Shown here piece after piece: positions 1-57,484 of a stretch of DNA of 57,484 bases (positions are counted from its first letter, which is position 1; each line of letters begins with the position of its first letter). The translations under genes and the position numbers were made by a program. Location: NCBI GenBank assembly GCA_003566455.1, contig PXDF01000145.1, forward strand, positions 1-57,484. The letters are read 5' to 3'. Origin of the DNA: Desulfonatronovibrio sp. GTDB taxonomy: Bacteria > Desulfobacterota > Desulfovibrionia > Desulfovibrionales > Desulfonatronovibrionaceae. Below the pieces are notes generated by a model. The model did not search any database, was not told the origin of the DNA, and worked only from the letters and a program-made list of their open reading frames with translations.

Positions 1-482
1 CCAAGGGATGAGCTTCTGTCCGCGATTTCCACAGGCAGACCCAGGCTGTTCCAGAGTTCAATGATGTGATCCCCGTGCAGGAAACCTTCATTGCGATGAA
101 GTTCATTGCCGTGGCGGTCATAAAAAATCTGGGTGGGTGCGACGCGAATCCGGAATATCTCCGATACGTCAGGTTCCTTTTGGGTGTCATAGTAGTGGGT
201 TTCAAATAGATGGCCGTAATCGCTTTTCATGTCAAGAAGGATGGAAGCCATTCTGCGGCATGGAGGGCAGGACTCTATTCCGGTGTTCACAAGGACGGGC
301 AGGTCCTGTTCCCCGTCCAGGATGCTCTGAGGGGCAGGCTTGGAATAATCAATTATCAGATCATAATCGGAAATCCTGGCCTGGGCCGGTGTTCCAGGGA
401 TGGTCACTGAGAGCAGAAAAAAAACTAGAATCAGGATCAGGCCTGAATAAAATGCAATGCTTTCCCGGGATGATATAACCAT
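1..482 (-). CDS. Thioredoxin-fold exported protein, 3' end cut by window
   Basis: The first 160 codons are present and the stop lies outside the window. Residues 8-30 are strongly hydrophobic, a signal peptide or membrane anchor, so the redox domain should be periplasmic. The redox motif is CPPC (C72 and C75, in ESCPPCRRM), and VAPTQIF with P116 fits the cis-proline loop of thioredoxins. The likely role is thiol-disulfide exchange or reduction of a periplasmic partner; the partner cannot be told. ATG at 482 has AAAAGGA six bases upstream, which decides the start. It lies 228 bases downstream of the SQR/DUF1641 operon on the same strand, so a link to sulfur chemistry is possible but unproven. 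Confidence 0.8.
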   Translation of the reverse strand, partial: MVISSRESIAFYSGLILILVFFLLSVTIPGTPAQARISDYDLIIDYSKPAPQSILDGEQDLPVLVNTGIESCPPCRRMASILLDMKSDYGHLFETHYYDTQKEPDVSEIFRIRVAPTQIFYDRHGNELHRNEGFLHGDHIIELWNSLGLPVEIADRSSSL

Positions 483-709
483 AAAACATCCTTTTTGTAA
501 GCGTTCAGGGGGCAATTCAGCTTGGGGGTATTCCCCTCGACATTCAAATTAAGCAAAAATGCCTGCTGAAGCATTGGTTATGCCTGCCTGACAATTACAC
601 TCAGCAAAGGACAGTCCACAGCAGTTGTTCAGCCGCCTGCCAGTTATCCCCTGAATGCTCGCTCCTTTCAGATAAACAACATGTTGCCAAGAGAATATCC
701 AATAACTTA

Positions 710-1309
710 TCAGACAAAAAGGTTTGCCACCAGCAGGGCAACAGGTATCAGCCAGGCAGCCCCCAATACAGGAATAAGCATTTTGCGCTTCTTCAAAAGG
801 GTATAACCCTGGTTAATAAGGCCTGGCTCTGCCAGTTCAGAGGTCATCCTGGCCAGTTCAGGTGCTGCCTGTTCAAGTTTATGCATTGTATCCTCAGGCA
901 TGTTTTCAATGAATCTGTCCAGAACTTCCAGTGCCTGCCTGGAAAGCCTGATATAACCCTTTTTCTCCAATGCTTCGGCATGAGCTGTGAAGTCCATGAC
1001 CATACTGCTCATGACATGACCGGTTTCCTGCCACAGGTCAGTCAGAGCATCCATCTGGCGCAAAGTGGTGTTCAGGTTTTTGATGTTTTTCATCAACAGA
1101 ACCATCATTTCTTTTAAGTCCCTGCCGTCTACCTTGACATTTTCCAGCTCAAGCTCTTCTTGCAGCGAAAAAAGGGCTGAGTTTCCGACATGGTTGATAT
1201 CTTTCACAAAATCTTCAACACAACTTTGCTTTATCTTGAATTCCCGGCTCAGAGCAAGGAGTTCATCCATTTTCTGTTCGAGGTTGTTTACATCCAGCTT
1301 TTTATCCAT
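710..1309 (-). CDS. DUF1641 family protein
   Basis: A 199-residue protein, mostly helical, with one hydrophobic segment at the C-terminus (MLIPVLGAAWLIPVALLVAN) that should anchor it in the membrane. The sequence pattern matches the DUF1641 family, whose members are often encoded beside SQR-like flavoproteins or formate dehydrogenases; the biochemical role is unknown. It is the last gene of the molybdoenzyme/SQR operon, 15 bases after the flavoprotein stop. GGAGG lies about 8-10 bases before the ATG at 1309, which I prefer over the GTG and ATG just upstream that sit too close to the ribosome-binding site. Confidence 0.82.
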   Translation of the reverse strand: MDKKLDVNNLEQKMDELLALSREFKIKQSCVEDFVKDINHVGNSALFSLQEELELENVKVDGRDLKEMMVLLMKNIKNLNTTLRQMDALTDLWQETGHVMSSMVMDFTAHAEALEKKGYIRLSRQALEVLDRFIENMPEDTMHKLEQAAPELARMTSELAEPGLINQGYTLLKKRKMLIPVLGAAWLIPVALLVANLFV

Positions 1310-1324
1310 GACCATCACCTCCGG

Positions 1325-2572
1325 TTATGATTGAATTTCCTTGCCTGCCATGCTCATGAGAGGGGAAACGGGCAGGTCCATGCCCTTGAGCAGCAGATGC
1401 CAGTAAGACCAGCGAAACATCATTTTTCCATAGTGGTTCATGTTTGTTTCCTTTAGCAGGGTAAACGGACCAATACCGGGCATGGGAAATTTGCCCGGCA
1501 GCGGCTCGGTTTTGTAGTTGAAGTCTATGAGCAGGGCCTTGTTGAATCCTGATTCGATGAAACAGTTGGAGTGGCCGTCATACTTGGGCAGGGGGTCAAG
1601 CCCGTCCAGCCAGCGCAAAATGTTTTCCACAAGGATTTCGCTTTCAAAGTGGGCCACAGAGCCGGCCTTGGATGTGGGGACGTTGGTCGCGTCGCCAAGG
1701 ACGAAGATATTGTCAAATTCTTTGCTCTGCAGGGTATGGTTGTCCGTGGGAACCCAGTTCAGTTCATCCCCCAGGCCGGATTCTTCCAGAAAAGAAGCTC
1801 CCTTGTTGGTGGGAATGCTGACCAAGAGATCAAAGTCGATCTCCCGGCCATCAAAGGAGACAATCTGTTTTTTTTCATTATCCACGTGGCTCAGGGCGAA
1901 CTCAGGAACAACTTCAATACCTTTTTCATCGCAGATATACTGCAGGGTCTTGGACGCGAGAGGTTTGGTGAAGGGACCGCTCAGGGGAGTGGAGAAAAAA
2001 ATCTTGACCTTGTCCCGCAGTCCCCGTTCGTGAAAGTACCAGTCAGCGAGCATGACGAACTCAGGCGGTGCTACAGGACATTTGACCGGCATTTCAGCCA
2101 CGTTAAGGACCAGGTTGCCGCCGTGAAAATTGCGCATGGCCTTTTGCAGCTTCATGGCCCCGTCAATTGTGTAGAAATCAAAGATACTTTCCTGCCAGTG
2201 TTTATCCATCATGCCTTCCTGCTCCGAGGGGTCTATGACGGAACCACTGGCGATGATCAGAAGATCATACTCCAGCTCTCCTTTTTCCAGGTAAACCTTG
2301 TTCTGCTCCGGGTCCACCTTTTTGATCCCAGAAACAACAAACTTGGCTTCCCTGGGCAGAAAATTATCCCTGGGTTTGACCAGGTCGTGTTTATCCTTGT
2401 AGACTCCGAACGGGATAAACAGCAGGCCGGGCTGATAAATATGCTCCCTGTTCTGATCGACAATGGTTATTGAGTATTCATTGTTTTCAATTTCATGGCG
2501 CAGGCTTTCGCAAAGCCTGTTGGCCATCATTGTGCCACCGGTTCCAGCGCCAAGAATTAGTATTTTACGCAT
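1325..2572 (-). CDS. sqr: Sulfide:quinone reductase-like FAD oxidoreductase
   Basis: A 415-residue flavoprotein of the two-dinucleotide-fold family. The FAD-binding loop is at the N-terminus (GAGTGGTMM, residues 8-16) and a second FAD-contact region near VLGDATNVPTSKAGS. C165 in KCPVAPPE is placed like the essential cysteine that attacks sulfide in sulfide:quinone reductases, and another cysteine lies in SNCFIESG. This fits transfer of electrons from sulfide or another reduced sulfur compound to the quinone pool at the membrane surface. The exact substrate is inferred. A longer reading frame opens at 2749, but ATG 2572 has GGAG upstream and begins right at the dinucleotide fold. It follows torD after a 204-base gap that holds a perfect palindrome. 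Confidence 0.82.
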   Translation of the reverse strand: MRKILILGAGTGGTMMANRLCESLRHEIENNEYSITIVDQNREHIYQPGLLFIPFGVYKDKHDLVKPRDNFLPREAKFVVSGIKKVDPEQNKVYLEKGELEYDLLIIASGSVIDPSEQEGMMDKHWQESIFDFYTIDGAMKLQKAMRNFHGGNLVLNVAEMPVKCPVAPPEFVMLADWYFHERGLRDKVKIFFSTPLSGPFTKPLASKTLQYICDEKGIEVVPEFALSHVDNEKKQIVSFDGREIDFDLLVSIPTNKGASFLEESGLGDELNWVPTDNHTLQSKEFDNIFVLGDATNVPTSKAGSVAHFESEILVENILRWLDGLDPLPKYDGHSNCFIESGFNKALLIDFNYKTEPLPGKFPMPGIGPFTLLKETNMNHYGKMMFRWSYWHLLLKGMDLPVSPLMSMAGKEIQS

Positions 2573-2740
2573 GTTGTCTCCGTCTTTTATAGGATGGTTG
2601 AAAGTATGAATAACAAATTTCAAACTTAATTGGTATGAAATATGTTCAAAAAATTTTTTATTAGAAATGTTGCATAAAAGCGGCAACAGGCAGAAGGAAA
2701 AGAAGTCAGGTGCTGCTTCCAAAAAACGTAGATTGTATTT

Positions 2741-2778
2741 AGTTTTCATCCGGAAAGTATACTTTCCGGATGAAAACT
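2741..2778 (-). terminator. 38-bp perfect palindrome between torD and sqr
   Basis: Bases 2741-2759 are the exact reverse complement of 2760-2778 (left arm begins AGTTTTCATCCGGAAAGT). It overlaps the last two bases of the torD stop codon. In RNA it would fold into a very stable hairpin. No U-tract follows on the minus strand, so it may be a processing or stability element, or an attenuator, rather than a classical terminator. It would allow sqr and DUF1641 to be expressed at a different level from the upstream subunits. A protein operator is the alternative. Confidence 0.6.
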
Positions 2779-3406
2779 ATTTACTGGCCAGCTTCCCTGC
2801 TTCAGCTGCGAGAACCAGCCTGGTAACCGATCCCAGTCCCTTATAGAAGTCCGTCTGCGCGGCCTGTTCTACTTTTGCGGCGAAAACAGGTCCCCATTTG
2901 CCGATGTGTTCCCTGAAAAATTTCTGCCTGAATGTTTGAAATTCATGAGCCTTGTGGTTGTTGCTGTCATTTAAAGCTGCCTGTTCCTGATGATGCAGAT
3001 AATGCATGAATTCAAGCTCTACCGTGATGTGATCAGCCGGGTTGTTAAAGTCCTCGTCCATGTGCAGGCCAGCTTGACGATACATTTCCGCCACCTCTTC
3101 CGTTGTCTCATCCATGATCATTTTTTTGCCGGGGTTAAGGTAGACAGAACCGAACGGCGGCGCCAATACTCCAAAAGGTCCCAGAAAAAGCCTGGAATAA
3201 TCAATAATCATTTCCGTAAGGCCGCTGTTCTGTTTCTTCAGGTAGTTAGTCATTGATGCCATAGGTTCCCGCGCCTTTGGTACCCATGATCTGAGATTTT
3301 CTTCAAGCTGGATTACTAATCCTGCCAGGTTTTCATCAGGTGGAAAGTAGCATCCTGAAAGAGCACTGTAGATGTTGATTATTTCGATATTATCTTGATC
3401 TGGCAT
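2777..3406 (-). CDS. TorD/DmsD-type molybdoenzyme chaperone
   Basis: A 209-residue cytoplasmic all-helical protein of the TorD family. The diagnostic segment is LFLGPFGVLAPPFGSVYL near residues 88-105, followed by an acidic helix and the HITVELEFMHYLHHQE region typical of the family. Such chaperones bind the Tat leader of a partner molybdoenzyme and guard it until its cofactor is inserted. The partner should be the Tat-exported molybdopterin subunit encoded four genes upstream in the same operon. The gap to the NrfD gene is 96 bases. Confidence 0.88.
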   Translation of the reverse strand: MPDQDNIEIINIYSALSGCYFPPDENLAGLVIQLEENLRSWVPKAREPMASMTNYLKKQNSGLTEMIIDYSRLFLGPFGVLAPPFGSVYLNPGKKMIMDETTEEVAEMYRQAGLHMDEDFNNPADHITVELEFMHYLHHQEQAALNDSNNHKAHEFQTFRQKFFREHIGKWGPVFAAKVEQAAQTDFYKGLGSVTRLVLAAEAGKLASK

Positions 3407-3502
3407 GGACGTCCTCCACAGGTGTCCGGATTGAATCCCGGTCCGCCAGGGTTTCTTATGACGGACCGGGGTTGGATATGGTTTCGCCTCCTGGCAAAAA
3501 CG

Positions 3503-4618
3503 CTACTCAGGAGTGGCCTCAAGCCTCAGATATTTGACCCCGATGGAATAGATAAGCAAAGACAAAGAGAGGGCCAGGAGGATAATTCCGAATTCATGCA
3601 TGCTCGGGAAGTAGGAAACGAATTCCGGACGGGTTTCTGCCAGGTTGCCCACGGGCTTGACCTGGGCTGACAAAAGCATGACCAGGCGGCCGAAAAACAT
3701 GCCCACCAGGACAAAGCTCGAAGCCAGGATAATACCGGCTCTTGAGTTGCGCACACTGGGAATGATCATCATGACAAAGGGAATGATCAGGCCCAGCCAC
3801 ATTTCAATATTGTATATTCCTGATCCGGCAATATGTCTGAAGCCGTCAAAGGCCTCCTGCAAAGAGGTGTGTCCGATCACGGCCCTGAGAATGAATATGA
3901 ACAGAGCCGCCCCCAGCAGTCCAAGGAACATTTTGGATACGTTGTCAAAAATGGGTTTTTGTTCTTTGGGCATTCCTCCAGTCAGAGCAAAATGGAAGTG
4001 TGAGGCCAGGACCAAAACAGCCATGCCGCTGGTCAGGGCCGTCACCGCGAAATAAACAGCTGTGAAATGTCCGAAAAAGGCGGGTCTCGCGTCGGCTGTG
4101 CCAAAGACTATGCTCAGGGCGGTATAGGACATGAACATGAGCAGCAGGGCCAGAAGCCCTGACGTTTTACCGCCAATGCTGTGCCACTTGTTTTTATGGA
4201 TGAAGTAAAACTTGATGATAACTACCGTTATATATATTCCGTATAGAACAGCCATCCACCAGATGGGGGACATAAAATTGGGTGACAGGGCCAGATTGAT
4301 AGTATTGAGCAGGGTGGACAAAGGACCAAGGTCCAGGCCCTTGCACATTACCCCCACCAGCAGGGTGGCTCCAGCCAGGAGGGATGCTCTCTTGGCGATG
4401 GGATAATACTGTTTCATCCCGAAGACCGAAGGCAGGGACGACAGAAAAGTGAGTCCGGCAGCAGTCAAAGCGAAAAAAAGGTATCCCGCCATGGGCAGAA
4501 CCCAGAAGGTGATGTCATTGGCGTTATACACTCCCAGTCCTTTAGACATTACGGTCAGGGCGGTGAAAAGCCCCACAAGGACCCCAAGTCCCAGCAGGCC
4601 AAACCATAATTTACTCAT
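3503..4618 (-). CDS. NrfD/PsrC-type integral membrane subunit
   Basis: A 371-residue polytopic membrane protein with roughly nine or ten hydrophobic segments and short charged loops, matching the NrfD/PsrC family. These subunits bind quinone and pass electrons between the membrane and the periplasmic Fe-S subunit. It lies between the Fe-S subunit gene (160 bases upstream) and torD, giving the standard catalytic, Fe-S and membrane subunit set of a polysulfide, thiosulfate or tetrathionate reductase-like complex. No haem-binding motif is seen. Confidence 0.88.
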   Translation of the reverse strand: MSKLWFGLLGLGVLVGLFTALTVMSKGLGVYNANDITFWVLPMAGYLFFALTAAGLTFLSSLPSVFGMKQYYPIAKRASLLAGATLLVGVMCKGLDLGPLSTLLNTINLALSPNFMSPIWWMAVLYGIYITVVIIKFYFIHKNKWHSIGGKTSGLLALLLMFMSYTALSIVFGTADARPAFFGHFTAVYFAVTALTSGMAVLVLASHFHFALTGGMPKEQKPIFDNVSKMFLGLLGAALFIFILRAVIGHTSLQEAFDGFRHIAGSGIYNIEMWLGLIIPFVMMIIPSVRNSRAGIILASSFVLVGMFFGRLVMLLSAQVKPVGNLAETRPEFVSYFPSMHEFGIILLALSLSLLIYSIGVKYLRLEATPE

Positions 4619-4777
4619 ATCATCCTCCAGAACGTGCTGTTTTTGAACAGGTTTTTAATTTGTTATGTTCAACTGCTTGTCTCGTAAAATCGTGGTCTTC
4701 TCTGGGGGTAAAACCCGGGACTACTGATTATTGACAACAGTCTGCTGCTTGAGCAAAATTTTATTTTGGCACAGGAA

Positions 4778-5503
4778 TCAGATCATTCCCTTGCCTGGTT
4801 CATAGGCGCATGGACAGAATTCCCGGATATAAAAAACCTTGGGCCTTGTGCCCAATTCAGGACGAAGCTGTTCAGCCCTGAACATGCCCAGAAGCTCATT
4901 GACTTTGCTGTTGGGGTCGTCCAGATCCCCGAAGACGCGGGCGTTACTGGGACAGACTTCAACACAGTACGGGAGATCCCCGGCTTCCACCCGGTGAAGG
5001 CAGAAATGGCATTTTTCAATCACCCCGGTAGGCCGTATAGCCTTGTAATTGACATCCGGATCAGGGTTGAAGATGGGCCAGCCTTTCGCGTCTACAGCAT
5101 TTACAAGTCCCCTGGGTGAATAGGTGCAGCCCGGGATGATCTCTGTATTGTCCTCCCATTCCTGGTGGGGTTTGTTCCAGGTGTAGTTGACTGCACCGTA
5201 GGGGCAGTTGACCATGCAGTACCGGCAGCCGATGCATTTATCAGGGTCATGGGCAGTGATGCCGTCTTTTGTTTTGTACAAGGCCCTGGTGGGGCATCCC
5301 CGGACACACGGCGCGTTTTCGCAATGATTGCACAGGGTGGGGCGGTAATGGTAGCGGACATGGGGAAACCGGCCCAGGGTCTCGGTAATTTTGTTGGACC
5401 AGCGCACCCCCTCAGGCAGATTGTTCTCGTTTTTACATCCAATGATGCAACCACCGCAGCCGGTGCAAAGTTGCAGATCTATAACCATCGCGTAATTGGG
5501 CAT
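4778..5503 (-). CDS. Four-cluster Fe-S electron-transfer subunit (PsrB/DmsB-like)
   Basis: A 241-residue ferredoxin-like subunit with 16 motif cysteines in four groups: CTGCGGCIIGC, CNHCENAPCVRGC, CIGCRYCMVNC and CHFC...CVEVC. This is the four [4Fe-4S] arrangement of DmsB, PsrB and NrfC-type subunits. It has no signal peptide of its own, as expected for a protein exported together with the Tat-borne catalytic subunit. It would relay electrons between the molybdenum subunit and the NrfD-type membrane subunit. It starts 126 bases after the catalytic subunit gene, with GGAGG ahead of the ATG. Confidence 0.9.
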   Translation of the reverse strand: MPNYAMVIDLQLCTGCGGCIIGCKNENNLPEGVRWSNKITETLGRFPHVRYHYRPTLCNHCENAPCVRGCPTRALYKTKDGITAHDPDKCIGCRYCMVNCPYGAVNYTWNKPHQEWEDNTEIIPGCTYSPRGLVNAVDAKGWPIFNPDPDVNYKAIRPTGVIEKCHFCLHRVEAGDLPYCVEVCPSNARVFGDLDDPNSKVNELLGMFRAEQLRPELGTRPKVFYIREFCPCAYEPGKGMI

Positions 5504-5629
5504 TTATTTATCCTCCTGCCGGGATATTGCGTTTATCCGGCTGATCTGTTTTTTTGCCAGTTAGCTTCATGTTTATCTTAACCCTTAACTTTTTCACGTT
5601 TCACCTTATACTTTTTATTTTTCATAAGG

Positions 5630-8194
5630 TTAAACCTTTTCCACTTTTATCCTGATATGACCGTAAAAGGCTGTTGATCCGCTCAAGCGGTCATTGTCAG
5701 TGGGGATGATATCGTTGTTGTTGGCGCCCCTGGGCTCTTTGCCGAAAACCTTTGCGGCCCAGCGACCATATGCCCAGTGCCCCTGGCCGAAGGCCTTGGC
5801 CACGGTTCCGGGCTGTGTTCCCTCCCACAGGGCGGCAGTGCAGGTGATGCTGCCAATGGGAGAGGTAAGCCTGACCTTGTCCCCGGTCTTGATGCCCAGC
5901 CTTTCACCATCAACAGGGTTGAGCTTGGCCACGTCATCGTAAGCCAGATCTCCCGGATCAAGGTCTTTGAGTTCCATGTACCATGGACAGTTGGCGCTTC
6001 GGCCTTCCCTGTTCAGCCTGGCCTTGTAGTCCACGAACTTGAAGGGGTATTCCTGAGTACTCCCCCATTCATAGGGTTCTTCGTGATGGGGGACAAAGGC
6101 CAGCTCCCCCCGGGCCTCGTAGTTGCATGCCTCCATGACCCGGTCCACGCTTACCCCGTGCTTCTGGGCATGGTTTTCCAGAGAATCCTTGAGGGTCTGG
6201 CTGTAGAATTCAAACTTGCCAGTGGCCGTGCCCATATTACTCCAGCGGGCCCGGTAATTATAAGGATCTGAGTTCCAGACCCCGATTTTCTTGAATTCCT
6301 CCCAGCCTGAGAACTTGTCTCCACCTTTGGTAGCAGCCGGATCCCAGAAATGCTGCATCAGGTGCTTGCAGGCGTACAGGTCGAATTCTTCTGCAGTGGT
6401 CGGGGTTCTTCCGGTTTCAGGGTCAACAATTGTCTTTAAGTATCTGTGCAGATTGTCAAACCCTCGCTCAGCCAGTTTTTCCGCCAGGATCCAGGAAAAT
6501 TCGGTCTCCATGGCTTTGGCGTCCCAGACAGATTTTATAGCCGGCTGGCTCAGACTCACTGAACGGTGACCATTGCTGCAGTGGTCCAGGCTGGCCCATT
6601 GCTCAAACATGCAGTTTTTGACCGGCAGAACCACGTCAGCGTAAAAGCTCATTTCCGATGCGTGGGTGGTCAGGTGGGCAAAGAAATCAACCTTGGACAT
6701 GGCCTGGTCCCAGCGCTTTGTTCCGGGACAGGAAAAGTTGAAATTGTTGAAAAAACCCACCGCGACCTTGATGTGGTAGGGATCTTCACTATTAATGGCG
6801 TCCGCCACGTTATTGGTGTTAACGCCCGCTCCAGACCCCCCTCTGGCCAGGTTGGGCCATTCCAGGCGGCCCCGCTGATCGATTTTTTCGTATTTCAAAC
6901 CTTGTTTGGCAATGTCGTCCTGGAAATCCCCGGGAGAGGGGTATCCCTTGTAAGACCTTGAATTATAGGTCAGAACACCACCTTCATTGTCGCATCCGCC
7001 TACCAGTCCGCTGAGGGCGTTGGCAGCCAGACATCCATAAGAACCTCTTGGCTGCATGGCCGGACCTCCTCCCACCCAGGAAATGCAGTTTGGGGCAGCT
7101 GCAGCGAACCCCAGGGCCACCCGCCTGATCTGCTGGGCAGGAACGCCGCAGATTGTTTCAGCCCATTCCGGGGTGGCGTCTTTGAGGACAATGTTCCACC
7201 ACTTGACCAGGCCGTGGGTGTGCCTTTCCAGGAACATGTGTTCATTAACTGTTTTTCCGGGCTCAAAGCGGTTGACCTCGTCAATGAAGTCACCCACAAA
7301 TGGCTTGTACCACATGCCCTCTGTCAGGATGGTGTGGGCCATGGCCGTGGCCAGGGCACCGTCGTAGCCTGGTTTTACCGGAAGCCACTCATCGCACTTG
7401 GAGCCTGTTCCGGACAGCCTGGGTTCTACCGAGGCGATGCGGGCATTGTCCAGGGCGTGACCCCAGCTGTTAAGATAAGAAGACGCACCTCTGTTGGCCA
7501 CCAAAGGGTCCGCGCCCCATAAAAGGACATAGCGTGTTTTGGGAATGTCGTATTGCATATACGCCCACTGGCCTTCCTGGAAGTACCGCATTTTTTCGGC
7601 TTCAGCGCAGATGGAGCTGTGGGAGATGTTGTTGGGGGAGCCGATGATCTTGGGGACCCGGTCGTAAAGAAGAGCGTTGAGAGCAGTATACCTGCCCCGC
7701 ATAACCATGAACTTGTGGACTTCATTGTCCCGGCGCAGTTCAATTATCCTGTCGGCCAGCATGCCCACGGCTTCATCCCAGGATATGGGCACGAAGCCTG
7801 GGTCTTCATTGCGGCCCTTACGCGGGTTGGTGCGTTTCATGGGAGTTTTGAGACGGTCCGGGTCATAACATTGCTGCAGGGCCAGGTGAGCCCTGGGACA
7901 TGAATTGATGCCGTTGGATTTTGAGTTGGGGTTGCCCCTGATTTTTACGGCCCTGCCGTTGACCACATAGATCTGTTTGGTGCACCAGGCCGTACATCCG
8001 GTACAGAAGCTGCTGACCCATTCCCCCTGGGAAAGATTTCCGGCCTGGGCAGTGCCTTTTGTGGACAAGGCCCGCAGTACAGGGCCGCCCATGGCCATGC
8101 CGGCACAGGCTACTGCCGTGCCCTTGACGAACGTGCGTCGGGTCAGCTTTGTTTTGCTGATTCCCTCACCTTTTTCAATCTGCAATTTCTTCAT
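5630..8194 (-). CDS. Tat-exported molybdopterin oxidoreductase catalytic subunit
   Basis: An 854-residue enzyme of the DMSO reductase superfamily. The Tat leader is clear: TRRTFVKG around residues 18-25, then a hydrophobic run. Next comes an N-terminal [4Fe-4S] site (CTGCTAWC, with a final CPRAHL), a likely Mo-ligand cysteine in HSSICAEAEK, and the C-terminal dinucleotide-cofactor domain. The family includes polysulfide, thiosulfate, tetrathionate and respiratory arsenate reductases. Linkage with an SQR-like gene favours sulfur chemistry, but arsenic chemistry cannot be excluded from sequence alone, nor can the direction of catalysis. ATG 8194 has AGGAGG upstream; an in-frame start at 8287 would put extra residues before the Tat motif. 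It is the first gene of the operon, below a sigma-54 promoter. Confidence 0.88.
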   Translation of the reverse strand: MKKLQIEKGEGISKTKLTRRTFVKGTAVACAGMAMGGPVLRALSTKGTAQAGNLSQGEWVSSFCTGCTAWCTKQIYVVNGRAVKIRGNPNSKSNGINSCPRAHLALQQCYDPDRLKTPMKRTNPRKGRNEDPGFVPISWDEAVGMLADRIIELRRDNEVHKFMVMRGRYTALNALLYDRVPKIIGSPNNISHSSICAEAEKMRYFQEGQWAYMQYDIPKTRYVLLWGADPLVANRGASSYLNSWGHALDNARIASVEPRLSGTGSKCDEWLPVKPGYDGALATAMAHTILTEGMWYKPFVGDFIDEVNRFEPGKTVNEHMFLERHTHGLVKWWNIVLKDATPEWAETICGVPAQQIRRVALGFAAAAPNCISWVGGGPAMQPRGSYGCLAANALSGLVGGCDNEGGVLTYNSRSYKGYPSPGDFQDDIAKQGLKYEKIDQRGRLEWPNLARGGSGAGVNTNNVADAINSEDPYHIKVAVGFFNNFNFSCPGTKRWDQAMSKVDFFAHLTTHASEMSFYADVVLPVKNCMFEQWASLDHCSNGHRSVSLSQPAIKSVWDAKAMETEFSWILAEKLAERGFDNLHRYLKTIVDPETGRTPTTAEEFDLYACKHLMQHFWDPAATKGGDKFSGWEEFKKIGVWNSDPYNYRARWSNMGTATGKFEFYSQTLKDSLENHAQKHGVSVDRVMEACNYEARGELAFVPHHEEPYEWGSTQEYPFKFVDYKARLNREGRSANCPWYMELKDLDPGDLAYDDVAKLNPVDGERLGIKTGDKVRLTSPIGSITCTAALWEGTQPGTVAKAFGQGHWAYGRWAAKVFGKEPRGANNNDIIPTDNDRLSGSTAFYGHIRIKVEKV

Positions 8195-8328
8195 ATCCCC
8201 TCCTGTTTCGATTAACTTATTGATGTTCTGAATATTTTGACAGTTGCGATAAATATAAATGGCCTTCATAAAGATTGGTGATGCCAATTATCATTCCAGA
8301 GTAAATCGGTTTTCAATTATTTCCCTTG

Positions 8329-8343
8329 GCAAGCTTTGTGCCA
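8329..8343 (-). promoter_or_regulatory. Sigma-54 (-24/-12) promoter of the molybdoenzyme/SQR operon
   Basis: On the minus strand the bases read TGGCACAAAGCTTGC, an exact match to the sigma-54 consensus TGGCAC-N5-TTGC. It points at the molybdoenzyme gene whose ATG is 135 bases downstream. The -24 half also lies in a small palindrome (TTTGTGGCACAAA). Sigma-54 promoters need an AAA+ activator bound upstream; about 380 AT-rich bases are free for that. The activator is not identified. Confidence 0.75.
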
Positions 8344-8711
8344 CAAATGTCGAGACTGCCATTTACAACTGTGATATCTACCAATTATGTGTGTTATTTT
8401 AAAGAAGGTCATAGAAAATAGAACTGAAAAATATAAGAATCATGGTTTAGGTATATTATCCATGTAAAATTTTTAGACAGTTGACGCGCCTTAGGAATTA
8501 TACCTATTCTTTTCAACATATTAATTGTGTGTTGAATTTGGACACTTGAATGGATTTACAATTAAGAGGGCAGTTTTTTGTATATCTTGGTTGAAAAAGA
8601 TTAAATTAAGGGCTAATCAGATTCTGGATATCATAAACATGAACCTGCAGAATGATGAATGATCTCGTATTAAACATGTTAAATAGTATTAATAAGATAA
8701 AACAGCTCCTT
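8344..8711. other. Non-coding AT-rich intergenic stretch
   Basis: Between the sigma-54 promoter and the coiled-coil gene no credible reading frame is seen. The stretch is AT-rich and is the expected place for activator sites of the leftward promoter and for the promoter of the rightward gene. I could not pick out a convincing repeated operator. Confidence 0.5.
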
Positions 8712-8725
8712 AGGAGGCAGTGATA

Positions 8726-9043
8726 GTGAACGATAATAGAGAAGCCTATACGCAAAAGCTCAAAGCTAAAATAGATGAATGGAATGCTGAGCTGGACAGG
8801 CTGGCTGCTAAAGCTGATCAGGCAGATGGAGAAATAAAAGTTAGATATTATAAGCAGATGGAAGAGTTAAGAAAAAAGCGTAATGATGTTGAACAAAAAG
8901 TCCAGGAGTTAAAGGACTCAACCGAGTCAGTCTGGGATGACATGAAACAGGGGGTTGAAAATTCCTGGGCAACCTGGAAGGAAAGTTTCACCAGAGCAAA
9001 ATCCGAGTTTGAAAAGGCCTATAAGGAAGGCAGGGATAAGTAG
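8726..9043 (+). CDS. Small coiled-coil protein (sll1863 stress-family-like)
   Basis: A 105-residue, highly charged, all-helical protein that should form a coiled coil along nearly its whole length (KLKAKIDEWNAELDRLAAKA and similar heptads). Its composition and the SVWDDMKQGVENSWATWKES segment recall the small sll1863-like stress proteins. The function is unknown. GTG 8726 is chosen because AGGAGG lies eight bases upstream; the GTG at 8720 would be only two bases away. It is followed 80 bases later by a LapA-domain gene on the same strand. Confidence 0.65.
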   Translation: MNDNREAYTQKLKAKIDEWNAELDRLAAKADQADGEIKVRYYKQMEELRKKRNDVEQKVQELKDSTESVWDDMKQGVENSWATWKESFTRAKSEFEKAYKEGRDK

Positions 9044-9123
9044 CAAGCCTGGCCTTGAAAAAAAGTTTAAGATGAATATGTTAAGACATGCTTGGGAGAA
9101 GCGGAATCCAGACAAGGAGGATT

Positions 9124-9342
9124 ATGCCTGTGAAAACCGTCAAGTTGATTGTTGTTTTGATTCTCAGCCTCGGGCTGGTGTTGATCACAGCACAGAATAC
9201 TGATCCTTTTGAAGCTCAATTCCTCTGGTTCAGGGCAGAGGTTCCAGCAATTCTGCTGTTGTTTCTAACAGCCGTGGGAGGATTTATTTTGGGACTGCTG
9301 GTGGCTCTAATCTCCGGGCTAAAGTCCAGATCAAGGTCATAA
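9124..9342 (+). CDS. LapA-domain (DUF1049) small membrane protein
   Basis: A 72-residue protein with two hydrophobic helices (about residues 4-22 and 38-62) separated by the AQNTDPFEAQFLWF turn, the hallmark of the LapA/DUF1049 family. In enterobacteria LapA helps regulate lipopolysaccharide assembly at the inner membrane; a general envelope role is inferred here. AAGGAGG sits just before ATG 9124, so I reject the longer frame opening at 9088. Confidence 0.78.
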   Translation: MPVKTVKLIVVLILSLGLVLITAQNTDPFEAQFLWFRAEVPAILLLFLTAVGGFILGLLVALISGLKSRSRS

Positions 9343-9411
9343 TAGAATTTGTCCCGGCGCAAAAGCTTTTTTTGTGATGTTTTTATTGGGGTATAATCAG
9401 AGGAGGAGGAC

Positions 9412-10365
9412 ATGAGCACTAATGCCTATCGCCATCGCAAGGTAGCTATCATTGGGACCGGACTTGTGGGCATGTCCTATGCCTATGCTTTGACCATCAA
9501 GGGACTGGTCAGGGAAATTGGTCTGGTCAACCGCACTCCGGCCAGAGCTGAGGGGGAGGCCATGGATCTCAGCCATGGTCTGCCTTTTGTTAAGCCAGTT
9601 GATATCCGGGCAGGTGGTTACAATATGTGCCGCGACGCCCAGATTGTGGTCATCACTGCCGGGGCCAGCCAGAAAAAGGGAGAAACCAGGCTGGATCTGC
9701 TCAAGCGCAATGTATCAATAATTGAGGAGGTTGTGCCCAGAATTCTGAAGTATAATCCAGACCCGATTCTGCTGATTGTCAGCAATCCAGTGGATATCCT
9801 GACATATATCGCCCTCAAAGTTTCCGGTCTCAAGCCCGGCAGGGTTATTGGATCTGGAACTGTTCTGGATACCATGCGTTTCCGCCACCTGCTTTCCACA
9901 CATTACAATGTGGATTCTCGCAACGTGCACGGCTATGTGATCGGTGAACACGGTGACAGCGAGGTGCTGGTCTGGAGCCGGGTGAATATTGCCGGGATCC
10001 CTCTGATTAATTATTGCCAGGCTTGCGGCAAATTCATTGAAGAAAAGAAAAAATCAATAGATGAGGACGTCCGCAACGCCGCCTACCATGTAATCGAAAA
10101 AAAACATTCCACTTACTATGCCATAGGCCTGGCCATGGTCCGGATCACTGAGGCCGTGCTTCTGAACCAGCAGAGCGTTCTCACGGTCAGCACATTAATG
10201 CGGGGAGAGTACGGCATGAAGGACGTCTGTCTTTCCCTGCCCAGCCTGGTGGGGTCCAATGGTGTCAGCCTGGTGCTGTCGAGTCCTTTGGATGAAAATG
10301 AAGAAGACGCGCTTCTCAATTCTGCCAGGATTCTCAGGGATGGTCTAAGTTCTGTGAATTACTAG
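9412..10365 (+). CDS. ldh: L-lactate dehydrogenase (NAD-dependent)
   Basis: A 317-residue soluble enzyme of the lactate/malate dehydrogenase family that would interconvert pyruvate and L-lactate with NAD(H). The Rossmann loop IIGTGLVGMS is at residues 14-23. The substrate loop reads GASQKKGETRLDLL: glutamine at the specificity position favours lactate, where malate dehydrogenases carry arginine. The catalytic histidine lies in YVIGEHGDSEV, and R in VLDTMRFR is the substrate-binding arginine region. AGGAGG precedes the ATG. It is convergent with the UbiB-family gene. Confidence 0.9.
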   Translation: MSTNAYRHRKVAIIGTGLVGMSYAYALTIKGLVREIGLVNRTPARAEGEAMDLSHGLPFVKPVDIRAGGYNMCRDAQIVVITAGASQKKGETRLDLLKRNVSIIEEVVPRILKYNPDPILLIVSNPVDILTYIALKVSGLKPGRVIGSGTVLDTMRFRHLLSTHYNVDSRNVHGYVIGEHGDSEVLVWSRVNIAGIPLINYCQACGKFIEEKKKSIDEDVRNAAYHVIEKKHSTYYAIGLAMVRITEAVLLNQQSVLTVSTLMRGEYGMKDVCLSLPSLVGSNGVSLVLSSPLDENEEDALLNSARILRDGLSSVNY

Positions 10366-10402
10366 AAACCTGAATTAAGTCTGAAAGATGCTGGTCTGGG
10401 AG

Positions 10403-11953
10403 CTATCTCATGGCCATCCACAAACGAATGGCCCCCAGGAAGAACAGAATTCCAGCCAGGACTCGGCTGAAGGATAGCTCCAGAAGCAGGATAAAGAACG
10501 CTCCGGCCATAAGAAGAATGGCCATGCCAACTGGACGCATAAAGGCCCGGATGTATTCGTCTATTGATTCAAGAGTGTTGCGCGAAAGGCGAACCTTGAG
10601 GTTGCCTTCGCTCATTTCCGTTATTACTGTCTTGACCCGCCTCATGGTCAGGGGGAGGGCGACAATCTCCCTTTTTGCCGATGATATAAGGCCATCCTCC
10701 ATGCCCAGGGCTTCTGGAAGCTTATCCTTGAGCACCGGCAGGATATCTTTAACCCCGTTGAAATTTTCTATATAGGTTGTGCCCAGTCCTTCGATAAGGG
10801 TGCTGGCCCGCATGACAAATACAACTTCCTGGGGCAGCTTGAAGGGAAAATCCTTCATTGAATCCATGACCTCAAAGGCCAGGGCCTGCATGCTTGCCGC
10901 GCTTAGGTTCACATTGCTGAAGATATCAAACATGCGTTCAGCGAATTCCTGGATTTGGACCGGGGGAGCAGTGGCTGTGATCAGGCCCAGCCGCTCGCAG
11001 GCGGATGTAAATAATTCAAAATCACGCTCATTGGCTGCTTTGAGCAGTTCAATCATGGCCACTCTGGTGGAATTGGGCAGACGTTTGACCATCCCGAAAT
11101 CCAGGATCATCAAAGAGGCATCTTTCCGGACCAGGATATTTCCGGGATGCGGGTCAGCGTGGAAAAGTCCTTTGACCAGCATCTGCTGCGTATACCAGGA
11201 GATCAGGTTTTCCATGACCTGGGCATAGGAGATGCCCATGCTATTCAATCCATTCTTGTCATCAACGCGCAGACCCCGTTCAAAGCTCATGACCAGAGCG
11301 TCATGGCTGCAGTATTCCGGGTAATATTCCGGCATGTATATGTTGGGGTGCTGGTAGGCATCCTTGAACTTGCGCAGGTTATCCAGCTCTATGGCCATGT
11401 CCACCTCCTTGACGATCATGGCCGAAAACTCGTTGAGCACGGCTTCCAGGGAATTACGGGTAAGCTTGCTGAAAAAAGGCTGGAACAGCGTGAGAAAAAA
11501 ACGCAGAATGCGGACATCCACCCTGACCCGGTTTTCGATATCCAGACGGCGGATTTTTACAGCCACCAGGGTGCCATCCTCAAGCCTGGCCCTGTGGACC
11601 TGACCAATGGAAGCGCTGGCTATGGGTTTTGCTTCAAAAGAAGCAAAAGGGGATACAGGGCCAAAAGCCCTTTGATGCATTATCCACAAATCCTGTTCCG
11701 GCATGGGAGCTACTTCATCGTGAATGGCGCGCAATTCCCGGAGGTATTCCTGGCTGAAAAAATCAGCCCGGGTGGCCAGGACCTGAGCCAGTTTGATAAA
11801 ACTTACACCCAGATCCAGAATAATTTCCTTGAGTTTCTCGGGTGAAAGAGGGGATAATCCCAGGAAACTTTTTTTCTGCATACAGATGACAAAGATAGTC
11901 AGCAGAAAACGAAAAGCCTTAATTGCCCGCAAAGGGTGATAGTACTCAAACAT
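10403..11953 (-). CDS. ABC1/UbiB/AarF-family atypical kinase
   Basis: A 516-residue protein kinase-like protein. The family-specific KxGQ-like segment is FIKLAQVLATR, followed by the alanine-rich loop PIASASIGQVHRA that replaces the usual glycine-rich loop, the ATP-binding lysine in VAVKIRR, the catalytic HADPHPGNILV and the metal-binding LDFGMV. Two hydrophobic helices lie at the C-terminus. UbiB/Coq8 homologues support quinone biosynthesis through ATPase activity. Its start overlaps the stop of the upstream small helical gene by eight bases, so the two are translationally coupled. ATG 11953 is preferred over one at 11977. Confidence 0.85.
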   Translation of the reverse strand: MFEYYHPLRAIKAFRFLLTIFVICMQKKSFLGLSPLSPEKLKEIILDLGVSFIKLAQVLATRADFFSQEYLRELRAIHDEVAPMPEQDLWIMHQRAFGPVSPFASFEAKPIASASIGQVHRARLEDGTLVAVKIRRLDIENRVRVDVRILRFFLTLFQPFFSKLTRNSLEAVLNEFSAMIVKEVDMAIELDNLRKFKDAYQHPNIYMPEYYPEYCSHDALVMSFERGLRVDDKNGLNSMGISYAQVMENLISWYTQQMLVKGLFHADPHPGNILVRKDASLMILDFGMVKRLPNSTRVAMIELLKAANERDFELFTSACERLGLITATAPPVQIQEFAERMFDIFSNVNLSAASMQALAFEVMDSMKDFPFKLPQEVVFVMRASTLIEGLGTTYIENFNGVKDILPVLKDKLPEALGMEDGLISSAKREIVALPLTMRRVKTVITEMSEGNLKVRLSRNTLESIDEYIRAFMRPVGMAILLMAGAFFILLLELSFSRVLAGILFFLGAIRLWMAMR

Positions 11954-12236
11954 CTTTGCTCTTAAGCAATTTCTCAAGCTCTTTTTTTAGTTCCTTCAGG
12001 TCATCTCTGGTTGCCAGATCGAGATCTCTGACTGCTTCCCTGACTTTTTCACTGATCAATCTCTCCAGATTTTCTTTATCCCTGGGCATGCCCTGTTCTT
12101 TATCCTGGAGAAATTTTCTGCCCTGTTCACAGCTGTGTTGGACTGTTTTTTTAAATTCAATGAATTGTTCTTCAATCTTTTCCTTTGCCAGGGAAATCAT
12201 TCCCAGACTCAGATAGAAAATGTCATTCTTTCGCAT
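11946..12236 (-). CDS. Small helical phasin-like protein
   Basis: A 96-residue, charged, coiled-coil protein (LISEKVREAVRDLDLATRDD and similar) resembling the short phasin-like or PhaF-like proteins found next to UbiB-family kinases. There is no signal peptide, although the N-terminal YLSLGMISLAKEKIEEQ segment is amphipathic. It overlaps the start of the UbiB-family gene by eight bases, which suggests co-translation and a shared task. No specific function can be assigned. Confidence 0.7.
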   Translation of the reverse strand: MRKNDIFYLSLGMISLAKEKIEEQFIEFKKTVQHSCEQGRKFLQDKEQGMPRDKENLERLISEKVREAVRDLDLATRDDLKELKKELEKLLKSKDV

Positions 12237-12283
12237 GGCATTGGCCTTTTTTTATTTGGTTAAGGTTTTGATGAATACCAACA

Positions 12284-12412
12284 TTGAGCGATTTTTCTAT
12301 GTCATTGCGAGGGAAGCGAAGCATTCTCAGTCATTTATTATTAGATTGCCACGCACCCTTCGGGTTCTCGCAATGACAGGCTTATCAAACAGTTACAGGA
12401 AAAATAGCTCAC
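12284..12412. repeat. Palindromic MITE-like repeat, copy A
   Basis: Outer inverted ends TTGAGCGATTTTTC and GAAAAATAGCTCA flank an inner perfect inverted repeat, TGTCATTGCGAG (12300-12311) and CTCGCAATGACA (12367-12378). A second copy with the same flanks but another inner stem lies at 38306-38453. It carries no coding potential and is probably a non-autonomous palindromic element. It sits in the 458-base gap between the phasin-like gene and the cytochrome gene. Confidence 0.75.
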
Positions 12413-12612
12413 TTCAGGGAATTTTGTCATAATCTTCTGTTCCAGCTCTGTAATGTCCTGAAAACATGGTTATTGGAAATGAACCGAGGTTTTTGTGTCC
12501 AGATAATTATTAAGCCTGCAAAGCAATATAATTAATTCAATTGTAGAATAAATTCTTTAGTTGTCAATGTCGGCATAACTTGCTGGATCATTAATAGAAG
12601 CATCAATTTTGC

Positions 12613-12643
12613 TTGACAGGGTTATCAATCATGTCCTAGCTAT
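12613..12643 (+). promoter_or_regulatory. Candidate sigma-70 promoter of the cytochrome gene
   Basis: TTGACA (12613-12618) and TAGCTAT (from 12637) are separated by 18 bases, about 50 bases upstream of the cytochrome start. The -35 box is perfect and the -10 box is weak, so this is a plausible but unproven promoter. Confidence 0.4.
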
Positions 12644-12694
12644 AAAACATTGTTCTATACGTCACAATGTTTAATAATAAGGAGGTTAGCGGTA

Positions 12695-13129
12695 ATGAAA
12701 AGGTCCTTGGTTATTGGCGCGCTATTCATTTTTGTTCTGGGTTTCCTGGTGATTCCCACTCTTTATGCTGGTTTGACCTATCAGCATGAAGGCAACTACC
12801 CAGATGATATGATGTTGTATCCCCCCTTAGAGTATGAAGAAAAGTATGGCAAAAAGAGATTGGCCCCTGTGCCTTTCTCACATGATGTCCATTTTGAATA
12901 TAGCTGTGACGTCTGCCACCATACCGGGGACACCTTTATGGGCTGTATGGAATTCGGCTGTCATGACATGGCTGAAAATGAGCCTGTTACCAATGTCATC
13001 ATAGCTGGAACCCGCATGCAGGGTGATATCTACTATTTTGAGGACGCTTACCATCAGATGTGCATGATGGGTTGTCATATGGAAGAAGAAAACGCTCCCA
13101 CGACTTGCATTGGCTGTCACCAACGTTAA
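12695..13129 (+). CDS. Tetrahaem class III cytochrome c3-like protein
   Basis: A 144-residue periplasmic cytochrome. An N-terminal signal peptide (hydrophobic residues 7-22, ending PTLYAG) is followed by four haem-attachment motifs: CDVCH, CMEFGCH (four spacer residues), CMMGCH (three spacer residues) and CIGCH. Histidines in FSHDVHF and DAYHQ are likely sixth ligands. Expanded CX4CH motifs are typical of class III cytochromes; CX3CH is less usual. The role would be electron transfer between periplasmic hydrogenases or dehydrogenases and membrane complexes. ATG 12695 has GGAGG upstream; the frame opening at 12650 has none. Confidence 0.83.
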   Translation: MKRSLVIGALFIFVLGFLVIPTLYAGLTYQHEGNYPDDMMLYPPLEYEEKYGKKRLAPVPFSHDVHFEYSCDVCHHTGDTFMGCMEFGCHDMAENEPVTNVIIAGTRMQGDIYYFEDAYHQMCMMGCHMEEENAPTTCIGCHQR

Positions 13130-13446
13130 GTTGTCCTTTTTCCTGCCGGACGAGAGATGTTTTTTTGAAGGTTTCTGTTCCTCCTAAGCCGATCAACTGG
13201 ACGCTCTCCTTCCGCGATAATTTTACTCTGTCATCAACGCCACCGGCTCAGCCGGTGGCTTGCTGAGCCCTTGGGGCTTTTGTTGACTTTCCCCTGATGA
13301 GCAACCATTCACAGCTTCCCTTAACAGGGTGAAAATCTCCCGATTGCTGCGTCGCTTCTCCTTTCACTTGGAATTTTTGAACGCCCTGCTGAATATGGAC
13401 TTTTTCAACACTGTTACTTACTGAAAAAACTGAAAATCAGACTGCC
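13130..13446. other. Intergenic stretch with a short GC-rich hairpin
   Basis: No gene is seen. A perfect inverted repeat, GCCACCGGC-TCA-GCCGGTGGC, spans 13239-13259. It has no U-tract, so it is more like a REP-type palindrome than a terminator, although it lies 110 bases after the cytochrome stop. Confidence 0.5.
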
Positions 13447-14460
13447 GTGATCAGAAATATTATCCAGACAGGTCTTGGATCATGCTATGATCTTCACGGA
13501 AATGTGATTCCCTGTTTTGATGCTGGACAGGATGCCTCCTTTCATATTGGTTGCCCCTGGCCTGATCCAAGGTTTTCCATTCTGGATGATGACCTGGTCA
13601 GGGATGAGCTTACAGGGCTAATCTGGACACGCAAGGCTAACTTTTTTGACTTTCCCCTGACCTGGGATGAGGCCCTGCATGTAGTCGTAGCAATGAACTC
13701 TGGTTCTTTTGCCGGATATCGGGACTGGAGACTCCCTACCAGAAGAGAGATGCGCTCCATTGTATCTCATGGCCATGCAAAGCCGGCCCTGCCTCCGGAC
13801 CACCCTTTTACAGATGTTTTTCTTGGCTGGTACTGGACATCCACTACCTCTGCAATGTCCCCGGCCCATGCCTGGTATGTGCATCTGGAAGGCGCAAGAA
13901 TGTTTTACGGCGGCAAAGAACAGAGATATCTGTCCTGGCCGGTCCGGGGGGGATCGGACCTTATCCCCAGAACTGGGCAGCAAAAGTGCTTTGACAGCAG
14001 AGGTCAAAAGATTCCATGTTCAGGCACAGGTCAGGATCCTGAAACAGGAAGGGGTCAGTCCTGGCCTGAACCGAGATTTTCCAGGCAGGGCGGCGAAATC
14101 CTGGATCGCCTGACTAATCTGGTCTGGCATGATCCCGGTGGTTTTCAAACCAGAGCCCTGAGCTGGGAACAGGCCCTTGAGGCTGTTGAGAAAGCAAAGG
14201 GAAATGCTGGATGGAGATTACCCAATATCAACGAGCTTGAATCTCTGGTGGATGCTTCCGCTCACTCACCTGCCCTGCCCATTAACCACCCTTTTACAGG
14301 ACTGAATGACGGGTACTGGTCCTCAACTACAAGTTTTTTTGAGCCTGACTGGGCTTATGTTCTGTATCTGAACAAGGGGGCTGTCGGGGTTGGTTTCAAG
14401 CCGGGACCTGAATTTCATGTCTGGCCGGTGCGAAGCCGGGACCAGCATGAGGTTTTTTAA
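13447..14460 (+). CDS. Tandem DUF1566 (Lcl C-terminal-like) protein
   Basis: A 337-residue protein made of two homologous halves. Each begins with a CYD/CFD..G..IPC segment, followed by an R(D)xLTxLxW motif (LTGLIWTRKA and LTNLVWHDPG), a WRLP(T/N) motif, and a closing WxSTT...WPVR segment. This is the DUF1566 domain, related to adhesive or sugar-binding tips in other bacteria. There are no catalytic residues that I recognise. No signal peptide is visible from the GTG at 13447 and the ribosome-binding site is weak, so the start and the cellular location are uncertain. Confidence 0.78.
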   Translation: MIRNIIQTGLGSCYDLHGNVIPCFDAGQDASFHIGCPWPDPRFSILDDDLVRDELTGLIWTRKANFFDFPLTWDEALHVVVAMNSGSFAGYRDWRLPTRREMRSIVSHGHAKPALPPDHPFTDVFLGWYWTSTTSAMSPAHAWYVHLEGARMFYGGKEQRYLSWPVRGGSDLIPRTGQQKCFDSRGQKIPCSGTGQDPETGRGQSWPEPRFSRQGGEILDRLTNLVWHDPGGFQTRALSWEQALEAVEKAKGNAGWRLPNINELESLVDASAHSPALPINHPFTGLNDGYWSSTTSFFEPDWAYVLYLNKGAVGVGFKPGPEFHVWPVRSRDQHEVF

Positions 14461-15011
14461 AAATCGTCGATTCAGAATAACCCTTTTCAGATGCGCCTGC
14501 CTAAAGTCGGAATGCAAGTCTTTCAGGAAAAAATAAGCGTCCAGCTCTTTGTTTTTACTGACACCTGACGCCTGCTTCCTGACCCCTGAGACTGCAAAAT
14601 TAGTTTTTGCAGTTAAATCTTTTCAAGTAATGCTATTTATTCTTGGTCAAATTGCTCAGGCAGGGCCAATCCTGATTGTCTGCGGCACCATGCCAAATTT
14701 TTCTCCCAGAGGTTTATACCTTGCCCTATCGCAACCCTCTGATTTTTAAGCAATTTGTCTTTTAAGCTCTGTGATTGCAACATAACTTGCCGGGTTTCAC
14801 ATCATATCAATCTGATTAATTCAGCAGATTGAATCCGCGTTAAAAAAATAAATTTTTTTGGTCATTTGATCTAAGTCAAGGCGCCAGATTTGAGAAACAG
14901 TCATACAGGTCTTGCGCGGCCTGGACAATCAGGGGACGTTTTTAAAGACAGCCCGCTGAGTTTTTCAAAAAGCCCGCAAAAATATAATTCAAACCCAGGG
15001 AGAATATAATT
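14461..15011. other. Intergenic stretch with CCTGAC-type repeats and a hairpin
   Basis: No gene is seen. Bases 14558-14590 are a short degenerate tandem of CTGACxCCTGACGCC type. Directly after it, 14591-14613 is a hairpin ACTGCAAAA-TTAGT-TTTTGCAGT followed by TAAATCTTTT, a possible weak terminator for the DUF1566 gene. Further on, an AT-rich stretch carries the 14-bp operator described separately. Confidence 0.5.
14866..14879 (+). promoter_or_regulatory. HcpR-like operator before the ferredoxin-type gene
   Basis: TTGATCTAAGTCAA, a palindrome with one mismatch, differs by a single base from the operator in the hcp/hcpR gap. It lies 132 bases before the ferredoxin-type gene start. It is probably bound by the Crp/Fnr-family regulator encoded at 20763. 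Confidence 0.65.
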
Positions 15012-15821
15012 ATGACCAAAGAATTGCGAGATATCGTTGAGATTGATGAGGAATTGTGTGATGGTTGCGGATTGTGCGTACCCGGTTGCGCTGAGGGAGC
15101 CATTGAAATCCGTGACAATAAAGCCAGATTGGTAGCTGATAAATTTTGTGACGGCCTGGGCGCCTGTCTGGGTCATTGCCCCAGAGGTGCAATTAAAGTT
15201 ATCAAACGTCAGGCTGATGCCTTTGACCAGGAAGCCGTGGAACAGCGACTGGAGGAGATTGATCTGGCAAATCAAACGGCTGCCGGGCAGACGGAAAAAT
15301 TATCCAGGCTGGGCTGCGGATGTCCAGGATCGGCCATGTCCACTTTTGCTCCAGCCAAAGATGAAACAGGTGTTAAAGAAAATTTCCAAGTCCAGTCAGC
15401 CCTGACCCACTGGCCGGTACAGATTCGCCTGATCCCGCCCCATGCCCCGTTTCTCAGGGGCGCGGATCTTCTGGTGGCAGCTGATTGCGCGCCTGCAGCC
15501 TATCCGGCCCTGCACCATGAACTGTTGCCTGGAAAAGTGATCATGCTGGGTTGTCCCAAATTTGATGACACTCAGGAGTATCTGCTTCGATTCATTGAGA
15601 TTTTCAAGCAGGCCGGGGTAAGCAGCGTGACAGTGCTGTCCATGGAGGTTCCATGTTGCGCCGGGCTGGCAGGGATTGTTCGCCAGGCAATATTATTGTC
15701 CGGCCAGAAAATTCCGTTTCAGGAAATTATTGTTTCCCGGCAGGGCGAGATCCTCACTGAACCCAGAGGTATGAATCCATTGTCAGGGGTTTTTCAGCCT
15801 GCCAACGAGCAGCTGTTGTAA
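15012..15821 (+). CDS. Ferredoxin-domain Fe-S protein (FrdX-like)
   Basis: A 269-residue cytoplasmic protein. The N-terminal 60 residues hold two Fe-S binding motifs, CDGCGLCVPGC and CDGLGACLGHCP. The C-terminal two thirds carry further cysteines in GCGCPGS, AADCAP, MLGCPKFDD and VPCCAGL. In Desulfovibrio a ferredoxin-type gene called frdX is controlled together with hcp by HcpR; the shared operator upstream makes this gene the likely counterpart. It could supply electrons to the hybrid cluster protein. The function of the C-terminal domain is not known to me. Confidence 0.8.
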   Translation: MTKELRDIVEIDEELCDGCGLCVPGCAEGAIEIRDNKARLVADKFCDGLGACLGHCPRGAIKVIKRQADAFDQEAVEQRLEEIDLANQTAAGQTEKLSRLGCGCPGSAMSTFAPAKDETGVKENFQVQSALTHWPVQIRLIPPHAPFLRGADLLVAADCAPAAYPALHHELLPGKVIMLGCPKFDDTQEYLLRFIEIFKQAGVSSVTVLSMEVPCCAGLAGIVRQAILLSGQKIPFQEIIVSRQGEILTEPRGMNPLSGVFQPANEQLL

Positions 15822-16003
15822 TTGTTTTTACGTAATGTTGAAAATCACAGGCCAGATGAATATGTTCTTGAAAATCCATTGGCTGGATTTTTGGAGATAA
15901 GAGCTGTTTATCCAGAGGCATAAAGACGGCTGTCAACCTGGACTCGCGTTTCGATTTTGATTTTCGCGCCATGATATGAGTTATAACCAGTAAGGAGAAA
16001 GTC

Positions 16004-16318
16004 ATGAAAAAGGTTAATCTTTATGAAGCAAGCGGATTCAAGGAATTGGGGATGAAGACGTTTCTGGTGCATGATTCCCCATATTTTAAAATCTTGAATT
16101 TTAATTTCAAGGCTGGTCAACAATTGCCTATTCATTCACATGACATCGAGGGCCAGCTTTCCATCGTAGTTCTGGAGGGAGAGGGAGAGTTTCTGGCCCA
16201 GGACAAGACCCTGCCAGCCAGAGCAGGGGACGTTCTGGTTTGCGATATCAGCTTGCCGCACGGCATAAGGGCCAACAGTGACATGCGAACCCTGGTGACC
16301 ATCGCTCCGCCCATATAA
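16004..16318 (+). CDS. Small cupin-domain protein
   Basis: A 104-residue single-domain cupin. The first motif is seen as PIHSHDIEGQLSIVVLEGEG, with histidines and glutamate as potential metal ligands, and the second as PARAGDVLVCDISLPHGI. Proteins of this kind bind a metal and act as small enzymes or sensors; the substrate cannot be read from sequence. AAGGAG lies before the ATG. The gene stands alone, 182 bases after the ferredoxin-type gene and convergent with a small ferredoxin gene. Confidence 0.8.
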   Translation: MKKVNLYEASGFKELGMKTFLVHDSPYFKILNFNFKAGQQLPIHSHDIEGQLSIVVLEGEGEFLAQDKTLPARAGDVLVCDISLPHGIRANSDMRTLVTIAPPI

Positions 16319-16380
16319 GGACAATATGCCAAGCCAGGCGGGATTTCTGGGGCACAGCTCCACTGGCCCGCCTGGTCAAA

Positions 16381-16578
16381 CTATTCTACCCAGCTGATAC
16401 ATTCCACAGGGCATGAATCAATGGCTTCCTGAATAAGCTTTTCCGGACCGCCTTCAGACATTATTACGCTTGATTTTCCCAGTTCAGCGTCCAGTTTGAA
16501 CACCTGGGGGCAGATAGATTCACAGGTGCCGCAGCCGATGCACTCATCCTGATCCAATGTAACTCTTTTACTCATCAT
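16381..16578 (-). CDS. Single-cluster [4Fe-4S] ferredoxin
   Basis: A 65-residue acidic ferredoxin. CIGCGTCESICP supplies three cysteines and a fourth lies in DSCPVE, the arrangement of Desulfovibrio-type monocluster ferredoxins. It is a soluble low-potential electron carrier. The start is one of two adjacent ATG codons with AAGGA upstream. It lies downstream of the nrfHA terminator, so it probably has its own promoter. Confidence 0.9.
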   Translation of the reverse strand: MMSKRVTLDQDECIGCGTCESICPQVFKLDAELGKSSVIMSEGGPEKLIQEAIDSCPVECISWVE

Positions 16579-16610
16579 TATTTTCCTTTCAAAGGCGGCT
16601 TCAGATCCAT

Positions 16611-16646
16611 AAAAAGCCCGGCCCGTGTATACAGGCCAGGCTTTTT
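16611..16646 (-). terminator. Intrinsic terminator after nrfHA
   Basis: On the minus strand, AAAAAGCCTGGCCTG pairs with CGGGCCGGGCTTTTT to make a hairpin with a T-run, 50 bases after the nrfA stop. Symmetric A and T runs mean it may work in both directions. Confidence 0.75.
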
Positions 16647-16696
16647 AACTCGGGAAGCGTGGTATTTTTGTCAAAACAAAATATGTTGATCTGTTT

Positions 16697-18235
16697 CTAA
16701 TTTCTGACTCTTTTGTTGAGATCCCAGATAAGTTCAGCTTCTTCAAACTTTGGCAGATACTGAAGCCACTTGTGTGAATCAAGGTGTTCCTGGCTCATCT
16801 GCAGCTTGCGGCTGTGTTCCTTGATAGGGGGAACTATTTCATAAATGTCTCCTTCAAGATCCGGCGCTATGCCGTAATTGGTGGCCTGCATGGCCAAATT
16901 TACAGCCTGCTGACTGTATTGCTGGGATTTAGCCAGTGTTTCAATGGCCTTGGCTGTATTGTGGAAACCGGCACTGTTTTCCGCGGAGACCCAGTCCCAG
17001 AACATCTGGCCTTTGCGGATCCTCTCCCTGGCCTGGATCATCAGCTGGTCAAAATCGTCCCGTTTTTCCCCCTGGTACTCAGATGCCAGGCGAACTGCCT
17101 CGTGGGCTTTTACTGAAACCTCCTGCGCGGTAAGGAGCTGTTCCCAGGTCCTTTCCTGGCTGTATATGACGCGTTCTTTGAGATAGTCGGGCTGTTTGTC
17201 AGCATGGCACTGCAGACAGGACTGTTCAATATGCTTGAGAGGCGATGTCCAGCGGTGAGATGATATTTTTTTCTTTCCGTCCAGACGCACATAAGGCATA
17301 TGGCAGTCAGCACAGGAGACTCCAGCAGCTCCGTGGATTCCATCATGCCACATCTCGAACTCTGGATGCTGGATCTTGATCATGGGAGTGTCTGATACAG
17401 GATGGGTCCAGTCGATGAACCAGCCTTCAAAACCTTCCCTGGTGGTGGAGCCGAATCCTTTGTAGTATTCATACTGCTCCTGGGGATTAAAACCCTCAGT
17501 CCATGGAAATATGGGTTTGGCAGCCGGGCCGAACTTGGGGTCCTGAAAATAGTATTCCACATGACACTGGGCGCATACATAAGAGCGCATTTCATTACGG
17601 GTGGCGTTTTCCAGGTCTATTCCGATTTTTTGAAAGGCTTCCCGCAGGGGAACGCTGGTGATCCGAAGATCCATGGTTTCAGGATCATGACAGATATTGC
17701 AGCCTATTGAATGATCTTCAAGATCGTGTTCTTCCCGGAACTGATGAAATTCCATAGCCCAGAATTCATCTCCGTATTTTTCTATATAGCCGGGCATCTT
17801 ATTGGTTTTGCAGTTCCAGCAGGTGGACGGCAGGCCTGCCTGCTCGCTGTACCTGTTCAGCCGGTCAATATCCAGAAGATCGTGCACCGCGTAGGTATGA
17901 CCCCGGGCCCGGTTGTATTCATAACTGAAGGGATATCCTGTCCATAAGTTTTTGAGGTATGGCTGGCAATACTTATAAGCCTGAGGCAGGTCCCCGCACA
18001 AATGCTTTTCATGAGGAACAGAGCCCCCATATTCGGTCATCTGACTGTCATCGTCGTTCTGGAGGTAGGTTTGGTAGTGAATGGGAAAAAATTCCTTAAA
18101 AGCGCTGTTTTTTTCTTCGCTGGCATCCAGAGTGGTTTCATAGGACGGGGTTTTGGGTTCTGGGATCTCGGTACACCCGGCAGCAAAAAAGAAAAAAAGC
18201 ACCAACATGACTATCCAGTAAATATAATTATTCAT
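16697..18235 (-). CDS. nrfA: NrfA pentahaem nitrite reductase (ammonia-forming)
   Basis: A 512-residue periplasmic cytochrome that reduces nitrite to ammonium with six electrons. The hallmark active-site haem motif CWNCK (lysine ligand) is present, followed by four ordinary motifs: CNICH, CAQCH, CADCH and CLQCH. The active-site arginine and tyrosine fit RSYVCAQCHVEYYF, and a histidine lies in MIKIQHPEFE. The N-terminus ends in the lipobox-like FFAAGC, so it may be a lipoprotein held at the membrane beside NrfH. It overlaps nrfH by eight bases, with a terminator downstream. It may also detoxify nitric oxide or hydroxylamine. Confidence 0.95.
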   Translation of the reverse strand: MNNYIYWIVMLVLFFFFAAGCTEIPEPKTPSYETTLDASEEKNSAFKEFFPIHYQTYLQNDDDSQMTEYGGSVPHEKHLCGDLPQAYKYCQPYLKNLWTGYPFSYEYNRARGHTYAVHDLLDIDRLNRYSEQAGLPSTCWNCKTNKMPGYIEKYGDEFWAMEFHQFREEHDLEDHSIGCNICHDPETMDLRITSVPLREAFQKIGIDLENATRNEMRSYVCAQCHVEYYFQDPKFGPAAKPIFPWTEGFNPQEQYEYYKGFGSTTREGFEGWFIDWTHPVSDTPMIKIQHPEFEMWHDGIHGAAGVSCADCHMPYVRLDGKKKISSHRWTSPLKHIEQSCLQCHADKQPDYLKERVIYSQERTWEQLLTAQEVSVKAHEAVRLASEYQGEKRDDFDQLMIQARERIRKGQMFWDWVSAENSAGFHNTAKAIETLAKSQQYSQQAVNLAMQATNYGIAPDLEGDIYEIVPPIKEHSRKLQMSQEHLDSHKWLQYLPKFEEAELIWDLNKRVRN

Positions 18236-18689
18236 CAGCCACCCTCCTTTGAGCTACGGGCAATTTACTTAGGTGAGGAACCTGCCTGTGACAGTCAGTG
18301 CAGTAAGGTTTCACTGTTTCCACGTTAAGGGTGGTCATGGCGTGACACCTGGTGCAGTTATCATTGACCACATCTTTGGTCCTGTCTGTTGCATGGATTA
18401 CGTCATAAACCTGGCCCAATGCGTTTCTGTACATATCCTTCATGCCGGCGTAAGATTTGAATGTCATCTTGGACACAAAAGGGTCAGGCGTATGACACTC
18501 ATTGCAGTCAAGTTTGGCGTGGACCGAATGCTGGTGAGTACGTACGGCTTCGTACATGACATGGCAACTGCCGCAGAACTGGGCCTGATCAGTGGCTTTC
18601 ATGCTGAATCCGGCACCGGCTGTCAGGGCAATACCCATCAGGAGTATGACCAGGACAGTCGTCAGGGGAATTCCTGGGCTTTTTTTCAT
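18228..18689 (-). CDS. nrfH: NrfH tetrahaem quinol dehydrogenase
   Basis: A 153-residue NapC/NirT-family cytochrome with one N-terminal membrane anchor (residues 8-28) and four haem motifs: CGSCHVM (first haem with a methionine nearby, as in NrfH of Desulfovibrio), CNECH, CTRCH and CTDCH. It oxidises menaquinol and passes electrons to NrfA in a membrane-bound complex. It is first in the operon, with AAGGAGG before its ATG, and its stop overlaps the nrfA start. Confidence 0.95.
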   Translation of the reverse strand: MKKSPGIPLTTVLVILLMGIALTAGAGFSMKATDQAQFCGSCHVMYEAVRTHQHSVHAKLDCNECHTPDPFVSKMTFKSYAGMKDMYRNALGQVYDVIHATDRTKDVVNDNCTRCHAMTTLNVETVKPYCTDCHRQVPHLSKLPVAQRRVADE

Positions 18690-18771
18690 AAATCCACCTC
18701 CTTAAATTTTAATTATAGATACTAACCCCACAAAGACACATGTCCAATGTTCTTTTTGGTCAAGGCTGTAA

Positions 18772-18845
18772 GAAGCGATTTTTCTGTATGCCTGATGCTT
18801 CTGTTATTGCGCTTCGCCCACAATGGCATATATAAATCGCTCGGT
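18772..18845. repeat. Degenerate MITE-like repeat, copy C
   Basis: The ends AAGCGATTTTTC and ATAAATCGCTCGG form imperfect inverted repeats matching the outer ends of copies A and B. The inner part (TTGCGCTTCGCCCACAATG) only loosely resembles the stem of copy A. It lies in the 350-base gap between nrfH and hcp, where I see no other feature except the likely nrfH promoter region. Confidence 0.45.
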
Positions 18846-19039
18846 TCAGGACTATGTTTTGGGCACAAATGAGCACAGGTTTCTGTAATGGTTGTCAGGG
18901 AAATTGATTTTTATACATTATTAAATAAGTCATATCCCCGTCAAGAACGGGGCTATGACCAGGCAGAAGCGCTTGTCAGGGGCAGGGTAATGTTCACTGC
19001 TGAAAGACGAAAGAACAAGAAAATGAAATTCACAGATCC

Positions 19040-20665
19040 CTATCCCAGAATGGCTTTCAGATCATCATCCGGTGTGGAAATGGGCTTGATATTATAATTT
19101 TCCACCAGATAATTCAGAACGTTTTCACTGAGAAAAGCGGGCAGAGATGGTCCAAGACGGATGTCCCTGATCCCGAGAGCCAGCAGAGAAAGGAGAATGG
19201 CCACTGCTTTCTGCTCGTACCAGGAAAGAATCATTGATAAAGGCAGGTCATTTACCCCGCATTCAAACGCGTCAGCCAGGGCCATGGCTATTTTGACCGC
19301 GGAATAGGCATCGTTGCATTGTCCGACATCCAGAAGCCTTGGGATTCCTCCGATATTGCCAAGATTTTTGTCAAAAAACCTGAACTTGCCGCAGGCAAGG
19401 GTCAGGACGACGCAATCCTGGGGAACCTTTTCAACGAATTCAGTGTAGTAGTTGCGGCCTGGCTTGGCCCCGTCGCATCCGGCTACCAGGAAAAAGTGTC
19501 TGATTTTTCCGGCCTTGACCGCTTCAATAACTTTGTCCGCCACAGAAAGAACCGCGTTTCTGCCGAATCCCACCATGACTTCGCCCTTGTCTTCATCCTG
19601 AGTAAATCCTTCCATGGCCAGGGCTTTTTCAATTACCGGTGTGAAATCCTTGTCCGTTATATGGGTTACCCCTGGCCAGCCCACAAGCCCTGTGGTGAAA
19701 ATATTGTCCTTGTAGACTTCCTGGGGTTTCTGAATGCAATTGGTGGTCATGAGAATGGCGCCGGGAAATTTTGGAAATTCCTTAAGCTGGTTCTGCCAGG
19801 CTGTTCCGTAATGGCCGTAGAAGTGAGGATATTTTTTCAGTTCCGGATAGCCATGGCAGGGAAGCATTTCACCGTGGGTGTAAATATTGATCCCCCTGCC
19901 TTCAGTCTGCTTGAGAAGTATTTCCAGATCCTTGAGGTCATGCCCCGAAACAAGGACAGCCTTTCCCTTTTTCGCGCCCAGGGGAACGCCGGTGGGTACT
20001 GGGTGTCCGTAAGTTCCAGTATTTGCCGTGTCCAGAAGTTCCATGGTCCGGACATTTACCCTTCCGCATTCAAGAACCAGCTCGATCCACTTTTCAAGTC
20101 CAAGATCATTCCTCATAGCAGAGGCCAGGGCTCTTTCAATGAATTGGTAAACAGCGTCCTCCTCCTGTCCCAGGATGGCTGCGTGATCGGCATATGCGGA
20201 AATCCCCTTGATCCCCAGGATAAGAGTCTGCTTGAGGGAATGGATATCCGGGTCAGGGTCTTTTTCTGCCAGGATTCCATGCTCTTCTCCCTGGGCCACC
20301 ATTTCATCCAGGTTTTTGCCTGGCTCAAAAGACACGGCCGTGGAATTGGGAATCTGTCCTCCAGCCTGGGTGACTTTTGCCTTGAGTTCATCCCTTTTTT
20401 TCACTGTCTCCTGGACCAGCCGGGCGATTCTTTCCGGGTCGAAATTGACATTGGTCAGGGTGGAAAACATGGCTTCAGCCATAAACCTTCCTGTCCCGGG
20501 ATCAGCAACCCCCTTTTCCCTGCCGGCCAGGGCCACCTGGGCCAGTCCTTTCTGGGCGAAGATCAGAAGATCCTGCAGCGCTGCCGTGTCAGGCTGTTTG
20601 CCGCACACGCCGATCTTGGTGCATCCTTGTCCTTTGGCTGTCTGCTCACATTGATAACAAAACAT
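19040..20665 (-). CDS. hcp: Hybrid cluster protein (hydroxylamine/NO reductase), class I
   Basis: A 541-residue cytoplasmic Fe-S enzyme linked to nitrosative-stress defence, with reported hydroxylamine and nitric oxide reductase activity. The first cluster is bound by C3, C6, C15 and C21 (CYQCEQTAKGQGCTKIGVC), the spacing of the Desulfovibrio class I proteins. Hybrid-cluster ligands are consistent with the segments HGEMLPCHGYPEL, TTNCIQKP and AGCDGAKPGR. It is divergent from the regulator gene, with one palindromic operator between them. AGGAGG precedes the ATG. Confidence 0.96.
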   Translation of the reverse strand: MFCYQCEQTAKGQGCTKIGVCGKQPDTAALQDLLIFAQKGLAQVALAGREKGVADPGTGRFMAEAMFSTLTNVNFDPERIARLVQETVKKRDELKAKVTQAGGQIPNSTAVSFEPGKNLDEMVAQGEEHGILAEKDPDPDIHSLKQTLILGIKGISAYADHAAILGQEEDAVYQFIERALASAMRNDLGLEKWIELVLECGRVNVRTMELLDTANTGTYGHPVPTGVPLGAKKGKAVLVSGHDLKDLEILLKQTEGRGINIYTHGEMLPCHGYPELKKYPHFYGHYGTAWQNQLKEFPKFPGAILMTTNCIQKPQEVYKDNIFTTGLVGWPGVTHITDKDFTPVIEKALAMEGFTQDEDKGEVMVGFGRNAVLSVADKVIEAVKAGKIRHFFLVAGCDGAKPGRNYYTEFVEKVPQDCVVLTLACGKFRFFDKNLGNIGGIPRLLDVGQCNDAYSAVKIAMALADAFECGVNDLPLSMILSWYEQKAVAILLSLLALGIRDIRLGPSLPAFLSENVLNYLVENYNIKPISTPDDDLKAILG

Positions 20666-20735
20666 TTTATTGTCCTCCTTAGTTTTGAAATTAGTTGACT
20701 TGAGGTCTAAAATAAGGTTTCAGGAATTATGTGCT

Positions 20736-20749
20736 TTGACCTAAGTCAA
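20736..20749. promoter_or_regulatory. Perfect-arm palindromic operator shared by hcp and hcpR
   Basis: TTGACCTAAGTCAA has perfect TTGAC/GTCAA arms. It lies 70 bases before hcp and 13 bases before the regulator start, so one bound protein could control both. The same sequence with one change is at 14866. Confidence 0.75.
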
Positions 20750-20762
20750 AAGGGTAAAAAAA

Positions 20763-21437
20763 ATGCAAAAAAAATTAGAAATGTTTCCGATTTTTTCTTC
20801 TCTTCCCAGAGAATATCTGAGCAAGATGGAAAATATATCTCAGATTCGCAGGTATCCAGCAGGCAAATCCATTTTTATGGAAAACGATCCCGGAATTGGT
20901 TTTTACGGAATTATAGATGGAAAGATCAAGATATTTAAAATTTCCCCCTTGGGTAAAGAACATATTCTGCATATCTTTGGTCCGGGTGAAGTTTTTGCCG
21001 AGGTGGCCGTGTTCACGGGCCTGGATTTCCCGGCAAACGCCCTGGCTCTGGAAGACAGCGCCCTTGTTTTTTTCCCCAGGGACAGGTTTAGAACCCTTCT
21101 TTCCGAAAATCCCGACCTTAGCTTGAGCCTTCTTGGACTTATGTCCGTGAGGCTGAGACAACTGGTTGCCAAGGTTGAAGAGTTGAGCTTGAAGGAAGTC
21201 CCGGCCAGACTGGCCACTCATCTGCTTCTGCTCAGGGAAAATACAGGCAGGGATGAATTCGATCTGGACGTGAACAAAAGTCAGCTGGCAGCCATGCTGG
21301 GCACCATTCCTGAAACCCTGTCCCGGGTTATTCGAAAGATGAAGGATGAGGATCTGATCAGAATCGAGGGAAGCAAAGTTGAACTGCTGGATGTGCAAAG
21401 CCTTGGCCAGCTGGCTGTGGGAGAGTTCAGGCTGTAG
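20763..21437 (+). CDS. hcpR: Crp/Fnr-family regulator, HcpR-like
   Basis: A 224-residue transcription factor. Residues about 10-120 form a cyclic-nucleotide-binding-type sensor barrel (DGKIKIFKISPLGKEHI, FGPGEVFAEVAVF). The C-terminal winged helix has the recognition region NKSQLAAMLGTIPETLSRVI. There is no Fnr-type cysteine cluster, which fits HcpR proteins, reported to sense nitric oxide through haem. Its gene is divergent from hcp, the classical context. The operator lies almost against the start, so autoregulation by blocking is likely. Weak AGGG lies eight bases before ATG 20763. Confidence 0.87.
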   Translation: MQKKLEMFPIFSSLPREYLSKMENISQIRRYPAGKSIFMENDPGIGFYGIIDGKIKIFKISPLGKEHILHIFGPGEVFAEVAVFTGLDFPANALALEDSALVFFPRDRFRTLLSENPDLSLSLLGLMSVRLRQLVAKVEELSLKEVPARLATHLLLLRENTGRDEFDLDVNKSQLAAMLGTIPETLSRVIRKMKDEDLIRIEGSKVELLDVQSLGQLAVGEFRL

Positions 21438-21671
21438 TCATTTATTATCCTTGACTCCGGAGTAAGTGAATGATTTGGCGATCATCTTGTAATAGCTGCC
21501 TTTGTCCACTCCGATAACCTGGCCGCAGGGACAGCATATTCTTCCTTCTGTTTCCTCATATTCAAATTTTCTGGTCATCCTGGCCTTGTGGCAGCGCAGT
21601 ACCTCCCCAGGACCGATTTTTCTGTACTTCCAGAGCTTTCGTTTACATCCCGAGCACTTGATTGTAAGCAT
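21438..21671 (-). CDS. Small cysteine-rich protein, likely zinc-binding
   Basis: A 77-residue basic protein of unknown function. CSGCKRK near the start and CCPCGQ in the middle, plus a single cysteine in VLRCHK, give the ligands of a zinc-ribbon-like fold. It is convergent with hcpR, and the two stop codons are directly adjacent, so transcripts must overlap. GGAAG lies before the ATG. It could be a small nucleic-acid-binding protein, but nothing in the sequence proves that. Confidence 0.6.
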   Translation of the reverse strand: MLTIKCSGCKRKLWKYRKIGPGEVLRCHKARMTRKFEYEETEGRICCPCGQVIGVDKGSYYKMIAKSFTYSGVKDNK

Positions 21672-21764
21672 GATTTATCTTCCATGTTCAATTTTCAATG
21701 CCTGCAACGCCTCTGGCGTGGTTCAAGAAACAATTTTCTAAATTTTCTATAGGAAACAGCAATT

Positions 21765-23117
21765 ATGCGGGTTAATCATCAAAGAATCATACAGCTCAAG
21801 GTCGCGGAAGAGTCGCCTGGCCCCATAATATACTGGATGAGCAGGGATCAGAGGATAGATGATAACTGGGCCCTTATCCACGCCCAGGACCTGGCCCTCG
21901 AAAAAGAGCGTTCCCTGAGGATAGTCTTCTGTCTTGTGGCCGATTTTCTTCAAGCCGGGCTGAGACAATACGACTTTATGCTCAAGGGCCTTGTCAAATG
22001 CAGCCTCAGGGCGAGCTCCAGAAACATTCCTCTGGACCTGGTTCAGGGAGATCCCGCGATTACTTTGCCTCAATACCTGACAAAAATCAAAGCTTCTTGC
22101 CTGGTCATGGACTTTGATCCCTTGAGGATTAAAAAAATGTGGCAGAAAAAGGTCCAGGATCAGATTAATACTCCAGTCTTTCTTGTGGACGCCCACAACA
22201 TTGTCCCGTGCTGGGTCGCTTCAGAAAAACAGGAATACGCGGCCAGGACAATCCGTCCCAAAATACTCAAAAAACTTAATGAGTTTCTTGAACCTTTTCC
22301 CGGACTCAAGGCTCATCCTCAGAAAAAAAACAATGCAGTTTTCAACTTGGAAAAGGTGATGCGGTCTTTGAAACTCAATTCAGAGGTTCCTCCTGTTGAC
22401 TGGCTGAAGCCGGGGGGGGATGAAGCGGGCAAGGTCATGGAACGTTTCATTGCTCAAAGGCTGTCCAGGTATAAAGAACAGAAAAACGATCCCAACCGGG
22501 AAGTCTTGTCCGATCTTTCCCCTTATCTGCACTTTGGTCAGATCTGCTCTCAGGCCGTGGCTCTTAAAATAATGAAAAATCCGGACACATCAGTGGAATC
22601 AAAAGATTCTTTTCTGGAAGAACTCATCGTAAGAAAAGAGCTTTCAGATAACTTCTGCCTTTATAATAAAAATTATGATAATTTTGAAGGATTGCCTGAC
22701 TGGGGCAAGAAAACTCTGATTAAACATCAGAGGGATAGACGGACCTTCCTGTATACCCTTGAACAGTTTGAAAAGGGCCGGACACATGATCCCCTGTGGA
22801 ACGCTGCCCAGATGGAAATGGTTGTCAGGGGCAAAATGCATGGTTACATGCGTATGTACTGGGCCAAAAAAATTCTTGAGTGGACAAATGATCCCGGGCA
22901 GGCCATTGAATGGGCTATATACCTCAATGATAAATATGAGCTTGATGGCCGTGATCCCAATGGATACACTGGCATATTGTGGTCTATGGGGGGTCTGCAT
23001 GACCGGCCATGGAAAGAAAGGGAAATTTTTGGAACTGTCAGGTATATGAGTTACCAGGGCTGCACAAGAAAATTTGATGTTGATGGATACATGGAAAAGA
23101 ACCTTCAGGGAGGGTGA
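21765..23117 (+). CDS. phrB: Class II CPD photolyase
   Basis: A 450-residue flavoprotein that repairs cyclobutane pyrimidine dimers with blue light. YWMSRDQRIDDNWALIHAQ near the N-terminus is characteristic of the class II branch. The C-terminal FAD-binding helical domain shows SDLSPYLHFGQI, RRTFLYTLEQFEKGRTHDPL and KMHGYMRMYWAKKILEW. The predicted family length matches. The next gene starts at its stop, so both are probably one transcript. A light-repair enzyme suggests exposure to sunlit surface water or sediment. Confidence 0.93.
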   Translation: MRVNHQRIIQLKVAEESPGPIIYWMSRDQRIDDNWALIHAQDLALEKERSLRIVFCLVADFLQAGLRQYDFMLKGLVKCSLRASSRNIPLDLVQGDPAITLPQYLTKIKASCLVMDFDPLRIKKMWQKKVQDQINTPVFLVDAHNIVPCWVASEKQEYAARTIRPKILKKLNEFLEPFPGLKAHPQKKNNAVFNLEKVMRSLKLNSEVPPVDWLKPGGDEAGKVMERFIAQRLSRYKEQKNDPNREVLSDLSPYLHFGQICSQAVALKIMKNPDTSVESKDSFLEELIVRKELSDNFCLYNKNYDNFEGLPDWGKKTLIKHQRDRRTFLYTLEQFEKGRTHDPLWNAAQMEMVVRGKMHGYMRMYWAKKILEWTNDPGQAIEWAIYLNDKYELDGRDPNGYTGILWSMGGLHDRPWKEREIFGTVRYMSYQGCTRKFDVDGYMEKNLQGG

Positions 23118-23119
23118 TT

Positions 23120-24028
23120 ATGAGTTGTTTTATACTTGGGGGAACAGGTTTTGTAGGCAAGTTTCTGCTGAAATTCATCCTGGAACAGGGTGAGAATGTT
23201 ACCGCTCTGGTCAGAGATGAATCCAAAATAAAAACCCGTTCTTCAAACCTCAAGCTGATCAAAGGAGATCCTTTGAAGCAGGGAGAGTGGCAAAAGGAAA
23301 TAATCCAGTCAGATACCATAATAAATCTGGTTGGTTCTCCCGTTATGACCAGCTGGACTGATAAAGCCAAGAAGAACATTCTTTCCACCCGGGTTGATTC
23401 CACAACAAATGTGGTCCAGGCTCTCAAGGACAGTCAGCCCAAAACCTTCATATGCGCTAATGCTGTGGGTTATTTTGGGGCCCGGGGAGACGAATTAATT
23501 GATGATCATCAAGGACCTGGAAGCGGTTTTCTCTCAGAAGTGGCTGTTAAATGGCAGGAAGCAGCCATGGGCGCTTCCAATTTCGGCCACAGGGTTGCAG
23601 TTTCCAGGTTTCCAGTGGTACTGGGTCCGGGTGGCGGAGCCCTGGCTGAGATGATTCCGATTTTCAAGCTAGGACTGGGAGGAAGACTGGGCAGCGGGAA
23701 ACAATGGTTTCCCTGGGTTCACATATTTGATCTGGTCAGGGCCCTCTATTTCATCGCTCAGAAAAATCAGATCAAGGGTCCTGTTAACGTCTGTTCTCCC
23801 AAGACGGTAACCAATGCCCATTTCACCAAGGCCCTGGCCAAGACCCTGAAAAGGCCGGCTTTATTGGCGGTGCCCGGATTCGGATTGAGAATCCGTTACG
23901 GAGAGATGGCCAGCATGCTTTTGTCCGGGCAAAGATGCATACCCAAAGTCCTGCATGAAGCCGGGTTTGAATTTAAATTCGAGGATATTGAATCGGCTTT
24001 GGCCAATATATTGGCTGAATGGGACTGA
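23120..24028 (+). CDS. TIGR01777-family NAD-dependent epimerase/dehydratase-like protein
   Basis: A 303-residue Rossmann-fold protein of the extended short-chain dehydrogenase group. The nucleotide loop LGGTGFVGKFL is at residues 6-16, and SANAVGYFG-like CANAVGYFGARGDE follows at the usual catalytic region. The C-terminal FGLRIRYGEMASMLLSGQR fits TIGR01777 (YfcH-like) proteins, whose substrate is not known. ATG 23120 has GGGAGGG upstream; a GTG at 23114 overlaps the photolyase stop. Probably co-transcribed with the photolyase. Confidence 0.85.
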   Translation: MSCFILGGTGFVGKFLLKFILEQGENVTALVRDESKIKTRSSNLKLIKGDPLKQGEWQKEIIQSDTIINLVGSPVMTSWTDKAKKNILSTRVDSTTNVVQALKDSQPKTFICANAVGYFGARGDELIDDHQGPGSGFLSEVAVKWQEAAMGASNFGHRVAVSRFPVVLGPGGGALAEMIPIFKLGLGGRLGSGKQWFPWVHIFDLVRALYFIAQKNQIKGPVNVCSPKTVTNAHFTKALAKTLKRPALLAVPGFGLRIRYGEMASMLLSGQRCIPKVLHEAGFEFKFEDIESALANILAEWD

Positions 24029-24051
24029 AGGGTCAAGGAGCAGGGGCTTTA

Positions 24052-24100
24052 AAACAAGGGGGACAAAGGTCTCTAATCTAATATCCCTGCCCCCCTTAAA
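24052..24100 (-). terminator. Candidate terminator after fumB
   Basis: On the minus strand AAGGGGGGCA pairs with TGTCCCCCTT across a loop of about two dozen bases, followed by GTTTT. It starts just after the fumB stop. The long loop makes it uncertain. Confidence 0.4.
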
Positions 24101-24101
24101 T

Positions 24102-24644
24102 TTAAATATTTGGTTTCGCGTAAAGCTCGCCGCCATAGGCGTCATTTACCACCAGCACAGGAAAGTCCTCGACTTCCAATTCCCGGATGGCCTCAGGCCC
24201 CAGGTCTTCATAAGCCAGAACCTTTGCTGATGTGATACGCTGGGACAAGAGGGCCCCGGCTCCGCCTGTAGCCCCGAAGTATACTCCGGTATGCTCTCTC
24301 AGGGCCTCCTTGACCGCGTCTCCTCTTTTTCCTTTACCTATGCTCGCCTTGATTCCCATGGAATGCAGCAAGGGGGCGTAAGTGTCCATGCGGTAACTTG
24401 TGGTGGGGCCGGCTGATCCAATGGGACGTCCAGGAGGCGCGGGAGAGGGCCCGACATAGTAAATCACCGCCCCCTCGAGCTCAAAGGGGGGTTTCTGTCC
24501 TGCCTCAATATCAGCCAGCAGCCTTTTATGGGCCGCGTCCCTGGCCGTGTAGATCTTCCCGCTGAGAAGAACCTTGTCTCCGGTTTTAAGCTTTAAAATA
24601 TCCTCATTTTTCAGAGGCGTAGTCAGTTTAATTTCTTCAGACAT
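24102..24644 (-). CDS. fumB: Fumarate hydratase class I, beta subunit
   Basis: A 180-residue protein corresponding to the C-terminal domain of class I fumarases. Together with the alpha subunit it hydrates fumarate to malate using an oxygen-sensitive [4Fe-4S] cluster. PIGSAGPTTSYRMD and IGKGKRG are conserved active-site segments of the beta domain, and a second conserved stretch reads YFGATGGAGALL. The ATG shares one base with the alpha-subunit stop (TGATG), so translation is coupled. An upstream start at 24719 would overlap the alpha gene and is rejected. Confidence 0.92.
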   Translation of the reverse strand: MSEEIKLTTPLKNEDILKLKTGDKVLLSGKIYTARDAAHKRLLADIEAGQKPPFELEGAVIYYVGPSPAPPGRPIGSAGPTTSYRMDTYAPLLHSMGIKASIGKGKRGDAVKEALREHTGVYFGATGGAGALLSQRITSAKVLAYEDLGPEAIRELEVEDFPVLVVNDAYGGELYAKPNI

Positions 24645-25480
24645 CAGATTATGACCTCCTTGTGCCTGGCGCTGTGACACTGGATATTTACGGCCAGGGG
24701 CAGACTGGCTATGTGACACGGGGCCATTTCAATCTTGACTCCCAGAGACGTTGTATTGCCGCCCATGCCCATGGGACCTATGCCCAGGTTATTAACAGCA
24801 GCCAGGAGTTCATTTTCCATGACCGCGATTTCCGGATCCCTGTTTTTTTGATCCAAAGGCCTGAACAGGGCTTTTTTGGCCAGGATGGGAGCATAATCAA
24901 AGGTTCCGCCAATGCCCACTCCAACGATTGTGGGAGGGCATGGATTGGGGCCTGCTTCAGCCACCCTGTTCACCACGAATTTTTTAATCCCCTCCCATCC
25001 CTGGGCCGGAGTGAGCATGGTAGCCCTGGACATGTTCTCGCTCCCCCCGCCCTTGGCCATGAATCTGATCCTGATCTTATCTCCTGGAACCAGGTCCATA
25101 TGGATGATGGCCGGGGTGTTGTCCCCGGTATTCTTGCGGGTCAGGGGGTGACAGGCTGACTTTCGAAGATACCCTTTTTCATAGCCCTGTCTGACTCCTT
25201 CATTTATGGCCTGGTACAGATCTCCCTCCACCCGGCAATCCGAGCCCATTTCCACAAAGAACACAGCCAGACCGGTATCCTGGCACAATGGAAGGCCTGT
25301 TTTGCCGGCCAGTTCAATATTTTCCAGGAGCTGCCCCATTATTTCCCGGCCCGCGGGGCTGGTTTCGGTTTTAAAGGCGTTTTCAAAGGCCCTTAAAACG
25401 TCATCCGGAGCTTTAATATTGGCCTCGACAACTGTTTTGGACACAACATCGGCAATCTCACCGGCAGTAATTGTTCGCAT
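24644..25480 (-). CDS. fumA: Fumarate hydratase class I, alpha subunit
   Basis: A 278-residue Fe-S subunit of the two-component class I fumarase. Cluster cysteines are visible in GLPLCQDTG, NPCPPTIVGVG and IQCHSARH. The length is that of split fumarase or tartrate-dehydratase alpha subunits. It lies downstream of frdCAB on the same strand, joining fumarate production from malate to fumarate respiration. It is separated from frdB by 324 bases that contain a very long hairpin. Confidence 0.93.
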   Translation of the reverse strand: MRTITAGEIADVVSKTVVEANIKAPDDVLRAFENAFKTETSPAGREIMGQLLENIELAGKTGLPLCQDTGLAVFFVEMGSDCRVEGDLYQAINEGVRQGYEKGYLRKSACHPLTRKNTGDNTPAIIHMDLVPGDKIRIRFMAKGGGSENMSRATMLTPAQGWEGIKKFVVNRVAEAGPNPCPPTIVGVGIGGTFDYAPILAKKALFRPLDQKNRDPEIAVMENELLAAVNNLGIGPMGMGGNTTSLGVKIEMAPCHIASLPLAVNIQCHSARHKEVII

Positions 25481-25525
25481 AGTTCTGTTCCTTTTTTGTA
25501 ACTCTTTATAATCTTGATCAGTTAT

Positions 25526-25686
25526 CCCTCATCCCGGCCGGATTTCTTTTGTTGCAAACTCCCTGGCGCGATTCCGTAAGGCAAAACCTGATAATCCTCA
25601 TCAAATCCGGACATGGTCCTGGCTTTGTCTAACGGAATCGCCGCCGGTCAGACAAGCAACAATGCGAAATCCGGCCGGAATGAGGG
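25526..25686. repeat. 161-bp imperfect inverted repeat between frdB and fumA
   Basis: The outer arm CCCTCATCCCGGCCGGATTT pairs with AAATCCGGCCGGAATGAGGG (one mismatch). After a few bases GTTGC pairs with GCAAC, and further in GGCGCGATTCCG pairs with CGGAATCGCC. Each arm is about 70 bases, separated by a short centre. It is either a palindromic mobile element or a strong intercistronic hairpin. Nothing else is seen in the 324-base gap. Confidence 0.8.
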
Positions 25687-25804
25687 CTTGGCCGGCATGT
25701 CACTTTTTCATAAAAACTTTTGGTTCATAGACGCAGCGAATGGATTCATTAAAAAAACATGGTGAACATAAAATCTACAGTAAACACGTAAGAATCTGAT
25801 CTTT

Positions 25805-26548
25805 CTAGTTTTTCCAGGGAATGATCTTTTTCAGAGCGTACATCCCCATCCTGCGGCGGACAAAGGCAAGCTGATCCTGCAAAGGCAAGTGTTTGGGACA
25901 AACATCTTCACAGCCGAGAAGACCCATGCACCCGAAAATGCCCTGGTCTGTGCCCACCACTTCAAAGTAGTCTTTTTCCTGCCTTTTGTCCCTGGGATCA
26001 ATCATGAACCTGGCAATGCGGTTAAGAGCCACCGCTCCCAGAAAATCCTCACGCATCTGGGCTGTGGCGCAGGCCCCAACGCAGCATCCGCATTCTATGC
26101 ACCTTTCAAGCTCGTATATTCTTTCCGCCACCTCATTTTCCATGCGCTCTTCTTCAGCCTGGGGGTCAAACTTCGCGTCAGTGTGGATCCAGGATTCGAC
26201 CTTTTCATTCATGGACCGAAACCAGGTTCCGGTGTCCACGGACAGATCCCCCACCAGCCTGAATCCGGGCAGAGGGGTCAGGGTGACGTCCACGGGCAGG
26301 TCTCTGGTCTTGGTATGACATGCCAGGCCGGGTCGGCCGTTGATGACCATGGCGCAGGCGCCGCAAATCCCGGCCCGGCAGCAGAAATCAAACTGCAGGG
26401 AGGGGTCCTGTTCCTCCCGGAGTTTGTTCAGGGCTACGAACAGGTTCAGGTTTTCGGTTTCTTCCAGTTTGTATTTCTTCATTTCTGGTTTGGATGAAGG
26501 ATCCATGGGATTGTATCTAAATATTTTGAATATCAGTTTTCTAGCCAT
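25805..26548 (-). CDS. frdB: Fumarate reductase/succinate dehydrogenase Fe-S subunit
   Basis: A 247-residue electron-transfer subunit with three clusters. The [2Fe-2S] site is CCRAGICGACAMVINGRPGL followed by AC, and the [4Fe-4S] and [3Fe-4S] sites are CIECGCCVGAC and CEDVCPKHLP with a further cysteine in MGLLGC. It passes electrons between FrdA and the membrane haems. It begins three bases after frdA stops, so it is translationally linked. It acts on the cytoplasmic face of the membrane. Confidence 0.95.
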   Translation of the reverse strand: MARKLIFKIFRYNPMDPSSKPEMKKYKLEETENLNLFVALNKLREEQDPSLQFDFCCRAGICGACAMVINGRPGLACHTKTRDLPVDVTLTPLPGFRLVGDLSVDTGTWFRSMNEKVESWIHTDAKFDPQAEEERMENEVAERIYELERCIECGCCVGACATAQMREDFLGAVALNRIARFMIDPRDKRQEKDYFEVVGTDQGIFGCMGLLGCEDVCPKHLPLQDQLAFVRRRMGMYALKKIIPWKN

Positions 26549-26551
26549 GTC

Positions 26552-28381
26552 TTATGCCTCTCTGGTTTCTGGGCTGATTATCTTTCCTCCGCCGTATCCG
26601 CGATCTCCTGGAGGCAATTCCACAATTTTGGTTGACGGCTCATATTTGAGTTCAGGCAATTCACCGCCTTGCTTCCAGTAGGCCAGAGTTCTAACCAGCC
26701 AGTCCCGGTCATTTCTTTCCGGATAGTCTTCCCTGGCGTGTGATCCTCTGCTTTCCTTTCTCTCCAGTGCCCCGTAGGCAACACAAAGGGCCAGCCTGAC
26801 CATGCCGGGCAGGCGCAGGGCCATGGCCATTTCTGGATTGGCTCCAAGACCGTTGGATTTTAACTTTAAATTCAGGGCCCGCTCATGAATCTCCCTGAGC
26901 TTGTCCACGGCCAGGCCGAGGTCATTTTCATTGCGGAATATCCCGACATAGTCCATAAGCACGTCCTGCATGGAGTCCCGAACAGCGTATACTTCTTCTC
27001 TGCCCTGCCCGGAAATGAGATTTTTGATTCTTTCCTGTTGATTCTTAAGGGCGGAATCGACTGTGCCTGTATCAAAGCCGGTCTCTTCTCCCTTGAGGAA
27101 TTCAACGATCTTTTCCCCCACGATCATGCCGGCCACGACAGTCTCAGCCAGAGAGTTGCCGCCAAGTCGGTTGAACCCGTGCATGTCCCAGCAGGCTGCT
27201 TCTCCGGCTGAAAAAAGTCCTTTAAGTCCGTAGGCAGCCCCGTCTTTGTTGGTCCTGACCCCGCCCATGCTGTAGTGCTGGGTGGGCCTGACTGGAATAA
27301 GTTCATTGATGTGGTTTATGCCCAGGAAATTATTGCATATTTCATAAACTTCCCGCAGCTTGGTGGTTATATGCTGTTCACCCAGGTGTCTGATGTCCAG
27401 CCAGAGATGATCACCATAGGGGCTTTTCACTCCCAGGTTTTTTCTCATATGATCGGTCATGCGCCTGGAAACAACATCTCTGGAAGCCAGCTCGGCCTTT
27501 TGGGGCTCGTATATGTGCATGAACCTCTCCTGGTTGACGTCCAGCAAGGTTCCGCCGTCTCCCCGGCAGCCCTCGGTGACCAGAATGTCCGTGGGCACGA
27601 TGCCGGTGGGATGAAACTGGACCGCCTCCATATTGCCCAGAGGTACAACTCCGGTATCCAGGGCGATGATCAGCCCTCCGCCTTCATTGATGACAGCGTT
27701 GGTGGAAGCCCGGTAGATGCGTCCGAAACCGCCGGTGGCGATCAAGGTGGCCTTGGCAAGGTAGGCCCTGAGTTCCCCGGTTTTAAGGCATCTGACCACC
27801 GCGCCCATGCACTTTTCACTGTCATGAATCAGGCTTATGGCCTCGGTCCGGTCATGGACCTTGACTCCACTTTTTACAGCCACGTTGTCCAGGGTATAAA
27901 GCATGGCATGGCCTGTGCCGTCGGAACAATAACAAGCTCTCCATTTGGCCGTGCCCCCGAAATCCCTGGCTGTGATCAGGCCTTCCCGGTCTCTTTTCTC
28001 TTCCTTATCGAATTTTTCCCCGCCCTTGAAGTAGCAGGATTTTCCAGCAACCACCCTGTTCCAGGGAACTCCCCAGTATGCCATCTGACGTATGGCTATG
28101 GGCGCGTTGTCAGCGAACATTCTTGCCACTTCCTGGTCACAGCCCCAGTCGGATCCCTTGACAGTGTCCTGAAAGTGAACATCAGGACAGTCTCCCTCGC
28201 CCTTGATGCAATTGCCAAGGCCGGCCTGCATGCCTCCCTGGGCCGCGGAAGAGTGAGAACGCCTGGGAGGGACAAGGCTTAAACAGATGGCGTCGAAACC
28301 GGCCTGGGCGGCTTCAATGGCCACTCTTTCTCCGGCCAGTCCAGACCCGATACAAAGTAAATCAGCATAAATTATCTGCAT
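26552..28381 (-). CDS. frdA: Fumarate reductase flavoprotein subunit
   Basis: A 609-residue FAD subunit. GSGLAGERVA is the dinucleotide loop. RSHSSAAQGGMQAG contains the histidine that carries covalent FAD in this family. HFQDTVKGSDWGCDQEVARM closely follows the Wolinella (B-type) enzyme. Active-site segments include FHPTGIVP, GCRGDGG and RPTQHYSMGG. It reduces fumarate to succinate with menaquinol, or the reverse. It is the middle gene of frdCAB. Confidence 0.95.
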   Translation of the reverse strand: MQIIYADLLCIGSGLAGERVAIEAAQAGFDAICLSLVPPRRSHSSAAQGGMQAGLGNCIKGEGDCPDVHFQDTVKGSDWGCDQEVARMFADNAPIAIRQMAYWGVPWNRVVAGKSCYFKGGEKFDKEEKRDREGLITARDFGGTAKWRACYCSDGTGHAMLYTLDNVAVKSGVKVHDRTEAISLIHDSEKCMGAVVRCLKTGELRAYLAKATLIATGGFGRIYRASTNAVINEGGGLIIALDTGVVPLGNMEAVQFHPTGIVPTDILVTEGCRGDGGTLLDVNQERFMHIYEPQKAELASRDVVSRRMTDHMRKNLGVKSPYGDHLWLDIRHLGEQHITTKLREVYEICNNFLGINHINELIPVRPTQHYSMGGVRTNKDGAAYGLKGLFSAGEAACWDMHGFNRLGGNSLAETVVAGMIVGEKIVEFLKGEETGFDTGTVDSALKNQQERIKNLISGQGREEVYAVRDSMQDVLMDYVGIFRNENDLGLAVDKLREIHERALNLKLKSNGLGANPEMAMALRLPGMVRLALCVAYGALERKESRGSHAREDYPERNDRDWLVRTLAYWKQGGELPELKYEPSTKIVELPPGDRGYGGGKIISPETREA

Positions 28382-28396
28382 GTGCGCGCTCCAGAT

Positions 28397-29047
28397 TTAT
28401 ATTTTTACAAACAGAAAACGAATCAAGGTCACAAGTCCCAGAAGAATAAAAAAGCCGGTAAGGTAGAACTCGAACCTTTTAGCCTTTTTTCTGGCCTGGC
28501 TCTTGATAAAGCCCCATTTTACACCCAGCCGGTACCAGCCGATACCAACATGCAGCTCCACCATGGGCAAAAGGATCAGATAAAAAGTAAGCCAGAAACC
28601 GCTTTGGATTCTGGCCGCGCTTTTATCCGCGCTAAAGGGCATGTCAGTGAGAACCACCCACATATGAATGGCTCCCATAATCAGGATAATCATTGCTGAA
28701 ACAATCTGAACCACCCACAGCCAGGTATCCCTGTGTGCCAGCATTTTACTTTGAAACCAGAGCTTTTTCTGCTGTTCGGAACTGAATGGAATTTTTCTGG
28801 CAGCCAGTATGAAGTGAGTCAGAAAGATCAGAAATATAATCGGTCCACCCACCTGGGCCAGATAATAATGCTCGAAAAAATGGGCCAAAGCGTTGAAGGC
28901 CCTGGTTCCAAAGATAATACTGGCTACAAAAAGGGCATGCAGATACATGAACAATACCAGGCAGATCCCTGTTAACATCTGCAGCCAGTCCAGATAAGCG
29001 GCCTGCCTGGAAACGGCCGGCACGTAAACTGTACTGTCAATTCGCAT
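28397..29047 (-). CDS. frdC: Fumarate reductase dihaem cytochrome b subunit
   Basis: A 216-residue membrane protein with five hydrophobic helices and histidines in each likely position for two haem b groups (MYLHALF, HFFEHYY, FLTHFIL, GAIHMW, VELHVGIGWYR). In the Wolinella enzyme the equivalent E-x-H in the last helices joins a transmembrane proton path; here it reads ELH. It anchors FrdAB and oxidises menaquinol. First gene of the operon; AGGAGG before the ATG. Confidence 0.93.
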   Translation of the reverse strand: MRIDSTVYVPAVSRQAAYLDWLQMLTGICLVLFMYLHALFVASIIFGTRAFNALAHFFEHYYLAQVGGPIIFLIFLTHFILAARKIPFSSEQQKKLWFQSKMLAHRDTWLWVVQIVSAMIILIMGAIHMWVVLTDMPFSADKSAARIQSGFWLTFYLILLPMVELHVGIGWYRLGVKWGFIKSQARKKAKRFEFYLTGFFILLGLVTLIRFLFVKI

Positions 29048-29162
29048 ATTTCCTCCTGTTATATTACTGAAAATCTGTTGTAAAATTCGACTATTCCAAG
29101 CTTGCTGAGGATTTTCTGTTTTCCATGCTTTTTCATTTGCCCCGCTTTCGGCCGGTGGCTTT

Positions 29163-29939
29163 CTAATCCCCTGGCTGAAACTTGAGCTCCAGTCCTATGG
29201 GACAGTGATCAGAACCCATGACATGAGGTTCTATCCATGAGCGGACAACATTATTCTTCAACTCTTCAGAAACAAAAAAATAATCTATGCGCCATCCGGC
29301 ATTCCTTGATCTGGCTCCAAATCTGTAAGTCCACCAGGTGTACTGATCCGGCTCCTGGCTGAACATCCGGAAAGTGTCAATATATCCGTGGCTGATGAAC
29401 TTATCCAGCCATTGCCTTTCTATGGGCAGAAAACCTGATCGGTCTTCATTGGCTTTGGGATTTTTCAGATCGATTTCCTTGTGCGCGGTGTTGAAGTCGC
29501 CGCAGACCACTATGGGTTTTTTCCCCCTGAGTTCTTGAGCGTATTCAAGAAAAGAATCATAGAAATCCAGCTTGAACTGAAGACGCTCATGACTCATCTG
29601 GCCATTGGGAAAATAGACATTGAAAAGAAAAAAAGCATCATATTCCAGGAGAATCAGTCTGCCTTCGCCCTGAAACCTTTCATCGGGCAGACTTCTGGAT
29701 ATGCTCTGAGGCTCGATTCTGTAAAACGCGGCCACTCCGGAATAACCCTGTTTGAGCCTGGATGGATTCCAGAATACCTGGTAGCCATGAACAATCCTGT
29801 CTTCCTGGTTCAATTGGTCCGGCCTGGTCTTGATTTCCTGAAGGCAGACCACATCTGAATCAGCCTGCTGGAACCAATCCCAGAAACCCTTGCCCACAAC
29901 CGCGCGAAAACCGTTGACGTTCCATGAATGAATAATCAT
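29163..29939 (-). CDS. xth: Exodeoxyribonuclease III / AP endonuclease
   Basis: A 258-residue DNA-repair nuclease of the endonuclease/exonuclease/phosphatase fold. Catalytic segments are SWNVNGFRA, CLQEIKT (metal-binding glutamate), VCGDFNTAHKEID (Asp-Asn pair), WRIDYFF and the closing GSDHCPI with the catalytic histidine. It cuts at abasic sites and trims 3' ends. It overlaps the metallophosphoesterase gene by one base (TAATG-type junction), so the two form an operon. Confidence 0.95.
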   Translation of the reverse strand: MIIHSWNVNGFRAVVGKGFWDWFQQADSDVVCLQEIKTRPDQLNQEDRIVHGYQVFWNPSRLKQGYSGVAAFYRIEPQSISRSLPDERFQGEGRLILLEYDAFFLFNVYFPNGQMSHERLQFKLDFYDSFLEYAQELRGKKPIVVCGDFNTAHKEIDLKNPKANEDRSGFLPIERQWLDKFISHGYIDTFRMFSQEPDQYTWWTYRFGARSRNAGWRIDYFFVSEELKNNVVRSWIEPHVMGSDHCPIGLELKFQPGD

Positions 29940-30604
29940 TATGCCTGCCTCAGTTGGGCATCCAGTTTCTGTCCGTCAAAGCTTATCCTGACGTAACCTC
30001 CTGAAGCAAAAGTTCCCGGGTTGATGACTATGGTTTCACCAAGATGATCAACAGATCTGGCCTCATGAATATGGCCGGTTATACAGACCTCTGGCTGGAT
30101 TTTTTCAATGAAGTTTCTTACGGCCCTGCTGCCGGCGTTGATCCCGGAACTTAAAAGGTCAGTGCTGGTATTGTAGGGTGGAGTGTGGGTCATGAAAATC
30201 AGGTGCCTGACCTGGACGGCCTGGTCCTGGATGCCTTCCAGCCATTGCCGGATCTTGCTTTCTTCAACTTCCGAGGGAGTTTTAAAGGGAGTAGGGGTTG
30301 AGTATCCAAGCCCCAGGAGATGGACATCCGGGGAGAGCCTGATCAGCCTGTTGTGAACGTTAGAACCTGATTCATCCAGGTATTTCTCAACATCCCTGGT
30401 GTCCATGTTTCCAATCTGGGCGAATACATTTTCATTCAGGGCCTTGATTTCATTTATTATGGCGGCTGCTCCGGCTTTGCCGCCCACATTGGTCAGGTCA
30501 CCGGAAATCAGCACCCCCGAAGCTTTTGAGATATCCCTGATTTTATGAATATTGTTTATTCTTTCATGCACGTCGCCAAATGCTATCCAGAAGTTTTCCG
30601 CCAT
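29939..30604 (-). CDS. Calcineurin-like metallophosphoesterase
   Basis: A 221-residue phosphoesterase. Metal-binding motifs are FGDVHERIN (GDxH), SGDLTNVGG (GDxx), GNMDTR (GNxD), and the pair of histidines in FMTHTPPYN and CITGHIHEAR. Such enzymes hydrolyse phosphomono- or diesters; the substrate is unknown. It is translated just ahead of xth, so a repair or nucleotide-related role is possible but only inferred. Confidence 0.87.
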   Translation of the reverse strand: MAENFWIAFGDVHERINNIHKIRDISKASGVLISGDLTNVGGKAGAAAIINEIKALNENVFAQIGNMDTRDVEKYLDESGSNVHNRLIRLSPDVHLLGLGYSTPTPFKTPSEVEESKIRQWLEGIQDQAVQVRHLIFMTHTPPYNTSTDLLSSGINAGSRAVRNFIEKIQPEVCITGHIHEARSVDHLGETIVINPGTFASGGYVRISFDGQKLDAQLRQA

Positions 30605-30742
30605 TTTCCAGGTCCTGTAATTTCTGTTAAATATTTATGGATAATGCCTGATGAGCTTTTTCCCCACTGCCGCGATCAAGCGCGCGTGCATGCCCATCCG
30701 GCGCCTCACCGGTTTTCAATCTTTTTGTTTTTCAAGCAGTTT

Positions 30743-33034
30743 TTACAGTTTATAAACCCTGATCCCGGCCTGGGTATCCTCAACCCTGAATCCCATATCC
30801 AGAATATTCTGCCTGAGTCTGTCAGCCAGGGAGTAGTCTTTAGCTTTTCTGGCCTGGGTCCTCTTCTCAAGAAGTTCGGACAGGTCAGAAGGGTATTCTT
30901 TTGTGGCCACAGGCAGATTGTCCCAGTCCAGAATGCCCAGAACATGGTCCACTATCTTAAGGGAACGCAGACATTCCTGGGCCTGGTCCTCTCCCATGTT
31001 CCCTTCATCTGCCAGCTTGCGCGTCTTTTTACAGAACGAGAAAAGGTCTGGCCAGAATTTATATATGGACAGGTCGTCTTCAATGCATTTGTCCAGGTTA
31101 TGGCGCAGTTTATGGCAAAGATCTTCAATTTCATCCTTAGCGGTATCCGCCTGACCCAATTCACTTACAATCAAATGGGAGTATAGATCCTGAATCCTGT
31201 GCCAGTTTTTCAGCCACATGGAAAGATTTTTTTCAGAGAATAAAAGTGTCTTGTGGTATGAACCGGACAGAAGCCAGAGGCGGAGAGGGTGAAAGCCGGC
31301 ATATTCTTCAGCCATTGCCCTGAGGCCGGGCATTGTTTCTCTTCCAGGCTCAGGCTTAACGGACTGGGCCGTTATCCAGCACTGCGGGACAAGCTCCATG
31401 GCTCCTTTCCATATACTTCTGAGGTTGTCCAGATGCGGGAAAAAGTGAGTTTCTCCCGCGAAAACCAGGTCCAGGTGTTTTTCAGTTACCGCGGCAGCCA
31501 TCTGTAAATACCAGGAAGGCCTGACATTTCCCCATCTGGTTTTAAGAACATTATCCTCTTTGAGGTCTTTGAGGCTGCCCCTTTTAAGGAGAGTGAAATC
31601 CCTGGGGCTGTCTTTGACATAATCTTCCAGGTCAACGGTTTTTCCGGCAATTATGGTCGCAGGGTCGATTCCAGCCAGTTTGCCATAGTCGCTGTCCCTG
31701 CCTACGTCAAAGTAGACTGATCTAAGCTTTTCATAGGCCAGTCCCCTGGACAGGAGCTTTGTGCAAACCTGGATGCTTTCATCAAGATGCTGGGATGCAG
31801 GTATAAATCTGAAATTTTTGCTGAGGTTCATTCTGTGTGACAAGGCTTCAAGCCCTGAGATTGATTGCCGGCTGAAATCCTTTAAACTCAGACTTTCCGC
31901 TCTCACCACGTCCAGGGTCCGGTCGTCATAGTCAGCCACAGCCACCATTGGCCTGGGATCATCACCCCTACTGCTCAGATATCGGTTAACCACATCCAAA
32001 AAAACCGCTCTTCTCCAGAAATCAGGATCATCAAGAAAATCAGTCCTTGGGCCAATGGTGAATAAGACCGGTCTCTTGGCAGTGCTTTGCAGAGAAATCT
32101 GTTTTCTGGTTTTCAGATCAAAAAGTCTGATGCCATCCATTTCCGGAATGCTGAACAGTGCGGTACTTAAATATCTTTCACCACTGTCAGGAAAGATGGT
32201 CACAATGATTCCGGACTCAACCTCTTTGGCCAGGCGAAAGGTAGCGGCCATGGCCGCTCCGGAGCTCATGCCCACAAAAAGTCCTTCCTTGCGGGCCAGT
32301 TCCCGGCACATGAAAAAGGCCTCCTCATCCTTGACATGGACAACCGTATCCAGGGCTTTCTTATCGTAAATGCCCGGAGGATATGATTCCTGCATATTCT
32401 TAAGCCCCTGAATTTTGTGTCCGGGATAGGGCTCGATCCCAATGCACCGGACATGGGGAGCTGTTTCGCGCATCTTTCTGGTAATGCCCATGATGGTGCC
32501 GGTGGTGCCCAGGCAGGCGGTGATATGGGTGACCCGGCCTTGAGTCTCCTCCCATATTTCAGGGCCGGTTGTCTGGTAATGCGCTTCAATGCTGGCAGGA
32601 TTGTTGAACTGATCCATGAGTACGTATTTGTCCGGTTCTTCCCTGGCCATACGGTAAGCTTCTTCAATGGCCCCGTCAGTGCTCAGGTGACCCGGAGTAA
32701 GAATTATCTCAGCGCCATAGGCCTTCATGATTTTTTTTCTTTCTTCAGAAGCAGCGGAAGACATGAGAAGTTTTATGGGGTAACCCTTGACCGCGCAGAC
32801 CATGGCCAGGCCAATGCCGGTGTTGCCTGAGGTGGCCTCTATGACGGTCTTTCCGGGTCCAAGATCTCCCATTGCCTCAGCCCTTTTAATCATTGCCAGA
32901 GCGACCCTGTCTTTGACTGAACCTCCTGGGTTTTTCATTTCAAGCTTGGCAAATATTCTGACTTTGGGGTTGGGAGAAATATTTCTGATTTCCACCAGAG
33001 GGGTTTTTCCAATGAAGGAAAGAAGATCTTTCAT
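30743..33034 (-). CDS. Cysteine synthase fused to degenerate cysteinyl-tRNA synthetase
   Basis: A 763-residue two-part protein. Residues 1-310 are a complete PLP-dependent cysteine synthase: NPGGSVKDR with the PLP lysine, TSGNTGIGLA and GTTGTIMG. Residues about 315-763 follow cysteinyl-tRNA synthetase (DLKTRKQ, FLDVVNRYLSSRG, RPSWYLQMA, LLSGSYHKTLLFSEKNL, and a C-terminal helical part ending RLRQNILDMGF). However, the HIGH motif is absent, the first zinc cysteine of CGxTVYD is isoleucine (IGPRTDF), the CSAM cysteine is methionine, and no KMSKS is present. The second part is therefore unlikely to aminoacylate tRNA. It may bind tRNA, cysteine or an enzyme partner. The synthase part makes cysteine from an activated serine and sulfide. 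Confidence 0.88.
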   Translation of the reverse strand: MKDLLSFIGKTPLVEIRNISPNPKVRIFAKLEMKNPGGSVKDRVALAMIKRAEAMGDLGPGKTVIEATSGNTGIGLAMVCAVKGYPIKLLMSSAASEERKKIMKAYGAEIILTPGHLSTDGAIEEAYRMAREEPDKYVLMDQFNNPASIEAHYQTTGPEIWEETQGRVTHITACLGTTGTIMGITRKMRETAPHVRCIGIEPYPGHKIQGLKNMQESYPPGIYDKKALDTVVHVKDEEAFFMCRELARKEGLFVGMSSGAAMAATFRLAKEVESGIIVTIFPDSGERYLSTALFSIPEMDGIRLFDLKTRKQISLQSTAKRPVLFTIGPRTDFLDDPDFWRRAVFLDVVNRYLSSRGDDPRPMVAVADYDDRTLDVVRAESLSLKDFSRQSISGLEALSHRMNLSKNFRFIPASQHLDESIQVCTKLLSRGLAYEKLRSVYFDVGRDSDYGKLAGIDPATIIAGKTVDLEDYVKDSPRDFTLLKRGSLKDLKEDNVLKTRWGNVRPSWYLQMAAAVTEKHLDLVFAGETHFFPHLDNLRSIWKGAMELVPQCWITAQSVKPEPGRETMPGLRAMAEEYAGFHPLRLWLLSGSYHKTLLFSEKNLSMWLKNWHRIQDLYSHLIVSELGQADTAKDEIEDLCHKLRHNLDKCIEDDLSIYKFWPDLFSFCKKTRKLADEGNMGEDQAQECLRSLKIVDHVLGILDWDNLPVATKEYPSDLSELLEKRTQARKAKDYSLADRLRQNILDMGFRVEDTQAGIRVYKL

Positions 33035-33169
33035 TATTGCGCCGTTATTGAAACCGGTTCAGCTTTCCAGAAATTGTTGAACAAAAAAAACAAACAAATT
33101 AGATAAATCCGGATGAGTTTCTTTTCAAGTAAAAAAACACCGGGTAATTTTCAATAGATCGGCCAGCAC

Positions 33170-34048
33170 ATGCTTAATCAGAGAAAAGCATATCTTTACG
33201 CTTTGCTCACTGTGGCCATCTGGTCAACAGTGGCTTCGGCCTTTAAAATATCCCTGCGTTACCTGGATCATGTGCAGCTTCTTTTCTATTCCTGTCTCAC
33301 ATCAACCCTGGTCCTGGGAATTCTATGCCTGTATTTTTTCGGTCCCGGATTCTGGAGGATGATATCTCCGGGCAACATCAAATCTTCACTGCTGCTGGGC
33401 TTTTTAAATCCGTTTCTCTATTATCTGATCCTGTTCAAGGCCTATGATCTTCTGCCGGCCCAGGAGGCTCAACCCTTGAACTACACATGGGGCATCACTC
33501 TGGCATTGCTGTCCATCCCTCTTCTGAAACAAAAAATCACAGGAGGACAGATCCTGGCCATTATCATCAGCTACAGCGGCACTCTGGTCATCTCTACCAG
33601 GGGCAACATACTTGGTCTGGAATTTTCCAGCCCCCTGGGAGTGGCCCTGGCCCTGGGCAGCACCATTGTCTGGTCTCTTTACTGGATATACAACACCAAA
33701 GACAGCCTGGAACCGATTCTGAAGCTGTTTTTAAATTTTTGCGCCGGACTCATCTATATTTCCATATTTCTGCCTTTAGTCACGACCTTTGGTTTTGAGG
33801 ACTCGCGGGGGCTTTACGGCGCCATTTACGTGGGTGTTTTTGAAATGGGAATAACCTTTGTCTTCTGGCTTATGGCCCTGAGACTTTCCAGAACAACTGC
33901 CCAGGTCAGCAACCTTATATACCTGTCTCCTTTTCTGTCCCTGGCCTTCATATACCTGCTGGTGGGGGAAACAATATTTTTATCAACCATTATCGGCCTG
34001 ACACTGATCATGACAGGCCTGATCATTCAGAACCAGAGCAGGCAGTAA
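33170..34048 (+). CDS. EamA-family (DMT) transporter
   Basis: A 292-residue inner-membrane protein with about ten hydrophobic helices in two related halves, as in drug/metabolite exporters (EamA). YALLTVAIWSTVASAFKISL opens the first repeat and LGVALALGSTIVWSLYWIYN the second. The substrate is unknown. Divergent from the cysteine synthase fusion, which hints weakly at cysteine or a thiol as substrate, since EamA of E. coli exports cysteine metabolites. Confidence 0.87.
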   Translation: MLNQRKAYLYALLTVAIWSTVASAFKISLRYLDHVQLLFYSCLTSTLVLGILCLYFFGPGFWRMISPGNIKSSLLLGFLNPFLYYLILFKAYDLLPAQEAQPLNYTWGITLALLSIPLLKQKITGGQILAIIISYSGTLVISTRGNILGLEFSSPLGVALALGSTIVWSLYWIYNTKDSLEPILKLFLNFCAGLIYISIFLPLVTTFGFEDSRGLYGAIYVGVFEMGITFVFWLMALRLSRTTAQVSNLIYLSPFLSLAFIYLLVGETIFLSTIIGLTLIMTGLIIQNQSRQ

Positions 34049-34296
34049 AGGAGCATGGATCGTGTATTAAGATGCTGGATTGAAGCCGGGATGGTTCATC
34101 AGGGGCTCCAGGACCTTGTCCCTTGTTCCTTTTTTGGCCTTTACTCCGGGGCTTGCCAGGGATATATTAAATAAATTAATTGATTATGGCCCTTGGTTGT
34201 CAGCCGTGGATTATCTGTTCGCCAGCTTTTTGAAAAAATACATTCAATGTTTCGAGGCATCTTAATTATTTGTCACTCTCTGCCAGGAAGGAAAAT

Positions 34297-35598
34297 ATGA
34301 AAAACACCATCATAAACAGTCTCAACAAACGCAGCGCCCTAATAGGAATCATAGGTCTGGGCTATGTGGGTCTGCCCCTGGCCCTGCGTTATCTGGAGGC
34401 GGGTTATCCTGTTCTGGGCCTGGACATCGATCAAAACAAAGTTGACAAACTCATGGCTGGCGAAAGTTATATCCGGCACATTTCTGTCGAGCCCATTGCT
34501 GATGCCCTTCAAGCTGGACGCTTTGAAGCTGTGACTGATTTTTCAAGGTCTGGAGAGGCCGACGCCCTGATTCTTTGTGTACCTACTCCTTTGGACCGTC
34601 ACCGAGAGCCTGACCTGTCCTATGTGATCAATTCTCTGGAAGAGGTCTTGCCTTTTCTGCGTCCAGGGCAGGTGGTTGCCCTGGAATCCACAACCTATCC
34701 AGGCACCACGGATGAGGAGCTTAAGCCCCGAATTGAAAAGACGGGATTAAAAGTGGGCAGGGATGTTTTTCTGGTTTATTCCCCTGAAAGGGAAGATCCG
34801 GGTAATCCCAGTTTTAACACCCGGACCATTCCCAAAGTCTGCGGAGGCTTTACCCCTGAGTGCCTCGAAGTGGGCAAGGCCCTTTACGGGCAGGTTATTG
34901 ACCAGGTGGTGCCGGTATCATCCACCAGGGCCGCAGAAGCGGTCAAGCTCATGGAAAACATTTTCCGCAGCGTCAATATCGCTCTGGTAAATGAACTCAA
35001 GACGGCTTTCATGAAAATGGACATTGATATTTTCGAGGTCATCAGGGCCGCCTCTACAAAACCATTCGGCTACATGCCTTTTTATCCAGGTCCAGGCCTG
35101 GGCGGACACTGCATTCCCATTGACCCCTTTTATCTGACCTGGAAGGCTCGGGAATATGATGTGGTCACCAGATTTATTGAACTGGCCGGGGAGATAAATA
35201 CGTCCATGCCGTATTTTGTTGTCCAGCGCGCGGCAGAAGTGCTCAATGAACATGAAAAGGCCCTGAAAAATTCCAGAATACTTCTTCTGGGCCTGGCTTA
35301 CAAGGCGGAAGTGGACGATGACCGGGAATCGCCCACATACCGGATTATGGAACTGCTGGAAAGAAAGGGGGCCATAACCCGATACAATGATCCTTTTGTT
35401 CCGGAGATAAGGCCATCCAGAGAATTTTCCCATTTTGCCGGTCGTAAGTCCAGCCCTGTTACAGGAGGTTACGATCTGGTCATCCTTTGCACGGCTCATC
35501 CGCAATACAGGGAACTCAACCCTGCCGGGCTGAACGTCCCGATCCTGGATACAAGGGGATTCTTCCCGGATCTGGCAGGGGTAGTCTACAGGGCTTAG
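34297..35598 (+). CDS. Nucleotide-sugar dehydrogenase (UDP-HexNAc 6-dehydrogenase type)
   Basis: A 433-residue NAD-dependent enzyme oxidising C6 of a UDP-sugar to a uronic acid. [20 protein letters not shown] is the dinucleotide fold at residues 18-37; catalytic segments are [25 protein letters not shown] and [14 protein letters not shown] with the active-site cysteine. The latter resembles WbpA/TviB-type dehydrogenases of UDP-N-acetylhexosamines. No other polysaccharide genes flank it, so its pathway lies elsewhere. GGAAGGA precedes ATG 34297. Confidence 0.88.
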
Positions 35599-35696
35599 TC
35601 TGCGTACCGATATAAGAGTGCGGAAGAAATGGTCAAGGCAATTTTTCGCCATAAAACTAAGGCAAAGCAACCCCTTTTCCCCAATGAGATTGCCTT

Positions 35697-35757
35697 GGCG
35701 GGCACCTGCATAAGAAGAGGGTTCAGTCCAGATAATGGGATTATACAGGTGCCGGCC
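35697..35757. repeat. Degenerate palindromic repeat
   Basis: GGCGGGCACCTGCATAA (35697-35713) pairs with TTATACAGGTGCCGGCC (35741-35757) with two mismatches. The right flank CTCACAATGACA resembles the inner arm CTCGCAATGACA of copy A at 12367, so it may belong to the same broad family of palindromic elements. Confidence 0.5.
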
Positions 35758-35850
35758 TCACAATGACATTATTGGAAATTATTAACCCTGTAAAATGATT
35801 GGTTCAGACCTCAGGGATGAAAAATCCAAAAACTGTCAATTGGATTCAGG

Positions 35851-36123
35851 TCAGGAAACAGCATCCTTGAGCAGCTTGCCTGCCTTAAACTTTGGAGCAC
35901 GGTTAGCAGGAATATTGATAGCCTTTCCTGTCTGAGGGTTGCGACCTTTTCTCGCCTGTCTCTGGGCCACTGAGAAAGAACCGAAACCGGTCAGGTTAAC
36001 CTTGCCACCAGCTTTCAATTCTTCAGTAACAATTTCAATAAGCCCGTTCAGGGCCTCGCCTGCCTTGGCCCTGGTCATGCCGGTTTTTTCCGCGAGTTTG
36101 GCTGTTAATTGTGTTTTGTTCAT
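35851..36123 (-). CDS. hup: HU-family DNA-binding protein
   Basis: A 90-residue histone-like protein that bends and compacts DNA. MNKTQLTAKLAEKTGMTRAK opens the helical dimer part; GFGSFSVAQRQARKGRNPQT and IPANRAPKFKAGK form the DNA-gripping arm and final strand. It acts in the cytoplasm as a dimer. Single gene with AAAGGAGTC before the ATG. Confidence 0.96.
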   Translation of the reverse strand: MNKTQLTAKLAEKTGMTRAKAGEALNGLIEIVTEELKAGGKVNLTGFGSFSVAQRQARKGRNPQTGKAINIPANRAPKFKAGKLLKDAVS

Positions 36124-36262
36124 AGAGACTCCTTTTGAAGCGGGTTTGATTCTTTACTGGACTGGGGTTTTCCTAATACGAAGCTGTACAGATCTCAAGT
36201 CTGCCGGCTGGAACCGGTCCTGATTTCCGGAAAAAAAGAACTAAGCGGTTAAGCATACCTGA

Positions 36263-38146
36263 CTAAGGACATATTACCTGAGCCGGCGTATTTTCCAGGC
36301 AGTCGGATTCCACAACTTCCAGAAAAACCTCCACCAGGTCAGGATCAAACTGAGTACCTGCGCATTTCCTGAGTTCTTCCATGGCCTCTGCAAATGACAT
36401 GGCTTTTCTGTATGGCCGATAGTTAGTCATTGCATCATAAGCGTCGATAATTGCCAGAATCCGGCATTCAATGGGAATCTCTCTCCCTTTCAAACCCAGA
36501 GGGTAACCTTCTCCATCCCAGCGTTCGCGGTGCTTAAGGATGAGGTCGGCTATTTCAGCCAGATCAATGCTGGCCCGGGCAATTCGATTTCCGTTTTCCG
36601 GATGCTTTCGCATTATCTTCCACTCTTCTTCAGTCAACGGACTTGGCTTGAAGAGAATATGGTCTGGAATGCCAACCTTGCCCAGATCATGAACCTGGGC
36701 CAGAAGGGCCAGATCTTTCAGCTGTTTTTCAGAAAGCTCGACCTTTTTCCCAACCAGACGGCATAGACTCTCCAGCCTGTGCAGGTGGCTGTTATTTGCA
36801 AAAGTCCGTTCCTTCATGGTAGACATGAGGGATCTGATGATCTGCGTGCGTGCTGTTACATCCTTTTTCATCTTATTAAGGTACATGAGATCATCCGCTT
36901 CTTTGAAAACAGAGGCTATATCTTTTTCCGCATCTTCGGCAACAGCCATGCCCATGGAAAAGCTAAGGGGCAGCTGGTCCTGTTTTGTCTGGTTGTGTTT
37001 ATCAATCCTGTCTCTGATCCGGTCTATGATTTTTTTGCCGGTCTGATAGTCGGTTCTGGGCAGAAAAGCCACGAATTCATCCCCGCCGTACCTGGCCAGA
37101 ATATCAGATTTGCGCAGGGCTTCCTGCAATAGAACAACGCATTGTATTAAAAGTTTATCCCCGTACTCATGGCCGTGAGAGTCGTTGATGAGTTTCAGTC
37201 CGTCCACATCTATGGAGATGATTGTGACAGGGTATTCCCTGCTTTTGTTAAGGCGTTTCATCTCATTTTCAAAGTATGCCCGGTTGTAAACACCAGTCAA
37301 TTGATCATGAAAACTAAGATACTTGAGCCGCTCTTCTGTCTGCTTGCGCTTGGTTATGTCGGTATGGGTGCCGAACATCATCAGTGGTTTTCCGTCGGGA
37401 GTCCGGGTAACAACCCGGCCTCGGCTATGTATCCATATCCAGCATCCATTCTTGTGTTTCATTCTGCATTCAAAATCAAAGTGGGATAATTCGCCAGCGA
37501 AATGGCGCATCAACAATTTGTTGAATCGGCTAAGGTCGTTGGGGTTGGTAAGCTTTTCCATGGTCTTGATGCTTATTGGAGACAGCTCATCAAGGCTATA
37601 ACCCAGGATTTGCGTCCAGTTCTCATCAAAAAAAGCTTCCCCGGTCTGAACATTCCATTCCCAGGTGCCGACATTGGAGCCCTGAATTATGTTTTGCAGG
37701 CGCAAACTCTGCCCCTGAAGAGCTTCCTCGGATTCCTTGTGTTTAGTCACGTCAATGATGAATCCCTGATAATGGCTGATATCACCGTTTTTATCCCGGA
37801 TTGCCCGGGCACTTATGGACGCCCAGAATTTGGAACCATCGCAGCGAAGCAGGCGGCATTCATAATTGACCACTTGACCATGAAGCTCCAGGAGACACTG
37901 GTATTCTTTTCTTTTACCGGGGTCGGCGTATACTTGTTTGGCAATATCATTTATTGACTCAACCATCTTTTCAGGGGTTTCATAACCAAACATTCGAGCC
38001 ATGGCAGGATTAGCTGACCGGAAATAACCCTGGGGCGTTGACATGAAGATACCAACAGGGGCGTTTATCACCAGGTCTCGATGCTCATTAAGACTGACTT
38101 TTTCAAATTGACAACTGAATTTAGGGCAGTAAATGCTTTTTAACAT
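36263..38146 (-). CDS. PAS-PAS-GGDEF-HD-GYP cyclic-di-GMP protein
   Basis: A 627-residue signalling protein. Two PAS sensor domains (about 20-135 and 150-275, the second with the PAC-type segment GTHTDITKRKQ) precede a GGDEF domain with an intact RYGGDEF active loop (about 390), then an HD-GYP domain with HDLGKVGIPD and HRERWDGEGYPLGL. Diguanylate cyclase and phosphodiesterase centres both look complete, so it could make or degrade cyclic-di-GMP depending on the PAS input. No membrane segment is seen, so it should be cytoplasmic. It stands alone. Confidence 0.9.
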   Translation of the reverse strand: MLKSIYCPKFSCQFEKVSLNEHRDLVINAPVGIFMSTPQGYFRSANPAMARMFGYETPEKMVESINDIAKQVYADPGKRKEYQCLLELHGQVVNYECRLLRCDGSKFWASISARAIRDKNGDISHYQGFIIDVTKHKESEEALQGQSLRLQNIIQGSNVGTWEWNVQTGEAFFDENWTQILGYSLDELSPISIKTMEKLTNPNDLSRFNKLLMRHFAGELSHFDFECRMKHKNGCWIWIHSRGRVVTRTPDGKPLMMFGTHTDITKRKQTEERLKYLSFHDQLTGVYNRAYFENEMKRLNKSREYPVTIISIDVDGLKLINDSHGHEYGDKLLIQCVVLLQEALRKSDILARYGGDEFVAFLPRTDYQTGKKIIDRIRDRIDKHNQTKQDQLPLSFSMGMAVAEDAEKDIASVFKEADDLMYLNKMKKDVTARTQIIRSLMSTMKERTFANNSHLHRLESLCRLVGKKVELSEKQLKDLALLAQVHDLGKVGIPDHILFKPSPLTEEEWKIMRKHPENGNRIARASIDLAEIADLILKHRERWDGEGYPLGLKGREIPIECRILAIIDAYDAMTNYRPYRKAMSFAEAMEELRKCAGTQFDPDLVEVFLEVVESDCLENTPAQVICP

Positions 38147-38888
38147 TTCTAGCTCAGATGTGTTAAAGGTGGTAATTTTTTTATTGTTTCCCCTGCAGGA
38201 GGATTATATAAAAAACAGAGTCAATAGACATTTCGTTATGGCAAGAATTATACCAATAAAAGAGGCACGATTGTGAAACGCAGGCGCTGTCATAATAATT
38301 ACCGTAATTGAGCGATTATTCTACGTCATGGCCACGCCCGGCACCCGCTTGGGTTAATATTATCTTGCCTTATATCATTATGAACATCTCAAGTGTATGC
38401 CGGGCGTGGCCATGACGGGTTTATCAGAAATTTACAGGTGAAATCCCTCAATTGAGGTATTAATAAAGGGAGCTGGACTTTAGCCATTCTGAATAAGAGC
38501 ACAGAAGACATTCTTCAGCCATTCCCGGATGTCAGGGTTTAACCAGGCTTATCTTTTCTGGTAAAAATAAAAATTAGTCCTAAAAAAACAGACCAATCTT
38601 ATTTTTCAGGATAAAAAGTATTTCGCACGAATATCATTTCGCGAGGTCATGACTGAGCTTGTTGTCTAAAAAGCATTTCATGGCAGTGTTAATATTTTTT
38701 TCAGTTGATTTTTGCTTTGAGGGGGAGAAAGCATAATCTGGCTGATTTTCTGTTTCTCCTATCAGGTTAAGAGTATAATTCTTGCAACAAAATTTGTTAA
38801 GATTTGTTTTATCAGCCAGATTATCCAGATTGATAAAACTCGAAAAAACACCGGCACAAAGATATTTTATCGCCATAAGAGGTTAAAT
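38147..38888. other. Long intergenic stretch holding MITE copy B
   Basis: Besides the palindromic element, no supported gene is seen. An 80-codon frame at 38634-38876 on the minus strand has no ribosome-binding site or recognisable pattern and lies in AT-rich DNA; I treat it as non-coding. Confidence 0.5.
38306..38453. repeat. Palindromic MITE-like repeat, copy B
   Basis: The outer ends AATTGAGCGATTATTC and GAAATCCCTCAATT flank a perfect 19-base inverted repeat, GTCATGGCCACGCCCGGCA (38325-38343) and its complement (38398-38416). The flanks outside the inner stem match copy A (GAGCGATT then TTCTA before GTCAT; ATGAC then GG, TTATCA and TTACAGG), while the inner stems differ. Confidence 0.8.
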
Positions 38889-39233
38889 ATGCCAGAATCT
38901 AAAGTTTTCAGTGAAAAAGAAATTCACCTGGCCAAGCAGCTTCGCGACCATGCCAAGACAATAAATGAATACCGCAAGGCTTTATCCGTGATTCTGGTTG
39001 CCGAACATAATATTGACGTGGAACAGACAGCCGAGCTCCTTGGAATAAGCCGAAGAACGGTTTTCCGTAACCAGGAATTAATGCGCGATCAAAAGATCCC
39101 ATCTCAATAAAACCGGCAGAACCAGGCGGGCTCTTCCATGGCTTTTGAAAAGGAGCAAGATTTATTGGCCCAATGGGAGGAAAAAAGTGGCCGACAGAGA
39201 AGATTGCCTGATTTTGACGATCTTGAAAGGTAA
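38889..39233 (+). pseudogene. Broken helix-turn-helix transposase-like N-terminal gene
   Basis: The first 73 codons encode a Homeodomain-like helix-turn-helix (VEQTAELLGISRRTVFRNQE), as found at the N-terminus of IS630-like transposases. A TAA at 39108-39110 interrupts the frame, but the same frame goes on with SSMAFEKEQDLLAQWEEKS, the kind of segment that follows the HTH in such proteins, and stops at 39233. No catalytic DDE part follows. This is best read as a decayed remnant; the 73-residue HTH protein could still be made. Confidence 0.6.
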
Positions 39234-39278
39234 ATATAGATATCAGGAAAACAGGAATAACAGTATTTCAGGAGACTG

Positions 39279-39455
39279 ATGATGAAACTATGGGAGAAGG
39301 TGTTTGTCTTACTGGCAATAATTTCCCTTACCTTCTTCGGTTTTGTTGACTCCGGTTGGGTTTTCTTCCTTTTGTCTAATTCACTATCTCCCATTGACCG
39401 TCAGGACGTCTGCAGGCAGTACCGTAACCCTGCTGGATCTGGCCGCCTACGATAA
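39279..39455 (+). CDS. Possible small membrane protein
   Basis: A 58-codon frame opening with two ATG codons 5-8 bases after AGGAG. Residues 5-32 are hydrophobic (VFVLLAIISLTFFGFVDSGW and on). Its 3' half runs antisense to the end of the glycine-zipper gene and loses a natural composition there, so it may be a truncated or spurious gene. No family recognised. Confidence 0.3.
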   Translation: MMKLWEKVFVLLAIISLTFFGFVDSGWVFFLLSNSLSPIDRQDVCRQYRNPAGSGRLR

Positions 39456-39846
39456 TTTCTGTCTGGTATTCTCTGCAGTACTGTCCAGTGGTTTGAACCC
39501 GGTAAGTCTTGACAGGCTGCACTCTATACGAAGTCTGAGTGTCTGGATTATGCCACTGAACAGGCTGGCCGGTGGGGACGGTTTCAAGGGTTTGATTCAG
39601 TTGAACTCTGTCCATCCTGTCCATTCTGTCCAGGTAACTGCCAACATAACCACCCAGGGCGGCGCCCAACAGGGTACCCCCTATGATTGCGGCAATATTT
39701 CCGGTACCCTTGCCGATCTGAGCGCCCGCGATACCGCCGCCGATACCGCCCAGTGCAGCTCCGCCAACGGTATGCTGTTGTCCGGCGCATCCTGTTAAAA
39801 GAAATAAAGTTATAACCAGACCGGCCATAATCTTTTTCACAGACAT
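39376..39846 (-). CDS. Glycine-zipper outer-membrane lipoprotein (17-kDa antigen-like)
   Basis: A 156-residue lipoprotein. The signal peptide ends in LLTGC, a good lipobox. A glycine-zipper segment follows (GGAALGGIGGGIAGAQIGKG and IIGGTLLGAALGGYVGSYLD), then a C-terminal domain with RVQTTGQYCREYQTEIIVGG and CRRPDGQWEIVN, as in rickettsial 17-kDa surface antigens. A structural or membrane-stress role is likely. AGGAGG stands before the ATG. Confidence 0.85.
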   Translation of the reverse strand: MSVKKIMAGLVITLFLLTGCAGQQHTVGGAALGGIGGGIAGAQIGKGTGNIAAIIGGTLLGAALGGYVGSYLDRMDRMDRVQLNQTLETVPTGQPVQWHNPDTQTSYRVQPVKTYRVQTTGQYCREYQTEIIVGGQIQQGYGTACRRPDGQWEIVN

Positions 39847-40266
39847 ATCCCCCTCCTGGGTTAATTTGTTAATTCCATTGTTGAAGCCGGCAATGAAGTC
39901 AGTCTGTCATTGTTTGAACAGACTGCCCTGACTAATCTTAAGAAGTTGGAACGTATTGGTCAATATTGTATTAAGCAAAATAGATACCAGAAGCTTATAA
40001 AAAATTATACAATGATTTTGGTATGATATATAGGCGAGGGCTTTGGCCTGGGTGCTGAAAAAGATAAAGTGCAAAAAAACAATGCACAGCTGTGCAAAAA
40101 AAGTAATTATCGAATAAGAGCATAAGTTTTAATCAGCCATACGCGGGGCATCTAAAAAACATGGAGACAGCAAATCCACAGCTGACTTCAAAGAATCGAA
40201 AATCTTCAAAATTAGTCAAAGAAAAGTTCTGTCTCAGAGTTCAGGCAGGCAATAAAACGCAAAGGG
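39847..40266. other. AT-rich intergenic stretch
   Basis: No gene is seen. A 14-base perfect palindrome TGCACAGCTGTGCA at 40083-40096, followed on the minus strand by TTGTTTTTTTG, could be a weak terminator for the DUF1328 transcript. The remainder is likely the promoter region of the glycine-zipper gene. Confidence 0.5.
40083..40096 (-). terminator. Candidate terminator downstream of the DUF1328 gene
   Basis: TGCACAGCTGTGCA is self-complementary and is followed on the minus strand by a run of T bases. The stem is only five base pairs with a four-base loop, so strength is doubtful. Confidence 0.35.
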
Positions 40267-40428
40267 TCAATGATTCATGGCCTTGAAAAAAAGATTGAAG
40301 ACCGACAGCGTTAAGAACACAATAAAAAGTGCCTGGGCTAACCATGACAGGGCTCCAGCGATTCCGGAAAAGCCAAGAATTCCAGCCAGGATTGTCACAA
40401 TCAAAAAGATAAGGGCCCAGTTGAGCAT
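40267..40428 (-). CDS. DUF1328 (YtjA) small membrane protein
   Basis: A 53-residue, almost wholly hydrophobic protein with two membrane helices: LIFLIVTILAGILGFSG and LSWLAQALFIVFLTLSVFNL. The pattern MLNWALIFLI...GFSGIAG matches the DUF1328/YtjA family. Function unknown. AAAGGAG lies eight bases before the ATG. It follows a secreted acidic protein gene on the same strand, 59 bases downstream. Confidence 0.85.
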   Translation of the reverse strand: MLNWALIFLIVTILAGILGFSGIAGALSWLAQALFIVFLTLSVFNLFFKAMNH

Positions 40429-40487
40429 AGGATCTCCTTTAATTCTGGTAAATAAGATGATTGAGAATCATAATAAATTCAATTTTA

Positions 40488-40799
40488 TCAGCAACCTTTC
40501 GAGTTAAGGTGCTTTCCTGAGGAATCAGCGGGCAGTTCAAAGCCATCCTTTTCTTTGTCCTGGCAGGCTTCGGGAACATGTTTTTCCCATGATTCATGCT
40601 TTTCATCGTGTTCAAAATATTCAGGAACATCATAGTCCAGAAATTCATCAGGATCACCCGGATTTTCAATGTAAGGGGCAGAATGTTTTTCCTGCTGAGA
40701 GTCCACCTGTGCGTGGATGAACATTGCCAGCACCAGCACCAGCATTAATAAAATGCTTGTATTTACATTGGAAAATTTCATGATGATTTTTTTAAGCAT
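40488..40799 (-). CDS. Small secreted acidic protein, unknown
   Basis: A 103-residue protein with an N-terminal signal peptide (about residues 13-31, ending FIHAQVD) and a mature part rich in Asp, Glu and His, including ENPGDPDEFLDYDVPEYFEH. It ends in cysteine. No family recognised. The acidic and histidine-rich composition might bind metal ions, an inference only. ATG 40799 has AAGGAG six bases upstream. Confidence 0.6.
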   Translation of the reverse strand: MLKKIIMKFSNVNTSILLMLVLVLAMFIHAQVDSQQEKHSAPYIENPGDPDEFLDYDVPEYFEHDEKHESWEKHVPEACQDKEKDGFELPADSSGKHLNSKGC

Positions 40800-40802
40800 C
40801 AC

Positions 40803-41597
40803 AAACTCCTTATGTTTTATTCATTACTGATCAAAATCAAGAGGAAACTGAACCATAACAGGTTTAAATAAATTTTTCTTATATTCAGTATGATTCAGCA
40901 ATGGTTGAGCATGACCTTTGGAGTTTTTGGTTATTATGCTTATAAAAACCCTTGCAAAAGGCTTTTGTGCCTTGAGTTATGGTTGCCCATCTGTTTTGTT
41001 TCATGGATTTGTTCCAAACAGTATCTACGAGCCACTGCTTTTCAGCAACCCTTGTGCCAAGATCAAGAATAACAGAAAACGTTCCGCAATGATTGGGTTT
41101 TTTTCTTTGACCCGAGATTATAATCAGTGTCTTAAAGGATTCTGGAAGCTATTGGTGGGCAATTATTGTGATGGGGTGTGCAATAATTGTAACTTTTGAA
41201 TGTGGGTAAAGCTGTGACTTAAAGAGGTCCAAAGGTCTGAACGCAATGCTTTCAATGTTCGGATAATATTAAAATCAGATGCCGGGGTTTATCCTGAATC
41301 GCTCAGTTTGGCGCTTTGTTCCCGGGGAAATCAGCTCTTCAGTGATGCTGCAAGATTATATGATAGAACAATGAATCGCATTTCCCCTTGTCATGAAAGG
41401 TCATCTGTTACAAGATTTCACAGAGGGACGGGTCCAAAAAGCTCAAGCCTCTGCTGCTCGCACTTTTGGTGCAGGTTTTCATCAGGTTCAGAGGCGGAGA
41501 ACAGAATTGAAGGATTATCTTCATTTGGATTGTCTTCCAGGCATACTCTCTGATTTCTTTTCTGCAACCAGCTGAATTTTAATGTTAAAAAGGTTAA
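40803..41597. other. Long intergenic stretch without supported genes
   Basis: Several short frames exist (for example from 40918 and 41393 on the plus strand), but none has a good ribosome-binding site or recognisable protein pattern. The region near 41295 (GAATCGCTCAG) recalls an end of the MITE family but no partner end was found. I see nothing firm here. Confidence 0.4.
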
Positions 41598-41627
41598 ATG
41601 GTCAGGGTATTTTGTGGGGTGGTAAGT

Positions 41628-43058
41628 ATGGCAGTCAAAAAGATATTCTCAAGAATGAGCATTACATCCAGGTTGCTGGCCTGGTCCCTGGTGCTGATGG
41701 CGATATTCTATCTCATCATAATTTATTTTTTTCACGGCATCCGGGACCTGGTTTCAACCACCGACGGCATAGTCAATAAAGATTTTGAAGTGGTGGCTAT
41801 TACTGAGCAACTGGTGGACACGACCCTGCTTTTTGTTGAAAGCAGACGAAAATACGAGATTCTTGGCAGGTATGAGTATTACCAGGCATCACTTGACCAC
41901 CTCAATGCTTTTGAGAGGCTTTTGAGTGATCTGCCCCAGGATGCTGATTTTTCCCTGATTGAAAAGGGAGCTGGTTTACTGGGAATCAACCTGTTAGATG
42001 ATTCGGGCCAACAGGAAATTACTTTGCCCGGTGAGGAGGCTTTGTCGGTCTGGATTCAGAGTGTCACCGAACTTCGAGGTGATTACCTGGACCGGATCAG
42101 CCTGAGGATGCAGAGCATGTATAACCGTGGTGTACAGGCCCAGAGACTGGGGTTCATGGGTCTGGGTCTGGTAACCTTTATGGGTCTTTCAGGAAGCCTG
42201 GCCATCGCCTTTTTTTTGAACAGGTCCATGCGCGAGTTCCGTAAAGGGATCTCTGGAATGGCCTTTAGTGAAGATTTTAAGCCAGTAAATGTGACATCTC
42301 ATGGAGAGCTGGGTGAACTGGCCATGGCGTTCAACAGGATGGGGCTCAGGCTTAAGCGGGAGGAAGAAATGCGATCACAATTCATATCCTTGCTCAGTCA
42401 TGAGATCCGCACACCCCTGACCAGCATCAGGGAATCCATAAACCTGGTCCTTGAGGGAGTTGCAGGCAACAAGCCGGGCGAAGAAGCCAGATTTCTGCAA
42501 ATCGCCCGCAAGGAAACCCTCAGGCTTTCAGAACTGCTGCAACGCCTGTTGCAGACATCAAGCCTTGAATCCGGGAAAATAAAACTGGAACCGACCATGT
42601 TGAATATTTATGCATTGCTTCAGCAGTCAATTGACAGGATTCTTCCTGTGGCGGAAGGGGCAAATGTTACCATAGATCTGGAGAGTACTGAAAAAGAAAG
42701 GTATATAAAGGCGGATATTGCCCATATTCAGCAAATATTGTTTAATCTGCTTGGAAACGCGGTCAAGTTTTCTCCCCCTGGAAGCCGGGTTATTTTAAGT
42801 TCTGTGTTTGTTCCCGGAGAAAATGCCATGCGCGTCCGCGTTACGGATCAGGGACCAGGAATCCCTGATGAGGAAAAAGAGCTTGTGTTTGATCGTTATT
42901 ACAGAGGAAAAAGCACGGAAAACTTAACTGACGGGGCCGGGCTGGGGCTGAATATTTCCAGACATATAATCAGGGCCCATGGCGGTGACCTGTGGCTGGA
43001 AAAAAGTTCTTCATCCGGAAGCGTGTTTTGTTTCACTCTTCCTGTTGCAATAGATTAA
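41628..43058 (+). CDS. glrK: Sensor histidine kinase, GlrK/QseE-like
   Basis: A 476-residue membrane kinase. Membrane helices lie near residues 14-36 and about 178-198, enclosing a periplasmic sensor of about 140 residues. A HAMP linker (ELGELAMAFNRMGLRL) follows, then the dimerisation helix with phospho-acceptor H258 in LLSHEIRTPLTS, and an ATPase domain with N box LFNLLGNAVKF, G1 DQGPGIPDEE and G2 GAGLGLNISRH. It is followed by a lipoprotein gene and a sigma-54 response regulator, the gene order of GlrK-QseG-GlrR. ATG 41628 has a weak GGGGTGG; 41598 is another possible start. Confidence 0.87.
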   Translation: MAVKKIFSRMSITSRLLAWSLVLMAIFYLIIIYFFHGIRDLVSTTDGIVNKDFEVVAITEQLVDTTLLFVESRRKYEILGRYEYYQASLDHLNAFERLLSDLPQDADFSLIEKGAGLLGINLLDDSGQQEITLPGEEALSVWIQSVTELRGDYLDRISLRMQSMYNRGVQAQRLGFMGLGLVTFMGLSGSLAIAFFLNRSMREFRKGISGMAFSEDFKPVNVTSHGELGELAMAFNRMGLRLKREEEMRSQFISLLSHEIRTPLTSIRESINLVLEGVAGNKPGEEARFLQIARKETLRLSELLQRLLQTSSLESGKIKLEPTMLNIYALLQQSIDRILPVAEGANVTIDLESTEKERYIKADIAHIQQILFNLLGNAVKFSPPGSRVILSSVFVPGENAMRVRVTDQGPGIPDEEKELVFDRYYRGKSTENLTDGAGLGLNISRHIIRAHGGDLWLEKSSSSGSVFCFTLPVAID

Positions 43059-43084
43059 CCCTGGAAAATGGAGGTAATACTCTT

Positions 43085-43669
43085 TTGTCTGGATTAAACA
43101 GATTTTATCCGGTTACCGTTTTATTGTTTCTGATTTTGATCTTAAGCGGTTGCGCCGCCCCCAGAACCGAGGTCCGGTTGCAGGAGCCAGAACTTGCCGG
43201 GGAAGAAAAGAGATCCCCTGAACAGGTACAGGAAATTATAAAAGAGGCAATGGACCGCTTACGCAGGGGACTTTATGAAGAAGCAAAGCAAAGCTTTCTC
43301 AAGGCTGAGAGGAATTCCGAGATTCCTGAGGTGCGTCGGGAAGCCAGGACAGGGTTTATACTGGCTGGCGCAATTTCCGCCAGGTCCTGGCCGGAGTCCA
43401 TGGTCTGGAAGGAAGAACTCGATGTTTTTCTTGAGCAGAACCCGGATAAGATTTTATTGCGTTCTGAAGTCCTGGAGTTTTTCGGCAGGATAGCCAGAGA
43501 ACACACAAGCCTGGAAGAAGAAAATCTTATTCTTAAAGATCAAAACAGAAACTTGAACAGTCGACTGCTGAACCTTGAAAAAGAGAATATAACCCTTAAA
43601 AGACAGATCCGGGACCTTGAGGAACTGTCCAACCTTATTGAACAGCAAAAACGGCAGCTTTTGGAATAA
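43085..43669 (+). CDS. qseG: QseG-like outer-membrane lipoprotein
   Basis: A 194-residue protein. The signal peptide ends with LILSGC, a lipobox. The middle is helical with TPR-like repeats (AMDRLRRGLYEEAKQSFLKA), and the C-terminus is a coiled coil (ENLILKDQNRNLNSRLLNLE). Position between a GlrK-like kinase and a GlrR-like regulator, plus the coiled-coil end, fits QseG, which in enterobacteria binds and activates the kinase. TTG 43085 is chosen because GGAGGT lies nine bases upstream. The stop overlaps the next ATG (TAATG). Confidence 0.78.
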   Translation: MSGLNRFYPVTVLLFLILILSGCAAPRTEVRLQEPELAGEEKRSPEQVQEIIKEAMDRLRRGLYEEAKQSFLKAERNSEIPEVRREARTGFILAGAISARSWPESMVWKEELDVFLEQNPDKILLRSEVLEFFGRIAREHTSLEEENLILKDQNRNLNSRLLNLEKENITLKRQIRDLEELSNLIEQQKRQLLE

Positions 43670-45069
43670 TGGTCAGCATCAAACCCCAAATATCAGGACC
43701 TGGCAGGTTTTCCATCCTGGTTGTGGACGACGATCCCAGCATTGTCCAGGTTCTTGAGGCCAGGTTATCTGCGGCGGGTTACAGAGTTTTTACCGCTGTG
43801 AATGGAAAACAGGCCCTGGAAATTATCAATGAGCAGGCAGTGGATCTGGTGTTGTCTGATGTAAAAATGCCGGGTATGGACGGGCGGGAGCTTTTAAAGA
43901 CCGTAACTGAAACCTGGCCCGGCATTCCAGTAATTCTGCTCACGGCTTACGGTAACATTGCCGATGCGGTCAGCTCCATTCATCAGGGCGCTGCCGACTA
44001 TATCGCCAAGCCATTTGATGGCAGCGAGCTTGTTTCCAGGATCAACAAACTTCTGACCAAAGCTTACCCTGCGGAAGATGTCAAACTGGATTCAGGCCAT
44101 GGTCTGGTTTATGGAAAAAGTCCGGCCATGGCCGCCTTGAGCCGGGTCATGAGGCGCATAGCCCCCAGCGATGTATCGGTCCTGATTCAGGGAGAGTCAG
44201 GCACAGGTAAAGAACTTGTGGCAAAAGTGCTTCACAAGTGGAGCAACAGGAGTACAGGTCCCTTTGTGGTCATTGATTGCGGGTCAACCCAGCCCACCCT
44301 TCTGGAAAGCGAGCTTTTTGGACATGTTAAAGGGGCATTTACCCACGCGTTTCAGGATAAAAAGGGTCTGATTGAAACAGCCCACAAGGGCACGCTTTTT
44401 CTTGACGAGATCGGCAATATCTCTGCTGAGATGCAGACCAGACTCCTACGTTTTTTGCAGGATAGATCAATGCGCAGGGTCGGGGATACCCGCTCCATTG
44501 ACGTGGACTGCAGGATTATAGCCGCAACCAACGCTGACCTGAGAGAAATGGTCGGGACAGGAAAATTCAGGGAGGACTTGTATTTCAGACTGAAGGTGAT
44601 CAGACTGGAAATCCCTCCCCTCCGCGAAAGAGCAGAAGACCTGCCGCTTCTGGCTGAATATTTTCTGGAAGGACTGAGCAAGAAAACCGGTATTGAGCGG
44701 CCCAGAATTTCAAATTTCGCCATGGATATGATGCTGAAATATTCATGGCCGGGCAATGTCAGAGAATTGTTCAATGTTCTGGAGGCGGGAGCACTTCTGT
44801 GTCCAGGTGGAGTGCTGAGGCCGGAGGACTTGCAGCTTGAAAAAGGCTTAACCCAGAGAAGTCATGAACATAAACCTCTTTCTCTGGATGAAAGTGAGAA
44901 ACAAGCCATTATCCAGGCCCTGGAAAAAACAGGCTGGGTCCAGAAACACGCCGCTGATATTCTGGGAATCAGCAGAAGAGCCATTCATTACAAGATTCGA
45001 AAACATAATATTGTCATCGGATCCAGAAACCCAGTCTCAGATCAGGACATGGGCGATGATCCTTCATGA
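43669..45069 (+). CDS. glrR: Sigma-54-type response regulator, GlrR-like, with GAFTHA loop
   Basis: A 466-residue regulator. The receiver domain holds D64 in LVLSDVKMPG. The AAA+ domain has Walker A GESGTGKE, Walker B GTLFLDEIG and the arginine-rich PLRERAEDL and WPGNVREL segments. The loop that contacts sigma-54 reads GAFTHA (residues 222-227) rather than GAFTGA. A Fis-type helix-turn-helix ends it (HAADILGISRRAIHYKIRKH). Phosphorylated regulators of this kind drive open-complex formation at sigma-54 promoters; whether this variant loop does so is uncertain. Confidence 0.9.
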   Translation: MVSIKPQISGPGRFSILVVDDDPSIVQVLEARLSAAGYRVFTAVNGKQALEIINEQAVDLVLSDVKMPGMDGRELLKTVTETWPGIPVILLTAYGNIADAVSSIHQGAADYIAKPFDGSELVSRINKLLTKAYPAEDVKLDSGHGLVYGKSPAMAALSRVMRRIAPSDVSVLIQGESGTGKELVAKVLHKWSNRSTGPFVVIDCGSTQPTLLESELFGHVKGAFTHAFQDKKGLIETAHKGTLFLDEIGNISAEMQTRLLRFLQDRSMRRVGDTRSIDVDCRIIAATNADLREMVGTGKFREDLYFRLKVIRLEIPPLRERAEDLPLLAEYFLEGLSKKTGIERPRISNFAMDMMLKYSWPGNVRELFNVLEAGALLCPGGVLRPEDLQLEKGLTQRSHEHKPLSLDESEKQAIIQALEKTGWVQKHAADILGISRRAIHYKIRKHNIVIGSRNPVSDQDMGDDPS

Positions 45070-45127
45070 AATTTTTGGATTGACAATTATTTGATCAGTA
45101 AAAGGCCTGGACTCAGGTTTTAAGAAT

Positions 45128-46210
45128 ATGTTGATCTTCCGGGAAATAATCTCAATATCCCTGACAGCCGCTCCCTGGCTATTGCTTGGTCTGTTTGCCG
45201 CGGGTTTGATCAAGGCATTGATTCCGGAAGGATTGCTCAAGCGCTGGCTCAGCGGTAGCGGCTTTTGGGCGGTTTTTCGAGCTTCCGTTATCGGCGCGCC
45301 CCTTCCATTGTGCTCATGCGGAGCTATCCCCACTGCACTGACTTTATACAGAGGGGGGGCCGGGCGAGGCCCTGCTGTGTCTTTTCTTATCGGCACACCC
45401 GGCATCGGGGTGGATTCTGTTTCCATCAGCTACGCATTGCTAGGTCCCTTCATGGCATTGATGCGGGCGCTGGGGGCTGTGGCTGCCGCTGTGAGCACAG
45501 GCCTGCTGGTGGCGTCTACGGATAAGTCCGCTCAGATGACGGGCAGAGTCTTTTCATCTTGCGCTGCAAACTGCAGGTGGGAGTCATGTTTAGGTGAGGA
45601 GGCTGTAACCTTTTCAGGTCCGGCTCAGCCATTGTTGCAACGGATTGGCGGGGGCCTTGTCTATGTCTTCAGCGATCTCCTCGACGATATCAAATTATGG
45701 ATTCTGATTGGACTGGTCATCGCGGGCTTTATCATGGCGTTTTTTTCTCCGCATGCCATGGCACCTTATGGTAGCGGAATTATTCCCATGCTGCTCATGG
45801 CCCTGATAGGGATCCCGCTTTATATCTGCGCGGCAGCGGTGACTCCCATCGGCGCCGGCATGCTCATGGCCGGGGTATCTCCTGGTACAGTACTTGTCCT
45901 TTTGCTGGCCGGTCCCATCACAAGCATGTCAACCTTGGGTGTGCTGCGCCGGGAAATGGGCAACACTGCCCTGGCTTGTTATCTTTCAGGTATCCTGGCG
46001 ACATCCATTCTGTTCGGATTAATGGCTGACCAGGTGGTTAACCTGACAGGCATGGATGTTGCCGGTCAGATTGGAGCTTCCCGGGAACTTCTTCCCCAAT
46101 GGCTTGAGTGGACAGCTCTGGCAGTTCTTGTAATACTTGCTTTGCCCCGGGCTCGTGGAATTCTGAAACGGATCAATACTTCTCTCAAAGGCCGATTAAA
46201 AAAGGAGTAA
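45128..46210 (+). CDS. SO_0444/DUF318-type permease (Cu/Zn efflux-like)
   Basis: A 360-residue inner-membrane permease with about eight to ten hydrophobic helices in two halves. The signature GAPLPLCSCGAIPTAL is characteristic of the DUF318/SO_0444 group, proposed to export copper or zinc ions. A cysteine pair occurs in the central loop (SSCAANCRWESC). It starts 58 bases after the two-component operon on the same strand, so it is a candidate target or member of it. Confidence 0.8.
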   Translation: MLIFREIISISLTAAPWLLLGLFAAGLIKALIPEGLLKRWLSGSGFWAVFRASVIGAPLPLCSCGAIPTALTLYRGGAGRGPAVSFLIGTPGIGVDSVSISYALLGPFMALMRALGAVAAAVSTGLLVASTDKSAQMTGRVFSSCAANCRWESCLGEEAVTFSGPAQPLLQRIGGGLVYVFSDLLDDIKLWILIGLVIAGFIMAFFSPHAMAPYGSGIIPMLLMALIGIPLYICAAAVTPIGAGMLMAGVSPGTVLVLLLAGPITSMSTLGVLRREMGNTALACYLSGILATSILFGLMADQVVNLTGMDVAGQIGASRELLPQWLEWTALAVLVILALPRARGILKRINTSLKGRLKKE

Positions 46211-46216
46211 AAATTT

Positions 46217-47050
46217 ATGGCAGAAAAAAACCTTGTCTACCGCGGAAAGTCAAAAGATGTTTTCAATATTACAGAAGGGCCTCATGCTGGTAAGTATCTG
46301 CTTGTCTTTAAGGATGAAGCAACCGGTTACATGGAAAAAGGAAAACCAGTTTTTGATCCTGGATACGATACTGTTGTTGGAGACATTCCCGGGAAAGGTG
46401 CCATTGCCTGCAGGTTTGCCACCCATTTTTTCAAGCTGCTCAAAGAAAAGGGCATCCCTTCACATTACATCGATACTGTCAGCGAGAATGAAATGATTGT
46501 CGAACCAGCCGACCCCCTCAGCATGCCGGTGGAATCTCCGGAATTCCCTGGTTCGGCTCCTTTGTTGAATCTTGAGTTTACCTGGAGGAATAACGCCACA
46601 GGCAGTTTCTGGAGGAGGTATCCTTTTGTGAAGCCATGCAAAAATCTTAACAAGGTGGTTGAAGGGTGGACAAAAGGGGATGTGGACGTCCTTATTACCA
46701 TGGAGGCCCTGGAAGAAACAGGCGCCATGAGCAGGGAAGAAATCGACCATAGTGTTGGGCTGGTTAAGAACATCGCTGAAATCGTTTCTCAGGAGTTTCA
46801 GTCAAAAAATCTGCATGTTATTGATGGCAAGTTCGAACTTGGCAGATTGAAGCAGGGAGATGGGAAGATCGTGATTATTGATGAAATATCTCCCGATGTA
46901 CTGCGAGTGTGCAGGGGATATTCTCCTGATAAAAAAGGAGACTGCACTGGCTATGAACAATGTACGCTAACCAACTACTCTCAAGGCAAGAGGACCATTA
47001 AAAATAAGAACCAGGTTTCAGGATCTGATTTTGTAAATATCTTTCTATAA
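46217..47050 (+). CDS. purC: Phosphoribosylaminoimidazole-succinocarboxamide synthase
   Basis: A 277-residue ATP-dependent enzyme of purine biosynthesis that joins aspartate to CAIR. The N-terminal LVYRGKSKDVFNI is the typical ATP-grasp-like opening, and KGDVDVLI, DGKFELGRL and IIDEISPDVLRV are conserved core segments with the metal- and substrate-binding acidic residues. It follows the permease by six bases, so it is probably co-transcribed though functionally unrelated. GGAG before ATG. Confidence 0.92.
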   Translation: MAEKNLVYRGKSKDVFNITEGPHAGKYLLVFKDEATGYMEKGKPVFDPGYDTVVGDIPGKGAIACRFATHFFKLLKEKGIPSHYIDTVSENEMIVEPADPLSMPVESPEFPGSAPLLNLEFTWRNNATGSFWRRYPFVKPCKNLNKVVEGWTKGDVDVLITMEALEETGAMSREEIDHSVGLVKNIAEIVSQEFQSKNLHVIDGKFELGRLKQGDGKIVIIDEISPDVLRVCRGYSPDKKGDCTGYEQCTLTNYSQGKRTIKNKNQVSGSDFVNIFL

Positions 47051-47258
47051 TGAACTTACCTGTACAGACGATTTTTTTCAGGCTGAGTTAATGAGCACAC
47101 CCGAAGCAGTCAATGCAACGGCAGCCCGAAAAAAGCTGTGCATCTGATTTTTATTGCGGCTTCTGGTCAGGGCGGTGAAAAAGTCTTGGCCGGGGAGCTG
47201 CTTTTTATAGCCTGCTGTCAGCTTTATCTGGGTCTGATCCAGGTTTTTTGAGATTTTC

Positions 47259-48149
47259 ATGTTCCACTCCACTCCATTTCTGGCACTGTCATTTATTCTC
47301 TTATGGAATTCCGGATTTATAGGCGCGGAATTTGGCCTGCCATATGCCGAAACTTTCACTTTGCTTTTCTGGCGATATTTTGCACTGGCATTAATTCTAT
47401 ATCTGTATCTAGTCCTGCGGAGCAGGGTTCAATGGCCGGGGTGGAAAAGAGCAGGGCCTGTGATCCTGGTTGGGATTCTCGCGCACGGGGTCTGGCTGAG
47501 TTGTGTGCTTTTCTCATTACAATACGGGGTGCCGGCGGGAATCGTGGCATTGGTCGTGGCTCTTCAACCGCTGGCAACAGGAACATTATCAGGAATTGTT
47601 GTTGGAGAATATACTCCGATCCACAGATGGATAGGGCTGATTTTGGGTTTTTTCGGGGTATCAGTGGTTGTTTTTGCTCGTATGGATCCAAGCGATCCTG
47701 AATCGGTTTTCGGTTACCTGATCCCCTTTGGATCAGTCGCTGCAATGACAGCTGCCAGTCTGATTCAGAGGAGGATGGAGGTGTACGGCAGCTCTGACCG
47801 AATGCCCCTGGACCAGGAACTTTTCTATCATTGTCTTGCAACCTTCCTGGTTTTGATCATCCCGGCAATAGCGTTTGAGAGCCTGTCAGCGCAATGGACC
47901 TTTCAGTTCATTGGAGTCATGCTCTGGCTTGTTTTTGCTGTATCTCTGGCCGCGTATGCTTTGCTCTGGCTATTGCTCGCTCGCATTGACGCGACCAGGG
48001 TGGCGAGTCTGTTTTACTTTGGGCCTCCCGTGACCATGGTTATGGCCTGGGCGGCTTTTGGCGACACCATCCAGCTGATGGATGTTGCAGGCTTGATTAT
48101 TGTGGGGGCAGGGGTTTTGCTGACACAGATACAGGCGCGGCAAAATTAA
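47259..48149 (+). CDS. EamA-family (DMT) transporter
   Basis: A 296-residue inner-membrane protein with ten hydrophobic helices in two EamA repeats. ALSFILLWNSGFIGAEFGLP begins the first repeat, and GVPAGIVALVVALQPLATGT is the conserved helix 3-4 segment. The substrate is unknown. It is not close in sequence to the EamA protein at 33170. The 208-base gap after purC shows no feature. Confidence 0.87.
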   Translation: MFHSTPFLALSFILLWNSGFIGAEFGLPYAETFTLLFWRYFALALILYLYLVLRSRVQWPGWKRAGPVILVGILAHGVWLSCVLFSLQYGVPAGIVALVVALQPLATGTLSGIVVGEYTPIHRWIGLILGFFGVSVVVFARMDPSDPESVFGYLIPFGSVAAMTAASLIQRRMEVYGSSDRMPLDQELFYHCLATFLVLIIPAIAFESLSAQWTFQFIGVMLWLVFAVSLAAYALLWLLLARIDATRVASLFYFGPPVTMVMAWAAFGDTIQLMDVAGLIIVGAGVLLTQIQARQN

Positions 48150-48526
48150 AGACGCTCTGAAGCAATTGAATCTTACTCTGCCAAATAGTTCTTGACTATG
48201 ACTTTAAACGGCGCTTAAGTTTCATATGAGATCAGATGTTGCACTGAATTTTTTCTGGTTTAGAAAAACCAAGAACAGCCCATGACAAAAATGGACCCTG
48301 ACCACAATGCTCAGCTTGATCCCCGGCCTTATTTTCAGAGCCTTAACTATCGCGTCAAAGCCTGCTGATCAGGCTGTGATTATTAACGCCCATCATCGCA
48401 TAAGCCGCGAAAATGGGTTTTTTTAACCCGATTTCGCTTGAAAAAATCTCGTAGCCAGGCTTTTGATTCTTTATTGGGATTGGATTTCAGAAAGCAAGTA
48501 CTAATCTTATCAAAAGGAGGTAGGTC
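48150..48526. other. Intergenic stretch with a hairpin
   Basis: No gene is seen. The inverted repeat GCGAAAATGGGTT-TTTTT-AACCCGATTTCGC at 48407-48437 folds into a hairpin with two mismatches; it has no following U-tract and may be a terminator-like or regulatory element ahead of the porin gene. Confidence 0.45.
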
Positions 48527-49423
48527 ATGAAATGTTATCGCCTGTCAATGCTGGGAGCGAGCCTTTTGCTTGCCGTTTTGATCGCCACTCCAGTTGCCGC
48601 TTATAATCAGCCTGCGGTCAACCTCGGCTTCACCAGCTTTCTGGACGGAGCCCCACCGGCAGGACCGGGATTCTACTTTTCTCAGTATGTTCAGTATTAC
48701 ACTTCAGATGAACTGGTGAACGGTCCGCCCATGGATCCCAAACTGGACGTCTGGGTCAGCCTCAGCCAGTTTCTGTATCAGTCTGACCAGGAAGTTTTTC
48801 TGGGCGGCAAATGGGGCATTGATGTAATCGTACCAATCGTCAGCTTCAACGCGGCCAGTTTTCTCAACGACAATGGTACCGGACTGGGGGATATATTGAT
48901 CGGCCCGATTCTGCAGTGGGACCCGATCATGGGCCCCGATGGCCCCAAATTCATGCATCGCATTGAGCTGCAAACCATCTGGCCAACGGGAAAATACGAC
49001 AAGAAAAAAGGGCTCAACCCGGGCAGCAATCATTTTTCCTTTAATCCTTACTGGGCCGGTACCTACTTTTTTACACCCAGGCTGACAGGCTCCTGGCGTC
49101 TGCACTATCTCTGGAATGACAAAAACAGCGATACCAAGGTTAAGCCGGGCCAGGCAGTTCACTGCAACTTTGCTGCTTCCTATGAGCTGATCCCCAATAA
49201 GTTCCGGGCCGGCATCAACGGTTATTACTTAAAGCAGGTGACTGATGACAAGGTTGACGGAAAAAGTATATCGGGCAGAGAGCAGGTGCTTGGAATTGGT
49301 CCTGGAGCCCTTTGGAGCATATCCCAGAGTGATCATCTGTTCTTCAACGTCTACTTTGAAAGCAATGTCAAACACCGTCCCAAAGGGGAGCGATTCCAGG
49401 TGCGCTGGGTGCATCATTTCTAA
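48527..49423 (+). CDS. Outer-membrane transporter, phenol-MetA-degradation family
   Basis: A 298-residue protein with a signal peptide (cleavage after ATPVAA) and many alternating beta-strand segments ending in an aromatic residue (VRWVHHF), as expected for an outer-membrane beta-barrel. Segments VDVIVPIVSFN-like and GLGDILIGPILQW fit the MetA/SphA family of channel proteins. The solute is not known. AGGAGG lies before the ATG. It appears to stand alone. Confidence 0.75.
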   Translation: MKCYRLSMLGASLLLAVLIATPVAAYNQPAVNLGFTSFLDGAPPAGPGFYFSQYVQYYTSDELVNGPPMDPKLDVWVSLSQFLYQSDQEVFLGGKWGIDVIVPIVSFNAASFLNDNGTGLGDILIGPILQWDPIMGPDGPKFMHRIELQTIWPTGKYDKKKGLNPGSNHFSFNPYWAGTYFFTPRLTGSWRLHYLWNDKNSDTKVKPGQAVHCNFAASYELIPNKFRAGINGYYLKQVTDDKVDGKSISGREQVLGIGPGALWSISQSDHLFFNVYFESNVKHRPKGERFQVRWVHHF

Positions 49424-49487
49424 AAAGTCATGGTCGCTCGGGATTGGGCGGGACACCCGCCCATTCCTGGAAGGATGAACATGTTGT

Positions 49488-50891
49488 TTATCCATGCCTC
49501 GCGGAAATCTCTCTGGCCGGGATGATGCCTGTTGCTGAAGCGGAAACGATGTTTCCAGCCACTCCAGGACCGTCTCCAGCCACGAAAAGGCCATGGATGG
49601 CAGTCTCAAGATTGATGCTGGTTTCAACCTGTGTGGCAAAAAACTTTATCTCAGGGGCATAGAGCAGTGTTTCCTCGTTTGCGACACCAGGTACGACATT
49701 ATTCAGCTTTTCAAGGCCCTCAATGAGGTTGCGAACTATACGCTCGGGAAGAGCCATGGCAATGTCCCCGCAGGTGACATTTTTCATGGTCGGCTTGACA
49801 AAGCTGTTGTTCACCCGGTTCCATGTTGAACGGCGTCCGCGCCTGAGGTCTCCGAATCTCTGAAGAATAGGCCTGCCCCCGCCTATGATGGTCGCAAGGC
49901 GGCCAATGGACTCCCCGTAAGCCTGGTTGTTGGTTACAGGCTCTTCAAGAACAACTTTGGACAGGAAAGCGAAGTTGGTGTTTTCCGACTTTTTATTGAT
50001 AAAAGCATGGCCATTGACGCAGACAAAGTCCTGATAGTTCTCAAGAGCCACAAAACCGCCCTGGTTGGTGCAGAATGTCCGGGTCTGATCGTCGTAGGTA
50101 TTGGTCCGGATAAAAAAAGTCGGGTCATAAATAATATTGCACAGGTCCTGCATAATATCCCCATGAACTTCAACCCGCACCCCCACTTCTATTCCGCGCT
50201 GGGAAACGTTCAGGCCGTGGCTCTGGGCAAGGGATCTCATCCATTCAGCCCCCACCCTGCCCGGGGCAATGATCACGTTGGGGGCGCGGTATTCTGCACG
50301 ATTGGTCACCACTCCCGCAACTTTTCCATCCTCTACAATAACATCCTTTGCTTCTTCTGAAGTGTGGAAGATCACCCCCTTGTTTTTGATATAGTCAGCC
50401 ATTGCCGTGATATGACCAGGCAGATTTTCACTCCCCAGGTGTTTCTGTCTGATGAGCAGCAGGTCAATGCCGTTTTTCAGGGCCTGCTTGCGGATATTTT
50501 TGGCAGCTTCCATGTCAGTGGGGTAAACTAATCCATCCATGTTGAACCGGTTGAAAATCTCTTCGGTCTCGTCAATGAGTTTTTTGGCCTGGGCAACAGG
50601 CATGAACTGGGTCAGGTCGGTTTTTCCAAGCTTATGTATATAGTTAAGCTTGCCGTCAGAAAAAAGACCAGCGCCTCCCACTCCGGACAGAATTTCGCAG
50701 GGTTTGCAGCGGATGCATTCCTGGTCGCCGTTTATGGGGCAGTTCCGTTTATGGGAAGGCTTTCCCTTTTCAATAACAAGAACATCCAGGCTGGTGTGTT
50801 CGCTGAGGTAATAGGCGGAAAAGAGTCCCGCGGGGCCGCTGCCCACAATAATCACATGGAATTCTTTTTTCCCGCTGTATTTCCGGGTCAT
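49488..50891 (-). CDS. COG2509-type FAD-dependent dehydrogenase
   Basis: A 467-residue cytoplasmic flavoprotein. The FAD loop VGSGPAGLFSAYYLSE is at residues 15-30. A cysteine cluster (NCPINGDQECIRCKPCEILSG without gaps shown in full here) could hold an Fe-S cluster or zinc. FVAGDGPGVAGNIVSASATG near the C-terminus closes the FAD site. COG2509 proteins are widespread dehydrogenases whose substrates are unknown. ATG 50891 has GGAG six bases upstream and is preferred over TTG 50903. Confidence 0.83.
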   Translation of the reverse strand: MTRKYSGKKEFHVIIVGSGPAGLFSAYYLSEHTSLDVLVIEKGKPSHKRNCPINGDQECIRCKPCEILSGVGGAGLFSDGKLNYIHKLGKTDLTQFMPVAQAKKLIDETEEIFNRFNMDGLVYPTDMEAAKNIRKQALKNGIDLLLIRQKHLGSENLPGHITAMADYIKNKGVIFHTSEEAKDVIVEDGKVAGVVTNRAEYRAPNVIIAPGRVGAEWMRSLAQSHGLNVSQRGIEVGVRVEVHGDIMQDLCNIIYDPTFFIRTNTYDDQTRTFCTNQGGFVALENYQDFVCVNGHAFINKKSENTNFAFLSKVVLEEPVTNNQAYGESIGRLATIIGGGRPILQRFGDLRRGRRSTWNRVNNSFVKPTMKNVTCGDIAMALPERIVRNLIEGLEKLNNVVPGVANEETLLYAPEIKFFATQVETSINLETAIHGLFVAGDGPGVAGNIVSASATGIIPAREISARHG

Positions 50892-51227
50892 TTTTCGCTC
50901 CAAAATAGTCAGGATTACAGAAAAATCATGAAAGACGCGCGAACATCCCAGTCTGAAATATTAACCCTATGATTTCCAGTTTGCAAGCCCTTCCAGACCT
51001 GGAAATTAGAAACCTGAAGCGCATGGTTCATGAATTTTCTTGACCATGACCTGCCGCTTTCTTATTTGGAGAGCTATAAATCAGCAGGCAGTAGTCGTTT
51101 GTCAGTGCATAAGAATTGAGGAATTGAGGCATTCAGGAATTGAGGGATTGTAGAATTTTGGGAATGAAGGATTAGGGGATAAGAAGGTGCAAATTGTTTT
51201 GATCAGTTTTGATAAACAGGAGGTTGT
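50892..51227. other. Intergenic stretch with GAATTGAG tandem repeats
   Basis: No gene is seen. Bases 51113-51180 are a degenerate 8-base tandem (GAATTGAG repeated, with variants such as GCATTCAG and GGAATGAAG). AGGAGGTTGT just before 51228 is the ribosome-binding site of the next gene. Confidence 0.6.
51113..51180. repeat. Degenerate 8-base tandem repeat (GAATTGAG)
   Basis: At least four clear units of GAATTGAG type are seen (two exact ones in a row at 51113-51128, another at 51137) followed by diverging units. A promoter-proximal repeat could alter expression of the next operon through changes in unit number, but this is only a possibility. Confidence 0.6.
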
Positions 51228-52844
51228 ATGGCCACGGTGGCTGAAAGACTGGCTCAGACACTTGCTGAGCTGGGGGTCAGATACGTATTTGGAGTTCCCA
51301 GCGGAAACTGGGTGGATTATTGTGAGGCAATACGTAAAACAAAAGGCATTGAATTCGTGCTGGTGAGCAATGAAGCCAGTGCGGGCTTTATGGCTGACGC
51401 GTACTGGCGATCGACCGGCAAGCCGGCAGCCTGTTTCGGGACCTATGGGCCAGGAGCCTGCAATCTGAGCACCGGTCTGTGCTGCGGGTTTCTGGACCGC
51501 TCTCCCATGCTGGCTTTTGCCGATGAAATGACCGATTCAATGCTCAGTAGAACTGCCCAGATGAATATGGATCAACAGGCTTTTTTTAAACCCATTTCCA
51601 AGTTCCAGACAAGACTGAAGCAGGACAAGGTCGGTGAAATCCTTTATCAGGCCTATGAGATTGCCGTAAGCGAGAGGCCTGGTCCTGTTTACATCGGACT
51701 TCCCACCGGCATGGGCATGGATGAAGCCATAGAAGAATACCCCAAGCTCCTATCCCTGAAAATGGTCCCTGCAGCGGACCAGACAATCCTGGGTGAAATG
51801 GAAGAGATTTTCAAAAAATCGCGCAAGCCCTTGCTGGCTGTGGGCATTACCTCTACCCGGGCGGATGTCAGGTCTTTGATACTCAGGATCGCGGAAAAGT
51901 TTCAGGTCCCTGTTGTTCTAACACCCATGGCCAAAGGAATGATTCCAGAAGACCATCCCTGCTACGCCGGTGTCCTGGCCCATGCTTTGTCTGATCTGGT
52001 CGGACTTACTCACCAGCAGTCTGATTTGATTGTGGGCATTGGTTACGACCCGGTGGAGATAAACTATGAAGACTGGATGCCCGAGGTGCCGCTTGTACAT
52101 ATTGATACCATGCCGGCTGATCTGGACCGGACCAGGTTTATCCTTGGCTGTGATGTGGTTGGCGATTTGAAGCATTCACTGGAGCGCCTTCAGGATATTG
52201 AACACGGGAGAAAGGATTGGGACATGCAAAGCCTGGCTCAGAGGCGGAAACAGATGTTCAGCTGGCTTGAACCTGTTCCAGGCAAATTTGACGCGCGCGC
52301 GGTTCTGTCCGGACTGCGGGAGAAGCTGCCCAAAAACGGAATAATGACCTGTGATGTGGGAGCTCATCTGCACCTGATTGGTCAGCAGTGGCCGACCCCT
52401 TCTCCTGAATGTCAGATTATTACCAACGGATGTTCTTCAATGGGCTTTGGCATTCCCGCTGCCATCGCGGCAAAGCTTGGCTGTCCTGATCGTGAAGTAT
52501 GCTGCGTTGTGGGAGACGGAGGTTTTCTGATGATGGTCGGTGAAATGACCACTGCCTTGCGGCTCGGAACAAAGGTGATATTCGTACTCATGTCTGACCA
52601 GGATCTTTCCCTGATTCGAATCAAGCAGGAGCGCAAAGGCTGTAAGCCCTATGGCACCAGGCTCATGGACAAGGATTATATTGCATCTGACAACTTTTTT
52701 GGAGTACCTGTTTTGGGGGCAAATAATGCCCGGGAGTATCAGAATTCTCTTGATAAGGCTTTCGCGGTTGAGGGTCCGGTCATAATAAAGGCTTCCGTAA
52801 CCAAAGCAGATTATCAGGGACTGATCCTTAAAGGAAACAAGTGA
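51228..52844 (+). CDS. Thiamine-diphosphate-dependent enzyme, acetolactate synthase-like
   Basis: A 538-residue enzyme with the three-domain layout of pyruvate decarboxylase and acetolactate synthase. Catalytic E49 lies in SNEASAGFMADA. GDGGFLMMVG (GDG at 429-431) begins the diphosphate-binding motif, which ends in MSDQDLS instead of the usual NN pair; aspartate may replace asparagine as the metal ligand. The central domain (PVVLTPMAKGMIPEDHPCYAG) is of the FAD- or non-FAD-binding type. It could be a 2-oxoacid decarboxylase, such as sulfopyruvate- or phosphonopyruvate-type, or a carboligase. Its stop shares one base with the homoserine dehydrogenase ATG. Confidence 0.8.
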   Translation: MATVAERLAQTLAELGVRYVFGVPSGNWVDYCEAIRKTKGIEFVLVSNEASAGFMADAYWRSTGKPAACFGTYGPGACNLSTGLCCGFLDRSPMLAFADEMTDSMLSRTAQMNMDQQAFFKPISKFQTRLKQDKVGEILYQAYEIAVSERPGPVYIGLPTGMGMDEAIEEYPKLLSLKMVPAADQTILGEMEEIFKKSRKPLLAVGITSTRADVRSLILRIAEKFQVPVVLTPMAKGMIPEDHPCYAGVLAHALSDLVGLTHQQSDLIVGIGYDPVEINYEDWMPEVPLVHIDTMPADLDRTRFILGCDVVGDLKHSLERLQDIEHGRKDWDMQSLAQRRKQMFSWLEPVPGKFDARAVLSGLREKLPKNGIMTCDVGAHLHLIGQQWPTPSPECQIITNGCSSMGFGIPAAIAAKLGCPDREVCCVVGDGGFLMMVGEMTTALRLGTKVIFVLMSDQDLSLIRIKQERKGCKPYGTRLMDKDYIASDNFFGVPVLGANNAREYQNSLDKAFAVEGPVIIKASVTKADYQGLILKGNK

Positions 52845-53884
52845 TGAAAAGCGTAAAAATTATTGTGTGCGGATTGGGCCGGGTGGGCAGGGAATTTATC
52901 CGGCTGCTGGCTGATGGTGCTGATGACCTTGAGAAAAGATATGGTTTGCATTTTATCATTTGCTCGGCCGCTGATATCGGCGGAGCCGCCATTACAGAAT
53001 CAGAAGCCGGGCTTGATGCTCCGCAATTGCTGATTCATATTCGAAATGGAGGTGCTGTTGAAAATTTCGGCCGGTATGGCCGGCCCGGGCTCACCGGTGA
53101 GCAGGCAATCAGGCAGGCACACGCCGGCGTGCTCATTGAAACCACGCCAACCAACCTGACTCACGGCGAGCCTGCCAAAACCCATGTTCTCGCGGCCATT
53201 GAAAAACATATGGAAGTAGTCAGCGCCAATAAAGGACCTTTTGTGCTCTTCTACCGGGAACTGCACGAATCTGCCAGAAAAAACAACTGTGGTCTTCACA
53301 TCAGCGCTGCCACTGCAGCCGCTCTTCCCACTCTTGACGTGGGCAGGGTGTGCCTGGCCGGAACAAGGGTGCTGTCGATTCAAGGGATCCTTAATGGCAC
53401 AACGAATTATATTCTGACTGAGATGGGCCATAAGGGAACCTCTTATGAAGCGGCCCTGAAACAGGCGCAGGAAATGGGGATCGCGGAAACCAATCCGGAT
53501 TATGATGTTTTAGGCAAAGACACGGCCAATAAGATGATCCTGATATGTAACCGCGTTTTCAATGCTTATTTTGGACTTAGCGATATAACGGTCCAGGGCA
53601 TAACAGAAGTTACACAGGAAGTTATCGCCCAGGCCGCCGGGCAGGGCAGGGTTATCAAGCTTATTGGGTCTGCCGAAGCATCTGGTGGGAAAATTCATCT
53701 GGAGGTAGCCCCAAAGTTGCTTGATAAGGGCCATCCCCTGGCAGGGGTGAATGGATCTGAAAAAGCAATAACCTATGTTACCGATACCATGGGCACCATT
53801 ACCGTGACCGGAGGCAAGAGTTCTCCGGTTGGAGCCGCCGCAGCCCTTTTGAAGGATCTGATCAACGCATTTGTCCAGGAATGA
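52844..53884 (+). CDS. hom: Homoserine dehydrogenase (no ACT domain)
   Basis: A 346-residue NAD(P)-dependent enzyme reducing aspartate semialdehyde to homoserine. VCGLGRVGREFI is the dinucleotide loop (residues 7-18). VVSANKGPFVL includes the conserved lysine, and ILNGTTNYILTEM and ETNPDYDVLGKDTANK are family signatures with the catalytic acidic and lysine residues. It lacks the C-terminal ACT domain of feedback-regulated forms. ATG 52844 overlaps the preceding stop (TGATG), with AAGGA upstream, so its output is tied to that of the thiamine enzyme. Confidence 0.9.
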   Translation: MKSVKIIVCGLGRVGREFIRLLADGADDLEKRYGLHFIICSAADIGGAAITESEAGLDAPQLLIHIRNGGAVENFGRYGRPGLTGEQAIRQAHAGVLIETTPTNLTHGEPAKTHVLAAIEKHMEVVSANKGPFVLFYRELHESARKNNCGLHISAATAAALPTLDVGRVCLAGTRVLSIQGILNGTTNYILTEMGHKGTSYEAALKQAQEMGIAETNPDYDVLGKDTANKMILICNRVFNAYFGLSDITVQGITEVTQEVIAQAAGQGRVIKLIGSAEASGGKIHLEVAPKLLDKGHPLAGVNGSEKAITYVTDTMGTITVTGGKSSPVGAAAALLKDLINAFVQE

Positions 53885-53885
53885 G

Positions 53886-54020
53886 ATGGAAAAGATGGTT
53901 TTCCACCGCATGGAAGAGGAGCTGGAACTTCTCAGATGGCCTGATCCTGATGTGGATCTTACTCTGTGCTCCAACAAGAATCCTGGAGCTTTCAGGCTGG
54001 TATATGAACCGCTGAATTAA
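53886..54020 (+). CDS. 44-residue ORF directly after homoserine dehydrogenase
   Basis: This frame opens one base after the homoserine dehydrogenase stop and encodes a protein-like sequence (MEEELELLRWPDPDVDLTLC, then an AFRLVYEPLN end). Composition looks coding, but I recognise no family. It ends against the lone toxin gene, with the two stop codons overlapping. It may be a true small third gene of the operon or the surviving start of a longer gene cut by insertion of the defence island. Confidence 0.45.
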   Translation: MEKMVFHRMEEELELLRWPDPDVDLTLCSNKNPGAFRLVYEPLN

Positions 54021-54373
54021 AAATGAGTCAACTTTCTAGAAAGGTTTCTTTTTTCTTGCTTAGACCTGATAAAATAAATCAGATATATTGGCACTTGCCT
54101 GCCATTTTTTTCGATGATCTTCCATTTTACATATAACCGATAACCTTCATAACAGGTTTTGTATGCATCCTGCCAGTGCCCTTTAATATGCCAGTCTTCC
54201 TCTGATTTGCTGAAATCAGTTTGTTCTATATTCAGCAATGCATCTTTAATTCTTGCCAGGTTGAAATTGAGGGTGACTGCTGTAACGAATGCGGCCTTAA
54301 CAAGAATATAGTTGTCTGATGCCACTAATTTTTTTGCTTTTTTCAGATCATAGTGAGGCTTCCATTTAGTCAA
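54017..54373 (-). CDS. mqsR: MqsR-family toxin-like protein, no antitoxin seen
   Basis: A 118-residue basic protein. The opening KPHYDLKKAKKLV, the DFSKSEEDWHIKGHWQDAYK segment and the following RLYVKWKII strand follow the MqsR/RelE-fold mRNA interferase pattern (WQD then Y, DFxKS). MqsR cuts mRNA, usually at GCU sites, and is restrained by MqsA encoded next to it. No MqsA-like gene (zinc plus HTH) is found on either side in the window, so the protein may be inactive, orphaned, or paired with a distant antitoxin. It lies between the amino-acid operon and the BREX cluster. Confidence 0.68.
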   Translation of the reverse strand: MTKWKPHYDLKKAKKLVASDNYILVKAAFVTAVTLNFNLARIKDALLNIEQTDFSKSEEDWHIKGHWQDAYKTCYEGYRLYVKWKIIEKNGRQVPIYLIYFIRSKQEKRNLSRKLTHF

Positions 54374-54696
54374 GGCAGTCTTCCAAGATTTATAGTATCA
54401 TTATGATATCCTGGTTGAAATTGTCAAGCTTAACAAACTTAAGTTTCATTTCTTCTTTTATAATCAAGAACGTCCGCATGATTCCCCGGGGAACAGGACC
54501 CCAGAAAATGTATATTTATTTGACAATGGGCGAATTAACTGATGCGATCTTAAGAACCCCCATGGAGGTTCCTGACCTTGAAAAAGCTAGAGGTATACAC
54601 CTTAACTTGACCCATTTTTTGTCCAAACAATGAGGGAAGCCTCATTAAGATCATTCCCTTTAACCTCTGCTTTTTTCATTCCTTCTCCTCCCAGCC
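54374..54696. other. Intergenic stretch beside the toxin gene
   Basis: A 76-codon plus-strand frame at 54403-54633 shows no ribosome-binding site before its first ATG and no family pattern, so I do not call it. The end of this stretch (from 54664) would translate in frame into a leucine-rich run that could be the decayed signal peptide of the following nuclease remnant. Confidence 0.45.
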
Positions 54697-54849
54697 ATGA
54701 CCTGGGCTTGGCAGGGCAAGGTTGTCCTCGTCACAGACGGCGACACAATAGTCTTGCTGACCGAAGACAGGATCCAGGTGCGCATAAGGCTCTACGGCAT
54801 AGACGCCCCTGAGTCAGCGAAGCTTCAGTTCAAAGTCAAAATTTATTAA
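54664..54849 (+). pseudogene. Truncated thermonuclease (SNase-like) remnant
   Basis: From the ATG at 54697 a 50-residue peptide reads through the first strands of the staphylococcal-nuclease fold: GKVVLVTDGDTIVLLTED, then VRIRLYGIDAPES with the catalytic arginine and metal-binding aspartates. It then ends abruptly at TAA 54847, while complete enzymes have about 100 more residues. In front of the ATG the same frame gives a hydrophobic run (LLFSFLLLPA) that looks like a signal peptide but lacks an ATG. This is a gene fragment beside a defence island. Confidence 0.8.
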
Positions 54850-54891
54850 TAACCTTTTTTATATCTAAGCGTTACAGTCTTTTCACCCCCA

Positions 54892-54953
54892 TTTGGTGTG
54901 TAGATTTTTAATATTTGCTGTGATACCAAATTTCACACACATAAGTTCAATAC
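54892..54953. promoter_or_regulatory. Candidate inverted-repeat operator upstream of brxA
   Basis: TTGGTGTGTAGATTT and AAATTTCACACACATAA form an imperfect inverted repeat with matching GTGTG/CACAC cores. BREX clusters are often controlled by a WYL-domain repressor binding near the first gene. No such regulator gene is in the window, so this is a weak call. Confidence 0.35.
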
Positions 54954-54988
54954 CCCCCGCCAGCTGATCGTTGTTTGCTGAGTCTTCG

Positions 54989-55021
54989 TTGACCCTTGTC
55001 ATAACAGACTTGTGGATAAAT
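54989..55021 (+). promoter_or_regulatory. Candidate promoter of the BREX operon
   Basis: TTGACC (54989-54994) and TGGATA (55013-55018) with 18 bases between lie about 30 bases before the brxA ATG. The -35 is good and the -10 moderate. Confidence 0.35.
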
Positions 55022-55047
55022 AGAACAAAACATAACAACCAAATAAA

Positions 55048-55644
55048 ATGTCATCGAAAAAATATTCCCTGAATTTTACTACTGGAGGACTGTTTATCTC
55101 TGAGTCATCCTTGTTTGTTAATCTTTATCTGAAATTGTCCGATTGGAACGAGGTCAGAAAAAAAGTCATAGATGATAATCTGTTGCAGGTGAGAACCGTC
55201 AGCAGCTCTCAGAAAATATCCGGCCAGATCTGCACCCGCCTCAAAAGACTTTCTTCAAAAGAAATTGCCTGGTTTGCCAGGGCTTCAGAGCTGGAAAAAG
55301 GCTATCTGCTTTGGATCGGTGCATGCAGGACATACTTGTTTATACGTGAATTTGCTGTGGAAGTCCTCAGAGAGAATTTTATCAATCTGCTGCCTGAAAT
55401 ATCTCATGAGGATTTTGATATTTTTTTTAATGCCAGGTCCCAGTGGGATGATGATCTGGACAAAATTAAGCCCGCCACAAGACTTAAGCTGCGCCAGGTA
55501 CTATTCAGGATGATGAGAGAAGCCCGGTTGATTACTGATGAACTTAAGATATTGCCGGCTGTTATGAGTTCAGACCTGGCATCCATCATATTTGAACGGG
55601 ACGGTCAGGACATGTATGTATTTCCAATGAAGGTGTGGAGTTAA
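55048..55644 (+). CDS. brxA: BrxA, BREX phage-defence protein (DUF1819)
   Basis: A 198-residue helical protein. The opening LNFTTGGLFISESSLFVNLY and the segments RLSSKEIAWFARASELEKGY and ILPAVMSSDLASII match the DUF1819/BrxA family, the usual first gene of type I BREX systems. Structural work on homologues suggests DNA binding. It is followed by brxB and brxC in the canonical order. The first ATG after the promoter region is used; the ribosome-binding site is weak. Confidence 0.9.
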   Translation: MSSKKYSLNFTTGGLFISESSLFVNLYLKLSDWNEVRKKVIDDNLLQVRTVSSSQKISGQICTRLKRLSSKEIAWFARASELEKGYLLWIGACRTYLFIREFAVEVLRENFINLLPEISHEDFDIFFNARSQWDDDLDKIKPATRLKLRQVLFRMMREARLITDELKILPAVMSSDLASIIFERDGQDMYVFPMKVWS

Positions 55645-55657
55645 AAGGTTGAGCCAG

Positions 55658-56269
55658 ATGAATAAAGATGAGAACATGATGCCTTTGGACCAAAGGCTTG
55701 AACATCTGTTCAAAGTTGTCAGCAGCAGCAGATTTCTGGAGAAACAGGGCATTGGCAACGAAGTTCCCTTTTTTATCTGTCCCTACAGGCCGGAAGAAGC
55801 TGTTGAGATGGACAGGGTCAGACGACAGCTGATTAATCGTTTGAACCAGACAGGAATCAGAATTCTGGAGATAAACTTGTATGATCTTTCCATCGAGTTA
55901 TTGAAAAAAAGAAACATCTGGGAAGATATTATGAGCATAGAGGAAGAACTCCCAAAAGATGAACTCCTTGAAACACTTCAGGGCGTTCTGGACTCCCAAG
56001 CTTACCTTATTCCGGCCATAGGGGATAAAATCGGCCAGTCAGAGTTTGAGGTCATGATCATCTCCGGGGTTGGAGAAGTTTTTCCATTTATCCGTTCTCA
56101 CAATGTTCTCAACAACCTGCAAAGCACGGCTAAAGACAAGCCGACAATTATGTTTTTTCCAGGGGCCTACACCCACTCCCTGGGAACAGGATCTTCCCTT
56201 GATCTGTTTGGCAGGTTGAGGGACGATAAGTACTACCGGGCTTTTAATATCTATTTTTACGAAGCGTGA
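55658..56269 (+). CDS. brxB: BrxB, BREX phage-defence protein (DUF1788)
   Basis: A 203-residue protein of the DUF1788 family. Signature segments are FLEKQGIGNEVPFFICPY, SGVGEVFPFIRSHNVLNNLQ and TIMFFPGAYTHSLGTGSSLD. Its biochemical role is unresolved, but it is required for defence in studied BREX systems. ATG 55658 is 13 bases after the brxA stop, with AAAGG upstream; a TTG at 55649 is another option. Confidence 0.92.
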   Translation: MNKDENMMPLDQRLEHLFKVVSSSRFLEKQGIGNEVPFFICPYRPEEAVEMDRVRRQLINRLNQTGIRILEINLYDLSIELLKKRNIWEDIMSIEEELPKDELLETLQGVLDSQAYLIPAIGDKIGQSEFEVMIISGVGEVFPFIRSHNVLNNLQSTAKDKPTIMFFPGAYTHSLGTGSSLDLFGRLRDDKYYRAFNIYFYEA

Positions 56270-56351
56270 CAGGGTCATCAATTGACAAAAACTTGGCGGA
56301 TAATTTTCTTTTGAATATAACATTGCCTTTTAATGCCGAATGAGGGTTAAG

Positions 56352-57484
56352 ATGAAGCTGAAAGAAATTTTTCAAAAACCGGTTGATCGGCCTATTGAAG
56401 GAGTGATCAAAGCAGATGATGAGGCCAGCCTGTTGCAGGAAGTTGAGGAATATGTCCTGACCAACGAAGTTGAAAAATCTCTTGAAGCCTTTCTTGCTGC
56501 ATATAATAACTATGATGGAGCCAATGGAGTCTGGATCTCAGGGTTTTTCGGTTCTGGTAAATCCCACCTGCTCAAAATGCTTGCTCTGCTCATGGAAAAC
56601 CGGGAGATTGAAGGCACCAGGACCCTGGATCTTTTTCTGCCCAAATGTTCAGACAATCAAATCCTTAGGGCTGATCTCAAAAAAGCGGTAAACATCCCAT
56701 CCCAAAGCATTCTCTTTAACATAGATCAGAAAGCTGATGTCATCAGCAAAACCCAGATAGACGCTCTGCTGGCCGTGTTTGTCAAGGTCTTTAATGAAAC
56801 CAGAGGCTATTATGGCAAGCAGGGCCATATCGCCCAGTTTGAAAAGGACTTGGATGAAAGAGGTCTTTATGAAAAGTTCAAGGCGGCTTTTCAGCAGACA
56901 GCAGGTAAAGCCTGGAACCAGGGACGTGAACAGACAATCCTTGAAAAAAAGAACATTGCCAGGGCCTTCGCGCAGGTTTCAGGGGACAGTGAAGAGCATT
57001 CCATGGGAATCATTGAACAGTACAGAAATCAGTACAAGGTTTCCATTGAGGATTTCGCTGACCAGGTAAAAGCCTATGTGGATAAACAGGGTCAAGGGTT
57101 TCGGCTGAACTTTTTCGTGGATGAGGTAGGTCAGTTTATCGCGGAAAACGTCAAGCTTATGACCAACCTGCAGACCATCGCGGAAAGTCTGGCCACAAAG
57201 TGTCGGGGCAGGTCCTGGATCATTGTTACTTCCCAGAATGATATGTCATCCATGCTGGGAGAGTTCAGCAGGCAGCAAACCCATGATTTTTCCAAGATTA
57301 TTGACAGGTTCCGAACCAAAATGCCTTTGACCAGCACCGATGTGGCTGAGGTGGTTCAGAAAAGACTTCTGGCAAAAAATGAGCACGGAACTGAGCTCAT
57401 TTCAGATCTTTACCATCAGCAGTCAAACAACCTGGGCACGTTATTCAGCTTTACTGACGGCTCCAGAGCATACAAGCCTTACAG
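56352..57484 (+). CDS. brxC: BrxC, BREX P-loop ATPase, 3' end cut by window
   Basis: The first 377 codons of a large AAA+/P-loop protein, which is usually around 1200 residues long. Walker A is GFFGSGKS at residues 64-71 and Walker B fits LNFFVDEVGQFI near 250-261. SWIIVTSQNDM is a sensor-type strand, and IIDRFRTKMPL follows. BrxC is thought to power the BREX complex. Methylase (pglX), pglZ and brxL should follow outside the window. The gap after brxB is 82 bases. Confidence 0.93.
   Translation, partial: MKLKEIFQKPVDRPIEGVIKADDEASLLQEVEEYVLTNEVEKSLEAFLAAYNNYDGANGVWISGFFGSGKSHLLKMLALLMENREIEGTRTLDLFLPKCSDNQILRADLKKAVNIPSQSILFNIDQKADVISKTQIDALLAVFVKVFNETRGYYGKQGHIAQFEKDLDERGLYEKFKAAFQQTAGKAWNQGREQTILEKKNIARAFAQVSGDSEEHSMGIIEQYRNQYKVSIEDFADQVKAYVDKQGQGFRLNFFVDEVGQFIAENVKLMTNLQTIAESLATKCRGRSWIIVTSQNDMSSMLGEFSRQQTHDFSKIIDRFRTKMPLTSTDVAEVVQKRLLAKNEHGTELISDLYHQQSNNLGTLFSFTDGSRAYKPY

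Follow-up and report, generated by a model that had tools for sequence, protein, structure and literature searches.

A CysM-type cysteine synthase fused to a cysteinyl-tRNA synthetase-like half that has lost charging motifs and kept anticodon-reading residues

HisZ is a silent synthetase paralogue that controls HisG, the maker of its amino acid (PMC9734150, PMC9437257). MshC and the Desulfobacterales CysRS* are paralogues of cysteinyl-tRNA synthetase (CysRS, or CysS) with a new role, and both retain cysteine chemistry (PMC9437257). In the eukaryotic kinase Gcn2, a HisRS-like domain binds uncharged tRNA (PMC4335047). The protein described here joins a CysM-type cysteine synthase to a CysRS-like half. 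As with HisZ and HisG, a synthetase paralogue that lacks charging motifs, and is predicted not to aminoacylate, is attached to the cognate amino-acid enzyme while a normal synthetase is encoded alongside. Homology to HisRS, however, is not found; HisZ, a paralogue of the class II enzyme HisRS, forms a subunit of its own, whereas the fusion half belongs to class I, lies in the same chain as its partner and retains the anticodon domain that, to our knowledge, HisZ does not have. Because it has a class I CysRS fold, the fusion half is not a HisZ, although by analogy it may work like one. Regulation of the partner has been demonstrated for HisZ, whereas the fusion is known here from sequence and structural models. 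It shows the reverse of what MshC and CysRS* retain. With Gcn2 it shares a synthetase-like regulatory domain carried by another enzyme; in Gcn2 that domain is of class II and sits on a kinase, whereas here it sits on a biosynthetic enzyme and we infer its sensing of tRNA. No published description of the fusion was found in the open-licence PMC papers searched, which is weak evidence of absence, and the fusion is not among the cases in a review of duplicated synthetases.

The window, the whole 57,484-nucleotide stretch of Desulfonatronovibrio sp. DNA that was analysed, carries the gene as one unbroken open reading frame on the reverse strand (30743..33034 (-)), with an ATG start and 763 codons for 763 amino acids. 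Residues 1-295 form the CysM-type cysteine synthase and residues 301-763 a complete CysRS fold. Orthologues from the same genus are 72-79% identical over their full length, and full-length fusions are found in most relatives within the order and beyond it in the phylum; the arrangement is therefore more than chance, and it is a real, conserved and always-fused architecture rather than a local oddity. An AlphaFold model of the 763-residue fusion has a mean pLDDT of 88.6 and a pTM of 0.74, a value that leaves the modelled placement of the synthase half relative to the CysRS-like half uncertain.

The fusion is carried by 123 of 296 Desulfobacterota genomes in an even draw, each at least 90% complete, a count that includes a few partial genes (e.g. 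G071, G121, G302). A signature scan of genome contigs gave 497 loci, of which 80 were examined; the named ones belong to the Desulfovibrionales, Desulfobacterales and kin, and the one nearest to the window protein is L034 (74% in the C half). The CysRS-like half is fused in 79 of 79 complete reading frames from the named loci, the exception to the fused set being L086, whose reading frame begins at a contig edge. Matches to the C domain in 148 genomes fell within reading frames of at least 704 amino acids in 61 of 61 cases, one per genome, and no stand-alone CysRS-like half was found among the named loci or these 148 genomes. A plasmid search gave matches below 60% identity, and the annotated ones among the matches listed were ordinary cysS genes. 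The loci share no conserved neighbour: even the commonest neighbouring gene is found at 18 of about 79, and there is no obvious operon partner. The sulfide-rich setting on which the original prediction had drawn is thus circumstantial, as the neighbouring genes are not conserved across the loci examined. In the window itself, genes for a metallophosphoesterase, an exonuclease III-like protein and the cytochrome and flavoprotein subunits of fumarate reductase lie downstream of the fusion (26552-30604 (-)), and a handful of related loci show a similar arrangement, which is not family-wide. Positions 30000-34500 gave no Rfam match, and no tRNA gene was found in the window.

The synthase half (residues 1-295, 32150..33034 (-)) matches the Pfam family PALP over residues 6-283 (1.8e-76). 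It scores over the cut-off of TIGR01136 and below that of TIGR01138 (382 bits against 394). The three elements expected of a fold-type-II PLP enzyme, namely the lysine, the asparagine loop and the phosphate loop, are all found, and the complete set of PLP motifs claimed for this half from the DNA alone is indeed present (K41, TSGNTG, MDQFN and a GTTGT-type phosphate loop). Across 58 members these motifs are invariant apart from conservative changes. Modelled residues 1-296 superimpose on E. coli CysM 2v03 with Z 42.2 and an rmsd of 1.6. The half thus shares its fold, its PLP motifs and a CysM-type loop with the CysM enzymes of E. coli and M. tuberculosis, and differs from them in the attached CysRS-like domain and in its frequent occurrence in genomes without a detectable CysE. 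In that loop K212, invariant in the 58 members, aligns with residue 220 of M. tuberculosis CysM, where E. coli CysM is also ungapped; residue 220 is an arginine important for O-phosphoserine. By its motifs, the synthase half looks like a working cysteine synthase of the CysM type.

The CysRS-like half keeps its fold, as had been predicted. Its catalytically decayed Rossmann domain with a CP insertion (residues 301-584, 31283..32134 (-)) is recognized by the Pfam model tRNA-synt_1e over residues 341-605 (9.8e-23). The family profile of this half matches E. coli CysS at 7.6e-55, and the half matches that enzyme's structure (1li5_A) with Z 40.8; modelled residues 301-763 match 1u0b_B, E. coli CysRS bound to tRNA-Cys, with Z 39.8 over 431 residues at an rmsd of 5.5. 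In its whole fold, its anticodon minidomain and its anticodon readers the half is like CysS. What separates the window protein from CysS, apart from the fusion to CysM and the presence of a separate CysS, is the loss of HIGH, KMSKS and three of the four zinc ligands. Against the NCBIfam cysS profile TIGR00435 it scores 133-134 bits, far below the cut-off of 340, whereas several relatives score above it.

We mapped the active site by alignment with E. coli CysS (1LI5) and with the genome's own CysS, for which MAFFT and HMMER were concordant. The HIGH motif is replaced by DPDF (residues 336-339, 32018..32029 (-)). At the KMSKS loop a remnant at residues 565-567 (31334..31342 (-)) is followed by a deletion, and the KMSKS segment as a whole is missing or unrelated. 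Zinc ligand Cys28 has become Ile327 (32054..32056 (-)), Cys209 has become Met512 (31499..31501 (-)) and Glu238 has become Leu538 (31421..31423 (-)); the sole survivor of the four ligands of active CysS is His234, present as His534 (31433..31435 (-)) and invariant in 86 aligned members. The alignment recovered no shifted HIGH or KMSKS. The losses read from the DNA at the outset, of HIGH, KMSKS and zinc residues, are thereby borne out, with Glu238 as a further loss. On these grounds the CysRS-like half of the window protein is predicted to be non-charging. The family has, in addition, signatures of its own, YEKLRS in the CP region (residues 434-439, 31718..31735 (-); invariant or above 90% in 58 members) and NVRPSWYLQ in the old amino-acid pocket (residues 503-511, 31502..31528 (-)).

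A change of chemistry, rather than its loss, might be considered. MshC is a CysRS paralogue with a different acceptor (PMC9437257) and CARS makes cysteine persulfides (PMC5660078), so that the half could be another ligase forming an MshC-like cysteine bond or a CARS-like persulfide enzyme. Both of the adenylation motifs, HIGH and KMSKS, are gone from the window protein, however, and persulfide synthesis by CARS requires the PLP-binding KIIK and KMSK lysines of the E. coli enzyme (PMC5660078). In the fusion family K73 of KIIK is replaced by Arg in most members and K76 by Ala, Gln, Glu or Ser, while K266 and K269 of KMSK are lost. We regard this explanation as highly improbable, and the persulfide role raised in the original prediction fails because these lysines are not kept.

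The end of the protein that reads tRNA has fared differently. The anticodon-binding minidomain is retained (residues 708-763, 30746..30913 (-)) and is matched by CysS_C over residues 713-756 (E 3.3e-4; 21.1 bits, just under the 23-bit cut-off). Its anticodon readers R725, R729, Y734, D738 and D753 (30776..30862 (-)) correspond to E. coli R423, R427, W432, D436 and D451, the last of which is a reader known from the 1U0B work. In E. coli CysRS, R427, D436 and W432 recognize G34 of tRNA-Cys and R423 takes part in the water network (PMC12684709), and the window protein has the G34-reading residues. The readers are kept, as R, R/K/Q, aromatic, D and D, in all 105 members that possess the minidomain, a count that tolerates Lys or Gln at E. 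coli position 427 and any aromatic residue at 432. Of the positions that are invariant in CysS, the minidomain retains 85% and the two Rossmann halves 40-43%. R439 and D436 of the minidomain may have a structural role. In one fusion from a single-contig genome (L189, G071:C1) the anticodon part is unalignable, perhaps through a frameshift or a true loss of the domain.

Comparison with real CysS serves as the control. Within the Desulfovibrionales, the catalytic domain shows 72% pairwise identity in real CysS and 49% in the pseudo-CysRS, whereas the minidomain shows 47% and 42%. By these figures the tRNA-reading end is about as constrained as that of a working synthetase, and constraint on the catalytic end has relaxed. 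Within the fusion protein the minidomain changes more quickly than the remainder (dN/dS about 0.3 for the closest pairs), as it also does in real CysS; the case for retention therefore stands on the specific residues and on the real-CysS control, not on slow change. The original suggestion that a retained but inactive synthetase half acts as a sensor or tRNA-Cys binder is supported by this pattern. Our preferred reading, which has about an even chance of being correct, is that the fusion combines a CysM-type synthase with a non-charging regulatory module that would read tRNA-Cys.

Other members of the family preserve earlier stages of decay. Among 106 aligned members, four zinc ligands are kept in 31, three in 18, two in 4 and one in 53. 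The HIGH-type motif is nowhere present as exact HxGH; HxGN occurs once and HxG in 26, the second histidine being replaced in nearly all relatives. A KMSKS-type motif is recognizable as K[MLI]S in 23 and as K[MLI]SxS in 9. (All of these counts depend on the MAFFT alignments and on thresholds.) The most CysS-like relatives, from other Desulfobacterota, score 409-457 bits against TIGR00435, above its cut-off, with HLGL or HLGN, KMSRS and all four zinc ligands. All pseudo-CysRS sequences fall on one side of a branch with 100/100 support that separates them from CysS, and in a 73-row tree a single change suffices to bring the zinc site down to one ligand, and two account for the loss of the KMS motif. 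We read the second HIGH histidine as lost first, KMSKS next and zinc last, an order that depends on rooting with CysS. The window protein lies at the most decayed end of this series. Zinc ligands, an HLGN, HLGV or HLGL motif and KMSRS are kept at L122 (G062:C7), L174 (G147:C1), L175 (G177:C6), L186 and L190, and in the L122 fusion the synthetase half could, from its motifs, still be active.

Such near-intact members, together with the retention of the anticodon readers throughout, might suggest a scaffold, in which tRNA-Cys, and perhaps CysS, would be placed beside the synthase by the CysRS-like half so that new cysteine is charged locally, and in which early members may themselves have charged tRNA. 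The charging motifs decay family-wide, however, and a separate intact cysS was found in 12 of 12 fusion genomes checked, which rules out local charging as a function common to the family; we consider this explanation unlikely. The search for a separate cysS proposed with the original prediction yielded two intact genes in the window's own genome, on contigs C151 and C56. The gene on C56 (L004, 9549-10616) encodes a divergent intact second CysS with HIGN and KMSKS, which may be a genuine second copy or a contaminant (contamination of the bin, 4.4%).

The pocket raises a different possibility, that of an amino-acid sensor in the strict manner of HisZ, which supplies a histidine pocket for HisG (PMC9734150). 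The relic pocket would bind cysteine or another small ligand and control the synthase allosterically, with no part for tRNA. Nine pocket residues (R341, R342, D347, D368, D370, D371, W508, H534 and N537) are still conserved after the loss of catalysis, and the 31 members with four zinc ligands could bind cysteine. The 53 members with a single ligand, the window's included, nevertheless keep anticodon readers that such a sensor would not need, and we judge it improbable, on a par with the scaffold. The cysteine-binding domain of the original prediction survives in part: with three of the four ligands gone, zinc-based binding of cysteine is unlikely in the window protein, whereas it is possible in members that keep the ligands. 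A third view is that the half is a vestige retained merely for folding, dimerisation or stability, as the faster divergence of its catalytic domain relative to real CysS could suggest. Against this, the half is never lost from the fusion in our sample, the family motifs are strongly conserved, residues 300-700 are under purifying selection (dN/dS about 0.08 for the closest pair) and the tRNA-reading residues are selectively retained; a mere vestige is very unlikely. Taken as a whole, the earlier interpretation is partly supported.

In the tRNA-reading interpretation that we prefer, the CysRS-like half would bind tRNA-Cys through its GCA anticodon without aminoacylation and would inform the synthase of the state of cysteine or of tRNA-Cys. 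Cysteine shortage, for example, would let uncharged tRNA-Cys accumulate and so switch CysM on, whereas the synthase would be held back by charged tRNA or, in zinc-retaining members, by free cysteine. The half would be the cysteine counterpart of HisZ on HisG, but of class I, joined to its partner in a single chain and still reading tRNA. Since the anticodon reader is what survives, tRNA is favoured over the free amino acid as the signal. Control by tRNA usually runs through transcripts or kinases, and we know of no soluble bacterial biosynthetic enzyme for which direct control by the tRNA of its amino acid has been established. A broader proposal, which we hold more tentatively, is that cysteine synthase activity across the phylum is set by tRNA-Cys, through a class I synthetase turned anticodon-reading sensor whose intermediates are preserved. 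The family offers hundreds of natural variants with graded loss of catalysis, and if tRNA is read as proposed, anticodon mutants are predicted to lose control.

The genomic context of cysteine supply bears on what the synthase half would use. No cysE gene (TIGR01172, E up to 1e-25) was detected in 64 of the 123 genomes with the fusion, and 60 of these 64 have the fusion as their sole CysK/CysM enzyme; cysE is present, by comparison, in 57 of the 61 fusion genomes with an additional CysK/M (Fisher p 1.5e-27, uncorrected for relatedness). CysE thus goes hand in hand with CysK, and is dispensable for the fusion. The predicted synthase therefore probably makes cysteine without CysE-derived O-acetylserine. 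A MetX-type acetyltransferase was considered as a substitute for CysE and rejected, being absent from 8 of 11 cysE-less fusion genomes tested (it is present in G009, G018 and G039). O-phosphoserine is the substrate of M. tuberculosis CysM (PMC12910592), and with K212 in the residue-220 column it is, by analogy, an attractive candidate acceptor for the fusion. No canonical SerC, which would bear on O-phosphoserine supply, was found in 12 fusion genomes with the SerC families tested, and serine synthesis in Desulfovibrio has been described as unresolved (PMC7311316). The fusion thus bears on how sulfate reducers without a detectable CysE, and with that serine pathway, make cysteine.

The same observations, the absence of CysE from many fusion genomes, the unresolved serine pathway of Desulfovibrio and the kept anticodon readers, might point to tRNA-dependent synthesis, in which CysM would act on a serine derivative carried by the held tRNA-Cys as a fold-type-II analogue of SepCysS. 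This explanation is speculative and the most improbable of those we considered: no candidate enzyme for loading the tRNA was identified, D. vulgaris reportedly lacks SepCysS (PMC5764234), and the fusion genomes checked contain an intact CysS. Four genomes above 90% complete (G098, G168, G206 and G266) have no CysK/CysM at threshold, and may represent auxotrophs, another route or assembly gaps. In the window's own genome, cysE adjoins a plant-like canonical cysK on contig C4 (31976-38440), so the fusion is not the sole route to cysteine there; a MetX-type acetyltransferase gene lies about 3.5 kb from this cysE-cysK pair.
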